Positions 1-64,000 of a stretch of 64,000 nt of DNA are shown piece after piece (the stretch's first letter is position 1; each line of letters begins with the position of its first letter). Under the pieces are notes generated by a model that worked only from the letters and a program-made list of their open reading frames with translations, was not told the DNA's origin and did not search any database. Origin of the DNA: Arthrobacter sp. MSA 4-2 (GTDB lineage: Bacteria > Actinomycetota > Actinomycetes > Actinomycetales > Micrococcaceae); contig NZ_JAEKGC010000003.1 of assembly GCF_016405885.1 (NCBI RefSeq), positions 1-64,000 of the forward strand, in the 5' to 3' direction. A program made the position numbers and the translations under genes.

Positions 1-537
1 AGCATGGACCCGCAGGAGATCGGCTGGTTCGTCTCCCCGCTCCAGCACGACTTCGACTTCGTCAAGGGCTCCCGGCATGTGACCGGAGGCGGCTCCGAGG
101 ACCTGACCTGGCTGCGGGAGGCCGGAAACCGCGCCCTGACCGGGCTGGCCAACGTGGTCCTCCACAGCAACTACTCCGACCTTTGCTACGGCTACATCGC
201 CTTCCGGCGGGAGTGCCTTGAGGTCCTGCAGCTGGAATCCGAGGGATTCGAGATCGAGACGGAACTGATCGTGAAGGCGGCGCGGGGAGGACTTCGTATC
301 GCGGAGGTTCCGAGCATGGAACTGAACCGGATTTCGGGAGCCTCCAATCTGCAGACTTTCCGTGACGGGTGGAGGGTGCTGCGCACCCTCGCCCGGGAGT
401 GCGCCGCCTGGGACGCGCCCACCGGCGGGGCCCGCCCCGAAGCGCTCCGGCGGGTGAAATACACCTATCCCAGCGTCCGGCACTCACGGACTCCAACCGA
501 TCCCCGTAGCGTGCTCACCCTCGCGGAAGGTGCCTGA
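1..537 (+). CDS. Glycosyltransferase family 2, C-terminal part (5' end outside window)
   Basis: This is the C-terminal 178 residues of a GT2 enzyme of the dolichyl-phosphate-mannose-synthase-like type, which transfers sugar from a nucleotide or polyprenyl-phosphate donor at the membrane. The text SMDPQEIG follows the usual DxD region, and VKGSR, TGGGSEDLT and DLCYGYIAFRRE are conserved stretches of this family. The reading frame is open to the first base, and the ATG at 4 lies inside the conserved domain, so the true start is upstream of the window. The stop at 535-537 lies just before the ATG of the next glycosyltransferase, so the two are very probably co-transcribed. The acceptor cannot be told from sequence. 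Confidence 0.8.
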   Translation, partial: SMDPQEIGWFVSPLQHDFDFVKGSRHVTGGGSEDLTWLREAGNRALTGLANVVLHSNYSDLCYGYIAFRRECLEVLQLESEGFEIETELIVKAARGGLRIAEVPSMELNRISGASNLQTFRDGWRVLRTLARECAAWDAPTGGARPEALRRVKYTYPSVRHSRTPTDPRSVLTLAEGA

Positions 538-538
538 C

Positions 539-1537
539 ATGTCGCCCACTGGAGTACGACCTACTGTTTCCGTGGTCATCTGTTCCTACACCCAGGACCG
601 CCTGCCGCTCATGGCCCGTGTCGTCGAGTCGGTACGGGCCCAGTCGGTGCCCCCGCAGCAGATCATTCTTGTCGTGGACCATAACAAGGACCTTTATAAG
701 CACCTCATCGCGAATTTCAGTGCCGTGACGATCGTGGAGAGCACCGGCCAGCCCGGGCTGGCCGGCGCGCGCAACACCGGAATCGCCCACGCGACGTCGG
801 ACATTGTTGCCTTCCTCGACGACGACGCCGAGGCGGCCCCGGACTGGCTTGAACGCCTGATCTCGTTCTACGACGATCCCGATGTGCTCGCCGTGGGTGG
901 GCACGTCGACCCGGTCTGGGAGGCGGGGCGTCCCGGGTACTTCAGCGAGGAACTCGACTGGATCGTGGGATGCAGCCACCGGGGCCTGCCGCGGATGGCC
1001 ACCGAAGTCCGCAACCTGATCGGTGCGAACATGTCTTTCCGGCGGGACATCCTCGAGCATGTCGGCGGTTTCAACCAGGACCTTGGCCGACAGATCCTCA
1101 AGCCACTCGGCTGTGAGGAGACGGAAATCTGCATCCGGGCCACCATCGCGTCACCGGGCTCGCGCATCGTCTACGATCCGACCGCCGTGGTCCACCATCA
1201 CGTCCCCGCCGCCAGGGGAACCTTTCGATACATGGCGGCACGAGCCTGGTCAGAAGGGCTCTCGAAAGCCCAGGTGAGCCATCTTGTGGGCCACAAACGC
1301 GCCCTGCGTTCCGAACGGCACTATGTCCGGAGGATCCTTCCCCGCGCCGTCCTGTCCGGACTCCGGGATTGGGGCACAGGCAGGGACAGCGCCGGACTGG
1401 GCCGGGCGGGAGCCGTTGTCGCCGTGCTTGGCATCACGACCGGAGGATATCTCCGGGGCCGTCAGCTCGCCCATCTCGCTCGGTCCCGCGCGGCCGAGCC
1501 AGTCCCTGCGGCTGCCGAGTGGCGAACCGTCCAGTGA
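539..1537 (+). CDS. Glycosyltransferase family 2 protein
   Basis: A 332-residue GT-A fold glycosyltransferase. The N-terminus PTVSVVICSYTQDR is the nucleotide-binding strand, and FLDDDAEA carries the DxD metal-binding motif. GANMSFRRDIL and the GCEETEICIRA stretch are the usual acceptor-side and catalytic-base regions. The last 60 residues are less conserved and may be membrane-associated. ATG 539 is preferred because AAGG (527-530) lies 8 bases upstream; a GTG at 530 in the same frame would overlap the upstream stop by 8 bases. It follows another GT2 with no gap, so it belongs to a polysaccharide or glycolipid locus that continues to the left. Substrate unknown. Confidence 0.85.
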   Translation: MSPTGVRPTVSVVICSYTQDRLPLMARVVESVRAQSVPPQQIILVVDHNKDLYKHLIANFSAVTIVESTGQPGLAGARNTGIAHATSDIVAFLDDDAEAAPDWLERLISFYDDPDVLAVGGHVDPVWEAGRPGYFSEELDWIVGCSHRGLPRMATEVRNLIGANMSFRRDILEHVGGFNQDLGRQILKPLGCEETEICIRATIASPGSRIVYDPTAVVHHHVPAARGTFRYMAARAWSEGLSKAQVSHLVGHKRALRSERHYVRRILPRAVLSGLRDWGTGRDSAGLGRAGAVVAVLGITTGGYLRGRQLAHLARSRAAEPVPAAAEWRTVQ

Positions 1538-1552
1538 GGGCTTAGGCCGAGG

Positions 1553-2434
1553 TCAGCGGCCGAGCGGCCGGCCGGCCATCCCTTCGAGCCGCGCGATCCG
1601 CTGGGGCATGGGCGGGTGGCTTGCGAACAGGCGCTGCATTCCTCCGCCCCGGAAGGGGTTCGCGATCATCAGGTGCGAGGTGTTGACGAGCCGCTGGTCC
1701 TGCGGCAGCGGCGCCCGCTGCGTTCCCAGCTCCAGCTTGCGCAGCGCCGAGGCCAGCGCCAGCGGATCGCCGGTCAGGCGCGCGCCGTCCTCGTCGGCGT
1801 CGTACTCCCGGGTCCGGCCGATCGCCATCTGAATGAGCCCGGCCGCCACCGGGGCGAGGAAGGCCAGCAGCAGCGCGGCGATCGGATTGCCCCCGGAGCT
1901 GCGGTTCCCGCCCATCAGGCCGGTGAAGGCGAACATCTGGGCCAGCGAGGTGATCACGCCGGCGACGGCGGCGGCGACGGAGCCGGTGAGGATGTCGCGG
2001 TTGTAGACGTGCATGAGTTCATGCCCGAGCACCCCGCGCAGCTCGCGCTCATTGAGCAGCTGCAGGATGCCCTGGGTGCAGCACACCGCGGCGTTCTGCG
2101 GATTCCTGCCGGTGGCGAAGGCGTTGGGCGCGAGGGTCGGAGAGATGTAGAGCCGCGGCATGGGCTGGTTCGCCCGCGCGCTGAGCTCGCGCACGATCCG
2201 GTACATCGCCGGCGCCTGCTGCTCGCTCACCTCGACCGCGCGCATGCTGCGGATCGCCAGCTTGTCGCTGTTCCAGTAGCTGTAGGCGACAGAGCCGACC
2301 CCGATGAGGGCGAAGATCAGCAGGAAGGACGAGTTCCGGGTGGCGCCCGCGATGGCCGCCCCGAAGAGCAGAAACAGTCCCATGAGCGAGCCGAACAACA
2401 GCGCGGTCTTGGCTCCGTTGAAGTGTCTGTGCAC
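1553..2434 (-). CDS. htpX: Zinc metalloprotease HtpX homolog (M48)
   Basis: A membrane-bound M48 endopeptidase that degrades damaged membrane proteins. The 293 residues hold two N-terminal membrane segments (about 11-30 and 36-53), the zinc motif HELMH at 138-142, two further hydrophobic segments (about 152-176 and 185-205) and the third zinc ligand in the [10 protein letters not shown] stretch. Length and order match HtpX. The start is GTG at 2434, preceded by AAGGAG about 10 bases upstream. It lies 115 bases downstream of the MFS gene on the same strand and is convergent with the glycosyltransferase pair. Confidence 0.93.
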
Positions 2435-2549
2435 TGGACGGGATCTCCTTCAGGGGTCTTGTCTAGGGAGAACGGCCGGGCGCGGCGCTCCGTTCCACCG
2501 ATTCTGCGGCCGGCCCGAGGGCACGGTCGACGCGGCACGGGCAGCGCTT

Positions 2550-3830
2550 TCAGGCCTGCGGGTTGCGCGAATCGTACTGGGCGAAACGGGGCTGCCACCT
2601 CGCAAGCAGGCCCACGAGGGCAATGCACAGCAGGCCGCCGATCACCGGCGTCCAGCCTTCCCCCAGCCACTCGGCGCCACCGCCGGCGACCATGTCGCCC
2701 AGGCGCGGGCCTCCTGCGACGACGACGATGAAGACGCCCTGCAGCCGCCCGCGCATCGCATCGGGGGTGGCGGACTGCAGGATGGTGCTGCGGAACACCG
2801 AACTGACGGAGTCCGAGATGCCGGCGAGGACGAGGCAGAGCGCGGCGGGGATGATCCAGGGCGTCACCGCGCCGCCGGCGCCGGGTCCGGTGGCTCCGGC
2901 CGCGACGACCACGAGGCCGAAGGCGCTCACCGAGGCACCCCAGCCCACGATGGACCACAGCACGGCCAGCCCCTGGCGGTGGATCCGGCCGAGCGGGCCG
3001 GAAAACAGTCCCGCCAGCACCGAGCCGAACGCCACGGCCGCGAGCAGGATGCCCACGGTGAATTCCCCGCCGCCGATCAGGACGGCGCCGATGGCAGGCA
3101 GCAGCGCCCGCGGCTGGGACAGGATCATGGCGGCGAGGTCGACGAGGAAGGTCATGCGGATGTTCGGGCGGGTGCCCAGGAACCGGAACCCCTCGAGCAC
3201 CGAGGACAGCCCGGCCCGCCGGGTCGGCCCCTCGGGCGGCATGGGCGGGAGGCTGAACACGGCCCAGAGCGCAGCGGTGAACGTGACGGCGTCGATCGTG
3301 TAGGTCCAGGCGTAGCCCACCTGCGCAACCAGCACGCCCGCGAGCAGCGGTCCCACCGTGAACGCCAGGCCGAAGGTGAGCATGCTCAGCGCATTGGCCG
3401 CAGGCAGGAGTTCGGGCCGCACGAGCCGCGGAATGATCGAACTGCGGGTGGGTTGGTTGACGCCGGCCGCACCGCTCTGCACCGCGACCAGGAGGTACAG
3501 CAGCCAGACGTTGTTCAGGCCGGCCCAGGCCTGCGCGGCGATGGCGATGGTCGTCAGCCACAGGGCGAACCCGGAGAACAGCGCCACCGTCCGGCGGTCG
3601 TGGGCGTCGGCGATCGCCCCGCCGTACAGCCCGGCCACCACCAGCGGCACCAGCGCGAAGAGTCCCAACAGGCCAACGCTCAGGCTCGAGGAGGTCAGGG
3701 CGTAGACCTGGAGGCTGACGGCCACCAGGGTGAGCTGGGTGCCGGTGGCCGAGAGGGTCGTGCCGATGTAGAGCCGGCGGAAGGCCCTGCTCTCCTTCAG
3801 TGGCGTGATGTCGGCAAGGAGTCTGGGCAC
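2550..3830 (-). CDS. MFS transporter (EntS/MFS_3-like exporter)
   Basis: A 426-residue major facilitator with about 12 hydrophobic segments. The loop GGAIADAHDRRTVAL between segments 2 and 3 is the conserved MFS signature, and VNQPTRSSIIPRLV is typical of the MFS_3 group, which contains the enterobactin exporter EntS. It is therefore probably a drug or siderophore-type exporter; the substrate is not known. The open frame continues far upstream of the gene; GTG at 3830 is chosen because the MFS N-terminus (LADITPLKESRAFRRLYIG) begins there. The ribosome-binding site in front of it is weak. It is followed by htpX on the same strand. Confidence 0.85.
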   Translation of the reverse strand: MPRLLADITPLKESRAFRRLYIGTTLSATGTQLTLVAVSLQVYALTSSSLSVGLLGLFALVPLVVAGLYGGAIADAHDRRTVALFSGFALWLTTIAIAAQAWAGLNNVWLLYLLVAVQSGAAGVNQPTRSSIIPRLVRPELLPAANALSMLTFGLAFTVGPLLAGVLVAQVGYAWTYTIDAVTFTAALWAVFSLPPMPPEGPTRRAGLSSVLEGFRFLGTRPNIRMTFLVDLAAMILSQPRALLPAIGAVLIGGGEFTVGILLAAVAFGSVLAGLFSGPLGRIHRQGLAVLWSIVGWGASVSAFGLVVVAAGATGPGAGGAVTPWIIPAALCLVLAGISDSVSSVFRSTILQSATPDAMRGRLQGVFIVVVAGGPRLGDMVAGGGAEWLGEGWTPVIGGLLCIALVGLLARWQPRFAQYDSRNPQA

Positions 3831-3907
3831 TCCAAAAGTGTAGCGGCGATGTGGTTCGCATCGGCAACTACCGAGGTCGGGACCGCCGAAGGTTACGCCC
3901 GCCGGCG

Positions 3908-4600
3908 CTACTCGGCGGCGGCGATCGCCTCGTCGACCATCTTCAGCACCCGGCGGTCCGCGATCGGCCGGAAGTGGCCCATGGTCTCGAGCTGGATATT
4001 GCGCGCCCCCTTGAGGAAACTGCCGCCGGGGATGTGCGGGTCGAAGCGCCCGTAGATCGAGGTGATGCGGGAATTGACCTCGAGGTTGCTCCCAAGCGAG
4101 ACCAGGGTGCGGTTCCGTGGAGCGAAGGCCCGGATGCTCGGCAGGACGAAGAAGTTTGCGTAGAACGAGCCCGAGAAGGGGGTGTTGATGGCGACGAGCC
4201 GGCTGGCCCGGCTTCCGGGCAGGGTCATCAGGTATTTGCCAATCAGCCCGCCCTTGCTGTGGGCGACGATGACGACGTCGCGGAGGTCGCGTTCCTCGAG
4301 GTATTCGGCGGCCAGCGCGGCCATCGCCGGCACGCTGCCGCGGTTGTAGCCGAGCTTTTCCACGACGTGCACCGGATGTCCGGCCCGGTGCAGGTGGGCG
4401 GCGACCGGCCGCATGAACTGCCAGGGCTCGTAGACGCCCGGGATCAGCAGCACCGGCAGCTTCGCCGGGCCCCGGGAGGGCTCCGGGCCGGCAACGAGGT
4501 ACCGGGCCGGGTCGTCGCGCACGAGGAGGCCGTGAAGCTGCCAAAAGCCGACGTACGCATAATCGAGTGTCCAGGCCCATGCCCGCCGCAATAAATCCAT
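3908..4600 (-). CDS. Alpha/beta hydrolase (lipase-like)
   Basis: A 230-residue alpha/beta-hydrolase. LPVLLIPGVYEPWQFM is the oxyanion strand, and VVIVAHSKGGLIGKYL holds the nucleophile elbow (serine in HSKGG). GRFDPHIPGG and ETMGHFRPIA carry the likely acid and histidine. No signal peptide is evident, so it is probably cytoplasmic or membrane-associated. The ATG at 4600 (MDLLRRAWAW) is preferred to a GTG at 4636, because the extra 12 residues are not family-like and would run towards the Fur promoter. It is divergent from the Fur gene. Substrate unknown; esters or lipids are likely for this family. Confidence 0.82.
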   Translation of the reverse strand: MDLLRRAWAWTLDYAYVGFWQLHGLLVRDDPARYLVAGPEPSRGPAKLPVLLIPGVYEPWQFMRPVAAHLHRAGHPVHVVEKLGYNRGSVPAMAALAAEYLEERDLRDVVIVAHSKGGLIGKYLMTLPGSRASRLVAINTPFSGSFYANFFVLPSIRAFAPRNRTLVSLGSNLEVNSRITSIYGRFDPHIPGGSFLKGARNIQLETMGHFRPIADRRVLKMVDEAIAAAE

Positions 4601-4660
4601 CGTTCCACCGTACCTAGCCACGCCCTGCCGCGGCACGCAAGTTAGACGGACCTTATTATG

Positions 4661-4674
4661 AATTCCTCAGAATT
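4661..4674. promoter_or_regulatory. Candidate Fur/PerR-type operator upstream of the fur-katA pair
   Basis: A 5-4-5 inverted repeat, AATTC then CTCA then GAATT, lies in an AT-rich patch just upstream of the Fur-family gene. AT-rich dyads at this place are usual for autoregulated FurA or PerR genes. It is seen in sequence; binding is inference. Confidence 0.45.
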
Positions 4675-4691
4675 GGTGGTTGACTCCCTCC

Positions 4692-5198
4692 ATGACCGAC
4701 ACCGCTCCGCACCCCACCGCGCGCGAGGCGCAGTGGTCGCAGGAGCTGCGCGGCCACGGACGCCGGGTGACCCGGCAGCGCCTCGCCGTGCTCAGCGCCG
4801 TCGAGCGCTCCCCCCATGCGACCGCCGACGACGCCGCCGCGGCCGTGCGCCAGGAACTGCCGCACATCGCCGTGCAGTCGGTGTACGTCATCCTCGCCGA
4901 CCTGACGGCCCTGGGCCTGCTGCGCCGCATCGAAACCCCGCACTCTCCCGCCCGCTACGAGACCCGGGTCGGTGACAACCACCACCACGCCGTGTGCACG
5001 GGCTGCGGACGGATCGAGGACGTGGAGTGCGCCGTCGGCCACGCCCCCTGCCTGACCCCGCAGTGGTCCCCCGGCTCGGCCGGAATGACCATCCAGATCG
5101 CCGACGTCCTCTACCAGGGGCTCTGCGCTGACTGCCGCGCCCCCGCCGCCGGCCCAACGATTTACCCCAGCAGCACCACAGAAACAGGAGCACAGTGA
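4692..5198 (+). CDS. Fur family transcriptional regulator (FurA/PerR/CatR clade)
   Basis: A 168-residue metal-dependent repressor. The N-terminal winged helix spans about residues 10-85 ([35 protein letters not shown]). The dimer domain has the metal cluster [19 protein letters not shown] followed by AVGHAPCL, which is typical of actinobacterial FurA/CatR proteins that sense peroxide and control catalase. A second cysteine pair (CADC) lies near the end. ATG 4692 is chosen because the domain begins soon after it; GGTGG lies 12 bases upstream, and a TTG at 4680 is an alternative. The stop overlaps the start of the catalase gene by four bases (GTGA), so the two are translationally coupled. Confidence 0.92.
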
Positions 5199-6682
5199 AC
5201 GCCAATTTCAGCACTACGCAGTCCGGGGCGCCCGTCGTCGACGACAGCAACTCGTCAGCGATCGGCCGCGACGGAGCGATCCCGCTGACCGACCATTACC
5301 TGATCGAGAAGCTCGCCCAGTTCAACCGCGAGCGGATCCCCGAGCGCGTCGTCCACGCCAAGGGCGGTGGAGCCTTCGGTGTCTTCGAGACCACCGAAGA
5401 CGTCAGCATGTACACCAAGGCGGCCCTGTTCCAGACCGGCGCCGTCACCGAGACGCTGCTGCGCTTCTCCTCCGTCGCCGGCGAGCAGGGCTCCCCCGAC
5501 ACCTGGCGCGACCCCCGCGGCTTCGCCCTGAAGTTCTACACCTCCGAGGGCAACTACGACCTCGTGGGCAACAACACCCCCGTCTTTTTCATCCGCGACG
5601 GCATCAAGTTCCCGGACTTCATCCACTCGCAGAAGCGCCTTCCGGGCACCAACCTGCGCGACGCCGACATGCAGTGGGACTTTTGGACCCTGAGCCCGGA
5701 ATCCGCGCACCAGGTGACCTGGCTGATGGGCGACCGCGGCCTTCCCGCCTCCTGGCGCACTATGAACGGTTACGGCTCGCACACCTACATGTGGATCAAC
5801 GAGGCCGGCGAGAAGTTCTGGGTCAAGTACCACTTCAAGTCCAACCAGGGCCACGAGACGCTCACGGTCGACGAGGCCGAGTCCCTGGCCGGCTCGGACG
5901 CCGACCACCACCTGCGCGACCTCTCCGAGAACATCGCCAAGGGCAACCACCCAAGCTGGGACCTCAAGGTCCAGGTCATGCCCTACGACAATGCCAAGGA
6001 CTACCGGTTCAACCCCTTCGACCTCACGAAGGTCTGGCCGCACGCGGACTACCCGCTGATCCCGGTCGGGAAGCTCACCCTGAACCGCAACCCGGAAAAC
6101 TACTTCGCGCAGATCGAGCAGGCGACCTTCGCGCCGTCGAACTTCGTGCCCGGCATCGCCGCCAGCCCCGACCGGATGCTGCAGGCTCGCATCTTCTCCT
6201 ACGCCGATGCGCACCGCTACCGCGTGGGCACCAACCACGCCCAGCTGCCGGTGAACATGCCCAAGAGCGAGGTGCGCAGCTACTCCAAGGACGGCGCGGG
6301 CCGGTACCACTTCAACTCCGCCTCCACTCCGGTGTACGCGCCGAACTCGGTGGGCGGTCCCGCGGCCGACCCTTCGCTGTACGGCCCGCACGGCGGCTGG
6401 GAGAACGACGGCGAGCTCGTGCGCGCCGCCCACACCCTGCACGCCGAGGACGACGACTTCGGCCAGGCCGGCACGCTCTACCGCGAGGTCTTCGACGACG
6501 CGGCCCGGGCCCGGTTCCTCGAGACGATCACCGGCGCCGTCGGCGGCGTGGTCAGCTCCGATATCCGCGAGCGGGCCATCCAGTACTGGACCAACGTCGA
6601 CGCCGACCTGGGCGCCAAGCTGCGGGCCAACCTCGGCTCCGGCGAGACTCCGGCGTCGGAGTCGGAAGCGGCCCTGTACTAG
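5195..6682 (+). CDS. katA: Catalase (monofunctional, haem)
   Basis: A 495-residue haem catalase that converts hydrogen peroxide to water and oxygen in the cytoplasm. The active-site region [18 protein letters not shown] includes the distal histidine (His54), [11 protein letters not shown] and [10 protein letters not shown] include the distal asparagine, and [12 protein letters not shown] includes the proximal haem-ligand tyrosine. Length fits the small-subunit class. The start is GTG 5195, with AGGAG at 5186-5190. It overlaps the Fur gene by four bases, the known arrangement of a peroxide-sensing regulator with its catalase, so induction by peroxide is likely. Confidence 0.96.
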
Positions 6683-6707
6683 GAGCCCTTTCGCGCCGCA
6701 CGCGCCA

Positions 6708-6753
6708 GAAAACGACGAACGCACCCGGTTTTCCGGGTGCGTTCGTCGTTTCG
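6708..6753. terminator. Bidirectional terminator between katA and the permease
   Basis: A perfect 18-bp stem (6711-6728 with 6733-6750) with a TTTT loop. A-rich bases lie on the left flank and TTTC on the right, so it can work for both convergent genes. Confidence 0.85.
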
Positions 6754-6779
6754 GGGTGCGTCCGTCGTGAACGGAGGCG

Positions 6780-8303
6780 TCAGCGCGTCCCGGCGCCGAC
6801 CATCTCGTCAGCCTCCGGTTCGGACGAGCCCGCTGCGGTATTCGCATTGAGCTGGGAGTGGCGGTAGCCGTACGCGAAGTAGATGGCGAATCCGGCGACC
6901 AGCCACACGGCGAAGAACACCCAGGTGATCGTGGCGAGGTTGAGCATCAGGTAGATGCACAGCAGTGCCGACACGATCGGGATGATCTTGCCGAACGGCA
7001 CCCGGAACGCCGGCAACAGGTCGGGTCGCTTGCGCCGCAGCACGAGGATGCCGACGCTGACCATGATGAAGGCGGAGAGGGTGCCGATGTTGATCATTTC
7101 GGCGAGGATCTCGACCTGGGTGAACCCGGCGAGCAGGGCGACGACGACGCCGCAGAGGATCTGCGTGCGGGCCGGGGTGCCGCGCTTCTCGGAGGTGCGG
7201 CTCAGGAAGCGGGGCATCAGCCCATCGCGGCTGAGGGCGAAGACCACCCGGGCCAGGCCCATGAGCAGCACCATGATGACGGTGGTCAGGCCGATGAGGC
7301 TGCCGATCGAGATGACGCCGGCGGCCCAGTCGGCGCCGACGAGCTGGAAGGCCGTCGCCAGGGACGGTGCGCCCGACTCGCCGAGCTCGGTGTGGGAGAC
7401 CATGCCGGTGACGACGAGGGTCACGAGGATGTAGAGCACCGTGACCACGGCCAGGCCGGCGAAGATGCCGCGCGGCAGGGTCCGGCTCGGGTTCTTGACC
7501 TCCTCAGCGGAGGTCGCGACGACGTCGAACCCGATGAAGGCGAAGAAGACCAGCGCGGCGCCGGAGATGATTCCGGTGAAGCCGAACGCCGACGGGGTGG
7601 CCCCGGAGAGGAAGGACAGGAAGGGCTGGTCGGCCCACTTGGCCTCGGTGTCGGCCGGCGGCTGGGATTCGGGCACGAACGGCGTGTAGTTTTCGGGGCT
7701 GACGTAGAAGAACCCGACGACGATGACGAAGAGGACGATCGCGATCTTGATGACGGTGAACACGCTGTTCACGCGGGCCGAGAGCTTGGTGCCCAGCACC
7801 AGCACGGCGGTGAAGATGGCGACGATCAGCAGCGGCCCCCAGTAAAGGGGAAGACCGAAGAAGCTGATCTCCGAGGGCACGTCGAGGTTGAGCACCGCGA
7901 ACAGATCGCTGAGGTAGATGCCCCAGAACTTCGCGATGACGGCCGCGGCCATAAGGAGTTCGAGGATGAGGTTCCAGCCGATGACCCAGGCGACGAGTTC
8001 GCCCATGGTGGCGTAGGTGAAGACATACGCGCTGCCGGCCACGGGGATCGCGGTGGCGAACTCGGCGTAGCACATGATGGCCAGCGCGCAGGTGATTGCG
8101 GCGAGCACGAAGGAGATGGTGACGGCCGGTCCGGCGTTGAACGCCGCCGCCTGGGCCCCGACGGAGAAGATCCCCGCACCCACGGCCACGGCAACGCCCA
8201 TGATCATGAGGTCCCACGTGTTCAGGGAACGCTTGAGCCTGCGCCCCTTTTCGTCAGAGTCTGCTATCGACTGCTCAATCGATTTTGTGCGCAATAGGTT
8301 CAA
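6780..8303 (-). CDS. APC family amino acid permease (YhdG/YfnA type)
   Basis: A 507-residue amino acid-polyamine-organocation transporter with 12 or more membrane segments. MGVAVAVGAGIFSVGAQ is the unwound first helix with the GAGIF substrate motif, and FFAFIGFDVVATSAEEVKNP is the conserved segment-6 region. The N-terminus NLLRTKSIEQSI matches the usual start of this subfamily (cationic amino acid transporters), so TTG 8303 is chosen; the open frame continues to 8399, but those residues are not family-like. Convergent with katA. The substrate is probably a basic or branched amino acid. A concentric dyad lies about 100 bases upstream. Confidence 0.87.
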   Translation of the reverse strand: MNLLRTKSIEQSIADSDEKGRRLKRSLNTWDLMIMGVAVAVGAGIFSVGAQAAAFNAGPAVTISFVLAAITCALAIMCYAEFATAIPVAGSAYVFTYATMGELVAWVIGWNLILELLMAAAVIAKFWGIYLSDLFAVLNLDVPSEISFFGLPLYWGPLLIVAIFTAVLVLGTKLSARVNSVFTVIKIAIVLFVIVVGFFYVSPENYTPFVPESQPPADTEAKWADQPFLSFLSGATPSAFGFTGIISGAALVFFAFIGFDVVATSAEEVKNPSRTLPRGIFAGLAVVTVLYILVTLVVTGMVSHTELGESGAPSLATAFQLVGADWAAGVISIGSLIGLTTVIMVLLMGLARVVFALSRDGLMPRFLSRTSEKRGTPARTQILCGVVVALLAGFTQVEILAEMINIGTLSAFIMVSVGILVLRRKRPDLLPAFRVPFGKIIPIVSALLCIYLMLNLATITWVFFAVWLVAGFAIYFAYGYRHSQLNANTAAGSSEPEADEMVGAGTR

Positions 8304-8395
8304 TGGCCTGCATCTTTCACAGAGGGGGGGGCGGCAGTCAAGGGAAAACTGCCCAGACAAGCGTATTGAGGTCCAGCCGCTGGGACTGAATCCGT

Positions 8396-8432
8396 CCACA
8401 TGGTGAGATGGTTAACCAGGGCCACCATGTGG
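8396..8432. promoter_or_regulatory. Concentric palindromes upstream of the permease
   Basis: CCACATGGTG (8396-8405) pairs perfectly with CACCATGTGG (8423-8432). GGTTAACC (8410-8417), itself a palindrome, is almost centred between them. It lies upstream of the permease start at 8303 and beyond the MmpL terminator, so it is a candidate operator or RNA hairpin. Confidence 0.4.
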
Positions 8433-8511
8433 TCCTCCGGCGTTTCTCCGGAGGGCGTGCGTCCGGGGGCGTCGGGACCCCATCCGCGACCCCGAAAGCG
8501 GCCGCTGCATA

Positions 8512-8558
8512 CGAAACGACCGCCGCGCCGGATATATCAGGTGCGGCGGTCGCTTTCG
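8512..8558 (-). terminator. Terminator downstream of the MmpL gene
   Basis: CGACCGCCGC (8517-8526) pairs with GCGGCGGTCG (8543-8552), with further CGAAA/TTTCG pairing outside. Read on the minus strand, TTTCGT follows the stem, just beyond the MmpL stop. Confidence 0.6.
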
Positions 8559-8591
8559 GGCCGCTCGGTCGCGAAGCGGTACGCCTGGCGG

Positions 8592-11138
8592 TCAGCCCGC
8601 TGCCGGCACGGCCTCCCGCTGGGGCTCGGGCCGCGGGGTGAGCTTCGCCCCCTCGACGTCGACGTCGGGCAGGATCTTATCCAGCCAGCGCGGCAGCCAC
8701 CAGGCCTTCCGGCCCAGCAGGTACATCGCGGCGGGCACGAGCGTCATGCGCACCACGAAGGCGTCGAGGAGCACCCCGAAGGCCAGCCCGAACCCGATCG
8801 GCCGGACCATGGTGAGGTGGGAGAACACGAAGCCGGCGAACACCGACACCATGATGATCGCCGCGGCCGTCACGACCCGTGCGCCGTGGCTGAAACCGAC
8901 CCGCACCGCGGCCCGGGCGCCTCCGCCGTGGACGTACGCCTCGCGCATCCCCGAGACGAGGAACATTTGGTAGTCCATCGCCAGGCCGAACAGCACCCCG
9001 ATCAGGATGATGGGCAGGAAGCTCAGGATCGGCCCGGGGTTGGTCACGCCGAAGAGGTCCCCGAACCAGCCCCACTGGTAGATCGCCACGGTGGCCCCGA
9101 AGCTCGCCAGCAGCGAGAGCAGGAACCCGGCGGTGGCGATGAGCGGCACGAGCACCGAGCGGAACACCAGCAGGAGCAGGATCAGCGAAAGCCCGACGAC
9201 GATGCCCAGGTACAGCGGCATGGCCTCCATCAGCCGGGCCGAGACATCGATGTTCGCGGCCGTCTGGCCCGTCACCGACACGGAGACCCCGGTCCGGTCC
9301 TCGATGTCGTCGGAGGAGGCGCGCAGGGTGCGCACGAGGTCCTCGGTGGATTCGCTGGCCGGCCCCTCCTCCGGAAGCACCTGGAAGACGGCGGTGCGCC
9401 CGTCGGCGCTCACCGAGGCGGGAATCGAGGCGGCGACCTCCGGGATGTCCGCCAGCAGGTCGTTGACGTCGAGCTGCAGTTCGGCCAGTTCGGCCTCGCC
9501 CGCGGTTGCGGGCATCGCCCCGACGACGATCAGCGGCCCGTTGGCGCCCTCTCCGAACTTCTCGTCGACGGTGCTGTAGGCCTGGAAGGCGGTGGAGTCG
9601 GCGGGCTCGGATCCGCCGTCGGGCAGGCCGACCCGCAGCTGGGCCGCGGGGACCGCGATGGCGCCGAGCAGCAGGATGCCTGCCACGAGGGTAAGGGCGG
9701 GCCTGCGGGTGACGAACCCGCCCCAGCCGCGGCCGCGCTCGGCCCGCCGGTCCTGGGTCCGCTGCTCCTCCTCCGAGGAGGCCCCGCCGGACCGGCTGGC
9801 GTTGCGGGCCCACGCCCGCGCGGAGATGAGCCGGGTGCCGAGAACGGCGAGCAGGGCCGGGGTGAGGGTCAGGGCCACGAGCACCGAGACGGCGACAGTT
9901 CCCGCGGCGGACAGGCCCATGACGGTGAGGAACGGCAGGCCGGGCACGGCGAGCGCTGCCAGCGCGACTACGACCGTGAGCCCTGCGAAGAGCACGGCGT
10001 TGCCGGCGGTGCCCGTGGCCCGGCCGACCGACTCCTCAAGCCCCATCCCGTGCAGGAGCTGCGTGCGGTGCCGGTTCACGATGAACAGGGAGTAGTCGAT
10101 GCCCACGGCCAGGCCCAGCATCAGCGCCAGGACCGGGGAGATGCTGTTCATCTCGATGATCCCTGACAGGGCGAAGGTGATGCCCACCCCGACGCCGACG
10201 CCGATCACGGCCATCAGGAGCGGCAGGCCCGCGGCGACGAGCGTACCCAGCATGAGGACAAGGACCAGGGCGGCGACGAGCAGGCCGATGATCTCGGCGT
10301 AGCCGAAGATCTCGGAGACGTCCTCGACGATGTCCTTGCTGTAGTCCACGGTGACGCCGCCACCTGCGGCGGCCGCGGCCTCCTCCTGCACGGCTTCACG
10401 CAGCTCCGGGGACACGGCGTTGATTGACTTCTCAAACTGGACGCTGGCGACGGCGGCGGAGCGGTCGTCCGCCACCAGCCGGACGCCCGAGGAGGCCTCG
10501 AGGCGGCGTTCGGCCAGTTCGAGCTCGGTGCGGCCCTGTTCGAGTTCGGCGGCGCTGCCCTCGAGCTCGGCCCGGCCGGCGTCGAGGCGCTCCTGCCCCG
10601 CGGCCAGCTGGGCCCGGGCGGCATCCAGAGCAGGACCCGGCAGGGAGGGTGCGCTATGTTCAAGCTGGTCCCGCTGGGCGTCGAGCTCCTGCTGGCCCTG
10701 CTCAAGCCCGGCCCGGCCGGCCTCGAGCTGCTCCTCCCCGGAGGCGAGGTCGGCCCTTCCGCTCTCGAGTTCGGCCCTTCCGCCTTCGAGCTGCTCCGTC
10801 ACGGCGAAGGGGTCGACGACCGACCTCACGCCGTCGAGGCCGGCGACGCCGGCGAGGGCCTCCCGGACCGCGGACTCCTGGTCCGGGGTGAAGGCCGCGC
10901 CGTCATCGGTCCGGAAGACGACCGTCCCGGTGCCGCCGACGGCCTCGGGCAGTTCGCGCCGCAGCTGGTCCGCGACCCGCTGGGACTCGGTGCCGGGGAT
11001 GGAGAAGTTGTTGGTGAGGGTGCCGGAGAAGAAGACGGCGGAGGCACCCACGGCCACCATCACCGTCAGCCAGGCGGAGACGACCCACCACCGCCTGCGG
11101 TAGGCGAACTTGCCGAGCCGGTAGAGCAGAAATGCCAT
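8592..11138 (-). CDS. MMPL family RND transporter
   Basis: An 848-residue inner-membrane RND exporter of the MmpL/YdfJ type, with two repeats of membrane bundle and extracytoplasmic domain. The first membrane segment is at about 18-38. The first extracytoplasmic loop contains a repetitive segment (about 117-215) built on an LxxGRAxL pattern, expected to form a long coiled coil. Conserved membrane motifs GLAVGIDYSLFIVNRHR and GLAMDYQMFLVSGMRE mark the two proton-relay helices. It lies 44 bases downstream of a TetR regulator on the same strand, so it is probably derepressed by its substrate. Likely cargo is lipid, drug or siderophore; not known. Confidence 0.9.
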   Translation of the reverse strand: MAFLLYRLGKFAYRRRWWVVSAWLTVMVAVGASAVFFSGTLTNNFSIPGTESQRVADQLRRELPEAVGGTGTVVFRTDDGAAFTPDQESAVREALAGVAGLDGVRSVVDPFAVTEQLEGGRAELESGRADLASGEEQLEAGRAGLEQGQQELDAQRDQLEHSAPSLPGPALDAARAQLAAGQERLDAGRAELEGSAAELEQGRTELELAERRLEASSGVRLVADDRSAAVASVQFEKSINAVSPELREAVQEEAAAAAGGGVTVDYSKDIVEDVSEIFGYAEIIGLLVAALVLVLMLGTLVAAGLPLLMAVIGVGVGVGITFALSGIIEMNSISPVLALMLGLAVGIDYSLFIVNRHRTQLLHGMGLEESVGRATGTAGNAVLFAGLTVVVALAALAVPGLPFLTVMGLSAAGTVAVSVLVALTLTPALLAVLGTRLISARAWARNASRSGGASSEEEQRTQDRRAERGRGWGGFVTRRPALTLVAGILLLGAIAVPAAQLRVGLPDGGSEPADSTAFQAYSTVDEKFGEGANGPLIVVGAMPATAGEAELAELQLDVNDLLADIPEVAASIPASVSADGRTAVFQVLPEEGPASESTEDLVRTLRASSDDIEDRTGVSVSVTGQTAANIDVSARLMEAMPLYLGIVVGLSLILLLLVFRSVLVPLIATAGFLLSLLASFGATVAIYQWGWFGDLFGVTNPGPILSFLPIILIGVLFGLAMDYQMFLVSGMREAYVHGGGARAAVRVGFSHGARVVTAAAIIMVSVFAGFVFSHLTMVRPIGFGLAFGVLLDAFVVRMTLVPAAMYLLGRKAWWLPRWLDKILPDVDVEGAKLTPRPEPQREAVPAAG

Positions 11139-11182
11139 TGGAAGTGTCCTTGGGTGACGGAGGTGGGGTGGGCGTGTGCGGA

Positions 11183-11800
11183 TCAGGCGGGGTGTGCGAA
11201 GCCGTCCCGGAGCATTGAGAGCGCCAGCACCATGCGCTCCTCGAGGGCGGCACCGGCGTCCCCGTGCCGGTCGGGGTCGTCGGCGGCCCAGTCGTGCATC
11301 GCCGCCTTGGCGCAGGAGAGCACCGAGCCGACGAGGGCGCTGACGTAGAGGGGCGACGCGCCGCCCTGGAGGTGGTGGGTGACGGCCTCGATGATCCGGG
11401 CTTCCGCCCGTTCCCAGGCGTGCAGCTGGGCCCGCAGCAGTTCCGGGCTGCCCGCCGCCATGCGGAAGAGCTCGCCATGCACGGCGAGGTCCTGGACCTT
11501 GGCGGTGGCCGCGAGCGCGGCGATCATGGCGTCGAGCAGCGGCTCCCCCGCCGGGCGCCGGGAGAAACTGGAGATGGCGAGTTCGAGGAAGGACTCGGTG
11601 CTGACGTTCAGGGCTTCCTCGGCGCTGTGGAAGTAGTTGAAGAAGGTGCGCCGGGAGACACCGGCCCGGGCCGCGATCTGGTCCACGGTGAACGATCCGG
11701 CCCCCTTGCTGCGGGCGAGGGTGAGCGCGGCCTCGGCGATCGCCCGGCGGGTGTCGATCTTGTTCTGCTCCCGACGGCCGACAGGCTCCGGGGGCTCCAC
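11183..11800 (-). CDS. TetR family regulator of the MmpL transporter
   Basis: A 205-residue TetR repressor. The N-terminal helix-turn-helix spans about 14-60 (TVDQIAARAGVSRRTFFNYFHSAEEAL). The C-terminal half is a variable ligand domain with AMHDWAADDPD near the end. GTG 11800 is chosen because GAGGA lies four bases in front; a GTG at 11821 in the same frame has no ribosome-binding site. It is followed by the MmpL exporter, and a palindrome at 11843-11857 upstream suggests autoregulation of the pair. Confidence 0.88.
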   Translation of the reverse strand: MEPPEPVGRREQNKIDTRRAIAEAALTLARSKGAGSFTVDQIAARAGVSRRTFFNYFHSAEEALNVSTESFLELAISSFSRRPAGEPLLDAMIAALAATAKVQDLAVHGELFRMAAGSPELLRAQLHAWERAEARIIEAVTHHLQGGASPLYVSALVGSVLSCAKAAMHDWAADDPDRHGDAGAALEERMVLALSMLRDGFAHPA

Positions 11801-11842
11801 CGCGTCCTCAACCGTTTGCACGCTTTGACGTTACGCCAAAAG

Positions 11843-11857
11843 TTGCACGGTGTGCAA
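11843..11857. promoter_or_regulatory. Candidate TetR operator for the TetR-MmpL unit
   Basis: A perfect inverted repeat TTGCAC-GGT-GTGCAA, 43 bases upstream of the preferred TetR start. A further TTGCAC half-site occurs at 11816-11821. It lies between this unit and the divergent aldo/keto reductase, so it could also act on that gene. Confidence 0.6.
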
Positions 11858-11947
11858 GAAATATTCCGGCGGGGAGGAGGTGGACTAAAGACCGGGCCCG
11901 CCACACCGGTCTAGGCTTGCCCGAAAACCTCACCGAAAGGCGTCGAA

Positions 11948-12922
11948 ATGAAGCACCTCACCCTGGGACAGGACCTGGAGGTCTCGCGGCTGGGCCTCGG
12001 CTGCATGGGCATGTCGGCCTTCTACACCGGCAGCGGCACCGACGACGACGCCGCCGTGCGCACCCTCCACCACGCGCTCGACCTGGGCATCACCTTGTTC
12101 GACACGGCCGAGATCTACGGTCCGTACACGAATGAGGAACTGCTGGGCCGGGCCTTCGCCGACCGGCGGGATCGGGTGGTGATCGCCTCCAAGTTCGGCG
12201 TCATCCGCCACACCGGTTCGGGCGAGCGGGGCCTGGACGGCAGCCCGGCGAATGTGCGCCTGGCGGTCGAGGGGTCGCTGCGGCGCCTCCGCACCGACTA
12301 CATCGACCTGTACTACCAGCACCGGATGGACCCCGCCGTCCCCGTCGAGGAAACGATGGGCGCCCTGGCCGAACTGGTCGAGCAGGGAAAGATCCGGCAT
12401 ATCGGCCTGTCCGAGGCGGCGCCGGCCACCCTCCGCCGGGCCCACGCCGTGCACCCGGTGACGGCGCTGCAGACCGAATACTCACTGTGGACCCGCGACC
12501 CCGAGCAGGAGATCCTCCCGCTGGTGCGCGAACTCGGCATCGGGTTCGTTCCGTACTCGCCCCTGGGCCGCGGATTCCTTACCGGGACCATTCGCAGCCT
12601 CGACCAGCTCGACGAGGCGGACGTCCGGCGCTACAACCCGCGTTTCGCCGGGGACAACCTCGAAGCGAACATCCGGATTGTCGAACAGGTCGACGCCGTG
12701 GCGCGGCAGGTCGGAGCGACCCCCGGGCAGGTGGCCCTCGCCTGGCTGCTCGCCCAGGATGGTGACCTTGCGCCCATTCCGGGCACCCGCAGGATCGAGC
12801 ACCTCGAGGAAAATATCGCCGCCGAGGCCCTCGAGCTCTCGGGTGATCACCTCGCCGCGCTCAGCGCGGTCGCCGCGCCGGTCGGGGACCGGTATGCGGA
12901 CATGTCGACGGTGAACCGCTGA
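11948..12922 (+). CDS. Aldo/keto reductase
   Basis: A 324-residue NADPH-dependent oxidoreductase with the (beta/alpha)8 fold, reducing aldehydes or ketones in the cytoplasm. The catalytic tetrad is visible: Asp and Tyr in FDTAEIYGPY, Lys in VIASKFG, His in YYQHRMDP. The C-terminal cofactor motif is PIPGTRRIEHLEENI. ATG 11948 has AAAGG about 8 bases upstream. It is divergent from the TetR-MmpL unit and convergent with the amidase. The subfamily looks like AKR13-type; substrate unknown. Confidence 0.93.
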   Translation: MKHLTLGQDLEVSRLGLGCMGMSAFYTGSGTDDDAAVRTLHHALDLGITLFDTAEIYGPYTNEELLGRAFADRRDRVVIASKFGVIRHTGSGERGLDGSPANVRLAVEGSLRRLRTDYIDLYYQHRMDPAVPVEETMGALAELVEQGKIRHIGLSEAAPATLRRAHAVHPVTALQTEYSLWTRDPEQEILPLVRELGIGFVPYSPLGRGFLTGTIRSLDQLDEADVRRYNPRFAGDNLEANIRIVEQVDAVARQVGATPGQVALAWLLAQDGDLAPIPGTRRIEHLEENIAAEALELSGDHLAALSAVAAPVGDRYADMSTVNR

Positions 12923-12942
12923 GCCGCGGCTCAGCGGTTCAC
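12911..12942. terminator. 32-bp perfect palindrome at the end of the aldo/keto reductase
   Basis: The 16 bases 12911-12926 are the exact reverse complement of 12927-12942. The stop codon TGA (12920-12922) lies inside the left arm. It separates convergent genes, so it is probably a bidirectional terminator, although no T-run follows. Confidence 0.6.
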
Positions 12943-12950
12943 TGTGCCAT

Positions 12951-14672
12951 TCAGCCCAGCGGCGGGGTCCTCGGCGGCGGCGTGCGGCGCCGGCCCGTGG
13001 CCTCGAAGGCGGCGGCGAGCCCCAGGAGGGCGGCGTCGTCGTAGGCCCGGCCGGCGAAGGTGAGTCCGACGGGCATGCCGGTATCGGCCATCGTGCCCAT
13101 CGGTACGGTCACCGTCGGGATGCCCAGGTGCCTCGGCACCAGGTTGCCGTTGGCGACCCAGACCCCGTTGCGCCACCCCTGGTCGGCCGAGGCGGGATTG
13201 ACGTCCATGTCCGCCGGTCCGACGTCGGCGGCCGCGGGGAAGAGCACGGCGTCGAGGCCGAGGCGCTCCATCCAGTCCTCAAGGTCGACGCGGCGGGTTT
13301 CCTCGAGCCCGCGCAGGCCCTCGGCTAGGTGTGGGATCGCGAGGAAGGACTCCACCGGGTGGTCGCGGACGCGGTCCGGGTAGGTGGCGATGTCGTCGTC
13401 GAACCCGTCGTAGCGGTCCGGCAGCGCACCCTCGGGGGCCGGGAAGATCGCCGCGCCGTCGACCGCCGCCAGGGTGTCGAGGGCCGGATCGCCGTTGGCC
13501 TTCAGGAAGTCATCCCACGCCCACGACGAGAGGTCGGTGATCTCGCGCTCAAGGTAGTCGGGGCTGACCAGTCCGCGGGTGGCGAGAGTGGGGGCGCCGG
13601 GGCGGTCGCCCTCGTAGTTGGAGACCACCGGGAAGTCGACTTCCACCACCTCCGCGCCGGCTGCCTCGAGGTCGCGGCGGGCGGCCTCCCAGAGGGCGAT
13701 CACGGAGGGGCGCGTGTCGATGCGCTGTCCGGTGGGCCCGCCGATGCCCGGATTTTCGCCGGTGCCGGCCTCCGGATCGGCGTTGATGTACATGCGGGGC
13801 ACCCCGAAGCGCCGGCCCTCAAGAGCCACTCGGGCGCCGTCCGGCCCTGCCGGGGCCAGCGCCGGGTAGGACGGCGGGCGGAGGTCCGACACGGGCGGGA
13901 TCTCCACCCACGGCTGGGTGCGCCAGAAGTCGCCGCGGGTTTCGGCGTCGTCGGCGACGATCACGTCGAGCAGCTCAAGCAGGTCGGCCATGGAGCGGGT
14001 GTGCGGAACGACCACATCCATGGTGGGCACCAGCGGCCAGTTGCCGCGCACCGAGATCACTCCCCGGGAGGGCGTGTAGGCGCACAGGGCGTTGTTTGAG
14101 GCCGGCGCCCGTCCGCTGGACCAGGTTTCCTCGCCGAGGCCGAAGGCCGCGAAGCTCGCCGCGGTCGCCGTGCCCGAGCCGTTCGACGATCCGGAGGCGA
14201 ACGCTGCGGGGAGGTAGTCGGCGTTGTATGGGCTTTCGGCGCGCCCGTAGAGTCCGCGCTGCATGCCGCCGTTGGCCATCGGGGGCATGTTCGTCAGCCC
14301 GATCAGGACCGCGCCGGCGCCCCGGAGGCGTTCGATGGTGAAGGCGTCGCGCTGGGCGGTGAGGTGCTCGAAGGCCGGGGAGCCGGCGGCGGCCGTGAGC
14401 CCCTCGGCCAGGTAGCTGTCCTTGGCGGTGTACGGGATGCCGTCCAGTGGTCCGAGCACGGCGCCGCGGGCACGCCGTTCATCGGAGGCCCGGGCGTCGT
14501 CCAGGGCCTGCGGGTTGGACACCACGACCGCGTTCAGCCGGGGGCCGCTCCGGTCGTAGGCCTCGATCCGCGCGAGGTAGGCCCGAGTGAGGTCCTCGCT
14601 GCTCGTCTCCCCGGACTCCAGGGCGGCGCGCAGCTGCGCAATGGAGGCCTCGACGACGTCGAACCGGGCCAT
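12951..14672 (-). CDS. Amidase signature family protein
   Basis: A 573-residue amidohydrolase of the amidase signature family, splitting C-N amide bonds. The catalytic lysine is in GIPYTAKDSYL, the cis-serine in FASGSSNGSG, and the nucleophile is probably the second serine of EETWSSGRAPAS. In most family members the last stretch reads TGGSIR, so the oxyanion region is unusual. Its start overlaps the agmatine deiminase stop by one base (TGATG), so it is translated together with it. That makes N-carbamoylputrescine, the product of agmatine deiminase, a reasonable but unproven substrate; this step is usually done by a nitrilase-type enzyme. Confidence 0.85.
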   Translation of the reverse strand: MARFDVVEASIAQLRAALESGETSSEDLTRAYLARIEAYDRSGPRLNAVVVSNPQALDDARASDERRARGAVLGPLDGIPYTAKDSYLAEGLTAAAGSPAFEHLTAQRDAFTIERLRGAGAVLIGLTNMPPMANGGMQRGLYGRAESPYNADYLPAAFASGSSNGSGTATAASFAAFGLGEETWSSGRAPASNNALCAYTPSRGVISVRGNWPLVPTMDVVVPHTRSMADLLELLDVIVADDAETRGDFWRTQPWVEIPPVSDLRPPSYPALAPAGPDGARVALEGRRFGVPRMYINADPEAGTGENPGIGGPTGQRIDTRPSVIALWEAARRDLEAAGAEVVEVDFPVVSNYEGDRPGAPTLATRGLVSPDYLEREITDLSSWAWDDFLKANGDPALDTLAAVDGAAIFPAPEGALPDRYDGFDDDIATYPDRVRDHPVESFLAIPHLAEGLRGLEETRRVDLEDWMERLGLDAVLFPAAADVGPADMDVNPASADQGWRNGVWVANGNLVPRHLGIPTVTVPMGTMADTGMPVGLTFAGRAYDDAALLGLAAAFEATGRRRTPPPRTPPLG

Positions 14673-15715
14673 CAGGCGTCCCCTCCGCCCAGTGCCGGCT
14701 GCTGCTGGGTGATGCAGTGGACGCCCCCGCCGCGGGCCAGGATCGGCCGGGCGTCCACGGTCACTACCCGCCGTCCGGGGTAGGCCTCCGCGAGGATCTC
14801 CGCGGCCAGCGCGTCGGCCCGTTCTTCCCCGTAGCCGCAGGCGATCACGCCGCCGTTGACCACGAGGTGGTTGACGTAGCTCCAGTCCACGAACCCTTCG
14901 CTGTCGCGCAGGGTGGCAGGCGCCGGCAGCGGGAGGATCTCGAAGGGCTTGCCTGCGGCGTCCGTCTGGGTCTCGAGGAAGGCCGCTAGGGTGCGGCTGA
15001 CCTCGAAGTCGGGGTGCCCTGGGTCGGACTGGAGGTGAAGCAGGACCCGGCCGGGCGAGGGCAGGGTGGCAACCATGTCGATGTGCCCGCGGGTGCCAAG
15101 GTCCTCGTAGTCGCGGGTGAGGCCGCGGGGCACCCAGATGGTCTTCGTGGCGCCGAGAGTGCGCGCCAGTTCCGCCTCGACGCGGGCCTTGTCCGCGTAG
15201 GGGTTCCGGCCCGGATCCAGCTGGACCGTCTCGGTGACGAGGACCGTCCCGGCGCCGTCGACGTGGATCGCCCCGCCCTCGTTGACGAGCATCGAGCTGA
15301 TGAGTTCGGCGCCGCTCTGCGCTGCGACCACGCGGGCCATCTCCGCGCTCTTCTCCCATTCGGACCAGGCGGGGGCGCCCCAGCCGTTGAAGGTCCAGTC
15401 CACCGCGCCGAGGACGCCGGGGCGCTCGTCGTCGAGCACGAAGGTCGGCCCGACGTCGCGCATCCAGAACTCGTCGAGGGGAACCTCGTGGAGCTCGATG
15501 CCGCTGCCGAGCAGGTTCCGGGCACGCACCATTTCGCTGGGGTCGACCGCCATGGTGACCGGTTCGAACTCGGCGACCGCGTGTGCGACGGCGGTCCACG
15601 CCGCATAGGCTTCGGCTGCCGACGCGGCATCCGCGCCGAGGGTCAGCCCCGCCCGGGGGAACGCCATCCAGGTGCGTTCGTGGGGTGCGGTCTCGGCCGG
15701 CATCCTCCAGGCCAT
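14672..15715 (-). CDS. aguA: Agmatine deiminase
   Basis: A 347-residue guanidino-modifying enzyme of the peptidyl-arginine deiminase fold, converting agmatine to N-carbamoylputrescine and ammonia. FWMRDVGPTFV, NEGGAIHVDG, GHIDMVA and the C-terminal catalytic-cysteine motif GGGVHCITQQQP are the agmatine deiminase signatures. ATG 15715 has AAGGAG six bases upstream; an open frame to 15787 exists, but those residues are unlike the family. It is coupled to the amidase downstream and divergent from a TetR gene with a strong palindrome between them. Confidence 0.92.
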   Translation of the reverse strand: MAWRMPAETAPHERTWMAFPRAGLTLGADAASAAEAYAAWTAVAHAVAEFEPVTMAVDPSEMVRARNLLGSGIELHEVPLDEFWMRDVGPTFVLDDERPGVLGAVDWTFNGWGAPAWSEWEKSAEMARVVAAQSGAELISSMLVNEGGAIHVDGAGTVLVTETVQLDPGRNPYADKARVEAELARTLGATKTIWVPRGLTRDYEDLGTRGHIDMVATLPSPGRVLLHLQSDPGHPDFEVSRTLAAFLETQTDAAGKPFEILPLPAPATLRDSEGFVDWSYVNHLVVNGGVIACGYGEERADALAAEILAEAYPGRRVVTVDARPILARGGGVHCITQQQPALGGGDA

Positions 15716-15799
15716 TCGCGGCTCCTTACTCCCGTGCGGCCGTCCGGCGCCGGGGCTTGAAGGCCCTCGGCGGATCCGCAGCGGCACTGCACATCCTGT

Positions 15800-15819
15800 T
15801 ATTGATCAAGTGATCAATA
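15800..15819. promoter_or_regulatory. Candidate TetR operator between aguA and its regulator
   Basis: A perfect inverted repeat with 9-bp arms TATTGATCA and TGATCAATA and a 2-base spacer, in an AT-rich patch. It lies 85 bases before the agmatine deiminase start and 30 bases before the TetR start, ideal for repressing both. Confidence 0.7.
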
Positions 15820-15849
15820 GAGTTGAAAACTACTTTAGACTGAAGCGTG

Positions 15850-16491
15850 ATGTCAAGCACTCCTCCGAGGCGCGCGGCCCGGAAAGCACCGTCCGAGCGC
15901 GCCGCCGAAATCGCCGAAGCCGCACGGGAACTGGCCCTGGAGCGGGGCCTTGCCGCGATCACGCTGCGCAGCGTGGCCGCGCGTGTGGGTGTGGCCTCCG
16001 GCCTCGTCGCGCACTACCAGCCCAACGTCGACGCGCTCGTGGCGGACACCTTCACCACCATCGTCGCGGCCGAAACGGCGGAGGTCGCCGCCCTGCTGGC
16101 CCGGCTCCCGGACCCGCCGCAGCGGCTCGCCCTGCTCCTGGACACGCTGCTGGACGGGGCGCGCCTCGACGTGACCGCGGTCTGGGTTGAGGCCTGGACC
16201 CTCGGCCGCCGGAACGAGGCACTCGCCGCCAGCGTGCGCAGCCAGATGGACGCCTGGCAGGCGGTGCTGCAGGACGTCGTCGAGGCGGGAATCGCGGCGG
16301 GGCAGTTCGAGACCCCGGACGCGGCGTCCGTCGCCTGGCAGATCCTGGGCATGATCGACGGCCTGAACGCCCAGGCGCTGGTGCGCTGGGACGGGGTCAA
16401 CGACCGCGGCGTGCACCTGGCCCGCGCTGTCGAGGGGATGGTCGGGGCGGCGCGCGGCGCACTGGTCCCCGGCGGCCTCCCGCAGGCCTGA
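15850..16491 (+). CDS. TetR family regulator of the agmatine unit
   Basis: A 213-residue TetR repressor. The helix-turn-helix lies at about 20-62 (ERAAEIAEAARELALERG, TLRSVAARVGVASGLVAHY). The C-terminal part resembles the BetI/AcrR-like ligand domain (WVEAWTLGRRNEALAASV). ATG 15850 is used; a GTG lies directly before it. It is divergent from agmatine deiminase and amidase, with one strong palindrome between them, so it very likely controls that unit in response to agmatine or a related compound (inference). Confidence 0.88.
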   Translation: MSSTPPRRAARKAPSERAAEIAEAARELALERGLAAITLRSVAARVGVASGLVAHYQPNVDALVADTFTTIVAAETAEVAALLARLPDPPQRLALLLDTLLDGARLDVTAVWVEAWTLGRRNEALAASVRSQMDAWQAVLQDVVEAGIAAGQFETPDAASVAWQILGMIDGLNAQALVRWDGVNDRGVHLARAVEGMVGAARGALVPGGLPQA

Positions 16492-16528
16492 CCCCGGCGG
16501 GGCAGCGATCCGGCCCGCGGAACCGGAG

Positions 16529-18007
16529 TCAGTGCTGGCCGGGTGCGGCGGAGCCGGCCAGCGGGGAGGGCGGGGAGTCCTCCGGAAGACTGCGCAGGAT
16601 GTCCTCGACGCGTTGTTTGGCGTCGCCGAAGAGCATTGAGGTGTTGTCGCGGAAGAACAGGGGGTTCTGCACGCCGGCGTAGCCTGCTGCCATTGAGCGC
16701 TTGAAGACGACGACGTTGTCCGCTTCCCAGACGCGCAGCACGGGCATGCCCGCGATGGGGCTGCCGGGGTCCTCGGCCGCGGCCGGGTTCACGGTGTCGT
16801 TGGCTCCGATCACGAGGACCACCGAGGTCCCGTCGAAGTCGTCGTTGATCTCGTCCATTTCCAGCACGATGTCGTAGGGGACCCGGGCCTCGGCGAGCAG
16901 GACGTTCATGTGCCCGGGTAGGCGTCCGGCGACCGGGTGGATGCCGAATCGAACGGTCACCCCGCGGGCGCGCAGTTGGTGGGCGAGCTCGGCCACGGGG
17001 TACTGGGCCTGGGCCACTGCCATGCCGTATCCGGGGGTGATCACCACACTCGAGGCGTCGAGGAGCAGCTCGGCGGTCTGCCGGGCCGTGATCTCGCGGT
17101 ACTCGCCCTGCTCGGCGTCCGTCGTTGACGGTGGAGCGATGCCGAACCCGCCGGCGATCACGGAGATGAACGAGCGGTTCATCGCCCGGCACATGATGTA
17201 GGAAAGGTAGGCGCCGGAGGATCCAACCAGGGCGCCGGTGATGATGAGCAGATCGTTGTTGAGCAGGAACCCCGCCGCGGCCGCGGCCCAGCCGGAGTAG
17301 CTGTTGAGCATCGAGACGACGACGGGCATGTCCCCGCCCCCGATGGACGCCACGAGGTGCCAGCCCAGTCCGAAGGCGAGCACGGTGACGGCGATGAGCA
17401 GTTCCAGCCGGGAGTCGTTGACGTACCAGACGGTCAGGGCGACGAACGCGGCAAGGGCGCCGAGGTTGATGGCGTTCTTCCCCGGCAGCATCAGCGGGGC
17501 TGACTTTATCCGGGCGGAGAGTTTGAGGAACGCGACGATCGACCCGGTGAACGTCACCGCACCGATGAACACTCCGATGAACACCTCCGCATGGTGAACC
17601 GCCATCAGGTCCCCGGCCAGGGCGGGGGCCTGGAGGTGCCCGTTCCAGCCGACCAGGACCGCGGCAAGGCCGACGAAGCTGTGGAGCAGGGCGATGAGTT
17701 CGGGCATGCCGGTCATCTCCACAACACGGGCGCGCCAGAGCCCGATGCCGCCGCCGACCAGGACGGCGGCCGCGAGCAGGACCAGGCCGGTCGAGCCCCG
17801 CGCCGTGCCCAGGACGCCCTCAAGGGTCAGCCAGATGGTGGCCGCGAGCGCGAGTGCCATGCCGGCGATGCCGTAGAGGACGCCTGCCCGGGCCTTCTCG
17901 TGCCTGCTCAGACCGGCGAGGCTGAGGATGAACAGCAGGGCCGCGACGATGTAGGCCGCACCCGCAACGGACTCTGCGGTAAACGGCCCGGCAACGGCAT
18001 TCGACAC
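16529..18007 (-). CDS. pntB: NAD(P) transhydrogenase subunit beta
   Basis: A 492-residue subunit of the proton-translocating transhydrogenase, which moves hydride from NADH to NADP+ at the cytoplasmic membrane. The N-terminal half has about 8-9 membrane segments (domain II). The C-terminal domain III binds NADP(H): [36 protein letters not shown] and [14 protein letters not shown] are its signatures. GTG 18007 has GAGGAG seven bases upstream. An ATG at 18049 overlapping the pntA stop (ATGA) is the alternative and would add 14 residues. It is downstream of the fused alpha subunit. Confidence 0.94.
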
Positions 18008-18045
18008 GTCTCCACTCCTCGATAGTGTTGCTGCTGCTCCCGGGG

Positions 18046-19602
18046 TCATGGTCGTGACCGATCGCCGCGGGCGAACATTCCGAGCATGCGCCGGGTGACG
18101 GCGAACCCGCCGAAGATGTTGATGCTCGCCAGCAGGACCGCGGCGGCGGCAAGGGCCTGCACCAGGGGGTCGCTTGAGGTGACCTGGAGCAGCGCCCCGA
18201 TGACGATGATGCCCGAGATGGCGTTGGTGACCGACATCAGCGGTGTGTGCAGGGCGTGGTGGACCTTCCCGATCACGTAGAAGCCCACCACGACCGAGAG
18301 CATCAGCACCGTGAAGTGCTGCGGCAGCGGCGCCGGAGCCACGGCGTTGACCAGGAACAGCACCGCGATGCCGGCAGCGAGAAGGCCGGCCTTGCCGGCA
18401 GCGCTGAGCCCCGGCTTCGCCGCGGTGGCTTCGGCAGCGGGTCCCTCCGCGCGGGCGGCCGAGGCCGGCGCCGCGGAGACCTGGACCGGTGGCGGCGGCC
18501 AGGTCTTCTCCCCGTTCCGCACCACCGTGACCGAGCGCTGCACCACGTCGTCGAAGTCGATCCTCAGCTGCCCGTCCTTGTCCTTGGTCAGGAGCCGAAG
18601 CAGGTTCAAAAGGTTCGTCCCGTACAGCTGGGAGGCTTGGGCCGGCAGGCGGGCCGGAAGATCCGTGTAGCCGAGGATCACCACGCCGTTGTCGGTGACC
18701 ACCCGTTCCCCGGCCACCGAGCCCTCGACGTTCCCGCCCTGCCCTGCCGCCATGTCGACGATCACGCTGCCCGGTCGCATGCCCGCCACGTCCGCCGCCG
18801 TGAGCAGCCTAGGCGCGGGACGTCCGGGGATGAGCGCGGTGGTGATGATGATGTCCACGTCGCGCGCCTGGTCGGTGTAGATTTCCGCGGCCCGGGCGTT
18901 GTAGGCCTCGCTGGTGGCCCTGGCGTACCCGTCGGAGGACGTCATTTCCTCGCCGACCTCGACCGGGAGGTAGGTTCCGCCGATGGACTTCACCTGGTCG
19001 GCCACCTCGGGCCGCGGGTCCGTCGCGCGCACGATTGCGCCGAGGCTGCTGGCGGCCCCGATCGCGGAGAGGCCCGCCACACCGGCTCCGGCGACGAGCA
19101 CCTTGGCCGGCGGCACCTTCCCCGCCGCGGTCACCTGCCCCGTGAAGAACCTGCCGAACTCGTGCGCGGCCTCGATGACCGCCCGGTAGCCGGCGATGTT
19201 CGCCATCGAACTCAGGACGTCCATCGACTGCGCCCGGGAGATCCGCGGCACCGCATCCAGGGCGAGCGCGGTGATCGGGCGCGCCGCCAGGGCCTCCACC
19301 AGGTCCGGACGCAGGCCGGGGCTCAGCATGCCGATCAGGGTCGCGCCCTCGGCCAGCCGGTCGATCTCGTCCCCGGTGGGCGGGTTCACCTTCAGCACCA
19401 CGTCGCTGCCCCACGCCTCAGTGGCGCCCCCGATGACGGCGCCGGCGGCGGTGTACGCGTCATCCCGGAACGAGGCCGACTCCCCCGCACCCTTCTCGAC
19501 CACGACGTCGTAGCCCAGTTCCAGCAGCTGCCTCACCGTGGCAGGCGTTGCCGCCACCCGCGTCTCCTGGCCCATTTCGGCCACGATGCCAATACGTGTC
19601 AC
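18046..19602 (-). CDS. pntA: NAD(P) transhydrogenase subunit alpha (fused)
   Basis: A 518-residue alpha subunit carrying both domain I (NAD(H) binding, about residues 1-370) and the four C-terminal membrane helices (about 425-510). [28 protein letters not shown] is the dinucleotide fold; RVAATPATV and [16 protein letters not shown] are family motifs. A proline/alanine-rich linker at about 385-420 joins the parts, which are split into two genes in some actinobacteria. GTG 19602 has GAGGAG four bases upstream. It is the first gene of a two-gene operon with pntB. Confidence 0.95.
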
Positions 19603-19798
19603 GTCTCTCCTCGTGCAGTGTTGAGGGAAGTGTAAGGCCACAGACCGGTCCGGTGGCGGATTCCGGAAGGGCAACCGGTTGGGGCAGCATCCGTCGACCG
19701 TGACGGTCGTCCACCGGATGATGGAAATCCTGCTCCATCCGGGCAACGATTGGAAGCCACGGATCAGAAGCCGGAAGAACCACCGATGGAGCCGCGCC

Positions 19799-20362
19799 AT
19801 GAACGACTCGACCGCTTCAACCGCTTCGACCGATCCCGGGCCGCCCATCGCCGGTGACGAAGCCGCGGCCCTGCTGGCCTTCCTGGAGAGGCAGCGGGCG
19901 ACCTTCGCCTGGAAGACCGGCGGGCTGGATGCGGCCGGGCTGCGGGCGACGGCCGGCCCCTCGTCAATGACGCTGGGCGGCCTGCTGAAGCACCTGGCCC
20001 GCTTCGAGGACGACATGTCCACCGAGTGGCTGCAGGGCCGCGCGCAGCTCCCGCCGTGGAATGCCGTCGACTGGGAGAACGACTCCGACTGGGACTGGCG
20101 CACGGCCGGCGGGGAGTCCCCCGAACAGCTGTATGGACGATGGCGCGACGCCGTGGCACGCTCCCGCGCCCTGTTCGCCGAGGCACTGGCCGAGGGCGGC
20201 CCGGCCCGCCGGGGCACCGTCGCCTCCGATCCCACCATCGAGCTTCCGAACCTGCGCTACATCTTCCTGAACATGATCGAGGAGTATGCCCGCCATAACG
20301 GCCACGCCGACCTTCTCCGGGAGTCGGTGGACGGGCTCGTCGGACAGGATCCGCCGGGCTGA
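19799..20362 (+). CDS. DinB family protein (DUF664, mycothiol-transferase type)
   Basis: A 187-residue four-helix-bundle protein of the DinB/DUF664 group. Metal-binding histidines are in TLGGLLKHLARFEDD and in the C-terminal MIEEYARHNGHADLLRESVDG, which is typical of actinobacterial DUF664 proteins proposed to use mycothiol. ATG 19799 has GGAG nine bases upstream; an open frame upstream is not family-like. It is divergent from pntA. A paralog with the same C-terminal signature lies at 59587-60126. Substrate unknown. Confidence 0.88.
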   Translation: MNDSTASTASTDPGPPIAGDEAAALLAFLERQRATFAWKTGGLDAAGLRATAGPSSMTLGGLLKHLARFEDDMSTEWLQGRAQLPPWNAVDWENDSDWDWRTAGGESPEQLYGRWRDAVARSRALFAEALAEGGPARRGTVASDPTIELPNLRYIFLNMIEEYARHNGHADLLRESVDGLVGQDPPG

Positions 20363-20400
20363 CGATGGGTGCCCGGTGGCAGCCGCGCGCTGCTCTCCCG

Positions 20401-20447
20401 GCAACCGAAGGGAGCCCCGGCCGTAGCCGAGACTCCCGTCGGGTTGT
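20401..20447. terminator. Probable terminator between the DinB and DUF779 genes
   Basis: An imperfect hairpin: CAACCGAAGGGAG (20402-20414) pairs with the CTCCC-TCGGGTTG stretch ending near 20446, with an inner CGGC/GCCG pair. It lies between convergent genes. Confidence 0.5.
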
Positions 20448-20468
20448 CCTGCGCCCCGGGGCCGTGCC

Positions 20469-20894
20469 CTACGCCATCAGCCTCGACCGAATGAGGAACC
20501 GCTTGCCCTCGGGCGCCTCCACCGAAAAGCCGCTCCCCCGCCCCGGCACCACATCCACGGTGAGGTGGGTGTGCTTCCAGTACTCGAACTGCTCCCGGGA
20601 CATCCAGAAACCGATCGGCTTCCCGCCGTTCCCGGAGGCACCGCCGGAGGGCTCACCGCCGTCGTCCCCGGCGGAGATGTCGAGGACGCCGAGCAGGATG
20701 TCCGCCTCGGCCGTCAGGAATTCCCCCTCCGGATAGCACATCGGCGAGGAGCCGTCGCAGCAGCCCCCGGACTGGTGGAACATCAGCGGCCCGTGAAGGT
20801 CCCAGAGCTTGCGCAGCAGCTCGGTGGCCTCAGGGGTGAGGGCGACCCGGGAGAAGTCCTCTCCCGGGATCACCACCGACGCTTCGAGTGTCAC
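20469..20894 (-). CDS. DUF779 domain-containing protein
   Basis: A 141-residue protein of the DUF779 family, commonly encoded next to aldehyde dehydrogenases, as here. The cysteine-rich stretch FHQSGGCCDGSSPMC (about residues 40-54) is the family hallmark and could bind a metal. A Gly/Ser-rich loop at about 76-91 precedes IGFWMSREQFEYWKHTHLTVDVVPG. It begins 9 bases after the aldehyde dehydrogenase stop and is in the same operon. Function is not established; a helper role for the dehydrogenase is inference from context. Confidence 0.88.
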   Translation of the reverse strand: MTLEASVVIPGEDFSRVALTPEATELLRKLWDLHGPLMFHQSGGCCDGSSPMCYPEGEFLTAEADILLGVLDISAGDDGGEPSGGASGNGGKPIGFWMSREQFEYWKHTHLTVDVVPGRGSGFSVEAPEGKRFLIRSRLMA

Positions 20895-20903
20895 GGCGCG
20901 TTC

Positions 20904-22427
<1,524 letters not shown>

Positions 22428-22457
22428 TGTGTAACTCCTTGGGCGTTGGAAACTCCG

Positions 22458-22475
22458 GTGGACGCCTTCGTCCAC
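22458..22475. repeat. Short inverted repeat in the aldehyde dehydrogenase leader
   Basis: GTGGACG-CCTT-CGTCCAC, a perfect 7-bp stem with a 4-base loop, lies 31 bases upstream of the aldehyde dehydrogenase ATG. It could be an mRNA leader hairpin or a protein site. Confidence 0.4.
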
Positions 22476-22496
22476 GCCCCGAGCCTAGGTCGCGGC

Positions 22497-22518
22497 ACGT
22501 TGCACCGACGTTGCACCG
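22497..22518. promoter_or_regulatory. Tandem 11-bp repeats, candidate site for the GAF regulator
   Basis: ACGTTGCACCG occurs twice in direct succession (22497-22507, 22508-22518) in the short gap between the GAF regulator and the aldehyde dehydrogenase. Helically phased direct repeats upstream of a controlled gene suggest an activator site. Confidence 0.5.
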
Positions 22519-22564
22519 CCCGCCGCAGGGGCCACCATACGGCCGACGCACGGGCCGCCGGCCG

Positions 22565-23893
22565 TCAGCGGTGCCAGTCGCTGCCCAGTTCCCGCTCGAG
22601 GCGTTCGATGTGGGCCACGACCGCCGACCGGCGGGGGGAGCGTGCCGGGAGCACCTTCAGCGCCGTCATCCAGGCGTCGGCGTCGTACTCGGCCTCGGGC
22701 AGCTGGAGGTACTGCAGCAGGGCCTCGGCCCCGCCGTCGTTGAGGACCGCGTCCCGCAGCAGGAAGCTGATCTCCCCGCGCAGGCGGGTGATCGCCGGGG
22801 CCTGGGAGCGCGGAAGCACCTGGCCCTTGTAGATCCCCAGGGCCAGGCGGTGGGAGCCCCGGTGAAGATGGTTCAGCACCTGCACCGCATCGAGGATGAG
22901 TTCCTGCGGCAGCCGGTACGGCCGCGACGCCGGCATCAGGGCGCCCCCGTGCTGGCCGAGGGCCTTGCGCAGGCGCAGCATCTCCGCGCGGACCGTGGTC
23001 ACCGAGGCGTGCTCCGGGTAGGCCATCACGGCGAGCTGTTCGGCACTGAGGCCCTCCGGGTGCATGGCGAGCAGGGCCAGGAGTTCGGCGTGGCGCAGCG
23101 TCAGTTCGCTCGCCCGGCCCTCGGCGTGGAGCAGTCCGTAGTCGGTGCCGAGAATCTGCAGGCTGCTGCGGTACAGCGACTGCGGGGCACCCCGGTCGGC
23201 GGGCCGGCGGGACGGGGAGAGCCTGCTGCGCAGCCGCTGGATGGTCAGCTGCGCCTCGGCGGCGGCCACGCTTGCCTTAACGAGGGAGAGGGTGTGCCCG
23301 GCGACGGCGTCGGAGGCACCGGTGATGTCGACGACGCCGAGGACGGTGCCGGAATCGGGGTCGTGCAGCGGCACCGCGGTGCAGCTCCACGGATGGGCCT
23401 GTGGGCTAAAGTGTTCGGCGCCGGCGATCTGCACGCTGCTGTCAAGGGCCAGGGCGGTTCCGGGTGCGCTGGTGCCGACGGTGGCCTCCGACCAGTCGGC
23501 CCCCTCTATGAACATCATGCCCTCGGCCCTGCGCAGCGAGGCCCGGTCGCCGTGCACCCACAGGAGCCTGCCGTGCTCATCGCCGACGGCGACCAGCAGG
23601 CCGCTGTCCCGGCTGGGCTGGATGAGGAGCCGGTCGATCACCGGCATCACGGCTGCCAGCGGGTGGCTCTCACGGTAGGCCACCAGCTCGTCCGGAGTGT
23701 AGGACAGCCGGGCCCCGGCCCGCTCCGGGCCGGTCAGGTGCCCCAGGGAGCGCAGCCACGAGTCGTGGACCACCCGCCGAAGGCTGCCTTCGGGCGGTTC
23801 ACCACGGCCGAGCGCGCTGTGCGCATCGACAGCGCGCTGCTGAATCACTCGGGATGTAAGGTCCCCCGAGGAGGTCGGTCGGAACGGCGACAT
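22565..23893 (-). CDS. GAF domain transcriptional regulator (AcoR-like sensor, no AAA domain)
   Basis: A 442-residue regulator. Residues about 40-210 resemble the sensory part of AcoR-type activators (SWLRSLGHL start, then a GAF domain with AVGDEHGRLLWVHGD, TVGTSAPGTALAL and VVDITGASDAVAGHTLSLVKA). The sigma54 AAA domain is absent. The C-terminal half (about 265-345) has a winged-helix-like stretch (LTLRHAELLALLAMHPEGLSAEQLAVMAYP, then TTVRAEMLRLRKALG). ATG 23893 has GGAG five bases upstream. It precedes the aldehyde dehydrogenase and DUF779 genes on the same strand and is their likely activator. Confidence 0.85.
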   Translation of the reverse strand: MSPFRPTSSGDLTSRVIQQRAVDAHSALGRGEPPEGSLRRVVHDSWLRSLGHLTGPERAGARLSYTPDELVAYRESHPLAAVMPVIDRLLIQPSRDSGLLVAVGDEHGRLLWVHGDRASLRRAEGMMFIEGADWSEATVGTSAPGTALALDSSVQIAGAEHFSPQAHPWSCTAVPLHDPDSGTVLGVVDITGASDAVAGHTLSLVKASVAAAEAQLTIQRLRSRLSPSRRPADRGAPQSLYRSSLQILGTDYGLLHAEGRASELTLRHAELLALLAMHPEGLSAEQLAVMAYPEHASVTTVRAEMLRLRKALGQHGGALMPASRPYRLPQELILDAVQVLNHLHRGSHRLALGIYKGQVLPRSQAPAITRLRGEISFLLRDAVLNDGGAEALLQYLQLPEAEYDADAWMTALKVLPARSPRRSAVVAHIERLERELGSDWHR

Positions 23894-23912
23894 CGGCACT
23901 CCACATCATGAA

Positions 23913-23934
23913 TTCCGCCGCACAGGGGGCGGAA
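23913..23934. terminator. Inverted repeat between fprA and the GAF regulator
   Basis: TTCCGCC (23913-23919) pairs with GGCGGAA (23928-23934) across an 8-base loop. It lies 19 bases beyond the fprA stop and 20 bases before the regulator start on the minus strand, so it may end fprA transcription or be an operator of the regulator. Confidence 0.4.
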
Positions 23935-23952
23935 CTCACAGTGTAACCGAGG

Positions 23953-25374
23953 TCACTCCCCGCGCGATATGGCGATCATGTCCTCGCGGGGGACGAGTTT
24001 CACCCGTTCCCGGACGAGGTCGCCGTTGCCCGTCTCGTTGACGAAGTTGGCTCCAAGTTTCAGCTCGTGTGCGTCCAGGCGCAGCCATCCTTCCCAGGTG
24101 GTGTACTGGACGCCGCGGGATTCGAGCAGGTTGATAATGGCGTCCTCCGAGGGGTCCTCGGCCGCCGGCAGGTTGAGCCGGTCCTCCAGCAGGAAGCCGA
24201 TGGTCTCCAGGGCGTCGCCCTTGGTGTGGCCGATGAGCCCGACTGGTCCGCGCTTGATCCACCCGGTGGCGTAGATGCCCGGGACGGGGTTGCCCTCCTG
24301 GTCGATGACGCGCCCACCCTCATTGGGGATCACACCGCGCCTGGAGTCGAAGCCGACCTCGGGCAGTTCCGAGCCGAAGTAGCCCACGGCCCGGTAGACG
24401 GCCTGCACCGGGTAGTCGATGAAGGTTCCGGTGCCGCGGACGGTGCCCTCACCGGTCAGCTCGGTGCGCTCGAACCGGATGCCGGCCACCCTGCCCGGGG
24501 TTTCCGGCGAATCGTAGATCTCCACCGGGGTGTGAAGGAAGTGCAGGTGCAGCCGGCGGGAGGCGCCGGTGGGTTCGTCCTCGACCAGCCAGTTCGTGAG
24601 GGTCTTGACCATGGTCTTGGTCTGGTTGTTCGTCGCGATCTGCTTCTCGGAGGCTTCGTCGAAGTCGAAATCCTCGGGGTAGAGGACGATGTCGACGTCG
24701 CGCGAGTGGGACAGCTCCCGCAGTTCGAGGGGGGTGAACTTGACCTGCGCCGGGCCCCGCCGCCCGAAGACGTGGACGTCGGTGACGGGCGAACGCCGAA
24801 GGCCCTCGTAGACGTTGTCGGGGATTTCGGTGGTCAGCAGGTCGTCGGCGTGCTTGGAGAGCATGCGGGCGACGTCGAGGGCGACATTGCCGTTGCCGAT
24901 GACGGCGATCTCCCGGGCCTCGAGGGGCCAGTCGCGGCTGACATCGGGGTGCCCGTCGTACCAGGAGACGAAGTCAGCGCCGCCGAAGGAACCCTCAAGG
25001 TCGATGCCGGGGATGTTGAGGTCGGCGTCCTTGACCGCGCCGGTGGCAAAGATGACAGCGTCGTAGAAGCGGCGGAAGTCAGAAAGCGTGAGGTCGCGGC
25101 CGTAGTTGACGTTGCCCAGGAACCGGATGTCGCCGCGGTCGAGCACCTTGTGCAGGGCATTGACGATGCCCTTGATGCGCGGGTGGTCGGGGGCCACGCC
25201 GTACCGGATGAGGCCGTAGGGGGCCGGGTACTGGTCGAAGAGGTCGATGCTGACCTCGAAATCCCCTCCCTGGACCTGGTGGGATTTCGTCAGGATGTCC
25301 GCGGCATACACGCCGGCGGGGCCGGCTCCGATGATCGCGACCCGCAGCGGACGGCCCGCAGCTGAGGTAGACAC
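23953..25374 (-). CDS. fprA: Ferredoxin/adrenodoxin-NADP+ reductase, FprA type
   Basis: A 473-residue FAD protein of the adrenodoxin-reductase family, passing electrons between NADPH and ferredoxin. The FAD fold is RVAIIGAGPAGVYAADIL at the N-terminus, followed by LFDQYPAPYGLIRYGVAPDHPRIK; the NADP fold is IAVIGNGNVALDVARML; the C-terminal signature is YATGWIKRGPVGLIGHTKGDA. Length matches mycobacterial FprA. GTG 25374 is chosen because AAGG lies seven bases in front; ATG 25392 has no such site. It is divergent from the RarD-like gene. Partner ferredoxins are not in the window. Confidence 0.93.
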   Translation of the reverse strand: MSTSAAGRPLRVAIIGAGPAGVYAADILTKSHQVQGGDFEVSIDLFDQYPAPYGLIRYGVAPDHPRIKGIVNALHKVLDRGDIRFLGNVNYGRDLTLSDFRRFYDAVIFATGAVKDADLNIPGIDLEGSFGGADFVSWYDGHPDVSRDWPLEAREIAVIGNGNVALDVARMLSKHADDLLTTEIPDNVYEGLRRSPVTDVHVFGRRGPAQVKFTPLELRELSHSRDVDIVLYPEDFDFDEASEKQIATNNQTKTMVKTLTNWLVEDEPTGASRRLHLHFLHTPVEIYDSPETPGRVAGIRFERTELTGEGTVRGTGTFIDYPVQAVYRAVGYFGSELPEVGFDSRRGVIPNEGGRVIDQEGNPVPGIYATGWIKRGPVGLIGHTKGDALETIGFLLEDRLNLPAAEDPSEDAIINLLESRGVQYTTWEGWLRLDAHELKLGANFVNETGNGDLVRERVKLVPREDMIAISRGE

Positions 25375-25419
25375 TGATTTGCCTTCTTCCATGGTGGAAA
25401 CACTCAAGGTAACCGGTCG

Positions 25420-25438
25420 GTGCGCCGAATTTGCGCAC
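25420..25438. promoter_or_regulatory. Inverted repeat in the fprA/rarD divergent region
   Basis: GTGCGC (25420-25425) pairs with GCGCAC (25433-25438) over a 7-base AT-rich spacer. It is a weak candidate operator. Confidence 0.3.
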
Positions 25439-25543
25439 ATTTGTCTATTCTAAATCAGTGCGGCGCAGGGGGCTAAACCAGTGGCGTGGATCTCACTTTG
25501 GGCCCGGGGGAATAAATTCCGGCCCTCCGCGGTTCCTCACCGT

Positions 25544-26545
25544 GTGAGCGATGCGACAGCGGTAAAAACTCAACGACCGGCCCGCAGTGAGAACTCACTC
25601 GGCATCTTCTACGGCATCGGCGCGTACGGCCTCTGGGGCCTGCTTCCGCTCTACTTCCTCATCCTCCATCCGGCCGGCGCGGTGGAGATCGTCGCGAACC
25701 GCGTCCTGTGGTCGCTGATCTTCTGCGTCCTGCTGCTGACCGCCACCAAGGCCTGGCACACCGTGCTTGCGGCGGTGCGCAGCCCGGGCATCGTCGGAAC
25801 CCTCGCCGTGGCCGGTGCCCTCATCGCCGTGAACTGGCTGACCTACACCTACGGGGTCACCACGGGGCACGCGATCGAGGCGGCCCTCGGCTACTTCATC
25901 AACCCGATCGTCTCGGTGCTGCTCGGGGTCATCGTGCTGCGGGAGAAGCTGCGCCGCCTCCAGTGGGCAGCCATCGGGCTGGGCTTCGTCGCGGTCATCG
26001 TCCTCGCCGTCGGGTACGGCTCCGTGCCGTGGATTGCCCTGATCCTCGCCTTTTCCTTCGGCTTCTACGGCTTCGTCAAGAAGCGCGTGGGCTCCCGCGT
26101 CGACGCGGTGTCGAGCCTGAGCATCGAGACGGCGCTGCTCACCCCGGTCGCCGCCGCGGTGATGATCTGGCTGGGCGCGACCGGCGCCGCCACGCTCACC
26201 ACCGAAGGCCCCGGGCACTTCTGGATCATGGCGGCCTCCGGGATCATCACCGCGGTCCCCCTGATCTTCTTCGGAGCGGCCGCGCGCCGGCTGCCCCTGA
26301 GCACCATCGGCCTGCTCCAGTACCTCGCCCCGATCCTGCAGTTCCTGCTGGCCCTCTTCGTCTTCGGGGAGGAGATGCCGCCCGAGCGCTGGGTCGGCTT
26401 CGGACTCGTCTGGTCGGGCCTGGTGCTGCTGACCATCGACATGCTCCGCACAGTGCGCTCGGCCCGCCCGCGGAAGGGGTCCGGCGGAGCCCTTCCGGCC
26501 GGCAGCACCGCACCGGCCGGGCAGACCGCACCAATCTCCTCCTAG
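25544..26545 (+). CDS. rarD: RarD-like EamA transporter
   Basis: A 333-residue membrane protein of the drug/metabolite superfamily, with ten hydrophobic segments in two EamA repeats. GIGAYGLWGLLPLYF, EIVANRVLWSL, AVNWLTYTYGV and LGYFINPIVSVLLG are diagnostic of RarD (chloramphenicol-sensitivity protein family). The substrate is not known. The start is uncertain: GTG 25544 precedes family-like sequence, while GTG 25481 has a G-rich site 8 bases upstream and would add 21 residues. It is divergent from fprA and convergent with the stress protein. Confidence 0.88.
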   Translation: MSDATAVKTQRPARSENSLGIFYGIGAYGLWGLLPLYFLILHPAGAVEIVANRVLWSLIFCVLLLTATKAWHTVLAAVRSPGIVGTLAVAGALIAVNWLTYTYGVTTGHAIEAALGYFINPIVSVLLGVIVLREKLRRLQWAAIGLGFVAVIVLAVGYGSVPWIALILAFSFGFYGFVKKRVGSRVDAVSSLSIETALLTPVAAAVMIWLGATGAATLTTEGPGHFWIMAASGIITAVPLIFFGAAARRLPLSTIGLLQYLAPILQFLLALFVFGEEMPPERWVGFGLVWSGLVLLTIDMLRTVRSARPRKGSGGALPAGSTAPAGQTAPISS

Positions 26546-26580
26546 GGACTATCTCCTCCCCAGGCAGCTGCCTCCCGGGC

Positions 26581-26622
26581 GCCAGCCCCCTCCCGGAGGC
26601 GCTTCCGGGGGGGCCGGCTGGC
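26581..26622. terminator. Terminator between rarD and the stress protein gene
   Basis: GCCAGCC (26581-26587) pairs with GGCTGGC (26616-26622), and an inner CCTCCCGGA/TCCGGGGG stem lies within. The genes are convergent. Confidence 0.55.
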
Positions 26623-26625
26623 AGG

Positions 26626-27468
26626 TCAGGCCGCGGCGAGGTTCCAGTCGCGCGGCACCACGACCATCGGCACCGGCAGGGCGCGCAGCATCTTGTTGGC
26701 CGTTGAGCCCAGGAAGAGCTGACTGTGCTGGGCGAGGCGGCTCGAGCCGACGATCACCAGTTCCCCGGCGTCCCATTCGACGTCGTCGATTGCCTGCTCA
26801 ATGGTCCTGCCGTGGGCGACGGCGATGGTGGCCTCGTGGCCCTGCGGAAGCTGCTCAACGGCGTTGATGAGCACCGTGTTGGCGTGCTGGTGGGCCTGGT
26901 TCAAGGCCTCCCCCGAGTCCGTCGGGTCGCTGACATCCAGGGCCACCAGCGAGATCAGGCGCAGCGGCACCCCGTGCCGGGCCGCGGATTCGACGGCGAC
27001 ATCGAGCACCGCCCCGGCCCCGGCGCGGGTGCCAACGGCGCAGGACATGCGGGTGATGGTGTCGCGGTGGCGGTAGCCGCGCGGCGCGAGCGCCACCGGC
27101 ACCGGCGAGGAATGAAGGACGGCGTTGGCAACGCTGCCCACGGTGAAGCGCCGCAGCAGTCCGTTGCTCGAGGCGCCGATCACGATCAGCTCCGCCTCGA
27201 ATTCGCGGGCGGCCTCGAGCAGGCCCTCGGCGAACGAATCGGCCGTCCTCACATGGGTCTGTACGGTGACGTGGTCCGGGGTGCCGGCGGCGGCCTGGGC
27301 GAGGGCGGCCTCGGCGCGGTCCGTGCCGGGGGCGGCACCGCCGGAGCGCGGCCGGTTGAGCACGGTGACCAGGTCGACCTGCGCCCCCTGGGTGGAGGCC
27401 AGCGAGGTCGCCAGCGCGAGGGCGTCCTGGCCGCGGTCGTTTTCCGTGTATCCGACAACGTAGCGCAC
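26626..27468 (-). CDS. Universal stress protein, two UspA domains
   Basis: A 280-residue protein with two UspA folds in tandem. The first ends with the ATP-binding motif GASSNGLLRRFTVGSVANAVLHSSPVPV. The second ends with GSSRLAQHSQLFLGSTANKMLRALPVPMVVV, so both may bind ATP. GTG 27468 is chosen because AAGGA lies six bases upstream; an open frame to 27537 adds non-conserved residues. It is downstream of the GT4 and debranching-type genes on the same strand, 135 bases away, so linkage to them is possible but not certain. Confidence 0.92.
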   Translation of the reverse strand: MRYVVGYTENDRGQDALALATSLASTQGAQVDLVTVLNRPRSGGAAPGTDRAEAALAQAAAGTPDHVTVQTHVRTADSFAEGLLEAAREFEAELIVIGASSNGLLRRFTVGSVANAVLHSSPVPVALAPRGYRHRDTITRMSCAVGTRAGAGAVLDVAVESAARHGVPLRLISLVALDVSDPTDSGEALNQAHQHANTVLINAVEQLPQGHEATIAVAHGRTIEQAIDDVEWDAGELVIVGSSRLAQHSQLFLGSTANKMLRALPVPMVVVPRDWNLAAA

Positions 27469-27603
27469 GGGGTTTCCTTCGTTCGGCGGGTGCCCCGGAG
27501 CAGCGGAAAGGCCGCGCCGGCGCAGGATGGCTTTCACTCTATCCCCTGCCCGGCGCGGCCTTGACCGCGGCGGCGCGGTGTCCTCAGCCGGTAAAACGCC
27601 GTC

Positions 27604-29730
27604 CTAGATGAGGTCCTCCAGCGGACCGCGGGGCGCGGGGCGGTGTTTCACGCCCGCCGGAAGTCCTTCGATCGTCCCGCTGCCCGCCTCGCCGCGCACG
27701 GTGATGCGGGAGGCGCCGAGGCGCACGTTGCCGGCGCTGACGCTTCCGAAGTCCTCCGGCAGCACCGGTGCCAGGCACACCTCGCCCTGCGGCAGGAGCG
27801 GGTCGAAGCGCAGGAGGGTGCGCAGAAGGTGGACCGGGGAGGCCGACGCCCAGGCCTGCGGGGAACACGACGTGGGGAAGGGAACCGGCTCGGCGAACTC
27901 GTCGCGGGCGAAGCCGCAGAAAAGCTCGGGCAGCCGGCCGTCGAAGTATTCTGCGGCGTCGAACAGGCCCCGGGCGACCCTCACCGCTTCCTCGACGAAG
28001 CCGTACCTCATGATGCCGGCGGCGACCAGGGTGGTGTCGTGCGGCCAGACGGAGCCGTTGTGATAGCTGACCGGGTTGTAGGCGCCCATATCGGAGGCGA
28101 GGGTGCGGATCCCCCATCCCGTGAACATCTCCTCGGACATGAGCCGCTCGACCACAAGGGGCGCCTTGTCGGCATCGACGATGCCAAGCCACAGGCAGTG
28201 GCCCATGTTGGAGGCGCAGGCGTCCACGGGTCTCTTGTCCTTGTCCAGCGCCACCGCGAAGTAGCCCCGATCCGGCAGCCAGAACCGGTCGTTGAACTCC
28301 GCCTTGAGGTACGCCGCCTTGTGCGCCCATTTCGCGGCGCCCGTGTCATCTCCAAGCTGCCGCGCCAGAAGTGCCCGGCCGAGGTAGGCGCTGTAGACAT
28401 AGGCCTGCACCTCACAGAGCGCCAGCGGGGCCTCGGCCAGGGAACCGCCGGCGAAGTTGATGCCGTCCCAGGAGTCCTTCCAGCCCTGGTTCACCAGTCC
28501 GTGGTTGTTCCTCCGCCCGTACTCGACGAACCCGTCGCCGTCGCGGTCGCCGTACCGCTCGACCCATTCCAGCGCGCGGTCGGCATGCGGCAGCAGAACC
28601 GAGAGCAGGTCGCTGGCCAGTCCCCACCGGCCCAACTCTCCGAGGAGGGCAACGAACAGCGGAGTGGCGTCGGCGGTGCCGTAGTACGCACGGTTATGCC
28701 CCAGTGCCAGCCCGCCGCCGGTTCCCAGCCGGACCTCGTGCAGGATCCTCCCGGGTTCCTCCTCCGTTGCCCGGTCAACCTTCTCCCCCTGCATCGACGC
28801 CAGCGTCTGGAGGGTGCCGGCGGCCAGGGTGGGATCCACCGTCAGGGCCATGTAGGAGGAGATGAGCGAGTCCCGCCCGAACAGCGCCATGAACCACGGT
28901 GCGCCCGCCGCCACGGCGGCACGGCCGGGCTCGTCGGGATCGAAGATCCTCAGCGCGCCGAGGTCCTCCCGGCTGCGGGTGAGGACGCGTTCAAGGTTCC
29001 GTTCGCTGATGGCAAGGCGGGGCACCTCGCGCTCCCACTCGGCATGCCGTTGGGCCGCTACATGGTGCACGGACCCCGCGGTCGGGGAAAACGGCTCGTC
29101 CGGGCCCGCCCCCTCGACGAGGGGCGTGCTGATAATCCGGGCCGACCACGACCCCCGCGGTTCGAGTTCCGCCAGGAAGAGGAGCGACCCCTCGGTGACG
29201 AGTGCTCCGGGTGCGCTGACCGCGACCCCCCTTTGGGAGTCGTTCCGCACCGCTTCAATCCGGAGTTCGTCCCCGCGGACCTGCCGTACGCCTTCCTTTG
29301 AGGCGGGTATCCTCCCACCCTTCACCTCGAACAGGTCGCTGAGGTCGGCGTCGATCAGGATCTGGATCCGGCAGCTGACCTGCCGCTGCGAGAAGTTGCG
29401 GAGCCGGATGTCATCGCGCAGCCCCGGGCCGACCTCACGCTCGTGTTCCACCACGATGGGGCTGTCGGCGCCGTCGATTCCGCTTGGCCTGCCGACGAAG
29501 ACCGCCCGGTAGGGTTCCCGGGTGCGCGCGGTCAGGGGTTCAAGCGGAGAGCCGTCCAGGGTCAGCTGCCATCGCGAGAGGATGCGGGTGTCCTGGTAGA
29601 ACGCGCCCTGGGGAAGGCCCGGAAGGATGTCCCCGCTCTGGGCCGAGATGCAGAATGATGAACCCTCGACAAGAGTGACGGCGCCGAGGCCAGGTGAGCC
29701 CGCAGCATTATCCGCATTCCATCCACTCAT
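27604..29730 (-). CDS. Glycogen debranching-type protein (GDE_N_bis plus (alpha/alpha)6 domain)
   Basis: A 708-residue protein. The N-terminal beta-rich domain (about 20-215) is the bis-type GDE N-terminal domain. The C-terminal part (about 270-700) is an (alpha/alpha)6 barrel like amylo-alpha-1,6-glucosidase, with PWFMALFGRDSLISSYMAL, NQGWKDSWDGINF and YNPVSYHNGSVWPHDTTLVAAG. No secretion signal is seen. Family members act on alpha-glucan branch points or on smaller glucosides. ATG 29730 has GGGAG six bases upstream. It follows a GT4 gene by 98 bases on the same strand, which suggests joint action in an alpha-glucoside pathway. Confidence 0.87.
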   Translation of the reverse strand: MSGWNADNAAGSPGLGAVTLVEGSSFCISAQSGDILPGLPQGAFYQDTRILSRWQLTLDGSPLEPLTARTREPYRAVFVGRPSGIDGADSPIVVEHEREVGPGLRDDIRLRNFSQRQVSCRIQILIDADLSDLFEVKGGRIPASKEGVRQVRGDELRIEAVRNDSQRGVAVSAPGALVTEGSLLFLAELEPRGSWSARIISTPLVEGAGPDEPFSPTAGSVHHVAAQRHAEWEREVPRLAISERNLERVLTRSREDLGALRIFDPDEPGRAAVAAGAPWFMALFGRDSLISSYMALTVDPTLAAGTLQTLASMQGEKVDRATEEEPGRILHEVRLGTGGGLALGHNRAYYGTADATPLFVALLGELGRWGLASDLLSVLLPHADRALEWVERYGDRDGDGFVEYGRRNNHGLVNQGWKDSWDGINFAGGSLAEAPLALCEVQAYVYSAYLGRALLARQLGDDTGAAKWAHKAAYLKAEFNDRFWLPDRGYFAVALDKDKRPVDACASNMGHCLWLGIVDADKAPLVVERLMSEEMFTGWGIRTLASDMGAYNPVSYHNGSVWPHDTTLVAAGIMRYGFVEEAVRVARGLFDAAEYFDGRLPELFCGFARDEFAEPVPFPTSCSPQAWASASPVHLLRTLLRFDPLLPQGEVCLAPVLPEDFGSVSAGNVRLGASRITVRGEAGSGTIEGLPAGVKHRPAPRGPLEDLI

Positions 29731-29828
29731 GGTCCGCTCCCGATCGATAGTCCGCTACCGACAAGCCGTTGGGCCGTCGCCCGTGTCCATGGTCCCGCAC
29801 CCCAGATTGCGCGGCAATAGGCCCCGGT

Positions 29829-30848
29829 TCACCCCGCCGCCGCTGTCTGCAGATACAGGGCCAGATGCTCATCGACCATCCGCCCGGCGCTGAAGCGCTC
29901 CTCGGCGCGGGCCCGGATGACGGCCCGGTCAAGTCCCGCGGCGCGCGCCAGGAGCGGCGCGAGCGCATCCGGGGTATCGGCGAGATAGCCCGTCACGCCG
30001 GGCTCAACTATTTCCGGTACAGCTCCCAGCGGCGTCGCGACGACCGGCGTGCCGGTGGCCAGGGCCTCGATCGTCACCAGCCCGAAGGGTTCCGGCCACT
30101 GGATCGGGTTGAGCAGTGCGATTGCATCCCCGAGAAGTGCATATTTGTCGCCGTCGCCGACTTCGCCCAGGAACTCCTCATTCGGCCCCAGGATCGGTTC
30201 AACGGCATCGCGGAAGTACTGAAGCTCGACGGCTTCGCGCATCTTCGCCGCGATCTTCAGGGGAAGTCCTGCGGCCCGGGCGGTTCGAATCGCTTCGACA
30301 ACACCCTTTTCGACGCACATCCGTCCGAGGAAACAGACATAGCCACCCTCGCCCCGGCCGACCGGCACCTTGGCAACGTCGATGCCATGGTGGATGACCG
30401 CGGCCACCCGGATGTCCGGCGACCCGCTGAGCTGGCTGCGGGAGATCGCAACGAGGGCGGTGTCCTGGGCTGCGGCCCGGTACAACTCCCGGCTGGCCGG
30501 AGTCAGCCGGTTGTGGATGGTCGCCACCACCGCGACGCGCGGAGGCCGGTGCCGGTATAAAGGTCCGGTCGGGGTGTGGTCATGAATGAGGTCGACCCCG
30601 GCAAGCCCGGCATAGGCGTGGGCGACATGGGGCAGTTCCGAGCCGGTGATCCCCAGGGTCGAGGGATCCGAAACCTCTGTGTCCGGAAGCAGCGGGACCG
30701 GACACCTGCTGTCCGCCGGTGCGGCCAGCAGCACCTCGTGGCCGGCTTCGGCGAGCCCCCGGGCGAGGGAGTCGACCATCAGCTCCACACCGCCGTACCC
30801 TTCCGGCGGAACCGGAAGCCATGGCCCTGCAATCAATCCGATCCGCAT
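29829..30848 (-). CDS. Glycosyltransferase family 4 protein
   Basis: A 339-residue GT-B retaining glycosyltransferase. The N-terminal donor-independent half begins MRIGLIAGPW with the glycine-rich loop PPEGYGGVE. The C-terminal half has YVCFLGRMCVEKGV and the E-x7-E nucleotide-sugar motif WPEPFGLVTIEALATGTPVV. It is cytoplasmic or peripheral. It is the first gene of a minus-strand series followed by the debranching-type protein and a universal stress protein. Acceptor unknown; synthesis of a glucosylated compatible solute or alpha-glucan is a guess from context. Confidence 0.9.
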   Translation of the reverse strand: MRIGLIAGPWLPVPPEGYGGVELMVDSLARGLAEAGHEVLLAAPADSRCPVPLLPDTEVSDPSTLGITGSELPHVAHAYAGLAGVDLIHDHTPTGPLYRHRPPRVAVVATIHNRLTPASRELYRAAAQDTALVAISRSQLSGSPDIRVAAVIHHGIDVAKVPVGRGEGGYVCFLGRMCVEKGVVEAIRTARAAGLPLKIAAKMREAVELQYFRDAVEPILGPNEEFLGEVGDGDKYALLGDAIALLNPIQWPEPFGLVTIEALATGTPVVATPLGAVPEIVEPGVTGYLADTPDALAPLLARAAGLDRAVIRARAEERFSAGRMVDEHLALYLQTAAAG

Positions 30849-31110
30849 GATGACTCGCCTCGCACTGGCCGGCCGCTATGGATGGCCGTGGCCCACCGGC
30901 CGCGGGACCCTCCTTATCGGGGCACTGCGGCAGGGGCCCACCGGTCGGAGTCGGGGGCCGCGCCGTCGACCGGTCAATGGCGGCACCGCACGTCCAAGCC
31001 GTCCGGGGAGTTCCGTACGTCGATCGTAAGCCTCCTGACGGACTCCGTCGAGCCGCGAAGAGGTGTACCGGATCGGCCGTGGCAGTGGTGACTTCGGCTT
31101 TAACGGCGGA
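30849..31110. other. Intergenic region with no recognised gene
   Basis: This is most of the 315-base gap between the GT4 start and the amine permease stop. It must hold the GT4 promoter. Open frames across it have no family-like content and look like chance. I see no clear promoter boxes or repeats here apart from the terminator at its right end. Confidence 0.6.
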
Positions 31111-31153
31111 GGCCGCCGGCGGAACTTCCAGGAGGAGGAATCCGCCGGCGGCC
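31111..31153 (-). terminator. Terminator of the amine oxidase-permease operon
   Basis: A perfect 13-bp stem (31111-31123 with 31141-31153). The loop contains TTCC/GGAA, which can extend it. It lies 10 bases beyond the permease stop. Confidence 0.7.
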
Positions 31154-31163
31154 CGGTCGGTGC

Positions 31164-32708
31164 TCAGTCGGTCAGGACGTCGTCGAACGCGTCCTGGGAG
31201 GTGCCTTTGCGCAGCCCGGTGCCCTTGAAGAAGCCGGGGTTGCGCCGGTACTGAATGCCCATCAGCACGGCGCCGAGCAGGAGCACGCCGATGCCGAGAA
31301 TGAACACCATGCCGATGCCGCCGACCTCCGAGCCCGAGCCGTAGGCCGGGTCCATCGAGTCAATGGCGGTTTTGACGAACATCACCAGGAGGATAACCCC
31401 GCCCAGCAGCGGCGCGAGGAACTTGCTGAGGAAGTTGCCGGCTCCGCGGAAGGCCTCGGCACGGAAGTACCAGACGCAGGCCAGGGCGGTGACGCCGTAG
31501 TAGAAGCAGATCATCATGCCAAGGGCCGTGATCGTGTCCCACAGGGCGTTCTCGGACAGCACCCGTGTCACCACGTAGAACCCGGCGGCGGCGACGGCCG
31601 CAGCGACCGTGGCGTAGCGCGGAGACTTGTGGCGGGGGCTGACGGTGCCGTACTTGGCCGGCAGCGCGTCGTAGTGGCCCATGGCGAGCAGCGTGCGGGC
31701 CGGCGAGACGAAGGTCGACTGCAGCGAGGACGCCGAGCTGCTCAGGACGGCCATCGACATCAGGATGGCGAACGGGCCCATGACCGGCCCGGCGAGCGCG
31801 GCGAAGATGCTGCCCTGGTTGTCGGGGTTGCCCGCGCCGAGTTCGCCGTCGCCGACGCCCGCGAAGGACAGCGTGGCCAGCGCGACGATCAGGTAGATGG
31901 CCATGATGACGACGATGGTGACGCCTGCTGCACGGCCCGGGGTCTTCTTGGGGTTCGTTGCTTCCTCGTTCATCGTGAGGCAGACGTCCCAGCCCCAGTA
32001 GATGAAGATCGACAGCGAGACGCCGGCGGCGAAGGCGGAGAAGGACCCGACGGCGAAGGGGTTGAACCATTCGGCGCTGATCGGGGTGGCGTCGAAGGCC
32101 GAGCCGTTGGCCACATGCGCGAACGCGGCGATGGCGAACCAGGCCAGGACGATGACCTGGAAGGTGACGAGCACGTACTGGACGGTCTTGATCGTTTCCA
32201 TGCCCCGGTAGGAGATCCAGCAGGCCGCCGCGATGAAGATCAGGGTGGTGACGATGTTGACCGGCAGGTTCAGGGTCAGATCGGCCAGCGCATCGTTGCC
32301 GGTGAGCTGGGCGAGCATGAGGTAGAAGAAGTCGACGGCGACGGCGGCCAGGTTCGACAGGACGATGATCGTCGCTGCGATCGCGCCCCACCCTGCCATC
32401 CAGCCGATCCACGGGCCGAAGGCCCGGGTGGCCCAGGTGAACGAGGTGCCCGAGTCGGGCATCGCCTTGTTCAGTTCGCGGTAGCCGAGGGCCACCAGGA
32501 GCATGGGAACGAAGCCGACGAGGAAGATGGCCGGAAGGTTCACCCCGACCTCGGCGACGGTGGGGCCAAGGGCCGCGGTCAGGGTGTAGGCCGGGGCGAT
32601 GCTCGAGACGCCGATGACGACGGCGCCCAGCAGGCCGACGGCGCCCGCGCTGAGGCCCTTCCTGCTGAGGCCTGTCCCCTGGCCGGTCGTGCGTACCTCT
32701 GTGCTCAT
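31164..32708 (-). CDS. APC family permease, probably putrescine/amine importer
   Basis: A 514-residue APC transporter with about 12-13 membrane segments. GVSSIAPAYTLTAALGP is the substrate-binding unwound helix; YRELNKAMPDSGTSFTWATRAFGP and IFIYWGWDVCLTMNEEATNPKKTPGRAA are typical of the amine-importer branch. ATG 32708 overlaps the stop of the putrescine oxidase gene (ATGA) and has AAGG about 8 bases upstream. Tight coupling to the oxidase makes putrescine or a related diamine the probable substrate (inference). Confidence 0.9.
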   Translation of the reverse strand: MSTEVRTTGQGTGLSRKGLSAGAVGLLGAVVIGVSSIAPAYTLTAALGPTVAEVGVNLPAIFLVGFVPMLLVALGYRELNKAMPDSGTSFTWATRAFGPWIGWMAGWGAIAATIIVLSNLAAVAVDFFYLMLAQLTGNDALADLTLNLPVNIVTTLIFIAAACWISYRGMETIKTVQYVLVTFQVIVLAWFAIAAFAHVANGSAFDATPISAEWFNPFAVGSFSAFAAGVSLSIFIYWGWDVCLTMNEEATNPKKTPGRAAGVTIVVIMAIYLIVALATLSFAGVGDGELGAGNPDNQGSIFAALAGPVMGPFAILMSMAVLSSSASSLQSTFVSPARTLLAMGHYDALPAKYGTVSPRHKSPRYATVAAAVAAAGFYVVTRVLSENALWDTITALGMMICFYYGVTALACVWYFRAEAFRGAGNFLSKFLAPLLGGVILLVMFVKTAIDSMDPAYGSGSEVGGIGMVFILGIGVLLLGAVLMGIQYRRNPGFFKGTGLRKGTSQDAFDDVLTD

Positions 32709-34135
32709 TGGGTCACCTTCGTGAAGAGGGATCCCGGACCGGAAGCGGTGCCGGGCGGTGGAGCAAGGATGCTGCTGATGGTCTGTGCGGTGCGCCGGCC
32801 CATGCGGACTGCCCCGTCGACGTGCTGGTAGCCCTCGGCGGCGATGTCCGAGCAGGACCAGTGGATCGGCCCGACGGGGGTGTGCTGGTGGCGGCCGTAC
32901 CGGCTCAGCCCGCCGAGGTCGTAGCTTGAGGCGTAGGCGCCGCGCGTCCATTCCTCGGAGGCCCAGTCGGATTCGTAGTAGACCTCGGGGGTCAGGGCCT
33001 CGGGGCCCAGGAAAGCGGCGATGGATTCGAGGATCCGCTGCCGCCGCTCCTCCGGCGGCAGTTCGAACATCGCGTCGGCCTTCTCGTCGGAGACGAACCC
33101 GACGAGGGTTCCCCGGGCGTCGCCGTGGTTGGTGTTGTCGTACACCTCCTGCACGATGGAGCCGGCGCCGAACCCGGTGCCGGAGAGCCCTGCGGCGCGC
33201 CAGAACGGGGTGGTGTAGACGGCGTGGACCTTGATGACCAGGCCCAGCGACTGGTGCTGGTGCATCTGTTGCTGGAGCCGGGGCAGCGGCGGGTCGTAGG
33301 AGATCCGGGAGTAGAGGTTCGGCGGCACGGCCACGATGCAGCGCCGCGCGTGCACCGTGACGCTCTCGGAGACGGCGGTGACGCTGGTGCCGTCGCCGCC
33401 GCCCGCCCCGCCGCTCCAACGCAGGGTGCGGACCGGGGCACTGAGGAACACATCGTCGCCGAGCTCGGCCGCCATGCGCTTGGAGACCTCCTGCATGCCG
33501 CCGACCACCCGCCTGTCGAGGATGAAGTTCTCGTCAACGAGGTTGGAGAAGGATCCGGCGGTGGCTGCCATGAGCACTGCCTGCAGCGCCGAGAAGGAGT
33601 GGGCGGGCTTGGTGAGCATTCCGCCGGCGATGAAGAGCCCGATGTTGTTGCAGGCCTCCTCGTCGTCGGAATGCCGGCGCAGCCAGGAGGCGAAGGACTC
33701 GGTATCGAGCTCACGGGCGAGCGGGTGCTCCCAGGGTGCCTCGGGCCCGGCTTCCTCCACCAGCCGATCGAGCAGTGCCGTCAGGCGCTCCATCTCGGCC
33801 CGGGTGCGCTCCCCCACCGGGAACCACTCCCCCGTATAGCGCCTGGCGGTGCCGTCGGCGCCGATGTAGACCGACTCCCCGTCGCGGTAGCGGGAGTAGG
33901 TCTCGAGGCCGAGCTCCTCGAGCAGGTCCTTCAGGGCGGTCTGGTCGGGTGAGACCCACTGCCCGCCGACCTCGAGGGTGGCACCGTCGATGACGTCGGT
34001 GTGGGTGCGGCCTCCAACCCGGTCCCTCGCTTCGAGGACAGCCACCGTGTGGCCGGCCCTGCGCAGTTCACGCGCGGCGGTCAGGCCCGATGGCCCTGCG
34101 CCGATCACGACGACGTCGCGTTCAATCGTTTTCAT
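32705..34135 (-). CDS. puo: Putrescine oxidase (flavin monoamine oxidase family)
   Basis: A 476-residue FAD amine oxidase that oxidises putrescine to 4-aminobutanal, ammonia and hydrogen peroxide. The FAD fold is VVVIGAGPSGLTAARELRRAG with EARDRVGGRT. The stretches LEVGGQWVSPDQTAL, SDDEEACNNIGLFIAGG, DNTNHGDARGTLVGFVSD and DIAAEGYQHVDGA agree with what I know of Kocuria putrescine oxidase, including overall length. ATG 34135 has AAGGAG close upstream. It is the first gene of an operon with the permease and is divergent from a TetR gene with an 8-bp-arm palindrome between. The peroxide formed would be handled by a catalase such as KatA. Confidence 0.93.
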   Translation of the reverse strand: MKTIERDVVVIGAGPSGLTAARELRRAGHTVAVLEARDRVGGRTHTDVIDGATLEVGGQWVSPDQTALKDLLEELGLETYSRYRDGESVYIGADGTARRYTGEWFPVGERTRAEMERLTALLDRLVEEAGPEAPWEHPLARELDTESFASWLRRHSDDEEACNNIGLFIAGGMLTKPAHSFSALQAVLMAATAGSFSNLVDENFILDRRVVGGMQEVSKRMAAELGDDVFLSAPVRTLRWSGGAGGGDGTSVTAVSESVTVHARRCIVAVPPNLYSRISYDPPLPRLQQQMHQHQSLGLVIKVHAVYTTPFWRAAGLSGTGFGAGSIVQEVYDNTNHGDARGTLVGFVSDEKADAMFELPPEERRQRILESIAAFLGPEALTPEVYYESDWASEEWTRGAYASSYDLGGLSRYGRHQHTPVGPIHWSCSDIAAEGYQHVDGAVRMGRRTAQTISSILAPPPGTASGPGSLFTKVTQ

Positions 34136-34168
34136 GGTCTCCTTACGGCGGCGGTGACGTCCGCCACA

Positions 34169-34187
34169 AAATGAATGGTATTCATTT
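34169..34187. promoter_or_regulatory. Candidate TetR operator between puo and its regulator
   Basis: A perfect inverted repeat AAATGAAT-GGT-ATTCATTT. It sits 34 bases before the putrescine oxidase start and 81 bases before the TetR start, in the only AT-rich part of the gap. Confidence 0.7.
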
Positions 34188-34267
34188 ACTGTGAGGACTT
34201 TAGCGAACCGGCCCGCCTTTGGGAAGAGCCGTAGGATAAATTCGAACAACGGATGGGAGCCGCTCGA

Positions 34268-34951
34268 ATGACCGCAGCTGCGCAGGGAACACCGCGGCGC
34301 GCTGGACGGCCTCCGCGGGGGGTGCTCTCCCGGGAGCGCATCACCTCCGCCGCGGTCGCCCAGATCGCCGCCGAGGGCTATGAGGGGCTCACCATGTCGG
34401 CCCTGGCCCGCCGCCTCCGGGTCGCCCCCTCGGCCGTGTACAACCATGCGAGTTCCAAGCAGGAAGTGCTGCGCTGGGTGCAGGACCATGTGATGACCAT
34501 GGTGGATTTCAGCGCCTTCGCCACCGAGCCGTGGGACGAGGCGGTCCGCCGCTGGGCGTGGTCCTACCGGGAGGTGTTCGCCCGGCACGCGCCCCTCGTA
34601 CCCGTCATCGCCGTCATGCCCGTCACCGATGCGGCGGAAACGCTGCGGATGTACGAGGAGGTCGCCCGGGGCTTCCTGGCCGCCGGCTGGCCCGAGGAAC
34701 GCGTGGTGCCCGCCATCGTCGCCCTCGAGTCCTTCATCTACGGCTCGGCGCTCGATGTCTCGGCGCCCAGCAACATCTTTGACTCGGGCGCATCGGGACC
34801 GGAGTTCCCGGTGTTCACCTCGGCCGTCCGCAGCGCGGCCGGCGAAGGTGCGGGTGATTCCGCGGAGGGCGGGAGCAATGCCGCCGATGTTGCGTTCAGC
34901 ACGGGCCTCGAGGCGCTCATCACCGGCCTGAAACTGCAGCTTCCCACGTAA
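34268..34951 (+). CDS. TetR family regulator of the putrescine oxidase operon
   Basis: A 227-residue TetR protein. The helix-turn-helix is at about 22-68 (SRERITSAAVAQIAAEGYEGLTMSALARRL, APSAVYNHASSKQEVL). The C-terminal half resembles the TetR_C type with ALESFIYGSALDVSAP. ATG 34268 has GGGAG eight bases upstream and is preferred to ATG 34253. It is divergent from the oxidase-permease operon and shares a palindrome with it, so it is probably the local repressor. Confidence 0.88.
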   Translation: MTAAAQGTPRRAGRPPRGVLSRERITSAAVAQIAAEGYEGLTMSALARRLRVAPSAVYNHASSKQEVLRWVQDHVMTMVDFSAFATEPWDEAVRRWAWSYREVFARHAPLVPVIAVMPVTDAAETLRMYEEVARGFLAAGWPEERVVPAIVALESFIYGSALDVSAPSNIFDSGASGPEFPVFTSAVRSAAGEGAGDSAEGGSNAADVAFSTGLEALITGLKLQLPT

Positions 34952-34972
34952 CCGGCGGGGCGGAGCGTGGTT

Positions 34973-34984
34973 GAGTGCGCACTC
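34973..34984. repeat. 12-bp palindrome between convergent genes
   Basis: GAGTGCGCACTC is a perfect palindrome in the 68-base gap between the TetR gene and the PaaK-like gene. It may be part of a weak terminator. Confidence 0.3.
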
Positions 34985-35019
34985 GGCGGCGGAGCCGGCG
35001 TGCGTGGCCGCGGCTGCGG

Positions 35020-36597
35020 TCAGGGCTGCGCTGTGTAGGAGAAGTCCAGGTCCCACTCCCCCACGTCATCCGCGTCCAGCTGCCAGACGTACTCGTTCTT
35101 GAGCTTGCGTCCGTCCGCCGTGAAAGGCCCGGTCCGGTAGGGATAGAAGGCGATGGTCGGCAGGGTGGAGCCGGGTGCGGTTCGGATGGCGTTGTTGAAA
35201 TCCCCGTTCATCCGGCGCAGCTCGGCGAGCACGTGCGGGCGGTACCGCTCGACGTCGAGGGCCCCGGACTCGCTGGCCTGCTGGGTCAGCTGCAGTGCGA
35301 CGTGCAGCTGACGGTTGCCCGCCGCGTCCTCGTAGCTGATCAGCCGGTGGTTCTCGACGGCGTCGAGCAGCACCGGCTCGTTGTAGATGACGTCCCGCAG
35401 CGCATCGGGAGCCACGACGGCGCCGTTGAAGTCCACTGACAGATCGGAGCGGCCGTAGTGGAACAGCAGCGGCAGGTCCAGCAGCTGCTCACGCAGGACG
35501 TCCTCAAGGCCGTACTCGCGCAGGATCGGCTTCAGCTCACGCACCCGCATCACATGGCCGCGGTCGTGGATGTTGTAGCGGATCCGGGGATTGATGTTCT
35601 CCCGGCGCACGATCGTCACCAGCAGTTCGCCGGCGTCGTTGGTTTCAATCAGGTAGCCGTACGGATTGAACTGGAAGATCATCGGCAGCACGCCGTACTC
35701 CTCCTGCCGGGTGATGCGTGCGGCGAGTTCCGGGTTCCGGTCGACGGCCTGGCGCAGGGCCACTGAGAAGTCGGTTTCGATGGCCAGATTGATCTCCAGG
35801 TCGGAGGCGCCGTAGGAGCCGAATACGCCGTGCGTGTAGCGGTTGATGTGGGCGCGCATGTTCTCGCTGATGCCCTCGCCGCCGAACGCCGCGACGATGT
35901 CGTACTCCTGCCAGTCCAGCCGGGGGTCCTCGAAAAGGGCCTTCAGGAAGGGCGGGTAGCTCAGGATGATGTAGGTGAACCCCGTGCCGAACTCCCGCAT
36001 GGTGGCGATGATCTTATCCTTGTCCGGGCCGACCGACTTGATCATGGTGACCTCGGTCAGTGACGAGGAGACATTCATGCCGGTGGCCCAGGCCCCCAGG
36101 GAAAACGCGTTGAGGACGAACGGCTGCTTGTCCAGGGCAGTGGCGGTCCGGGCGAAGCCCAGCTGGAGCAGCTGGCGGGTGGCCTCGCGCTCGTCCGGAC
36201 CCCGGACCCAGCTGGTTGGAACCCCGGAGCTGCCCGAGGATTCGTCGACCACCACTCCGCGGCGGGGCAGCTTCCCGTCCAGGCAGCGGTCCTCGGTGCT
36301 CCAGGGCCGGATATAGCTGTCCTTATCCATTTCCGGGATCCGCGCGAACTCCTCCGAGACCCTGCCGTTGCCCGGGAGGCGGCCCGGAAAGTCCTGCTTC
36401 TCCAGGAACTGCCCGTAGGCGGGAACCCGTCGTGCCGCCAGCTCGAAGGTCCGCCAGGCGCGCCACCGCCCCAGCGTCCAGCGGAGGGACTCGATGCCGG
36501 GGAGCAGCAGCAGCTTGTGTGTGGAGACCCGGGGCATGAACAGCCGGACGAACCGCTCGTGGACGGCGAGGAAGGCGAAGATCAACAGCTTTTTCAT
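35020..36597 (-). CDS. PaaK-like (phenylacetate-CoA ligase/F390 synthetase family) adenylating enzyme
   Basis: A 525-residue member of the PaaK/CapK branch of AMP-forming ligases. VVDESSGSSGVPTSWVRG is the ATP-phosphate loop motif; AFGGEGISENMRAHINRY and FGSYGASDLEINLA form the adenylation core; PRIRYNIHDRGHVM holds the conserved aspartate and arginine. The N-terminus (about 1-22) is hydrophobic and basic and could be a membrane anchor. ATG 36597 has AGGAG eight bases upstream and overlaps the stop of the nitroreductase-like gene (ATGA). The family activates carboxylic acids with ATP; the acid here is unknown. No paa genes are nearby, so phenylacetate catabolism is unlikely. Confidence 0.82.
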   Translation of the reverse strand: MKKLLIFAFLAVHERFVRLFMPRVSTHKLLLLPGIESLRWTLGRWRAWRTFELAARRVPAYGQFLEKQDFPGRLPGNGRVSEEFARIPEMDKDSYIRPWSTEDRCLDGKLPRRGVVVDESSGSSGVPTSWVRGPDEREATRQLLQLGFARTATALDKQPFVLNAFSLGAWATGMNVSSSLTEVTMIKSVGPDKDKIIATMREFGTGFTYIILSYPPFLKALFEDPRLDWQEYDIVAAFGGEGISENMRAHINRYTHGVFGSYGASDLEINLAIETDFSVALRQAVDRNPELAARITRQEEYGVLPMIFQFNPYGYLIETNDAGELLVTIVRRENINPRIRYNIHDRGHVMRVRELKPILREYGLEDVLREQLLDLPLLFHYGRSDLSVDFNGAVVAPDALRDVIYNEPVLLDAVENHRLISYEDAAGNRQLHVALQLTQQASESGALDVERYRPHVLAELRRMNGDFNNAIRTAPGSTLPTIAFYPYRTGPFTADGRKLKNEYVWQLDADDVGEWDLDFSYTAQP

Positions 36598-37634
36598 GGG
36601 TGCAGCTCCTGGCCCGAGGGAAGAATCATCGCGGATGCGGCGCGGCGGTGCGCCACCGGTGGGCGGGCACTGTGGCCGAAGCGGAAGAGCATCCAGGCCA
36701 TCCGCCCGTCGGACTCGGTGACGCCGGCGGCCTTCACGAACTCGGCGTGCGAGCGGGGATTGGTGATCACGGTGCCGAAGGGGTGCAGGTAGATATTGCG
36801 GCGGGTGAAACCCAGCCACACCTGCATGAACGTACGGCCGGCCTCCACATAGTCGGAAGGCCCGTCGAAGGGTCCCTCCAACCAGCCCAGCTGGCGCACC
36901 CCGCGCATGGTGTTCAGATAGATCCTGCGGATGAGAGCGCCGACCATCGGCGCATCCCACAGCCCCCGGTTCCGCATAGCGAACCGCAGCACCGGTCCGG
37001 GCATCAGCATCGTTTCCGCGCTCAGGCCGTCACCGCGCTCCTTCGCCTCGGCGCGCGAGAAACGGAGCCAGGTGAGGATTTCCCGGTGCACTGCGTCGTT
37101 GCGCAGGTCATCGAACAGCGTGGCCTGGTTGACGTGGACGAGCGCCCGGACGAGCGCGGGATCGCTGGAGCTGCGGAACACCTGCCCGTGCCGCCGGGCA
37201 GTGTCCTCGGCTTCCGCGACGGCGGCGGGCGCCACCAGCGTGTTGTCGTAGGGCCGGCGGGAGGTCCGCCGGGCCAGGAACGCCTCGTAGTCCGCTCGAT
37301 CGTTGGCGTCGGGAGGCCGGGGCACCAAGTTGACCTCGCCGATAAGGTGGAGCCGGTCCTGCGCCCCGAAGTCCATCTCGCGGTGCTGGAGTTCTTCCCG
37401 GACCGCATATCCGCGAACCTGCGCGCAGACCCTGAGCGACTCAAGGAAAACGCCTGCGCAGACGTAGCCGAAGGGAATTCCATAAGCTTCCGCGGGCAGC
37501 CCTCGATCCAGATCATAATAAAGAGACGCCTGGGTTGAGCTGCGCAGCCGGATTTTTATCGGCTGTGAATTGTGCGGTGACGGATATCGGTGGGTGTCCT
37601 CAAGAATGGCCCCCCACGCCTCGGATTCCAACAT
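36594..37634 (-). CDS. Nitroreductase-like flavoprotein (Acg/NTR superfamily)
   Basis: A 346-residue protein of the FMN nitroreductase superfamily, longer than simple nitroreductases and similar in layout to Acg-type proteins. The N-terminal RYPSPHNSQPIKIRL is the usual FMN-phosphate contact. Further markers are RRTSRRPYDNTL, a large insertion in the middle (about 165-240) and WLGFTRRNIYLHPFGTVI near the end. It is coupled by a 4-base overlap to the PaaK-like gene, so both probably act on the same metabolite. Upstream lie two hairpin repeats. Role unknown; oxidation or reduction of an activated ring compound is a guess. Confidence 0.78.
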   Translation of the reverse strand: MLESEAWGAILEDTHRYPSPHNSQPIKIRLRSSTQASLYYDLDRGLPAEAYGIPFGYVCAGVFLESLRVCAQVRGYAVREELQHREMDFGAQDRLHLIGEVNLVPRPPDANDRADYEAFLARRTSRRPYDNTLVAPAAVAEAEDTARRHGQVFRSSSDPALVRALVHVNQATLFDDLRNDAVHREILTWLRFSRAEAKERGDGLSAETMLMPGPVLRFAMRNRGLWDAPMVGALIRRIYLNTMRGVRQLGWLEGPFDGPSDYVEAGRTFMQVWLGFTRRNIYLHPFGTVITNPRSHAEFVKAAGVTESDGRMAWMLFRFGHSARPPVAHRRAASAMILPSGQELHP

Positions 37635-37743
37635 GCCCTCACCCTAGTGGTGCCTGCGGCTTTGCGGACCTGATTTTTGGGAATAGTTTTCGGCGGGTAG
37701 TGGCAGGAGTGACGGCAATTCAATGTTTCGCCCCCTCCACCGC

Positions 37744-37798
37744 CCGCCGAAACTGCAGATCACCACTTAATTCCGCCCACGTGGCGTGGTTATCTGCA
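37744..37798. repeat. REP-like hairpin, copy 1
   Basis: TGCAGATCACCAC (37754-37766) pairs with GTGGTTATCTGCA (37786-37798) with one mismatch. The left flank CCGCCGAAA (37744-37752) is shared with copy 2. It lies in the 312-base gap between gabT and the nitroreductase-like gene, which holds no recognisable gene. Confidence 0.65.
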
Positions 37799-37837
37799 CA
37801 CTCGGCGAGGCGTTATTGCACGGCCGTTACACCGCCC

Positions 37838-37892
37838 CCGCCGAAAACGCAGATCACCACGCCATCCCGGGGGAAGAACGTGGTGATCTGCG
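37838..37892. repeat. REP-like hairpin, copy 2
   Basis: CGCAGATCACCAC (37848-37860) pairs perfectly with GTGGTGATCTGCG (37880-37892) over a 19-base loop. The left part matches copy 1 at 21 of 23 positions, so the two are copies of one mobile or repetitive element. It may also end gabT transcription. Confidence 0.7.
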
Positions 37893-37946
37893 GAGTCGCG
37901 GAGGCGCCGGCCCCGCTGATTTGTGTGGACGGCGCCGTACGCTGAC

Positions 37947-39314
37947 TTAGGCGGCGGCGCGGATGGCCCCTTCGAGGACGTCCAGGCCGTCGAGCAGCAG
38001 TTCATCGCCGATGACCAGCGGCGGCAGCAGCCGGATCACGTTGCCGTAGGTGCCGCAGGTCAGGATGATGACCCCTTCCTTGAGGCACGCCGCCGCGATG
38101 GCCTTGGTGGCCTCCGGGTTGGGCGTGGTGGTCCCCGGCTTCACGAACTCGATGGCCAGCATCGCGCCGCGGCCGCGGACCTCGCCGATGATGCCGGCGT
38201 CGCCGAGCTCCTCCTGCAGCGCGGTGAAGCGCGGCACGACGATGCCCTCGATGGCGCGGGCGCGCCCGGCGAGGTTCTGTTCCTTCATGGTGCCGATCGC
38301 GGCGAGGGCCGCGGCACAGGCGACGGGGTTGCCGCCGTAGGTGCCGCCGAGGCCGCCGGGGTGGACGGCGTCGAGCAGGTCGGCCCGGCCGGTGATCGCC
38401 GACAGCGGCATGCCGCCGGCGATGCCCTTGGCCATGGTGATGATGTCGGGCACGACGCCCTCGTGGTTCACGGCGAACCACTCGCCGGTGCGGCAGAACC
38501 CGGACTGGACCTCATCGGCGATGAAGACGACGCCGTTGTCCTTGGCCCAGGCCGCGAGCGCCGGCAGGAACCCCTCGGCGGGAACGATGAAGCCGCCTTC
38601 GCCCTGGATCGGTTCGATGATGATCGCCGCCACCGACTCGCCGCCGATCTGCTTTTCGATCATGGTGATGGCCCGCTGGGCCGCCTCCGCACCGGTGATC
38701 GAGGGGTTTTCCTCGCGGTACGGGTAGCTCATCGGCATCCGGTACACCTCGGGGGCGAACGGACCGAAATTGGTCTTGTACGGCATCGACTTCGCGGTGA
38801 GCGCCATCGTGAGGTTGGTGCGCCCGTGGTAGGCGTGGTCGAACGCGACGACGGCGTTGCGGCCCGTGGCGAGGCGCGCCACCTTGACCGCGTTCTCCAC
38901 GGCTTCGGCACCGGAGTTGAAGAGCACGGTGCGCTTGTCGAAGTCGCCGGGGGTCAGCTCGGCGAGCTGCTCGGCGACGGCGATGTACCCCTCGTACGGG
39001 GTGACCATGAAGCAGGTGTGGGTGAAGTGCCCCACCTGCTCCTGCACGGCCTGCACGACGGCCGGGTCGGAGGCGCCGACGCTGGTGACGGCGATGCCCG
39101 AGCCGAGGTCGATGAACGAGTTGCCGTCGACGTCGCGGAGAATGCCGCCGTCGGCATCCGCGGCGTAGACCGGCACGCCGGAGGCCACCCCCTTGGCGAC
39201 GACGGCGCCGCGGCGGGCGTCAAGGGCGGCGGACTGCGGGCCGGGGAAGGGGCCCGTGAGGTGCCGCTTCTGCTCCAGGCGGAAGGTCGGCTGAACTGCT
39301 GGAAGTGTTGTCAT
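37947..39314 (-). CDS. gabT: 4-aminobutyrate aminotransferase
   Basis: A 455-residue class III PLP aminotransferase that moves the amino group of GABA to 2-oxoglutarate, giving succinate semialdehyde. NSGAEAVENAVKVAR binds the cofactor phosphate, VFIADEVQSGFCRTG holds the ring-contacting aspartate, and IITMAKGIAGGMPLSAI holds the PLP lysine. ATG 39314 has GGAGG six bases upstream. It begins 10 bases after the aminobutyraldehyde dehydrogenase stop, so the two form an operon doing consecutive steps. No succinate semialdehyde dehydrogenase is in the window. Confidence 0.95.
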   Translation of the reverse strand: MTTLPAVQPTFRLEQKRHLTGPFPGPQSAALDARRGAVVAKGVASGVPVYAADADGGILRDVDGNSFIDLGSGIAVTSVGASDPAVVQAVQEQVGHFTHTCFMVTPYEGYIAVAEQLAELTPGDFDKRTVLFNSGAEAVENAVKVARLATGRNAVVAFDHAYHGRTNLTMALTAKSMPYKTNFGPFAPEVYRMPMSYPYREENPSITGAEAAQRAITMIEKQIGGESVAAIIIEPIQGEGGFIVPAEGFLPALAAWAKDNGVVFIADEVQSGFCRTGEWFAVNHEGVVPDIITMAKGIAGGMPLSAITGRADLLDAVHPGGLGGTYGGNPVACAAALAAIGTMKEQNLAGRARAIEGIVVPRFTALQEELGDAGIIGEVRGRGAMLAIEFVKPGTTTPNPEATKAIAAACLKEGVIILTCGTYGNVIRLLPPLVIGDELLLDGLDVLEGAIRAAA

Positions 39315-39324
39315 GGTGTCCCTC

Positions 39325-40755
39325 CTAGGCATCCAGCACGGTCATGACGTGCTTGATGCGGGTGTAGTCTTCGACGCCGTACATCGAGAGGTCCTTGCCG
39401 TAGCCGGAGCTCTTAAAGCCGCCGTGGGGCATCTCGGCGGTCAGCATGATGTGGGTGTTGATCCACACAGCTCCGAAGTCGAGGTCGCGGGAGGTCCGCA
39501 TCGCGGTTCCGTGGTCGGTGGTCCACACGCTGGAGGCCAGGGCGTACTCGACGTCGTTGGCCATCTCGATGGCTTCGGCCTCGGTGAGGAACTTCTGCAC
39601 CGTGATGATGGGACCGAAGGTTTCCTTCTGGACGATGTCGTCCTCCTGCTTCGCGCCGGTGATGATGGTCGGCTCGAAGAAGTACCCCTTGTCGCCGGCG
39701 CGCTTGCCACCGGTGGCGACGGAGCAGTGTGCCGGCAGGGCGTCCATGACGGCGTTGACGGCGTTGAAGTGATTGATGTTGTTCAGCGGTCCGAAGTAGT
39801 TCTCGCTGTCGTCCTGGCTGCCGGTCTTGAGCGTCTTGGTGTGCTCGACCATGGCGGCGACGAGTTCGTCGTGGGCCGCTTCCTGGACCAGGACGCGCGT
39901 GATCGCGGTGCAGTCCTGCCCGGCGTTGAAGAAGGCGAATTCGGCGATGGCCGCGGCGGACTTCTTCAGGTCGGCGTCGGCGAAGACGATGGCCGGGGCC
40001 TTGCCGCCCAGTTCGAGGTGTGCCCGCTTGAGGCCCTTGGCCGCACCGGTGGCCACTGCGATGCCCGCCCGGACGGAACCGGTGATCGAGACGAGGCCCG
40101 GGGTCTTGTGCTCGACCATGGCGGCGCCGGTTTCCCCGTTGCCGAGGACGACGTTCAGCACGCCGGCCGGCAGGATGTCCTGCGTCAGCCGGGCGAGGAC
40201 GAGGGTGGACTCGGGGGTGGTGTCGCTGGGCTTGAGGACGACGGTGTTGCCGGCGGCCAGTGCCGGCCCGATCTTCCAGACGGCCATCAGCAGGGGGTAG
40301 TTCCAGGGCGCGACCTGGGCGACGACGCCGATGGGCTCGCGGCGGACGTAGGAGGTGTGGCCCTCCAGGTATTCGCCGGCTGACTTGCCCTCGAGCAGGC
40401 GGGCCGCTCCGGCGAAGAAGCGCAGCTGGTCGGCTCCGGCGGAGACCTCCTCGGCGGCGATCATTTCGCGCACCTGGCCGGTGTTGCGGTGCTGGGCCTC
40501 GACGAGTTCCTCACTGTTCGCCTCGAGGGCGTCGGCGAGGCGCAGGAGCATCAGCTGCCGCTGGCTCGGCGGAACGTGCTTCCACGAGGTGAAGGCCTGC
40601 TTGGCGGCGTCCATGGCGGCGTCGATGTCGGAGGCGACGGAGACCGGCGCCTTCGCAACGAGTTCACCGTTGGTCGGGTTGACGATGTCGAGCAGCTCGA
40701 TGCCGGCGGCGTCGACGAATTCGCCGTTGATGTAGTTCTGCAGGGTCTGGACCAC
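39325..40755 (-). CDS. patD: Gamma-aminobutyraldehyde dehydrogenase
   Basis: A 476-residue NAD-dependent dehydrogenase making GABA from 4-aminobutanal. The N-terminus VQTLQNYINGEFV, the base motif HLELGGKAPAIVFADADL, the cysteine motif NAGQDCTAITRVLV and the C-terminal VWINTHIMLTAEMPHGGFKSSGYGKDLS are typical of the aminobutyraldehyde/betaine-type subgroup. Three starts are close: GTG 40755 with AAAGGG nine bases upstream (chosen), ATG 40764 and ATG 40773. It leads the operon with gabT and is divergent from a PucR regulator. Confidence 0.92.
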   Translation of the reverse strand: MVQTLQNYINGEFVDAAGIELLDIVNPTNGELVAKAPVSVASDIDAAMDAAKQAFTSWKHVPPSQRQLMLLRLADALEANSEELVEAQHRNTGQVREMIAAEEVSAGADQLRFFAGAARLLEGKSAGEYLEGHTSYVRREPIGVVAQVAPWNYPLLMAVWKIGPALAAGNTVVLKPSDTTPESTLVLARLTQDILPAGVLNVVLGNGETGAAMVEHKTPGLVSITGSVRAGIAVATGAAKGLKRAHLELGGKAPAIVFADADLKKSAAAIAEFAFFNAGQDCTAITRVLVQEAAHDELVAAMVEHTKTLKTGSQDDSENYFGPLNNINHFNAVNAVMDALPAHCSVATGGKRAGDKGYFFEPTIITGAKQEDDIVQKETFGPIITVQKFLTEAEAIEMANDVEYALASSVWTTDHGTAMRTSRDLDFGAVWINTHIMLTAEMPHGGFKSSGYGKDLSMYGVEDYTRIKHVMTVLDA

Positions 40756-40855
40756 AGCGTTCATCCCTTTCATTGCGGGGTTGGGCCGCCGCCGGTGCGG
40801 CCGAAATTGCCGGCGTTGCGGATCGGGCGCCAAATTAAAGCTGACCCTATCCGTC

Positions 40856-40880
40856 GGTACTCACGGTTCACTAGGTACTC
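40856..40880. promoter_or_regulatory. Direct repeat GGTACTC in the patD/pucR divergent region
   Basis: GGTACTC occurs at 40856-40862 and 40874-40880, 18 bases apart, in the AT-richer part of the 185-base gap between divergent genes. It is a candidate regulator site. Confidence 0.35.
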
Positions 40881-40940
40881 TTGCACAGGATACCCAGTAT
40901 TCCTTCATGCAGGCGCACAACTCAATCCTAGGACAGTTTC

Positions 40941-42446
40941 ATGGCCATCTCCCTTGCAGATCTGCTCGCCGTCTCCAGCCTCCGCCTGGTTCCCGCCGGC
41001 GGTGCCCCCGCGTCGGACACGCCGATCGGCTGGATTGCGGTGACCGAACTCGAGGATCCGCTGCCGTTCCTCAGCGGCGGCGAGGTGGTCCTGACGACGG
41101 GGGTGCGGCAGACGACTCCCGCCGCGCAGCGCCGCTTCGTGCGCCGGGTCTCCGAGGCCGGCGGCCTCGCCGTCGGCTTCGGGGTGGGCCTGTCCCATCA
41201 GCGCATCCCGCCGGCCCTGCTCGAGGAGGCGCATCGGGTGGAACTGCCGGTCTTCGAGGTCCCCTACGAGACGCCCTTCATCGCCATCGGCAAGATCGTT
41301 GCCGATTCCCTCTCCGCGGAGCACTACTCGCGGCTCGAGGACCTTCTCCGGGGCCACCAGGTGCTCGCTGCGGCACTCCTGGGGGGCGGCGGGCTGTCCC
41401 GACTGCTCGAGGAACTGGCGGGCATGCTCGGCACGGACGTGGCCCTCTTCCAGTACGGCACGCGCATCGCGGGCGGGCGGGCACCGGCCGGAACAGTGCC
41501 CGCCGGAACAGTGCCCGCCGGATCAGTGCTGGGAGGATCAGTGCCGGGAGGATCAGTGCCGGGAGGATCAGTGCCGGGAGGATCAGACCGGAGCTGGCAC
41601 CGGGTTCCGGTGGCGACCGGACTGAAGGACCGGTGCACGCTGGTCATCGCCGAGCCGTACGCCCCGGCTGCGATCGTCGACTATGCCCAGAGCCTGATCA
41701 GCGTGGAACTGAGCAACCAGGCCCGCCGCCGGGCGGGCGAACGGGTCACCGCCGGACAGCTCCTGCAGGACATCGTGCGCGGCGCGCTCGCCGGGCCCGA
41801 CGCCGTCGCCCGCCTGGGCAGCACCGGCCTGGACTGCACCGGCCGGCACGTGGTGGTGGCAGTGGAGGTGGCGTCGGGGCAGCGGAAGGCCCTGCGGACC
41901 CTGCCGCTGCCCGAGGACTGCGCCGGTGTCCTCACGGCCCTGCTGGATGACCGGCTGCTCGTCCTGGCCCCCGAACCGGACGGCGCCGGGCTGGGCACCC
42001 GGCTGGGCGCCTACCTCCACGCGGCGGGGTTCACGGCGCGGGTGGGCATCGGCGGTGCCTACGCCCAGCCCAACGGGCTGCGGTGGAGCTACTTCGAGGC
42101 CCGCGAGTCCCTGACCAGGGGCGGGCCGGTGAACCCGCCGAACCGGCTCAGCCTCACGTCGCTGCTGCTCTCCAGCGAGGACGTTCCCCTTGCCGATCTC
42201 GCCGCCGAGGCCCTGTCCCCGCTGGTCGACTTCGACGCAAAGCACGGCGGCGGGCTGATCACCACCCTCGAAAGGTACCTGGCGCTCAATGGGTCGGTGG
42301 CCGCCGTCGCCGACGCCCTTCAGCTGCATCGCAATACCGTGCGCTACCGCCTTCAGCAGATCGCTGACCTGACCGGTTACGACCCGGCGGTCACCGCCGA
42401 TCGGGTGCACCTCTACCTCGCCCTGAATGTGCGGGCGCTGCGGTAG
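40941..42446 (+). CDS. PucR family transcriptional regulator
   Basis: A 501-residue regulator with the PucR N-terminal domain (about 1-125; SLADLLAVSSLRLV, GGEVVLTTGVRQ, LPVFEVPYETPF), a central GGDEF-like CdaR region, and the C-terminal helix-turn-helix LERYLALNGSVAAVADALQLHRNTVRYRLQQI (about 447-478). Residues 183-217 are a repeat of five residues, of the form (G-S/T-V-P-A/G), encoded by 15-bp tandem units, probably a flexible linker. It is divergent from patD-gabT and is probably their activator in response to GABA or a precursor, as is known for PucR-type GabR proteins elsewhere. Confidence 0.9.
   Translation: MAISLADLLAVSSLRLVPAGGAPASDTPIGWIAVTELEDPLPFLSGGEVVLTTGVRQTTPAAQRRFVRRVSEAGGLAVGFGVGLSHQRIPPALLEEAHRVELPVFEVPYETPFIAIGKIVADSLSAEHYSRLEDLLRGHQVLAAALLGGGGLSRLLEELAGMLGTDVALFQYGTRIAGGRAPAGTVPAGTVPAGSVLGGSVPGGSVPGGSVPGGSDRSWHRVPVATGLKDRCTLVIAEPYAPAAIVDYAQSLISVELSNQARRRAGERVTAGQLLQDIVRGALAGPDAVARLGSTGLDCTGRHVVVAVEVASGQRKALRTLPLPEDCAGVLTALLDDRLLVLAPEPDGAGLGTRLGAYLHAAGFTARVGIGGAYAQPNGLRWSYFEARESLTRGGPVNPPNRLSLTSLLLSSEDVPLADLAAEALSPLVDFDAKHGGGLITTLERYLALNGSVAAVADALQLHRNTVRYRLQQIADLTGYDPAVTADRVHLYLALNVRALR
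41487..41591 (+). repeat. 15-bp tandem repeat inside the PucR gene
   Basis: Seven units of 15 bases: two of the form GCCGGAACAGTGCCC, one hybrid (GCCGGATCAGTGCTG), three of GGAGGATCAGTGCCG and one partial unit. Being a multiple of three, copy changes keep the frame. It is a likely polymorphic minisatellite. Confidence 0.85.
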
Positions 42447-42474
42447 CCAAGCGCAGGAAAAGCGCAGGTTCGTA

Positions 42475-42513
42475 AGGATTGGCCGAGTAAGTCCACAGCT
42501 TTACCGCAATCCT
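42475..42513. promoter_or_regulatory. Inverted repeat upstream of the secreted protein
   Basis: AGGATTG (42475-42481) pairs with CAATCCT (42507-42513) over 25 bases. It lies between the PucR stop and the secreted protein. It could be a terminator or an operator; evidence is thin. Confidence 0.3.
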
Positions 42514-42590
42514 CGGACGGACCGGGGAAGCGGCGAATACCGTCGATGGAAGAGCCGGCGCTGGGCCGGTTCACCCGAAGTGAGGTATTC

Positions 42591-43187
42591 GTGAACGTTG
42601 TACAGAAGATCGCCGCTGCCGGTCTCACCGGCATGCTCGCACTGACCCTCGGAGCGGGAGCTGCAAGTGCGGCTCCATCCGCCACGGCGAAGGCCAACCC
42701 CGTCGCCGCCGCCGCCAAGGCCAAGCCGGCCGGCACCTCCAACTCCACCGTCGCCAAGGCCAACCCGGTTGCTGCAACAGCCAAGGCCAAGGCTCCGGTT
42801 GCCGCTGCCAAGACCCTCGTCGCCGGCAAGGCACCGGTGGCAGCCAAGGCGAACCCCGTCGCCGCCGCCGCCAAGGCCAAGGCGCCCGGAACGTCGAACT
42901 CCGAGGCGGCCCATCTGCACTCCAAGGGCTTCCAGAAGAACATCGACAAGCCGAAGCCTCCGGTAGTGGTCGTGCCGCCGGCACCCGAGCCCGAGCCCGC
43001 ACCCGCGCCGGAGCCCGCACCCGAACCCGCACCCGAGCCCGCACCCGCCCCGGAGCCCGCACCCGAACCCGCACCCGAGCCCGCACCCGCCCCGGAGCCC
43101 GCACCGGCACCCGCACCCGCCCCGGAGCCCGCACCCGCACCCGCCCCGGAGCCCGCACCCGAACCCGCACCTGAGCCCGCCGCCTAA
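42591..43187 (+). CDS. Secreted Ala/Lys- and Pro/Glu-rich repeat protein
   Basis: A 198-residue protein of unknown function. Residues 1-28 form a signal peptide (VQKI, hydrophobic AAAGLTGMLALTLGAGAASA, then AAP). Residues about 29-110 are low-complexity Ala/Lys/Pro with an imperfect repeat of KANPVAAAAKAK and GTSNS. Residues about 130-198 are almost only Pro, Glu and Ala (PEPAPAP pattern), ending PEPAA. No LPxTG, lipobox or membrane anchor is seen. GTG 42591 has GAGG five bases upstream. Such Pro-rich tails are known to span or stiffen the cell wall in actinobacteria; a binding role for the basic part is a guess. Confidence 0.8.
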   Translation: MNVVQKIAAAGLTGMLALTLGAGAASAAPSATAKANPVAAAAKAKPAGTSNSTVAKANPVAATAKAKAPVAAAKTLVAGKAPVAAKANPVAAAAKAKAPGTSNSEAAHLHSKGFQKNIDKPKPPVVVVPPAPEPEPAPAPEPAPEPAPEPAPAPEPAPEPAPEPAPAPEPAPAPAPAPEPAPAPAPEPAPEPAPEPAA

Positions 43188-43207
43188 CCAGCTGCGGCGG
43201 TTGTGAT

Positions 43208-43250
43208 GAATGAGGGGCACCGGCGCCGACCGCCGTCGTGCCCCTCATTC
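43208..43250 (+). terminator. Terminator after the secreted protein gene
   Basis: A perfect 13-bp stem: GAATGAGGGGCAC (43208-43220) with GTGCCCCTCATTC (43238-43250), 21 bases after the stop. It also isolates the operon that follows. Confidence 0.75.
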
Positions 43251-43314
43251 GTGCGGCGACACGACGAACTGCGCGGTGCATGGCCAGCTCCGGCCGTAGC
43301 GTTTAATGAGGGAC

Positions 43315-44463
43315 ATGACTGACGCTCCGGATCGACGCCGTGCCCTGGTTGTAGAAGACGACGCCGATATCCGGAGCCTCCTGGTGCAGATCCTCACCAT
43401 GCAGGGCTTCGACGTGACCGAGGCGGGAACCGCCAGGGAGGGACTCCAGGCCGCGCGTCTTGGGGTCGACCTGATCACCCTGGACCTCAACCTGCCCGAC
43501 GGCGACGGCATCGAAATCTGCAGGGAGGTTCGTACCTTCTCCGATGCCTACATCCTCATGATCACCGCCCGCACCGACGAGATCGAACGGCTCACGGGCC
43601 TCGAAACCGGAGCCGACGACTACATCTCCAAGCCGTTCAGCCCGCGCGAACTCGTGGCGCGCCTCAACTCGATCTTCCGCCGCCAGAACCGGCAGAGCGC
43701 CGTCGAGGAGGCCAATGCGACCGAGCGGCGCCGCGCGGCCGAAGTGCAGCAGAGCCTGCTCCCCCGTGACGCGCTCTCCCTCGACGACTACGACCTGGCC
43801 GGCCAGTTCCGACCCTCCCGCAGCGTCGGCGGGGACTTCTACGACTGGTACCGGACCGCCGACGGGCTCCACCTCACCGTCGCCGACGCCATGGGCAAAG
43901 GCATGGGAGCGGCGCTGATCGCCGCCACCGTCCGCGCGGTCATGCGGTCGGTCTCCAACCAGTCGAACATCGATGCGGCGTTCAACGCCGCCGCCCGGGC
44001 CACCGAGCCCGACCTCGACAAGGCCGGATCCTTCGTGACCCTCTTCCACGCCCGGTTCAACACCTCCACCGGCGTTGTCGACTATGTCGACGCCGGCCAC
44101 GGCCTCGCACTTCACATCACGGCCGGTGGCGACTGCACCCGCCTCTCCCCCGGCGGGCCGCCCGTCGGCGCGTGGGCCGGGCAGACCTGGACACCGGGCC
44201 GGCTGGTCCTGGCCCCCGGGGACACCCTCGCGGTCATCAGCGACGGCCTGCTGGACGCCTACCCCACCATCGATGAGTTCACCGCAGCGATGGCCCGGGT
44301 GGTCCATTCGAGCGAGAGCGCCGCACAGGCCTGCGAGACGCTGCTCGGGCTCGCCGACGTGCCCGAGGTCGACGACGACGTCACCGTCGTCATCCTCCGC
44401 CGGAAGGCAGCCGGCGCCACCGGTGACGCCGGGAACCTGCGCGCGGCGGAGCGCACCGGATGA
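43315..44463 (+). CDS. Response regulator fused to PP2C-type phosphatase (RsbU/SpoIIE-like)
   Basis: A 382-residue fusion. The receiver domain (about 8-122) has the acidic pair VVEDD, the phosphorylation site Asp57 in LITLDLNLPDGDG and Lys106 in YISKPFSP. A short coiled linker follows (about 125-150). The SpoIIE/PP2C domain (about 160-370) has the metal aspartates in SVGGDFYDWY (Asp174), VADAMGKGMGAAL (Asp191) and VDDDVTVVIL. Such enzymes dephosphorylate STAS proteins in partner-switching systems, and a STAS gene lies three genes on. ATG 43315 is used; ATG 43306 is an alternative. It overlaps the glycosyltransferase gene by four bases. The sensor kinase is not in the window. Confidence 0.93.
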   Translation: MTDAPDRRRALVVEDDADIRSLLVQILTMQGFDVTEAGTAREGLQAARLGVDLITLDLNLPDGDGIEICREVRTFSDAYILMITARTDEIERLTGLETGADDYISKPFSPRELVARLNSIFRRQNRQSAVEEANATERRRAAEVQQSLLPRDALSLDDYDLAGQFRPSRSVGGDFYDWYRTADGLHLTVADAMGKGMGAALIAATVRAVMRSVSNQSNIDAAFNAAARATEPDLDKAGSFVTLFHARFNTSTGVVDYVDAGHGLALHITAGGDCTRLSPGGPPVGAWAGQTWTPGRLVLAPGDTLAVISDGLLDAYPTIDEFTAAMARVVHSSESAAQACETLLGLADVPEVDDDVTVVILRRKAAGATGDAGNLRAAERTG

Positions 44464-46412
44464 GGATTTTCCCCACCCGCCTCCTGGTGGTCCTGACCCT
44501 CCTGCTGGGCATCAACTATCTCGCATGGCGCTGGCTGGAATCCCTCAACTGGGACGCCTGGTGGATCGCGGTTCCCCTGGTGGCCGCGGAGACCTACAGC
44601 CTGATCGACGTCGGGCTGTTCGGGCTGACCGTGTGGAAGAAGAAGGAGCGCACGGCCCCGCCCGCCCCCGCCGATGCAACTGTCGACGTCTTCATCACCA
44701 CCTACAACGAGCCTCCGGAGATGGTGCTGGAGACCGCACTCGCGGCGAAGACCATCCGGCACCCGCACAGCACCTGGATCCTCGACGACGGAGGACGCGA
44801 GGAGGTGCGGGAGCTGGCACGGCAGCATGGCCTCGGCTACCTCACGCGGGGCCCGGACTGGGCGGACCGGCCCCGGCACGCCAAGGCGGGCAACCTCAAC
44901 AACGCACTCATGGAGACCCAGGGCGAGTTCCTGCTGATCCTCGACGCCGACCAGATCCCCGATCCCGCGATCCTCGAGAAGACCCTCGGCTACTTCAACA
45001 ACCGGCGGGTGGCCCTGGTCCAGACCCCGCAGTACTTCGCCAATGTGCCCGACGACGACCCGCTGGGCAGCCAGGCCCCGCTGTTCTATGGACCGATCCA
45101 GCAGGGTAAAGACGGCTGGAACGCGGCCTTCTTCTGCGGATCCAATGCCGTCCTGCGGCGCGAGGCCCTCATGCAGCTCGGCCTGGCCGGCTACGTCAAG
45201 GAGATCGAGCAGGGCGTCACCAGGGCACTGAAGGCCTCCCGGACCGCCCTGCGCCGGGCCCGCAGATCGCCCGAGGCGGCCGACCCCCTGGTCGCGGGGC
45301 TGCTCGACGACGTCGAGTCGGCAACGGAGCGGGCGCGGGCGGAACTGCGCGCGGGGGTGTCCCTCAGCGAGGTCACCTACCGGGTCCGCCGGACCGTCGA
45401 CGGCGCCGTGCAGTCCCTGGTCGGCGCCGACTTCTTATCGCTGGAGGCCGACCTGGCCGACATTGCGGCCCTCGAACAGGGTACGGAACCCGCCCTTCCT
45501 AGCGGGGGCGAACTGGACGGCGCGATCGAACGCATGTCCCACCGCGACCTGTCCCCGCTGGCGGCCCTGGCGTCGGTCCAGGCGGTCCTCGACGCCCTCT
45601 CGATCGAGCGCTCCGCGGAGGCCCAGCCGATCATGCCGATGGCGACCATCTCCGTCACCGAGGACATGGCCACCTCCATGGGGATGCACGCCATGGGCTG
45701 GCAGAGCGTCTACCACCACGAAATCCTCGCCACCGGACTGGCCCCCGAGGACCTTTCGACCATGCTGACGCAGCGGCTGCGCTGGGCGCAGGGCACCATC
45801 CAGGTCCTGCTGCGGGAGAATCCGCTGGTCCGCCGCGGCCTGGGACTGGCGCAGCGCCTGATGTACTTTGCGACGATGTGGTCCTACCTCAGCGGCTTCG
45901 CGGCCGTCGTCTACTTCGCCGCCCCGGTCATCTACCTCACCCTCGGCGTGCTTCCGGTGACCGGGATCAGTTCCGAGTTCTTCCTCCGCTTCGTGCCGTT
46001 CATGGTGGTCAACCAGCTGCTGTTCGCGGTCACCGGCCGGGGCATCCCCACCTGGCGCGGCCAGCAGTACAGCCTGGCCCTGTTCCCGACGTGGATCCGG
46101 GCCTGCACGACGGCGGCCCGCAACGTGTGGTTCGGGCGCCCGCTGGGCTTCGCCGTCACCCCCAAGACCCGCCAGGAATCCGGACCCCGCTGGGACCTGA
46201 TCCGGCCGCAGCTGATCGTGATGGCACTGCTCGCCGCAGCACTTATGGTGGGGGTGGTCAGGCTTGCGGCCGGGCTCAACGAGCCGATCGGAACCCTCGT
46301 CAACGTGGCCTGGGTGGCCTTCGACCTGCTGGTCCTCAGTGTGCTGATCAAGGCAGTAAAGTACAAGGGGTTCACCCCCGAAAAGAGGAGCGTAGATGCG
46401 GTTCAGCACTGA
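44460..46412 (+). CDS. Cellulose-synthase-like glycosyltransferase 2 with an extra domain
   Basis: A 650-residue processive GT2. Two membrane helices open it (about 5-25, 36-58). The catalytic core has DVFITTYNEPPEMV, DDGG at 109-112, DAD at 162-164, FFCGSNAVLRREAL at 224-237, TED at 400-402 and the QRLRW (QxxRW) motif at 438-442. Four or more helices follow (about 465-620). No PilZ domain is seen. In BcsA-type enzymes FFCGS and TED are about 20 residues apart; here about 150 mostly helical residues (about 242-395) lie between. It overlaps its neighbours on both sides, so the polymer it makes is probably under control of the partner-switching proteins. Polymer unknown. Confidence 0.88.
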   Translation: MRIFPTRLLVVLTLLLGINYLAWRWLESLNWDAWWIAVPLVAAETYSLIDVGLFGLTVWKKKERTAPPAPADATVDVFITTYNEPPEMVLETALAAKTIRHPHSTWILDDGGREEVRELARQHGLGYLTRGPDWADRPRHAKAGNLNNALMETQGEFLLILDADQIPDPAILEKTLGYFNNRRVALVQTPQYFANVPDDDPLGSQAPLFYGPIQQGKDGWNAAFFCGSNAVLRREALMQLGLAGYVKEIEQGVTRALKASRTALRRARRSPEAADPLVAGLLDDVESATERARAELRAGVSLSEVTYRVRRTVDGAVQSLVGADFLSLEADLADIAALEQGTEPALPSGGELDGAIERMSHRDLSPLAALASVQAVLDALSIERSAEAQPIMPMATISVTEDMATSMGMHAMGWQSVYHHEILATGLAPEDLSTMLTQRLRWAQGTIQVLLRENPLVRRGLGLAQRLMYFATMWSYLSGFAAVVYFAAPVIYLTLGVLPVTGISSEFFLRFVPFMVVNQLLFAVTGRGIPTWRGQQYSLALFPTWIRACTTAARNVWFGRPLGFAVTPKTRQESGPRWDLIRPQLIVMALLAAALMVGVVRLAAGLNEPIGTLVNVAWVAFDLLVLSVLIKAVKYKGFTPEKRSVDAVQH

Positions 46413-46728
46413 ACAGAAGGACTCCTACACCGAGGTGTCCGGCACCGGACGGCTCAATATGGTTGCGGCGCCGAAGCTGCGCGAGGTGGTCGGCGAAGTG
46501 GTCTCGGCGGGAAACAAGCGCATCGTCCTCAATATGCTGGCCACTGACTTCATCGACTCCTCGGGCCTGGGCGCCCTGATCGGCTGCCTGAAGATGGCCC
46601 GCCAGGCCGGCGGAGACCTCCGCATCGCCTGTGTGCAGCCCCAGGTGAAGATGGTCCTGGAGCTGACCAGCATGAACCGGGTCCTGACACCGCATGCCAC
46701 GGCCGAAGGCGCCTTCTCCAATGACTGA
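46396..46728 (+). CDS. STAS domain anti-sigma factor antagonist
   Basis: A 110-residue single STAS domain like SpoIIAA/RsbV. The phosphorylation loop is LATDFIDSSGLGALIG, with serine at 55 or 56 as the kinase target. GTGRLNMVAAPKLREVV is the usual first part. It starts 17 bases inside the glycosyltransferase gene and its stop overlaps the kinase gene by 8 bases, so all are translated together. In partner switching it binds the kinase when unphosphorylated; here it may instead or also act on the glycosyltransferase (inference). Confidence 0.92.
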   Translation: MRFSTEQKDSYTEVSGTGRLNMVAAPKLREVVGEVVSAGNKRIVLNMLATDFIDSSGLGALIGCLKMARQAGGDLRIACVQPQVKMVLELTSMNRVLTPHATAEGAFSND

Positions 46729-47149
46729 GGTGCTCGCCCAGCGCGCCTACCAGGCGCCCGCGACCCCCGAGGCGATCGACGAACTCCACACCGAGCTCGA
46801 CCGGATCTGGGAGGTCGCCTCCTTCGTTCCCGAACTCGACCAGATGGCCTTCACCACCGCGGTGATCGAGTCCGCCTCGAACGTGGTGCAGCACGGCGTC
46901 GCGGTGCCCGGCGGCGAGCTCCGGCTGGCCGTCACGCTGACCGTCATGGCCTCGGTGCTGCAGGCCCGCATCTCGGAGATCGGTGCCGTGCCCTCGCCGG
47001 AGATGCCGTCGGGCTCCCTGCCCGACGACGACGAGGAGAGCGGCCGGGGCCTGGCCCTGATCGAGGCGCTGATGACCACGATCACCGTGGAACTGCGGGG
47101 CGAAACGAAGACCTGGGTGCTTTCGCGGGAGATCGAAACCCCGGCCTGA
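46721..47149 (+). CDS. ATP-binding anti-sigma-type serine kinase (HATPase, RsbW-like)
   Basis: A 142-residue GHKL ATPase of the RsbW/SpoIIAB type. The N box is TAVIESASNVVQHG (Glu, Asn and His present) and the G box ESGRGLALIEAL. It would phosphorylate the STAS protein and might bind a sigma factor, but none is encoded nearby. ATG 46721 overlaps the STAS stop by 8 bases; an upstream in-frame ATG at 46694 is less likely. It is the last gene of the operon. Confidence 0.9.
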   Translation: MTEVLAQRAYQAPATPEAIDELHTELDRIWEVASFVPELDQMAFTTAVIESASNVVQHGVAVPGGELRLAVTLTVMASVLQARISEIGAVPSPEMPSGSLPDDDEESGRGLALIEALMTTITVELRGETKTWVLSREIETPA

Positions 47150-47170
47150 CCCACCCCTGAAAAGGACTTC

Positions 47171-47791
47171 ATGACCGCCGCGTCCCAGATCGCCCTGATC
47201 CTTGACCTGCTGGGCGTCTTCTTCTTCGCCGTCTCAGGCTCCCTGCTGGCCGCACGCAAGGGCTTCGACCTCGTGGGCTCGCTGCTGCTTGCCTCCCTCG
47301 CGGGCCTCGGCGGCGGCGTCGCGCGCGACGTCATCATCGACACCCCGCCGGCGGCGTTCAGCAATCCGGCCTACCTCATTCCTCCCCTGCTGGCGACGGT
47401 GCTGGTCTACTTCACCGTGGCGGGGGTGGAACGGATCAAGCGGGTCGTGGTCATCTTCGACGCCGGCGGGCTGGCCCTGTTCTGCGTCACCGGGACCGTG
47501 AAGGCCCTGGATTTTGGCCTCAACCCCGTTGCCGCCGTCCTGCTGGGCGTGACGACCGGGGTGGGCGGGGGCCTGCTGCGGGACGTGGTGGCCAACGAGG
47601 TGCCGCAGCTGTTCGACCCGCGCGACATCTACGCGCTCCCCGCCATGCTTGGCGCCGCCGTCGTGGCCCTGCTCGTCGGGGCCGGGTGGTTCAACCTGTT
47701 CAGCGGCACCGCGGCCGCGTCCGTCGTCTTTGTGCTGCGCCTGCTGTCCTGGCGGTACGGGTGGCGGGCACCGCTCGCATCGCGGACCTAG
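47171..47791 (+). CDS. TRIC family cation channel protein (UPF0126)
   Basis: A 206-residue membrane protein with seven hydrophobic segments in two repeats, each with a glycine-rich signature: LAGLGGGVARDVIIDTPP and TGVGGGLLRDVVANEVP. These are diagnostic of the YadS/UPF0126 family, prokaryotic homologs of trimeric intracellular cation channels. ATG 47171 has AAAAGGA close upstream. It lies 21 bases after the HATPase stop and may be read through from that operon, although no functional link is evident. Confidence 0.93.
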   Translation: MTAASQIALILDLLGVFFFAVSGSLLAARKGFDLVGSLLLASLAGLGGGVARDVIIDTPPAAFSNPAYLIPPLLATVLVYFTVAGVERIKRVVVIFDAGGLALFCVTGTVKALDFGLNPVAAVLLGVTTGVGGGLLRDVVANEVPQLFDPRDIYALPAMLGAAVVALLVGAGWFNLFSGTAAASVVFVLRLLSWRYGWRAPLASRT

Positions 47792-47865
47792 GCGGCGGGC
47801 CGGTCACCGTGCCCCGCATTGGAGGATAGGATGGAGCCTTCCCCCAATCCCATCTGGAGTTTTTC

Positions 47866-48291
47866 GTGACCGAGCTGTTCCTGGACAAGTTCCGTGCCCT
47901 GGTTCCTGCCTACTTTGACGACCAGTGGGAAGAGGAGGACGGCCTCTCGCCCGCCGAGATCGACGAGCTGATGGAGGGGAAGAATTTCCCGCTGCCCCAG
48001 GCCCTGCGCGAGTTCTACCTCGCCGTCGGGGCGACCGAGGACATCATGGAGGCGTTCCACTTCTTCTGGGACCCGGACGAGCTTGAGATCGAAGACGGCT
48101 TCCTGCTGTTCCTTGAGGACGAGGACGAGCAGTACACCTGGGGCATGCGCGCCGACCAACTGTCGGTGCCCGACCCGATCATCTGGCGCCGCAACAATGC
48201 CCGCGGCGAGTGGCAGAGCGAAGAGGGAACGTTCAGCGAGTATGTCCTGGACCTGTTCGAGTGGGTGTTCGAAGACACCGACGAGGACTGA
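47866..48291 (+). CDS. SMI1/KNR4 (SUKH-like) family protein
   Basis: A 141-residue very acidic protein that looks like the SUKH fold: LSPAEIDELM followed by FPLPQALREFYLAVG, an aromatic strand stretch AFHFFWDPDELEIEDGFLLFLEDEDEQYTWGM, then DPIIWRRN. SUKH proteins include immunity proteins of toxin systems as well as housekeeping members; no toxin gene is adjacent. GTG 47866 has GGAG six bases upstream. It lies one base before the HIT gene, so the two are probably co-transcribed. Assignment rests on pattern resemblance only. Confidence 0.68.
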   Translation: MTELFLDKFRALVPAYFDDQWEEEDGLSPAEIDELMEGKNFPLPQALREFYLAVGATEDIMEAFHFFWDPDELEIEDGFLLFLEDEDEQYTWGMRADQLSVPDPIIWRRNNARGEWQSEEGTFSEYVLDLFEWVFEDTDED

Positions 48292-48292
48292 G

Positions 48293-48763
48293 ATGTCCGA
48301 GTTCGTCAACCACGCCCCGGAGGGTTACCAGTGTCCCTTCTGCGACCTGGCCCGCGGCAATTTCGATAACCCGCGCAACCTCTGCCGGCCCGGGGACATC
48401 ATTTACGCCGACGACCTCGCCCTCGCCTTCATCGCCTCGCACGGATTCGCGCCGAACCCGGGCCACGTGCTGGTGACACCGCGCGCCCACTTCGAACTGC
48501 TGTACGAACTTCCCGACGACGTGGCCTCGCGCATCATGCTCCTCACCCGGGACCTTGCCGTGGCGATCAAGAGGGCGTGGCAGCCCGACGGCGTCTCCAC
48601 CCGCCAGCACAACGAACCCGCGGGCAGCCAGCATGTCTGGCACTACCACCAGCATGTCCTGCCGCGGTGGCACGATGACGGTTTCTATTTCACCCCCAAA
48701 CGCCCCATCGTCGACCCCGAGGTGCGCGCCCGGAAAGCACGGGAACTCCGCGCCTTCCTGTGA
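48293..48763 (+). CDS. HIT family protein
   Basis: A 156-residue histidine-triad nucleotide hydrolase or transferase. The triad is HVWHYHQHVLPRW near residue 108-120, with CPFCDLARG near the N-terminus (a possible zinc pair) and NPGHVLVTPRAH as the second conserved region. ATG 48293 has GAGGA five bases upstream, within the end of the SUKH-like gene. The exact substrate (AMP-lysine, Ap4A or other) cannot be told. Confidence 0.92.
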   Translation: MSEFVNHAPEGYQCPFCDLARGNFDNPRNLCRPGDIIYADDLALAFIASHGFAPNPGHVLVTPRAHFELLYELPDDVASRIMLLTRDLAVAIKRAWQPDGVSTRQHNEPAGSQHVWHYHQHVLPRWHDDGFYFTPKRPIVDPEVRARKARELRAFL

Positions 48764-48815
48764 CCGGGGCCCATCTGTGGCAGGGTGTTCCGTCGCCATA
48801 GGTCCGCGGCCCACC

Positions 48816-48876
48816 GTCCGGCACCGGACCCCTGCAGTCCGGTACCGGACCCTTGCGATCCGGCACCCTCCGGTGC
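48816..48876 (+). repeat. Three 21-bp direct repeats built on a 12-bp palindrome
   Basis: Units at 48816-48836 and 48837-48857 are 21 bases each, followed by a degenerate third (48858-48876). The core TCCGGTACCGGA is a perfect palindrome in unit 2 and TCCGGCACCGGA in unit 1. The spacing of two helical turns suggests a protein-binding array. It overlaps a promoter-like sequence. Confidence 0.7.
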
Positions 48877-48882
48877 TATTAA
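48853..48882 (+). promoter_or_regulatory. Candidate promoter of the 111-residue protein
   Basis: TTGCGA (48853-48858) and TATTAA (48877-48882) with an 18-base spacer, embedded in the direct repeats. A hairpin GTCCCGG-AGCTG-CCGGGAC follows at 48890-48908, in the leader of the gene starting at 48964. Confidence 0.45.
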
Positions 48883-48963
48883 AAGAGGTGTCCCGGAGCT
48901 GCCGGGACGGCAAAAACATATGCGGCCATTGTGTAATTGAAAGCTGGTTTTGCAGGGGTTCCC

Positions 48964-49299
48964 ATGTTGACGCATTCCGTCGAGTCCCGTGAAGAATTCG
49001 CGGTGTCCGGGTTCGTCGAATTGATGTGCCTTGAGGATGATTTCCTCGATGCCGAATTCCAGGAAATTGTCGAGAGGATCGACCCTCCTGACCGCGTCCG
49101 CGGTATAGCCGCCCCGGCCCGCCGCCGCGGGAAAGGCACCGATACCGCCCAGGGCGGCCACCGGCCCCGCCGGCCGCGGGAGCACGGCAGCCGGACGCCG
49201 CCGGCGGCCCGGGAGCGTTCGCCCCCGACCCTGCAGCACCGGAAGCGGTGCCCGACCTCCCAGCGCCTCAGGGCCCCTCGCGCGCCCGCCCATCCTTGA
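48964..49299 (+). CDS. Hypothetical protein, acidic N-terminus and basic tail
   Basis: A 111-residue protein I do not recognise. The first 45 residues are acidic and look folded (VESREEFAVSGFVELMCLEDDFLDAEFQEIVERID stretch), while residues about 50-111 are very basic and Pro/Arg-rich, probably disordered and perhaps nucleic-acid-binding. ATG 48964 has AGGGG five bases upstream. Its own promoter-like sequence and repeat array lie 80-150 bases upstream. The C-terminal part could also be chance coding, so the end is less sure than the start. Confidence 0.55.
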   Translation: MLTHSVESREEFAVSGFVELMCLEDDFLDAEFQEIVERIDPPDRVRGIAAPARRRGKGTDTAQGGHRPRRPREHGSRTPPAARERSPPTLQHRKRCPTSQRLRAPRAPAHP

Positions 49300-49421
49300 C
49301 AGCCGGCCGGCCGTGCCGCCCATGATTAAGCAGTCCTAGTAATCGGCGGTGCCGGCTCGGCCGGACCGGCACCCGGCGCGCAGGGCGCCGCCGCCCTCCC
49401 GGCCGGTCGGGAGTAACCCGA

Positions 49422-50528
49422 ATGCGACGACCTCGGAACGTCCACCGCAGCGGGCTGGGCCCCCTGGCGCCGCTCGTGCTCGTCCTGGCGGTGCTGACCG
49501 GCTGCACCGCGTTCGAAGGCAATGGGGACCCCGACCCCGGCCCGACAGCCACCCGGACGGAGCAGTCCGCCGAGGCGGGGAGCGGGGAAGGGCAGGGTCC
49601 CGGGTCCGCGGAACGGGAGGACGCCGCCCTGTCCATCCCGGAGATCGTTGAGGCCGTTCAGCCCTCGGTGGTGACCATCTTCACCGAGGGCGGGCTCGGC
49701 AGCGGGGTGATCTACTCCGAGGACGGCCTGATCATCACCAATGAACACGTGGTGCGCAACAACACCGAGGTGGAGGTGGCCTTCGCCGACGGCCAGCGGG
49801 TGGCCGGCACCGTGACCGCCGCCGACCGGGTCTCCGACCTCGCCCTGGTCCAGGCCGACCGGGAGGACCTGCCTGCGGCGCAGTTCCAGGAACGGCTGCC
49901 GGAGATCGGGGAACTGGCGGTGGTGATCGGCTCTCCCCTCGGCTTCGAGAACACCGTGACGTCCGGGATCATCTCGGGTCTGCACCGGCAGATCCCCGGC
50001 TCGGCCTCAAGGAGCCAGTCGCTTGTGGATCTGATCCAGACAGACGCCGCGATCAGTCCCGGCAACTCGGGTGGCGCCGTGGTCAACGGCCAGGGCGAGA
50101 TCATCGGGATCAGCGAGGCGTACATCCCGCCCCAGACCGGGGCCGTCTCACTGGGGTTCGCCATCCCCGCCCCAACGGCAACCGCCATTGCCGAGGAACT
50201 GCTCGAGGACGGCACCGCCGACCACGCCTATCTGGGCCTGACCCCCGGCACCATCACGCCGCAGATCGCCCAGCAGCTGCGCGTCGAGGACACCACGGGC
50301 GCCGTGGTGATCTCGGTGGCGGAGGGCGGGCCGGCCGGCGAGGCGGGGCTCCGCCCGGGGGACATCATCACGTCCCTCGACGGGGAGGAAGTGGCTTCCC
50401 CCGAAGACCTGCTGGCGGTGCTGCGCCGCCTCGATCCCGGCGATACCGTCGACGTCGAGTTCAACCGCGGAAGCGATGGGGAGCGGGCCCGGATCGAGCT
50501 GACGGAGCGGCCGACCGAGGGCCTGTGA
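49422..50528 (+). CDS. HtrA-like S1C serine protease, lipoprotein
   Basis: A 368-residue trypsin-like protease with a PDZ domain. A lipoprotein signal peptide ends in LAVLTGC (Cys28). A Gly/Glu/Ser-rich linker (about 30-68) leads to the protease domain with His in ITNEHVV, Asp in DRVSDLALV and Ser in SPGNSGGAVV. The PDZ domain is at about 265-355 (AYLGLTPGTITPQIA, GPAGEAGLRPGDIITSLDG). It acts outside the membrane in protein quality control or signalling. ATG 49422 has GGGAG about 9 bases upstream. It is convergent with the prenyl synthase gene. Confidence 0.93.
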   Translation: MRRPRNVHRSGLGPLAPLVLVLAVLTGCTAFEGNGDPDPGPTATRTEQSAEAGSGEGQGPGSAEREDAALSIPEIVEAVQPSVVTIFTEGGLGSGVIYSEDGLIITNEHVVRNNTEVEVAFADGQRVAGTVTAADRVSDLALVQADREDLPAAQFQERLPEIGELAVVIGSPLGFENTVTSGIISGLHRQIPGSASRSQSLVDLIQTDAAISPGNSGGAVVNGQGEIIGISEAYIPPQTGAVSLGFAIPAPTATAIAEELLEDGTADHAYLGLTPGTITPQIAQQLRVEDTTGAVVISVAEGGPAGEAGLRPGDIITSLDGEEVASPEDLLAVLRRLDPGDTVDVEFNRGSDGERARIELTERPTEGL

Positions 50529-50542
50529 CCTCCGGCGGGGGG

Positions 50543-51637
50543 TTACACGTCCCGGCTGACGACAGCCTGTGCGAAGCTCGTGAGGGCCTGCTTCACCACG
50601 CTCTCGGGCAGGGGCTCCAGGGCGGCCACTGCGTCGTCGGCCCAGCGCTGGGCGAAGGCCCACGCCTCCTGGGTCTGCGGGTGCGCACGCACCGCGGCCA
50701 CCGCCTCCCCGAGCGCCTCATCGGAGCTGAGGTCGCCGTCGACGAGGGCCAGCACGTCCGCGGCGGAGGCGTCACCGGCGGCGGCGGCGCGCCGCAGCAG
50801 GATGACCGGCAGCGTCGGCACCCCCTCGCGCAGGTCGGTGCCAGGCGACTTCCCGGAGGTCACCTTCAGCCCGGTGACGTCGATGACGTCGTCGGCAAGC
50901 TGGAAGGCCACCCCGACCTTCTCGCCGTACTCCACCATGACGTCGATGACTTCCTGGGAGGTGTTGGCGAACAGCGCGCCCAGCTGGCCCGAGGCTGCCA
51001 CGAGGGAGCCGGTCTTGTCGGCGATGACCGAGAGGTAATGCTCGAGCGGGTCCTGATTCTCGCGCGGCCCGACGGTCTCGTGGAGCTGCCCGAGGCACAG
51101 CCGCTCGAAGGTGCGGGCCTGGATCCCGAGCGCCTCTCCTCCAAGTTCGGACACCAGGATCGAGGCCCGGGCGAAGATCAGGTCCCCGGTGAGGATGGCC
51201 ACGGTGTTGCCCCACACCTCGTGGGCCGTCGGGGCGCCCCGGCGGTAGGGCGCCGAGTCCATCACATCGTCGTGGTACAGGGTGGCCAGGTGGGTCAGCT
51301 CGACGACGACGGCGGCCTGGACCACCTCGGGCCGGCCGGGGTCGCCAAGGTGGGAGGCCAGGAGCGTCAGGAGCGGACGGATGCGCTTCCCACCGGCCTC
51401 CACGAGGTGGCGGGAGGTGGCGTCGGCGAGCCTGTCGGCGCTGGCAATGGCCCCGCGGAGCTGCTTTTCCACCTCGGTGAGGCAGGAGGAGACGGCGGGG
51501 CCGAGGTCGGGATCGTCGGCGATGAGCGCGAAGCCGGGCGGCAGCTTGAAGGAGGAAAAGCCGTCGTCCGGGTTCTCAGCGGTGTCGAGCGTGCCGTTTT
51601 CCACGCTGGTCATGCCGGAGTCGAAGGAGGAAGTCAC
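50543..51637 (-). CDS. Polyprenyl diphosphate synthase (menaquinone side chain)
   Basis: A 364-residue all-helical trans-prenyl synthase. The first aspartate motif is LYHDDVMDSAPYRRG and the second FQLADDVIDVTG; GGKRIRPLLTLL binds diphosphate. Short DDxxD spacing fits bacterial long-chain (hepta- to octaprenyl) synthases. GTG 51637 is used with AGG 8 bases upstream; GTG/ATG alternatives downstream (for example 51613) exist. It follows menG and menJ on the same strand with a 9-base gap, so it makes the menaquinone tail. Confidence 0.93.
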   Translation of the reverse strand: MTSSFDSGMTSVENGTLDTAENPDDGFSSFKLPPGFALIADDPDLGPAVSSCLTEVEKQLRGAIASADRLADATSRHLVEAGGKRIRPLLTLLASHLGDPGRPEVVQAAVVVELTHLATLYHDDVMDSAPYRRGAPTAHEVWGNTVAILTGDLIFARASILVSELGGEALGIQARTFERLCLGQLHETVGPRENQDPLEHYLSVIADKTGSLVAASGQLGALFANTSQEVIDVMVEYGEKVGVAFQLADDVIDVTGLKVTSGKSPGTDLREGVPTLPVILLRRAAAAGDASAADVLALVDGDLSSDEALGEAVAAVRAHPQTQEAWAFAQRWADDAVAALEPLPESVVKQALTSFAQAVVSRDV

Positions 51638-51646
51638 TGTATAAGC

Positions 51647-52963
51647 CTAACCAAGTGGGGTGGCGGATGACGCACGGGTACCGCAGGGGGCCAGCGGCTG
51701 ATTGGCGGTGGGCGGCACCAGCGCTTCGAGCAGGTGGATCACCCTGTCTTCGAAGCCGCGCCCGCCGGCGTCGGTGAGGTTGGCGAGCATCCTCACCACG
51801 AAGCGCATGAGCACCGGAACGGGCATGCCGGTGCGCAGGGCCAGCCGCAGAATTGCCGGTTTACCGATCAGCTGGGCGAACACCCGGCCGAGCGTGAAGT
51901 GGCTGCCCCATTGGGTCCGGATGTGCGGGGCGTAGCCGGTGAGGACCTGGTCCCTTCCGGCGAGCGAGGTGACGTCCTGGGCCGAGGCGATGAACTCCGC
52001 GGCGAAGCGCGCCGATTCCATGGCGTAGGAGATGCCCTCGCCGTTGAAGGGGGAAACCATTCCGCCGGCGTCACCGAGCAGCAGCAGGCCCGGACTGTAG
52101 TGCGGGATCCGGTTGAAGCCCATGGGCAGGGCGGCGCCGCGGATCTCCCCGACCTGGTTCTCGGGGGTGAACCCCCACTCGGCGGGCATGCCCGCGGTCC
52201 AGTCCCGGAGGACCTGCTTGTAGTCGAGCTTTCCAAACTCCGACGAGGACTTGAGGATGCCCAGCCCGACGTTGGAGGTGCCGTCGCCCACTCCGAAGAC
52301 CCACCCGTAGCCGGGCAGCGGGCGCCCGGTGGCGTCGGGCAGTTCAAGCCAGCCCTCCATCCAGTCATCATTGTGCCGGGGGCTGGTGAAGTAGGTGCGC
52401 ACGGCGACGCCGAGGGGCCGGTCGTCGCGTTTGGCCATCCCGAGGCTGACGGCGGTGCGGGTGGAGTTCCCGTCGGCGGCCAGGACGACGTCGGCGGAGA
52501 AGGTGCGCGACTCACCCGTCTTCCGGCCCGCGTCGTCGAGCAGGTTCACGGTGACGCCGGTGACCCGGCCCGTCTCGTCCCGGACTGCCGAGGAGACCGA
52601 ATGTCCCTCAAGGATGGTGGCGCCGGCCGCGCGGGCGTGGCCGGCGAGGGCCTCGTCGAAGCCGAGCCGGGTGCGCACCAGACCGTACCCGGGGAAGTCG
52701 CTCAGTTCGGGCCAGGGCACCTCGACGGTGCGTCCGCCGGCGAGCAGGCGCAGGCCTTTATTGCGCCGCCAGCCGTCCGCTTCGTCGTGCGGCAGGCCGA
52801 GAAGCTGGATTTCACGCACCGCGCGCGGGGTGAGTCCGTCGCCGCAGACCTTCTCCCGCGGGAAGTGCGTCTTCTCAAGGACGGTGACCTCGATGCCGGC
52901 CTGAGCGAGGTAGTAGGCGGCAGTGGAGCCTGCGGGACCCGCCCCGGCGATGAGGACTGACAC
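51647..52963 (-). CDS. menJ: Geranylgeranyl reductase family flavoprotein (menaquinone reductase)
   Basis: A 438-residue FAD protein. MSVLIAGAGPAGSTAAYYLAQAG is the FAD fold, KVCGDGLTPRAVREIQLLG the family signature and LLLLGDAGGMVSPFNGEGISYAMESARFAAEF the second FAD-contact stretch. In mycobacteria MenJ reduces one isoprene unit of menaquinone, and the location between menG and the prenyl synthase fits that role. GTG 52963 shares one base with the menG stop, so translation is coupled. Confidence 0.9.
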   Translation of the reverse strand: MSVLIAGAGPAGSTAAYYLAQAGIEVTVLEKTHFPREKVCGDGLTPRAVREIQLLGLPHDEADGWRRNKGLRLLAGGRTVEVPWPELSDFPGYGLVRTRLGFDEALAGHARAAGATILEGHSVSSAVRDETGRVTGVTVNLLDDAGRKTGESRTFSADVVLAADGNSTRTAVSLGMAKRDDRPLGVAVRTYFTSPRHNDDWMEGWLELPDATGRPLPGYGWVFGVGDGTSNVGLGILKSSSEFGKLDYKQVLRDWTAGMPAEWGFTPENQVGEIRGAALPMGFNRIPHYSPGLLLLGDAGGMVSPFNGEGISYAMESARFAAEFIASAQDVTSLAGRDQVLTGYAPHIRTQWGSHFTLGRVFAQLIGKPAILRLALRTGMPVPVLMRFVVRMLANLTDAGGRGFEDRVIHLLEALVPPTANQPLAPCGTRASSATPLG

Positions 52964-53730
52964 TAGTTGACTGCCCGGGTGCTGCGGCGGCGGAGACGCG
53001 CGCGGGCGGCGGGCGCAGCTGTTGGCCGTGGCGTCCCGCCCGGTTTGACCGCACGGTGGATGGCGACGATCCCGCCGTTGAGGTTGCGGTAGGCGACCTC
53101 GCCCCAGCCGCTTCCGGTGATCCAGGCGGCCAGTTCATCCTGGTTCGGCCAGGCCCGGATGGACTCGGCCAGGTACACGTAGGCGTCGGGGTTGGAACTG
53201 ACCTTCTCGGCGATCGCCGGCAGCGCGCGCATCAGGTATTCGGTGTAGAGGTTGCGCCACAGCGCCACGGTGGGCTGGGAGAACTCGGCGATGACGAGCC
53301 GGCCGCCGGGCTTGGTGACCCGGAGCATCTCCTCAAGGGCCTTGCGCGGCTCATTGACGTTGCGCAGCCCGAAGGAGATGGTGCTGGCATCGAAGGAGTT
53401 GTCGGCGAACGGCAGATTCGTGGCGTCCCCGGCGACGAAGTCGATGTCGGGGCGGCGGCGCTTGCCCACGGTGAGCATGCCGAGGGAAAAATCACAGGCG
53501 ACGACGTCGATGCCGTTGTCCGCATAGGGCTCGCTGGAGGTGCCCGTCCCGGCGGCAAGGTCGAGGACCCGCTGTCCCGGCTCGGCACCCACCGCCTGCA
53601 CCACGAGGCGCCGCCAGCGGTGTGTCTGCCCGAGGGAGAGCACATCGTTGACCACGTCGTACCGGGGCGCGACGCCGTCGAACATGGCTGCTACTTCATC
53701 AGGGCGCTTTTCCAGTGATGCACGGTTCAC
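52963..53730 (-). CDS. menG: Demethylmenaquinone methyltransferase
   Basis: A 255-residue SAM methyltransferase of the UbiE/MenG family, carrying out the last step of menaquinone synthesis. [26 protein letters not shown] is the UbiE signature 1 region, [12 protein letters not shown] the SAM loop, and [25 protein letters not shown] signature 2. The C-terminus has an unusual basic, Arg/Ala/Pro-rich tail of about 25 residues. GTG 53730 is the first codon. It heads the operon menG, menJ, prenyl synthase and is divergent from menF. Confidence 0.95.
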
Positions 53731-53831
53731 CCGCCTATTGTCTCAAACAAAACCGGCACACCCGACCGCGGCGGTCGGGACGGGCCCGCCCCGGAAGCCG
53801 CGCCCGCGCACCGGAGTAGGCTTGGATCATC

Positions 53832-55172
53832 ATGAGCAATCCCTTTCCTGCCGCGCTTGCCCCTGCACCCGGGCGCGCGGGCGGCCTGAGAAGCATCACC
53901 ATCCCCCGGGGGCGGATCGAACCCGAGACGGGTCTTCTCGATTATTTGGTCCGCAACGACGCCCATACCTGGATCCGGCGCGGAGGCGGCCTTATCGCCT
54001 TCGGCGAGGTGACCCGTTTCACCACCGCCGGCCCGGACCGCTTCGCGGAGGCGCAGCGGTGGTGGCGGAGGGAACTGGAATCGGCCGAGGTGGTCAACGG
54101 CCTCTCCGTCCCGGGCACCGGTCTGGTGGCGTTCGGTTCCTTTGCCTTCTCGAAGACCTCACAGCACGCCTCACGGCTGATCGTGCCGGAAATCATCATC
54201 GGCTGCCGCGACGGGCAGAGCTGGTTGACCTATATCTCGAACGACGCCGACGCCGAGCTGAGCGCGGAGGCAGCGGAGTCGGCCCTGGCCGCCTACCTCG
54301 AAGAGGTGGACCCCGCCCGGGCCCCGCACCCGGAGGACCGGCTCGCCCCGGGGGTACTCACCGAGGAGCAGTACCTTGAGGCGGTGGCCGGCGGGGTGCG
54401 GCGAATCCAGGCCGGAGAGCTGAGCAAAGTCGTCCTGGCCCGCGATGTGGTGGCCGAACTCGGATCCCCCGTCGCCACGGCGCAGGTTCTGCGGGAGCTG
54501 GCGGTGCGGTACGAGGACTGCTGGACGTACTCCGTGGACGGGCTGATCGGTTCCACCCCGGAAATGCTGATCAAGGTTGAGGATTCGACGGCGCAGGCCC
54601 GCGTGCTCGCCGGCACCCTCGACCGGGCCGGAGCCCCCGCTGACGATCCGGGGTATGCCGAGCGGGTGCTTGCCGGATCGGCGAAGCAGCTTCACGAGCA
54701 CTCCATCGCCATCGACTCCCTGACCCGCCAGCTTGAACCGTTCACCGACTCAATGACCTCGCACAGCGAGCCCTTCGTGCTGCAGCTGCCCAATGTCTGG
54801 CACCTGGCCTCGGACGTCCGTGCCCGGCTGACCCGGGACGGCGGCGGCGAGGTGCCGACCTCGCTGGCCCTGGTCGAGGCGCTGCACCCCACGGCCGCGG
54901 TCTGCGGCACTCCGACGACCGTTGCCGGCGCCCTGATCCGTGAGCTTGAACACCTTGAGCGCGGACCGTACGCCGGACCGGTCGGCTGGATCGACGCCGA
55001 AGGCAACGGCGAGTGGGGCATCGCGCTGCGCGGCGCGGTGATCGAAAGCAGCACCCGGGTGAGGCTGTATGCGGGGTGCGGAATCGTTGAAGGCTCGCAA
55101 CCACAGGCCGAACTGGCCGAAACGTGGAGCAAGTTCCGCCCGATGATCGAGGCGCTGGGCCTTTCCCGCTAG
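53832..55172 (+). CDS. menF: Isochorismate synthase
   Basis: A 446-residue chorismate-using enzyme turning chorismate into isochorismate. The C-terminal domain has GELSKVVLARDV, VDGLIGSTPEMLIKVE, VLAGTLDRAG, ALHPTAAVCGTP and GYAGPVGWID-like YAGPVGWIDAEGNGEWGIALRGA, all typical of MenF/EntC. ATG 53832 follows a short gap divergent from menG, so both sides of the menaquinone pathway may be controlled from one region. A terminator-like structure overlaps its stop. Confidence 0.94.
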   Translation: MSNPFPAALAPAPGRAGGLRSITIPRGRIEPETGLLDYLVRNDAHTWIRRGGGLIAFGEVTRFTTAGPDRFAEAQRWWRRELESAEVVNGLSVPGTGLVAFGSFAFSKTSQHASRLIVPEIIIGCRDGQSWLTYISNDADAELSAEAAESALAAYLEEVDPARAPHPEDRLAPGVLTEEQYLEAVAGGVRRIQAGELSKVVLARDVVAELGSPVATAQVLRELAVRYEDCWTYSVDGLIGSTPEMLIKVEDSTAQARVLAGTLDRAGAPADDPGYAERVLAGSAKQLHEHSIAIDSLTRQLEPFTDSMTSHSEPFVLQLPNVWHLASDVRARLTRDGGGEVPTSLALVEALHPTAAVCGTPTTVAGALIRELEHLERGPYAGPVGWIDAEGNGEWGIALRGAVIESSTRVRLYAGCGIVEGSQPQAELAETWSKFRPMIEALGLSR

Positions 55173-55196
55173 GCGGGCCGTATTGCCCGCGGGAAA
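55162..55196 (+). terminator. Terminator of menF with two alternative stems
   Basis: TTTCCCGC (55162-55169) pairs with GCGGGAAA (55189-55196). Alternatively GCGGGC (55173-55178) pairs with GCCCGC (55185-55190). The two stems share bases and compete. Confidence 0.5.
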
Positions 55197-55199
55197 TGC

Positions 55200-55210
55200 T
55201 TGGTTACCAA
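55200..55210. promoter_or_regulatory. Palindrome upstream of the amino acid ABC transporter
   Basis: TTGGT-T-ACCAA, an 11-base perfect palindrome 90 bases upstream of the binding-protein gene. It is a candidate operator. Confidence 0.35.
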
Positions 55211-55299
55211 TACGCATCTCCTGTAGCCTGTGACGCACATCTCTTGTGCAGTTAGAATCAACACGACCTTTCCTACCCGTCCAAACGCAGAGGTATCCG

Positions 55300-56094
55300 A
55301 TGTTTTCCACGAAAACCGCAATGCTGGCCGCACTGGCCGCCGGAACGCTGGCGCTGAGCGCCTGCGGCGGCGGCTCCGATGAACCCGGGGCAGCAGGTGA
55401 GGCGGGCGGCCTCAGCCTGGTCAATGAAGGCGCCCTGACCGTCTGCTCCGATATCCCCTACCCGCCGTTCGAGTTCGAGGAGAACGGCGAGTACACGGGC
55501 TTCGACATGGACCTGATGAAGGAGATCGCCAAGGGCCTCGAGCTCGAGCTCGAGGTCCAGGACGTCGGCTTCGACGGCCTCCAGAGTGGTGCCGTCATCG
55601 CCGCCGGCCAGTGTGACGTCGGAGCCAGCGCCATGACCATCACGCCGGAGCGCGAGGAGAACCTCACCTTCTCCGAGCCCTACTACGATTCCCTGCAGTC
55701 GCTGCTGGTCCCGGCGGACTCCGACGTCAAGACCGTCGACGATCTGGCAGGCAAGTCGGTCGGCGTCCAGCAGGGCACCACCGGCGAGACCTACACCCGG
55801 GAGAACGTCCCCGCCGACACCAAGGTCGTCGCCTTCCCCTCTGATGCAGAGATGTATGCCGCCATCCAGGCCGGCAATGTCGACGCGCTCCTCCAGGACC
55901 TGCCGGTGAACATCGGGCACACCGAGGACGGCAAGTTCACCATTGCCGAGGAGTACAAGACGGACGAGCAGTACGGTTTCGCCTTCGCCAAGGAAGGCAG
56001 CGAAGAGCTGGTTTCCGCAGTGAACGAGCAGCTCGGCGAGCTGCGCGACAACGGCAAGTACCAGGAAATCTACGACACCTACTTCGCGGAGTAG
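55300..56094 (+). CDS. Amino acid ABC transporter, substrate-binding lipoprotein
   Basis: A 264-residue family 3 solute-binding protein. The lipobox is LALSAC (Cys22), followed by a Gly/Ala/Glu linker. The binding domain starts LTVCSDIPYPPFEFEENGEYTGFDMDLMKEIA and has DVGASAMTITPEREENLTFSEPYY and VGVQQGTTGETY, typical of polar amino acid binding. It is anchored on the outer face of the membrane. ATG 55300 has AGAGG six bases upstream. It is the first gene of a three-gene transporter operon. Confidence 0.94.
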   Translation: MFSTKTAMLAALAAGTLALSACGGGSDEPGAAGEAGGLSLVNEGALTVCSDIPYPPFEFEENGEYTGFDMDLMKEIAKGLELELEVQDVGFDGLQSGAVIAAGQCDVGASAMTITPEREENLTFSEPYYDSLQSLLVPADSDVKTVDDLAGKSVGVQQGTTGETYTRENVPADTKVVAFPSDAEMYAAIQAGNVDALLQDLPVNIGHTEDGKFTIAEEYKTDEQYGFAFAKEGSEELVSAVNEQLGELRDNGKYQEIYDTYFAE

Positions 56095-56174
56095 AAAAAC
56101 ACTGCCGGTGCCCCGGTGGCCGAGCGCCACCGGGGCACCAGCGCGCCACCTCCTGAAGGAAGGTACACCCCAGC

Positions 56175-56960
56175 GTGAAACCCTCTACACGCCGGCGCCT
56201 GTTCCAGGGCGTCCTCTACGCGGTCTTCGTCATCGTCATCCTCGTCGTCGCGTTCCTCGCCGACTGGGACGCGATCCGCACCAACTTCTTCAACCTCGAG
56301 GTCGCCGCCGCGACCTTCCCCGAGATCGTCGTCATCGCGGCCAAGAACACGGTCATTTACACCGTGATCGCGTTCATCGGCGGCCTGATCCTCGGGCTGA
56401 TCCTGGCCCTGATGAAGCTCTCACCGGTCCTGCCCTACCGCTGGCTGGCCACCGGTTACATCGAACTCTTCCGCGGCCTGCCCGCACTGCTGGTCATCTT
56501 CGGCTTCGCGTACGCCATCCCCATCGCCTTCCAGTGGCGCCCGCCGGGAGGCAGCGTGGGAGCGGGCCTGATCGGACTGATTGTCGTCTCAGCCGCCTAC
56601 ATCGCCGAGACCATCCGTGCGGGCATTGAAGCGGTCCCCAAGGGGCAGGTCGAGGCGGCCCGCTCGCTGGGCATCAACCCGACCTGGACGATGGTCTCAG
56701 TGGTGCTCCCCCAGGCGTTCCGCATCATCACCCCGCCGCTGACGAACGAACTCGTTATCCTGATCAAGGACACCTCGCTGCTGTTTATCGCGGGCCTGGC
56801 CCTGGGCGAACGGGAGCTGACGACCTTCGCGCGGGATTCGCTGACGAGCCTGGCCAACGCCACCCCCCTGGTGGTTGCGTCCTTGCTGTACCTGGTGATC
56901 ACCTTGCCGTTGACGCAACTTGTCGCGAAGCTTGAACGACACAACAAGAGAGGCCGGTGA
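56175..56960 (+). CDS. Amino acid ABC transporter, permease
   Basis: A 261-residue HisM/GlnP-type permease with about five to six membrane segments. The coupling-helix signature is [21 protein letters not shown], which contacts the ATPase; [20 protein letters not shown] is a conserved membrane region. GTG 56175 has GAAGGAAGG upstream. Its stop overlaps the ATPase start by four bases. There is a single permease gene, so a homodimer is likely. Confidence 0.94.
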
Positions 56961-57736
56961 TTGCCATGACTAGTTTGTCAAAGGGCTCCTCGGCAGTAAG
57001 CACCACCGAACCGGCGATCGAAGTCAGGGCCCTGTGCAAGAGCTTCGGCAGCAACGACGTCCTCAAGGGCATCGACTTCCACGTCGACCAGGGTGAGGTC
57101 GTGTGCGTGATCGGGCCCTCCGGCTCCGGAAAGTCGACGCTGCTGCGCTGCGTCAACCGGCTCGAGGAACCCACCACCGGATCGGTGATGGTCGAAGGCA
57201 TCGACATCACCGATCCGGAGACCGACCTGGACAAGATGCGCACCCGCATCGGCATGGTGTTCCAGCAGTTCAACCTGTTTCCCCACCTGACCGTGCTCGG
57301 CAACCTCACGCTCGCCCAGCAGCGCGCCAAGAAGCGCGGCAAGGCCGAAGCGATAGAGGTGGCCCGGCGCAACCTGGCCAAGGTCGGCCTCGCGGAGAAG
57401 GAGAACGCCTTCCCCGCCCAGCTCTCCGGCGGCCAGCAGCAGCGCGTGGCCATCGCGCGGGCACTGTCGATGGATCCCGACATGATGCTCTTCGACGAGC
57501 CCACCAGTGCACTGGACCCGGAGCTCGTCGGCGACGTCCTGGAGGTCATGAAGCAGCTGGCCCGCGAGGGCATGACCATGATGGTCGTCACCCACGAGAT
57601 GGGCTTCGCCCGGGAGGTCGGCGACCGCGTGGTGTTCATGGACGGCGGCGTCGTGGTGGAACAGGGCAAGCCCGAGGACGTCCTGGGCAACCCGCAGCAC
57701 GAGCGCACCCGGAGCTTCCTCTCCAAGGTGCTCTAG
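56957..57736 (+). CDS. Amino acid ABC transporter, ATP-binding protein
   Basis: A 259-residue GlnQ-type ATPase. Walker A is [19 protein letters not shown], the signature is [17 protein letters not shown], Walker B is [14 protein letters not shown], and the switch histidine is in [12 protein letters not shown] 56957 overlaps the permease stop (GTGA); ATG 56966 is the alternative. It completes the polar amino acid importer. It is convergent with menD. Confidence 0.95.
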
Positions 57737-57759
57737 CGCGGAGGAGTTCCCGGCCGCAC

Positions 57760-57775
57760 CGCGCCTCAGGGCGCG
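57760..57775. terminator. Short hairpin at the ABC transporter/menD convergence
   Basis: CGCGCC-TCAG-GGCGCG, a 6-bp GC stem overlapping the menD stop codon. No T-run. Confidence 0.4.
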
Positions 57776-59493
57776 AGCACCGCAGCGACGGCGTCCTGGA
57801 TCCTTGAGTGCAGCGCCCGCAGCGACTGCCGGTCCGCCTGGACTTCAAGTATGGAGCGGCCCCTGAGGGGCCGCTCCATTGCTGTCTCAAGGCCCTGCAG
57901 CGTGGTGACCCGTTCGAAGGCCACCCCGTAGGCAGCGGCCAGCGCCGCCAGGTCCACCTGCTGCGGCGTCCCGAAGAGCCGCTCCACGGCGGCCCCGTAG
58001 CGCGCCGCCGTCGCGGGCTCCCCGTGCTCAAGCAGCCCGAAAATTCCGCCGCCGTGATCGTTCAGCACCACCAGCTGCAGGTCGGGCTCGGCCTCCCCGG
58101 CGCCGATGAGCAGCCCGCCGGCGTCGTGAAGGAAGGTCAGGTCGCCCAGCAGCACCCGGGTGGGCACCCCGGCGGCCAGGGCGATCCCGGTGGCCGTCGA
58201 CACGGTGCCGTCGATGCCGGCCAGCCCGCGGTTGGCGAACACCTCGAGCGGGTGCCAGCCCGGAGCTGCGGTGAGCTCGACGTCCCGGATGGGGTTCGAT
58301 GAGCCAAGCACCAGGAACCCGTCCGTCTGCTCCCAGACGGCCTCGGCGACGGCGGGACCGGTGAGGCCCTCCTCGCCGGCGAGCAGGGTGGCGATGGCCG
58401 CATCGGCGGCCGCGCCGGCGGAGCGCCAGGCCTCAAGCCAGCCCGGCGCCGCCGGCCCGGCGAACTCGAGTAGCTCGGGAAGGTTGTCGATGATGCGCTC
58501 AGAGCGGCGGCCCGGCTCGAACCACGCCGCCGGCTCCGGAAGGTAAAGTGCCCGCTCGATGTCGGTACGGGCCAGCAGCGCGGCCACCGGCCGGGACAGC
58601 GTCGGGCGGCCGAAGACCACCACCCGGGTGATGCCGGCGCCCAGGTGCCCGAGAAGCAGTCGGTAGGGCGCGATTGCGCTGGTGCCGAACCGGGCATTAG
58701 AGGACGGCTCGGCCAGCAGCGGCAGCCCAAGGTGAGCGGCGAAGACCGCCGCCAGCTCACCGGCACCGTGACCGGCCACGACGATGGGGCCGCCGGCCGC
58801 CGGCGCTGAGGGTGCCCGGCGTCCTGCCTCCTGGAGGGCCTCCGCTGAGCCGGCCGCCGCGCCGTCCCCGCCGGCCGACGGCAGCGTCCCGGCACCGTCG
58901 TGCGGGGGTGCCGGCGCTTCGACGGGACCTTCGACCGGCGCGGCCCCGGCGTCCCCTGCCGGTACCAGCGGGTCCCGGAAGGCAAGGTTGAGCTGGACCG
59001 GTCCGGCCGGTGCTCCGCCGCCGCGGGCCTCGCGCACCGCACGGGCGACGAAGGGTCCGGGGTCCTCCCCCGCCGGCACGTCGAAGGCGCACCGGACGTG
59101 GCTGCCGAACAGGCCCGGCTGCCGCGTCGTCTGGTTGGCGCCGGTTCCGCGCAGTTCCTCGGGCCGGTCCGCCGAGAGCACCACCAGCGGCACGGCCGCG
59201 TGGTTGGCCTCCATGACGGCCGGCAGCAGTTCCCCGACGGCCGTGCCCGAGGTGGTCAGCACTGCCGCGGGCCGCTTCCCGCCCAGGGCCAGGCCCAGCG
59301 CCGTGAACCCGGCCGAGCGCTCGTCAATGCGCACGTGGAGCGTCAGCTGCCCGGCGGCCTCCGCCTCGGCCAGCGCGTAGGCCAGCGGCGCGCTGCGGGA
59401 TCCGGGGGCAACGACGACGTCGTGCACACCCCCGTTGGCCAGGGCCGTCACCGCACGCCGCGCCGCTTCGAAGGATGGAAGGGAATCGCTCAT
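57766..59493 (-). CDS. menD: SEPHCHC synthase (menaquinone biosynthesis)
   Basis: A 575-residue thiamine-diphosphate enzyme that joins isochorismate and 2-oxoglutarate. The N-terminal PYR domain has VVAPGSRSAPLAYAL and LTTSGTAVGELLPAVMEA with the catalytic glutamate; the C-terminal PP domain has LGDLTFLHDAGGLL, LVVLNDHGGGIFGLLEHGE and the TPP-binding NRGLAGIDGTVSTATG region. A low-complexity Ala/Gly/Pro stretch sits at about 185-230. It is separated from menF by the ABC transporter and lies on the opposite strand. A strong 13-bp hairpin is encoded near its 3' end. Confidence 0.94.
   Translation of the reverse strand: MSDSLPSFEAARRAVTALANGGVHDVVVAPGSRSAPLAYALAEAEAAGQLTLHVRIDERSAGFTALGLALGGKRPAAVLTTSGTAVGELLPAVMEANHAAVPLVVLSADRPEELRGTGANQTTRQPGLFGSHVRCAFDVPAGEDPGPFVARAVREARGGGAPAGPVQLNLAFRDPLVPAGDAGAAPVEGPVEAPAPPHDGAGTLPSAGGDGAAAGSAEALQEAGRRAPSAPAAGGPIVVAGHGAGELAAVFAAHLGLPLLAEPSSNARFGTSAIAPYRLLLGHLGAGITRVVVFGRPTLSRPVAALLARTDIERALYLPEPAAWFEPGRRSERIIDNLPELLEFAGPAAPGWLEAWRSAGAAADAAIATLLAGEEGLTGPAVAEAVWEQTDGFLVLGSSNPIRDVELTAAPGWHPLEVFANRGLAGIDGTVSTATGIALAAGVPTRVLLGDLTFLHDAGGLLIGAGEAEPDLQLVVLNDHGGGIFGLLEHGEPATAARYGAAVERLFGTPQQVDLAALAAAYGVAFERVTTLQGLETAMERPLRGRSILEVQADRQSLRALHSRIQDAVAAVLAP
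57851..57879. repeat. 13-bp inverted repeat inside menD
   Basis: Bases 57851-57863 pair perfectly with 57867-57879 around a TGA loop. It lies within menD codons for MERPLRGRSI, about 85 bases before the stop. It may slow or end transcription from either side. Confidence 0.6.
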
Positions 59494-59586
59494 CCCCCAA
59501 TACTTCCACGCCCCGGGCAGCCGCCCGCGGCCCGCCCCTCGGGTGGCCGGCGCGGTGCCGGGGCCTGCCGGGCCAGAGGTAGCGGG

Positions 59587-60126
59587 TTACTCTCCAGTGC
59601 TTCCGTCGACGGATTCGCGCAGCAGGTCGGCGTGGCCGTTGTGCCGGGCGTACTCCTCGATCATGTGGACGAGGATCCAGCGCAGGCTCGGCGCCTCGCC
59701 ACTGGCCCAGGGGCGGCGGGCACGCTGGTCAAGGCCTCCCGAACCGAGGGCCCGGGTCGTCGCCGAGCGGGACCGTCCCACCGTCCCGTCCCAGAGAGAC
59801 AGGAGCTCGCTGGGGGTGTCCCCGGCGGCGGAATGCCACTCCCAGTCGGGGTCGGTCTTCCAGTCCACCGCGTCCCACGGGGGCTGCCGGTCCTGTCCGT
59901 GCAGGGTGTAGGTGAACCAGTGGTCCTCGACGAAGGACATGTGCTTGAGGAGGCCTCCGAGAGTCAGGGCAGAGGCGCCGACCGTGGCGGACAGCCCCGC
60001 CGCGTCGAGTCCACCCGCCTTCCAGGCGAGGGTGGCGCGTTGGTAGTCGAGGTAGCCGAGCAGGGTCTCGGCTTCGGTGCCTGCAAGCGGAGGTTCAACC
60101 CGGCCCTGGTCATCAACGGTGGTCAT
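59587..60126 (-). CDS. DinB family protein (DUF664), second copy
   Basis: A 179-residue paralog of the protein at 19799-20362, sharing AWKAGGLDAAGLSATVG, LTLGGLLKHMSFVEDHWF and the C-terminal MIEEYARHNGHADLLRESVDG with metal-binding histidines. ATG 60126 begins the conserved part; the open frame to 60555 continues into the divergent gene's region and is not family-like. The ribosome-binding site is weak. Possible mycothiol-dependent transferase; substrate unknown. Confidence 0.87.
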   Translation of the reverse strand: MTTVDDQGRVEPPLAGTEAETLLGYLDYQRATLAWKAGGLDAAGLSATVGASALTLGGLLKHMSFVEDHWFTYTLHGQDRQPPWDAVDWKTDPDWEWHSAAGDTPSELLSLWDGTVGRSRSATTRALGSGGLDQRARRPWASGEAPSLRWILVHMIEEYARHNGHADLLRESVDGSTGE

Positions 60127-60333
60127 GGGCGGGAACTCTACGCGCCGGGAAAGGCGGGGGCAATGTCGGCAGCCGGGCCGGGACCGGCGGGCGGACACCC
60201 CGGAGGCCACGGACTCCGCCCGGCGGTGGAGAGATTCCCAGCGGCGGCTCAGGAGACGCCCATCTTCGCCTGTCAGGCTGCCGGTTTGTGCCGTAGGTCC
60301 ATTGAGCCGAATGTCCGTTGAGAGGGGCTGAAC

Positions 60334-60591
60334 TTGCTTTTCAGGAGTATTGAACGTGGCCGGCCGGAGGCCTGGTCGTCCGTGGATGGTGCCGCCGCCG
60401 CGCGGGTCCGCTGGCAGGAGCTGACCACCGGGGACGCCGTCGTCGTCGAACTGGGCAACGGCCATTCGGTGCCCGGCGTGGTGGATGCGCTGGGCGAGGA
60501 CGCCAGCGTGCTCTGGGTGGAGCTGGACGGCGGCAAAGGACGCCACCTGTTCCACTGGGAGGACGGCGTGGCCATCCGGCTGCTCAGCTGA
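60334..60591 (+). CDS. Small hypothetical protein with a beta-barrel-like core
   Basis: An 85-residue protein I do not recognise. Residues about 25-85 alternate hydrophobic and polar (DAVVVELGNGHSVPGVVDALGEDASVLWVELDGG and then LFHWEDGVAIRLL), as in small SH3/Tudor-like barrels or DUF1918-type proteins. The start is TTG 60334, supported by GAGGGG six bases upstream; a GTG at 60382 would give a shorter form. It is followed by a strong terminator, so it is probably a real transcription unit. Confidence 0.65.
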   Translation: MLFRSIERGRPEAWSSVDGAAAARVRWQELTTGDAVVVELGNGHSVPGVVDALGEDASVLWVELDGGKGRHLFHWEDGVAIRLLS

Positions 60592-60601
60592 CCGTCGATG
60601 A

Positions 60602-60643
60602 ACGCAGAAGGAGCCGGGAGAATCCTCCCGGCTCCTTCTGCGT
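60602..60643. terminator. Bidirectional terminator
   Basis: A perfect 19-bp stem (60602-60620 with 60625-60643) with a 4-base loop, between the small hypothetical gene and the convergent metalloprotease. Confidence 0.85.
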
Positions 60644-60653
60644 GCCCGGCGGG

Positions 60654-62468
60654 TCAGCGCACCTGGAGGGTGAGCATTCCGTTCGGGTTGGACTGGATCA
60701 CTTCGATCCGGGTGCCGGTGCCGCCCACGATGACGGAGCCCTGCGGGTTCGCCGGGTCGTAGTAGGCGTTCGGGTTGGTGTCATCGAAGACGGGAACGCC
60801 CGGCTGCGACGGCGCGGAGAGCGTCGTCATGCCGGTTGCCTGCTCGCGGTGGAGGCCGAGCGGATCGGTGGCCTGGCGGCCGAAGGTGGCGTCGTAGCTC
60901 TGGATGCGGTTGCGCACCACCGTACCGTCGGACCAGGTCAGTGGCTTCGGATGGGCGTCCACGGGCAGCGCGAGGCCCTCGCCCGGGTGCTGGCGCGTGT
61001 TGTTGTTGCGCTGCGCGGTGTTCCAGTAGGTGACGCTCAGGCCGTCCTGGTAGGTGTAGTGCTCCACGGTGTCCGGGGCGCTGAGGCTCCAGCCGAAGTT
61101 GTACGGGCCGGTGGCGAGCGTTCCGTCGTAGCCCAGGTACTGGCGATTCTCTGCGATGTAGAAGCGGCTCTTGCCCGCCGCGTCCTTGGGAAGGTTCACG
61201 ACGACCGCCTGCGGGGCCTTCGTCGCATGGAAGGACGGCCCAATGGTGTGGGTCGAGGCGCGGCCGGCGGTGGCCACCTCGTAGTCGAGCCAGCCGAGCT
61301 GGATCTTCTCCCACGCTCCCATGTGGTTCGGGGTGGTGCCGATCGAGCCCTTGCCGTGGCCCAGCCAGGAGCCAGAACTCATGAGCGTCCAGAAGCCGGT
61401 GCCGTTCTCGCCGCCGCTGGTGTCGTAGAGGTCGGGCAGGCCGAGGTCGTGGCCGTATTCGTGCGCGAAGACACCGAGGCCGCCGTTTTCGGGTTCGGTG
61501 GTGTAATCGCGGATCCAGATGTTGGAGTTGCCGATCTTGATGCCGCCATAGGGGTTCGCCGCGGGCCCCGAGACCCCCCGGCCGGCCTGGCCGACGGACC
61601 AGCGGTGTGACCAGATGGCCGAGGAGGGCGCACCGGCTTCCTCGCCCTCGCCGGCGTGGATGGCCTGGAAGTGGTCGATGTAGCCGTCGGCTTCGTTGAA
61701 GTCGCCGTCCTTGTCGTAGTCGTAACGGTCCCACTGGTCGAAGGTTGCCAGGTACGCGTCGATCTCGGCGGGCGTCTTCCCGGAGGCGAGCTGCGAGTCA
61801 TACCAGGCATTGGCCGTGTCCTGCACAAACCGGGTCATATCTGCCTGGCTCTCGGTTTGGCCGTAGCTGGCCGAGTTGAAGGGAACCGTTACCCAGTCGC
61901 TGACGTCGCCGTCGACCGTGTAGCGGCCGCTGGACATCTCCTCGTAGACGCCCTTGAGGGATTCGCTATCCCCGCTGAAGAACATGTCCAGAAAGTGCGC
62001 CCGGTCGAAGCGCGGCGACCAGTAGGTGGAGTTGTCCACCGCACGGTTAGGTTCCTTGATGGTGTCGCGCTTCGGTCCGGGCGCGGCGGTCGGGTAGCGG
62101 GGGTCGACCTGGTCGCCGAAGTCCACCAGGAAGGAGAGGATCTGGTCGCTGTCGGTGAGCCCGTACTCGGCCCACTGACCCGGAGCGACCCGGACGGCCC
62201 GAGAGCCGTTGCGGTCCTCGACCTTGGCCTCGCCGGAGATGACCTTCTCGACCGCCTTCTGGTTGAGGTCGCGGCGTGCGTCGGCCACCGGGTCGGAGCG
62301 GTCGTCGGACTTGGGGAGTGCGCCGTCGGCACCGGGTGAGGAGGTGGTTGACGGTCCCGGGTCGGTGCCGGGGGCGGCATACGCGCGCACGGGGGCGAGG
62401 ACGACGGCGCCGGTGACGGCGAGCGCCATCGCGCGCCGCATCCTCCTGCTAGGGGTAGTGGAATTCAA
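60654..62468 (-). CDS. Secreted M6 family metalloprotease (immune inhibitor A-like)
   Basis: A 604-residue secreted protease. A signal peptide (about 1-32, MRRAMALAVTGAVVLAPVRAYA) is followed by a propeptide-like region. The zinc motif HEYGHDLGLPDLYD matches M6 peptidases (HExxHxxGLPD). DYDKDGDFNEADGYIDHF looks like a calcium loop. The protein is shorter than full immune inhibitor A and lacks evident C-terminal adhesion repeats. The start is TTG 62468, with AGGAG five bases upstream. It would act on extracellular protein. It is convergent with the small hypothetical gene. Confidence 0.9.
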   Translation of the reverse strand: MNSTTPSRRMRRAMALAVTGAVVLAPVRAYAAPGTDPGPSTTSSPGADGALPKSDDRSDPVADARRDLNQKAVEKVISGEAKVEDRNGSRAVRVAPGQWAEYGLTDSDQILSFLVDFGDQVDPRYPTAAPGPKRDTIKEPNRAVDNSTYWSPRFDRAHFLDMFFSGDSESLKGVYEEMSSGRYTVDGDVSDWVTVPFNSASYGQTESQADMTRFVQDTANAWYDSQLASGKTPAEIDAYLATFDQWDRYDYDKDGDFNEADGYIDHFQAIHAGEGEEAGAPSSAIWSHRWSVGQAGRGVSGPAANPYGGIKIGNSNIWIRDYTTEPENGGLGVFAHEYGHDLGLPDLYDTSGGENGTGFWTLMSSGSWLGHGKGSIGTTPNHMGAWEKIQLGWLDYEVATAGRASTHTIGPSFHATKAPQAVVVNLPKDAAGKSRFYIAENRQYLGYDGTLATGPYNFGWSLSAPDTVEHYTYQDGLSVTYWNTAQRNNNTRQHPGEGLALPVDAHPKPLTWSDGTVVRNRIQSYDATFGRQATDPLGLHREQATGMTTLSAPSQPGVPVFDDTNPNAYYDPANPQGSVIVGGTGTRIEVIQSNPNGMLTLQVR

Positions 62469-62705
62469 GGGTTCTCCTTAGTGAAATGTCCCAGCTGGGC
62501 GGCGCTCCGTGATGGAGGCCGCCGTGGCGAACCTGTTGCCTAAGCACACGTTCTGGGAGGACGGTAACACCGCAATTCACCGGCTTGCCGTCTTGTTTTC
62601 ACTCTGAACCGCTTTTCACACGCCCCCTAGCCGAAATGCGCGTGGGTTTGTATAGTGCCGGGCGATCAGGCGTAGGTGTCGCCCGGGTGGTGCTGATCCA
62701 CGCCG

Positions 62706-62738
62706 GCCCGGACGGCAGCCGTCGGCGGCCGTCCGGGC
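62706..62738 (-). terminator. Terminator after the methyltransferase gene
   Basis: GCCCGGACGGC (62706-62716) pairs perfectly with GCCGTCCGGGC (62728-62738) over 11 bases, 20 bases beyond the methyltransferase stop. The rest of the 289-base gap must contain the metalloprotease promoter; no clear boxes are seen. Confidence 0.65.
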
Positions 62739-62757
62739 GCGGGGCCTCCCGCACATT

Positions 62758-63810
62758 TCAGCGGCGTGCTTCGAAGACGCGGTTGAAGGGCGTCTGCGCC
62801 ACCCGCCGGAAGGACGTGAATCCATTGCGGTGGAACAGGCGGGCCCACGTTTCGTCCGGGACCTGATTGCCGAGGGCCGTCGCGCCTCCTGCCAGAGCCG
62901 AAGGGGTGCAGAGCATCGCCGAGCTGGGGTAGAACAGCCGCGCGGCGAACATGCCCGCAGCGTCCTCGGGACCCTCGGCCGTCATCGGTTCGACGACCAT
63001 CACTGACCCGTCCTCGGCCACCTGCCGGGCCGCGTTTGCGATCACCCGCTCAGGGTCCCCCATGTCGTGGAGGGAGTCGAAAAAGGTGATCAGGTCATAC
63101 GGCCCTCCCCCGTACTCGGCGCCGGAGGCGTTCTCCAGCTGGATTCGGTCCGCCACTCCTGCGGCCGCGGCCTTCTTGGCCGCGGCCTCCAACGAGCCTT
63201 GGTGCAGGTCGACCGCGACGAAGCGCGATGCGGGGAATTCCGCGGCCATGAGCGTCACCGCCGTCGCCTGTCCGGCGCCGATGTCGGCAACCCGGGCGCC
63301 GGCGGCCAGTTTGGACTCGACCCCCGAGAGTGCCGGAAGCCACTGGGTCAGGAGGCACGCCCGGTAGACCGGGCCGAAGGAGCGGTCGAAGCCGTCGAAC
63401 AGCCCCGGATTCTGATCTCCCCAGGACAGGGAGCCGTCGGAGCGGAACGCGGCGTCAATGCGTTGCTGCCCCTGGACCGTGGCGGCAAGGACCTCGGTGA
63501 GGCCGCCAAGGTAGGCCGGTGATTCTTCGACGGCCAGGACCATTTCCTGCTCCGCGGAGAGGCGGTACCGGCCATCGGGATCCACAGTGATGTACCCGGC
63601 CAGTGACTGGCCCGCCAGCCATTCCTGGAGCAGGCGTTCGTTGGTGCCGGTCCGCGCGGCCAGTTCGCCTGCACTCGCGGGGCCGGCGGAAAGGGCCTGG
63701 TAAAGGCCCTGCCGCACACCCAGATGGACCGAGACGATTCCCCAGGCGCCTACCAGCTCGGTGGCAAGCTGCGCGGTCAGGGCGTTCAGCTCGGATTCGT
63801 TGATATTCAC
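62758..63810 (-). CDS. Class I SAM-dependent methyltransferase (winged-helix N-terminus)
   Basis: A 350-residue methyltransferase. The N-terminal part (about 15-95) resembles the Rv2258c-like winged-helix dimerisation domain (VSVHLGVRQGLYQAL, LAARTGTNERLLQEWLAG). The SAM fold has VADIGAGQATAVTLMAAEFPASRFVAVDLH and the acidic strand PYDLITFFDSLHDMGDP. GTG 63810 has AAGGAG five bases upstream; the open frame to 63909 is not family-like. It is preceded by the end of another gene on the same strand. The substrate is not known; small phenolic or polyketide-type molecules are typical of the fold. Confidence 0.88.
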   Translation of the reverse strand: MNINESELNALTAQLATELVGAWGIVSVHLGVRQGLYQALSAGPASAGELAARTGTNERLLQEWLAGQSLAGYITVDPDGRYRLSAEQEMVLAVEESPAYLGGLTEVLAATVQGQQRIDAAFRSDGSLSWGDQNPGLFDGFDRSFGPVYRACLLTQWLPALSGVESKLAAGARVADIGAGQATAVTLMAAEFPASRFVAVDLHQGSLEAAAKKAAAAGVADRIQLENASGAEYGGGPYDLITFFDSLHDMGDPERVIANAARQVAEDGSVMVVEPMTAEGPEDAAGMFAARLFYPSSAMLCTPSALAGGATALGNQVPDETWARLFHRNGFTSFRRVAQTPFNRVFEARR

Positions 63811-63905
63811 GGAAACTCCTTCGTTGAGGTGGTGGAACCACGGTCGCAGGAGCCGCTTGCAGGCCACGCACAATCTGCTGACAGATTCCGCCCCGACCCG
63901 GTCCC

Positions 63906-64000
63906 TCACTTCAGGGCGGCGCCCGGACGTGCGGCCGCCTCGCGTGCCTGGGGCAGGGCGGTGCCGAGCGCGTAGACGATCGCCTCGGACCGGGTCAGCG
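63906..64000 (-). CDS. C-terminal end of a truncated gene (ATPase/regulator-like)
   Basis: The last 31 codons of a gene whose start lies right of the window. The visible end reads LTRSEAIVYALG, then a Pro/Ala/Arg-rich tail, stop TGA at 63906-63908. The pattern LTxxEAxxYALG occurs near the end of large ATPase/TPR regulators of the LuxR or adenylate-cyclase type, so it is tentatively placed there. Too short to be sure. Confidence 0.4.
   Translation of the reverse strand, partial: LTRSEAIVYALGTALPQAREAAARPGAALK

Follow-up and report, generated by a model that had tools for sequence, protein, structure and literature searches.

Textbooks give cyclic di-GMP as the switch that controls cellulose-like polymers in bacteria, and in textbook partner-switch logic (RsbU/RsbV/RsbW) the kinase RsbW inhibits a sigma factor. 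As described in PMC8457831, the SiaABCD, HsbA-HsbD and BgrV-BgrR systems use a PP2C phosphatase, a kinase and a STAS or STAS-like protein to control a biofilm or glucan enzyme and not a sigma factor; the STAS-type proteins act directly on that enzyme (SiaC on SiaD, HsbA on HsbD, BgrV on BgrR). The enzyme in question is a diguanylate cyclase, and the signal travels on through c-di-GMP. A review (PMC8256260) places the STAS-only protein of Vibrio fischeri SypE/SypA in a polysaccharide locus and ties Nostoc HmpUVW partner switching to motility and polysaccharide in hormogonia; the targets of SypA and HmpV are called unknown there, and its passages on HmpUVW do not mention a family 2 glycosyltransferase (GT2) in that operon. 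In a passage of PMC12974863, Klebsiella pneumoniae 'block 3b' comprises a cellulose synthase, three DUF3131 proteins, OpgC, a hybrid kinase and an anti-sigma factor with its antagonist, named as gene content with no regulatory reading. Its gene set resembles Pantoea and Salmonella plasmid loci, in which we found these same genes together. A literature search for partner-switch control of a GT2 lacking PilZ, with most subscription papers beyond reach, returned gene lists and no mechanism.

The window, that is the whole 64,000-nucleotide stretch analysed here, carries four overlapping genes at 43315-47149 (Table 1), and the verified ORF coordinates agree with the overlaps of 4, 17 and 8 bases given in the first-pass annotation. 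The key residues it had named in the three regulatory proteins were likewise all found on reading the sequence. The RR-PP2C has the receiver Asp57 and the phosphatase motifs GGDFYDW, DAMGKG, DAGH, SDGL and DDDVTV; the STAS protein has the phospho-acceptor motif DSSGLG (Ser55/Ser56) and scores 77.6 bits against TIGR00377 (ant_ant_sig), above the cut-off of 53.45; the HATPase kinase has the N box ESASNVVQHG and the G box ESGRGLAL, and its 38.8 bits compare with a Pfam cut-off of 27.4. The RsbU/RsbV/RsbW gene set, a PP2C phosphatase, a STAS protein with the DSSG serine and an HATPase with N and G boxes, is complete and co-encoded. SypE combines kinase and phosphatase in one protein, whereas here the kinase and the RR-PP2C are separate genes.

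Table 1. Features of the partner-switch operon and its synthase, in positions of the window.
Feature	Position	Strand	Basis and remarks
Inverted repeat GAATGAGGGGCAC...GTGCCCCTCATTC	43208..43250	+	Sequence reading; between upstream Pro/Ala-rich ORF and operon
RR-PP2C, receiver fused to SpoIIE/RsbU-type PP2C phosphatase, 382 aa	43315..44463	+	Pfam Response_reg 90.1 bits, SpoIIE 112.6 bits
GT2, BcsA-like processive glycosyltransferase, 650 aa	44460..46412	+	Pfam; 4-base overlap with RR-PP2C
GT2 insert, ~150 residues (about 243-392)	45186..45635	+	Alignments; model
Gating-loop motif FAVTPKT (FxVTxK; FAVTPK), residues 564-570	46149..46169	+	Alignment; model
STAS-only protein, 110 aa	46396..46728	+	Pfam STAS 61.7 bits; 17-base overlap with GT2
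RsbW/SpoIIAB-like HATPase serine kinase, 142 aa	46721..47149	+	Pfam HATPase_c_2 38.8 bits; 8-base overlap with STAS

We propose the RR-PP2C as the signal input of the operon. No sensor kinase adjoins it in the window; judged by similarity to the kinase of genome G030, a sensor kinase lies divergent from the RR-PP2C in 12 of 80 genome-contig loci, in all 13 module loci (RR-PP2C, STAS and HATPase) of genomes with a second type of GT2, and in 0 of 14 class- or order-level loci. The genome of the window encodes a homologue of the G030 kinase at C29:274.8-276.6 kb (42% identical), and our guess is that it pairs with the RR-PP2C. The inverted repeat is a possible terminator separating the operon from the upstream ORF, and was not among the sites returned by a scan. 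A Pfam scan of eight ORFs (40941 to 48291) found neither a GGDEF cyclase nor bcs genes, the immediate neighbours of the GT2 being partner-switch regulators. A nearby PucR carries GGDEF_2, a domain distinct from the GGDEF cyclase.

The synthase matches Cellulose_synt, Glyco_trans_2_3 and Glycos_transf_2 in Pfam. Like BcsA, the c-di-GMP-gated cellulose synthase, it has the fold, the catalytic motifs D, DxD, TED and QxxRW (DDG at residues 109-111, DAD at 162-164, TED at 400-402 and QRLRW at 438-442), the arrangement of transmembrane helices and the gating loop, which is modelled with a pLDDT below 50. Fold searches with the whole model match BcsA/CesA overall, and the score against the curated model TIGR03030 (359 bits) is below its cut-off of 699. 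BcsA has a PilZ domain, whereas this GT2 has no PilZ match in Pfam, no domain beyond the last transmembrane helices, and an extra insert before TED.

This insert, between the FFCGS and TED motifs and absent from the first-pass annotation, is modelled as mostly helical (H234-268, H276-297, H302-338 and shorter helices), with low confidence over the final third (residue 331, approximately, onward), and is a candidate docking site. The fold searches covered it as part of the whole protein. Proteobacterial relatives align with only about 50 residues at that place and a Nostoc relative with about half as many, so the long insert cannot be a universal dock. Partial distance correlations over 87 loci (STAS-insert 0.40, HATPase-insert 0.47, STAS-core 0.49) are not specific to STAS. 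No ORF of loci L012-L238 fuses STAS or kinase to GT2, which removes fusion as a Rosetta-stone proof; no STAS domain occurs in the Pfam annotation among the matches listed (120 of 220 and 120 of 4377). That the insert covaries with the HATPase at least as strongly as with STAS would suit an arrangement in which the kinase is the direct partner, binding and inhibiting GT2 as RsbW does its sigma factor until unphosphorylated STAS pulls it off, with GT2 in the place of sigma. This arrangement follows RsbU/V/W logic and fits the co-occurrence data given below equally; against it, the output is the STAS-type protein in the SiaC, HsbA and BgrV precedents (PMC8457831) and the active form in V. fischeri is unphosphorylated SypA (PMC8256260), and we consider it unlikely.

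The absence of PilZ, claimed earlier for the synthase, extends to the genome, in which no match was found at E<=0.001. The accompanying claim of independence from c-di-GMP had this absence as its one basis, which stands, but the genome does encode GGDEF proteins (4 matches). Unlike the Sia, Hsb and Bgr systems, the operon has no linked GGDEF gene, encodes no PilZ and holds the synthase within it, and it looks like a partner-switch variant that bypasses c-di-GMP; an unlinked GGDEF protein is a possible target of the Sia/Hsb/Bgr type. More generally, the module might act not on the synthase but on another part of the polysaccharide system, such as secretion, an enzyme of c-di-GMP metabolism, or the transcription of genes for GT2, GH26 or OpgC. 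The GGDEF genes point in that direction, as do the Sinorhizobium BgrV and Pseudomonas SiaC and HsbA systems, which act on diguanylate cyclases (PMC8457831). The genome lacks PilZ, however, and none of the four proteins of the operon is DNA-binding, a sigma factor or a GGDEF protein by Pfam; together with the evidence below, we regard such a target as somewhat unlikely.

The order PP2C>GT2>STAS>HATPase is kept in 72 of 80 genome-contig loci and in 12 of 14 further class-level actinobacterial loci. It is conserved outside the genus, at Planctomonas, Jonesia and Kocuria loci, so that the synteny extends well beyond close relatives, and the first refuting condition named in the first-pass annotation does not apply. 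The GT2 is the sole non-regulatory gene of this four-gene core (operon ends were not called locus by locus, and at L137 an OpgC gene directly follows the core), which again argues against a target elsewhere in the polysaccharide system.

Within the genus, the STAS-only gene is present in every GT2-positive genome (25/25) and the RR-PP2C in 23, G005 and G010 matching its PP2C part only. Among the matches listed for the 10 GT2-negative genomes there is no STAS-only ORF and no RR-PP2C or PP2C-type protein, the PP2C-type matches listed reaching down to ~99 bits. Six of these genomes (G008, G015, G017, G021, G023 and G034) have between them seven STAS matches below ~31 bits that fall outside those listed, and a STAS-only gene from a different family could be among these. 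At the TRIC locus, none of the 10 GT2-negative genomes has module genes; the genome-wide HATPase search covered the window's own genome. Switch and enzyme thus tend to be jointly present or absent in these related bacteria.

In all 13 genomes with the second-type GT2, the RR-PP2C, STAS and HATPase genes occupy the syntenic (ancestral) locus without a GT2, which lies elsewhere. The synthase is second in the operon here, as first noted, and this position is evidently not essential. Module and GT2 being at different loci, their co-occurrence in these 13 genomes is not linkage, and a single deletion removing both was rejected as the whole explanation; the same genomes, keeping the module apart from its GT2, also fit a target other than the synthase. 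G027 additionally carries a first-type GT2, also without an adjacent module. On a tree of 34 of the 35 genomes (G005 was left out, its marker being split; completeness is 68% for G026, which sits on a long branch, and 86% for G015), the independent pairs all agree, with the module following GT2 in 7 of 7 (p=0.0156), a result that follows from the presence/absence tallies, since the GT2 and module states are the same vector. With linked positives excluded, 2 of 2 pairs show the same direction (p=0.5), so much of the 7/7 could be joint loss of neighbours, and joint deletion could account for the co-occurrence at linked loci.

The system has further parts, which would also suit a target other than the synthase. 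GH26-type genes are found in 23/25 GT2-positive and 1/10 GT2-negative genomes and OpgC in 13/25 and 0/10; on the tree neither association is significant (GH26, 5 pairs with, 1 against and 1 without difference; OpgC, 2.3, 0 and 4.7). With such companion genes, the product may be a beta-glycan that is modified.

If the module were instead a conventional RsbU/V/W switch acting on a sigma factor from another locus, with the GT2 as a passenger, it would have one candidate target. The first-pass statement that no sigma factor is encoded is correct for the operon and not for the genome, which has one SigB/F/G-like factor on contig C3 (202 bits, below the model cut-off of 234). The 12 other PF13581 matches in the genome lie in frames of 397-736 aa and there is no further short HATPase gene, leaving this sigma factor without an obvious dedicated anti-sigma kinase, a point in favour of such a switch. 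The presence of the sigma factor, however, does not follow that of the module. The GT2-positive genomes G005, G010 and G028 have sigma matches of only ~130 bits, of a kind common to nearly every genome, and a full SigB/F/G-like gene is found in 7 of 10 GT2-negative genomes. Partial matches occur in G009 (half-length), G015 (a fragment where a contig ends) and G026 (two pieces); counting these as present, the independent pairs were 0 with, 0.5 against and 6.5 without difference, and counting them as absent, 1, 0.5 and 5.5. The STAS matches listed for the window's genome lie on other contigs. By co-occurrence the sigma factor shows no association with the module, and the reading in which STAS and kinase bind only a sigma factor, weakened as the module tracks the synthase, appears very unlikely. 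The module is probably dedicated to the GT2 synthase system.

Similar associations are found in distant relatives on plasmids of Pseudomonadota and Cyanobacteriota. The 15 records examined (mostly the top of 60 of 530 listed) include three from Pantoea and two from Paracoccus. Twelve of the GT2s lack both PilZ and any other C-terminal extension, and these have PP2C and HATPase genes nearby, 11 of them also STAS. Those with PilZ (two) or another C-terminal extension (one) have no partner-switch genes in view. The same library does detect PilZ in the BcsA relatives L234 and L238. A Rhizobium GT2 (L202) has neither a Pfam PilZ match nor partner-switch genes, so a missing PilZ match alone does not predict partner switching.

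From these sequences we infer post-translational control of the synthase by the module, the four genes forming what would be a self-contained switch for extracellular beta-glycan synthesis. A histidine kinase would phosphorylate the RR-PP2C receiver to give an active phosphatase, which would remove phosphate from the STAS serine, and the RsbW-like kinase would restore it. The unphosphorylated STAS protein quite possibly docks on the PilZ-less GT2 from the cytoplasmic side, where the helical insert beside the active site perhaps helps. With STAS docked, the gating loop would be free to cycle and polymer would be made and exported, STAS binding being the counterpart of the role of c-di-GMP and PilZ in BcsA. 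We infer the phosphorylation reactions, the direct docking, the direction of its effect and the polymer alike; STAS docking is the most likely arrangement, with kinase docking close behind.

The joint presence and absence of switch and enzyme suggests a means of turning on the polymer without the usual messenger c-di-GMP. Possibly, Actinomycetota, Pseudomonadota and Cyanobacteriota share a widespread and undescribed class of PilZ-less cellulose-synthase-like enzymes under the direct gating of a STAS protein from a partner switch, or of its kinase. Polymer extrusion would then be switched on by serine dephosphorylation in place of c-di-GMP. If so, this would be a second, independent route to gate a processive synthase, by a serine-phosphorylation partner switch, and for STAS proteins such as SypA and HmpV it would point to a glycosyltransferase as the output that is missing. 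In the present operon, the one non-regulatory gene inside the conserved core is the candidate output, which opens the question of STAS output to direct tests on four genes of a soil bacterium.

The gene order of the operon, which encodes a receiver-PP2C phosphatase (RR-PP2C), a BcsA-like synthase (GT2), a STAS-only protein and an RsbW-like HATPase kinase, was compared across the Actinomycetota. Relatives are encoded by 496 stretches of the contig collection genome_contigs. The best 80 of these, chiefly Arthrobacter, Pseudarthrobacter, Paenarthrobacter and Kocuria, with Planctomonas and Jonesia too, retain PP2C>GT2>STAS>HATPase intact in 72 loci; four have another layout with all three partners within view, and four lack one or more partners in view, including L115, which lies at a contig end. 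In a class-wide sample the GT2 was detected at E<=1e-60 in 15 of 296 genomes, counting the window's own, and outside that genome the full order is present in 12 of 14 loci, the exceptions being L133, truncated by the contig end, and L148, with no PP2C nearby. The scanned phosphatase has GAF in place of the receiver in loci from three families (L137, L139 and L145), indicating that the input varies while phosphatase, synthase, STAS protein and kinase remain together. In L137, L138, L143 and L147, all from one actinobacterial family, a response-regulator gene is divergent and upstream of the operon's phosphatase; that of L137, beside a GAF-type rather than a receiver-type phosphatase, is OmpR-type.

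We also searched 35 genus genomes with GT2, STAS, RR-PP2C, SigB/F/G, GH26, OpgC and GGDEF. All 25 genomes with the GT2 at >800 bits carry a STAS-only gene and 23 carry RR-PP2C (as two pieces in G012), while G005 and G010 match its PP2C part only. Among the matches listed for the 10 GT2-negative genomes, those to STAS lay in frames of at least 433 aa, with no STAS-only ORF, and those to RR-PP2C were receiver-only; six of the 10 have a total of seven STAS matches too weak to be among those listed, and a divergent STAS-only gene is possible there. The TRIC-flanking loci of all 10 contain no module gene. At the syntenic locus, RR-PP2C of G012 and G025 (L206, L210) is seemingly split over two frames, with STAS and kinase ORFs still found; this appears to be sequencing error or a recent break.

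On a tree of 34 genus genomes from five flanking markers, the GT2 label requires 8 changes, and the well-supported branches give seven independent pairs, in all of which the module accompanies the GT2 (p=0.0156). Leaving out linked positives, two pairs remain and both agree, consistent with the association but too few alone for proof. A SigB/F/G-like sigma factor gave 0 pairs with the GT2, 0.5 against and 6.5 without difference when partial matches counted as present, and 1, 0.5 and 5.5 when they counted as absent. Action of the module on a sigma factor is thus improbable, since none is linked to the operon or co-varies with the module in the 35 genus genomes.

A second GT2 type (~60% identical) occurs in 13 genus genomes, adjoined by OpgC in 12 of 13 loci. 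All 13 keep RR-PP2C, STAS and HATPase genes at the TRIC/SMI1/HIT locus, with no GT2 in the middle of the module, so the switch persists though the synthase is elsewhere. TRIC, SMI1 and HIT are common to these loci and the window, and PucR is in view in 12. A two-component sensor kinase is divergent from RR-PP2C in all 13, and in 12 of the best 80 of 496 genome_contigs loci; the window has none. In G030 a divergent histidine kinase stands where the window encodes a Pro-Ala-Glu-tailed protein (see table).

Coordinates of the operon and of features discussed in the text
Feature	Sequence	Position
Operon (+)	window	43315-47149
PucR-type regulator, upstream	window	40941-42446
Near-identical five-residue repeats (AGTVP/GGSVP), mid-protein in the regulator	window	~41480-41600
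Protein with long Pro-Ala-Glu repeat tail, directly 5' of operon	window	42546-43187
GH26-type gene, OmpR-type regulator, histidine kinase	L182 (G000:C29:264000-283500)	8369-12573
Distant GT2-like proteins near GGDEF	G002:C8, G005:C24, G007:C1, G008:C183, G010:C1, G011:C2, G015:C24, G017:C38, G021:C1, G022:C3, G025:C5, G026:C241, G034:C1	

A tblastn search matched 530 plasmid records, of which 15, drawn from 60 of the 530, were examined. Twelve encode GT2s that gave no match in a PilZ scan and are ~602-670 aa long (in Nostoc and Vibrio, the length of the frame): Nostoc UHCC 0926, Sphingobium RAC03, Pantoea stewartii, Pantoea agglomerans, Pantoea JZ29, Salmonella, two Paracoccus, Rhodobacteraceae SC52, Chimaeribacter, Pseudooceanicola and Vibrio THAF190c. 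PP2C and ATPase genes are in view at all 12 loci and STAS at 11, the exception being Paracoccus liaowanqingii. The plasmid BcsA proteins of Allocoleopsis and Enterobacter have PilZ and bcs neighbours, with no partner-switching genes in view; a Rhizobium BgsA-type plasmid GT2 has a C-terminal extension, no Pfam PilZ match and no such genes in view. Proteobacterial loci frequently also encode DUF3131 proteins and acyltransferases, OpgC among them, and in the alignment their GT2s have a shorter insert (~50 residues) in the same place.

The product of the GT2 is probably a modified beta-glycan. GH26-type genes occur in 23/25 GT2-positive versus 1/10 GT2-negative genus genomes (tree pairs: 5 with, 1 against, 1 no difference), and OpgC in 13/25 versus 0/10 (2.3, 0 and 4.7). 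The GT2-negative match, in G034, is near-full-profile, of a kind also in G014, unlike most others, which cover part of the profile only. In G030 a GH26-type gene lies directly downstream of the kinase gene, and that of the window's genome, part of the L182 cluster, is 70% identical to it over 408 residues. The L182 cluster, ~226 kb from the operon, contains a histidine kinase 42% identical to that beside RR-PP2C in G030 and is possibly the displaced rest of the polysaccharide system. Thirteen genomes, among them GT2-negative ones, encode a second, only distantly related GT2-like protein (frames of ~760-930 aa; identity 21-24% around residues 398-590) with a GGDEF gene 1-2 kb away; it probably belongs to a separate, c-di-GMP-linked polysaccharide system.

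Because the sigma factor is neither linked nor co-varying, no PilZ is encoded in the window's genome and the synthase is the sole non-regulatory gene in the conserved core, the simplest reading is that the GT2 is controlled post-translationally, by free STAS protein or by the kinase. We tentatively favour the former, in which free STAS would dock on the GT2 and control the synthase; activation of SiaD by SiaC provides a model (PMC8457831). There is a smaller chance that the module acts on a different target within the same polysaccharide system, and docking of the kinase on the GT2, in the manner of an anti-sigma factor, is somewhat less likely still.

Partner switching and BcsA-like synthases are already known, each separately. 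The targets of SypA and HmpV are called unknown in a review (PMC8256260), which also notes an N-terminal STAS domain in the Anabaena glycosyltransferase all4160, a hint that the two kinds of protein can be combined. A 2026 paper lists a Klebsiella block of cellulose synthase, three DUF3131, OpgC, an anti-sigma factor and an antagonist (PMC12974863). In known related switches the target is a diguanylate cyclase, as reported for BgrV and mixed-linkage glucan in Sinorhizobium (PMC8457831), whereas control of the synthase itself is proposed here. Our literature search found no such direct pairing in print; what would be new is a partner switch paired directly with a BcsA-like synthase, apparently without c-di-GMP, as seen here in three phyla.
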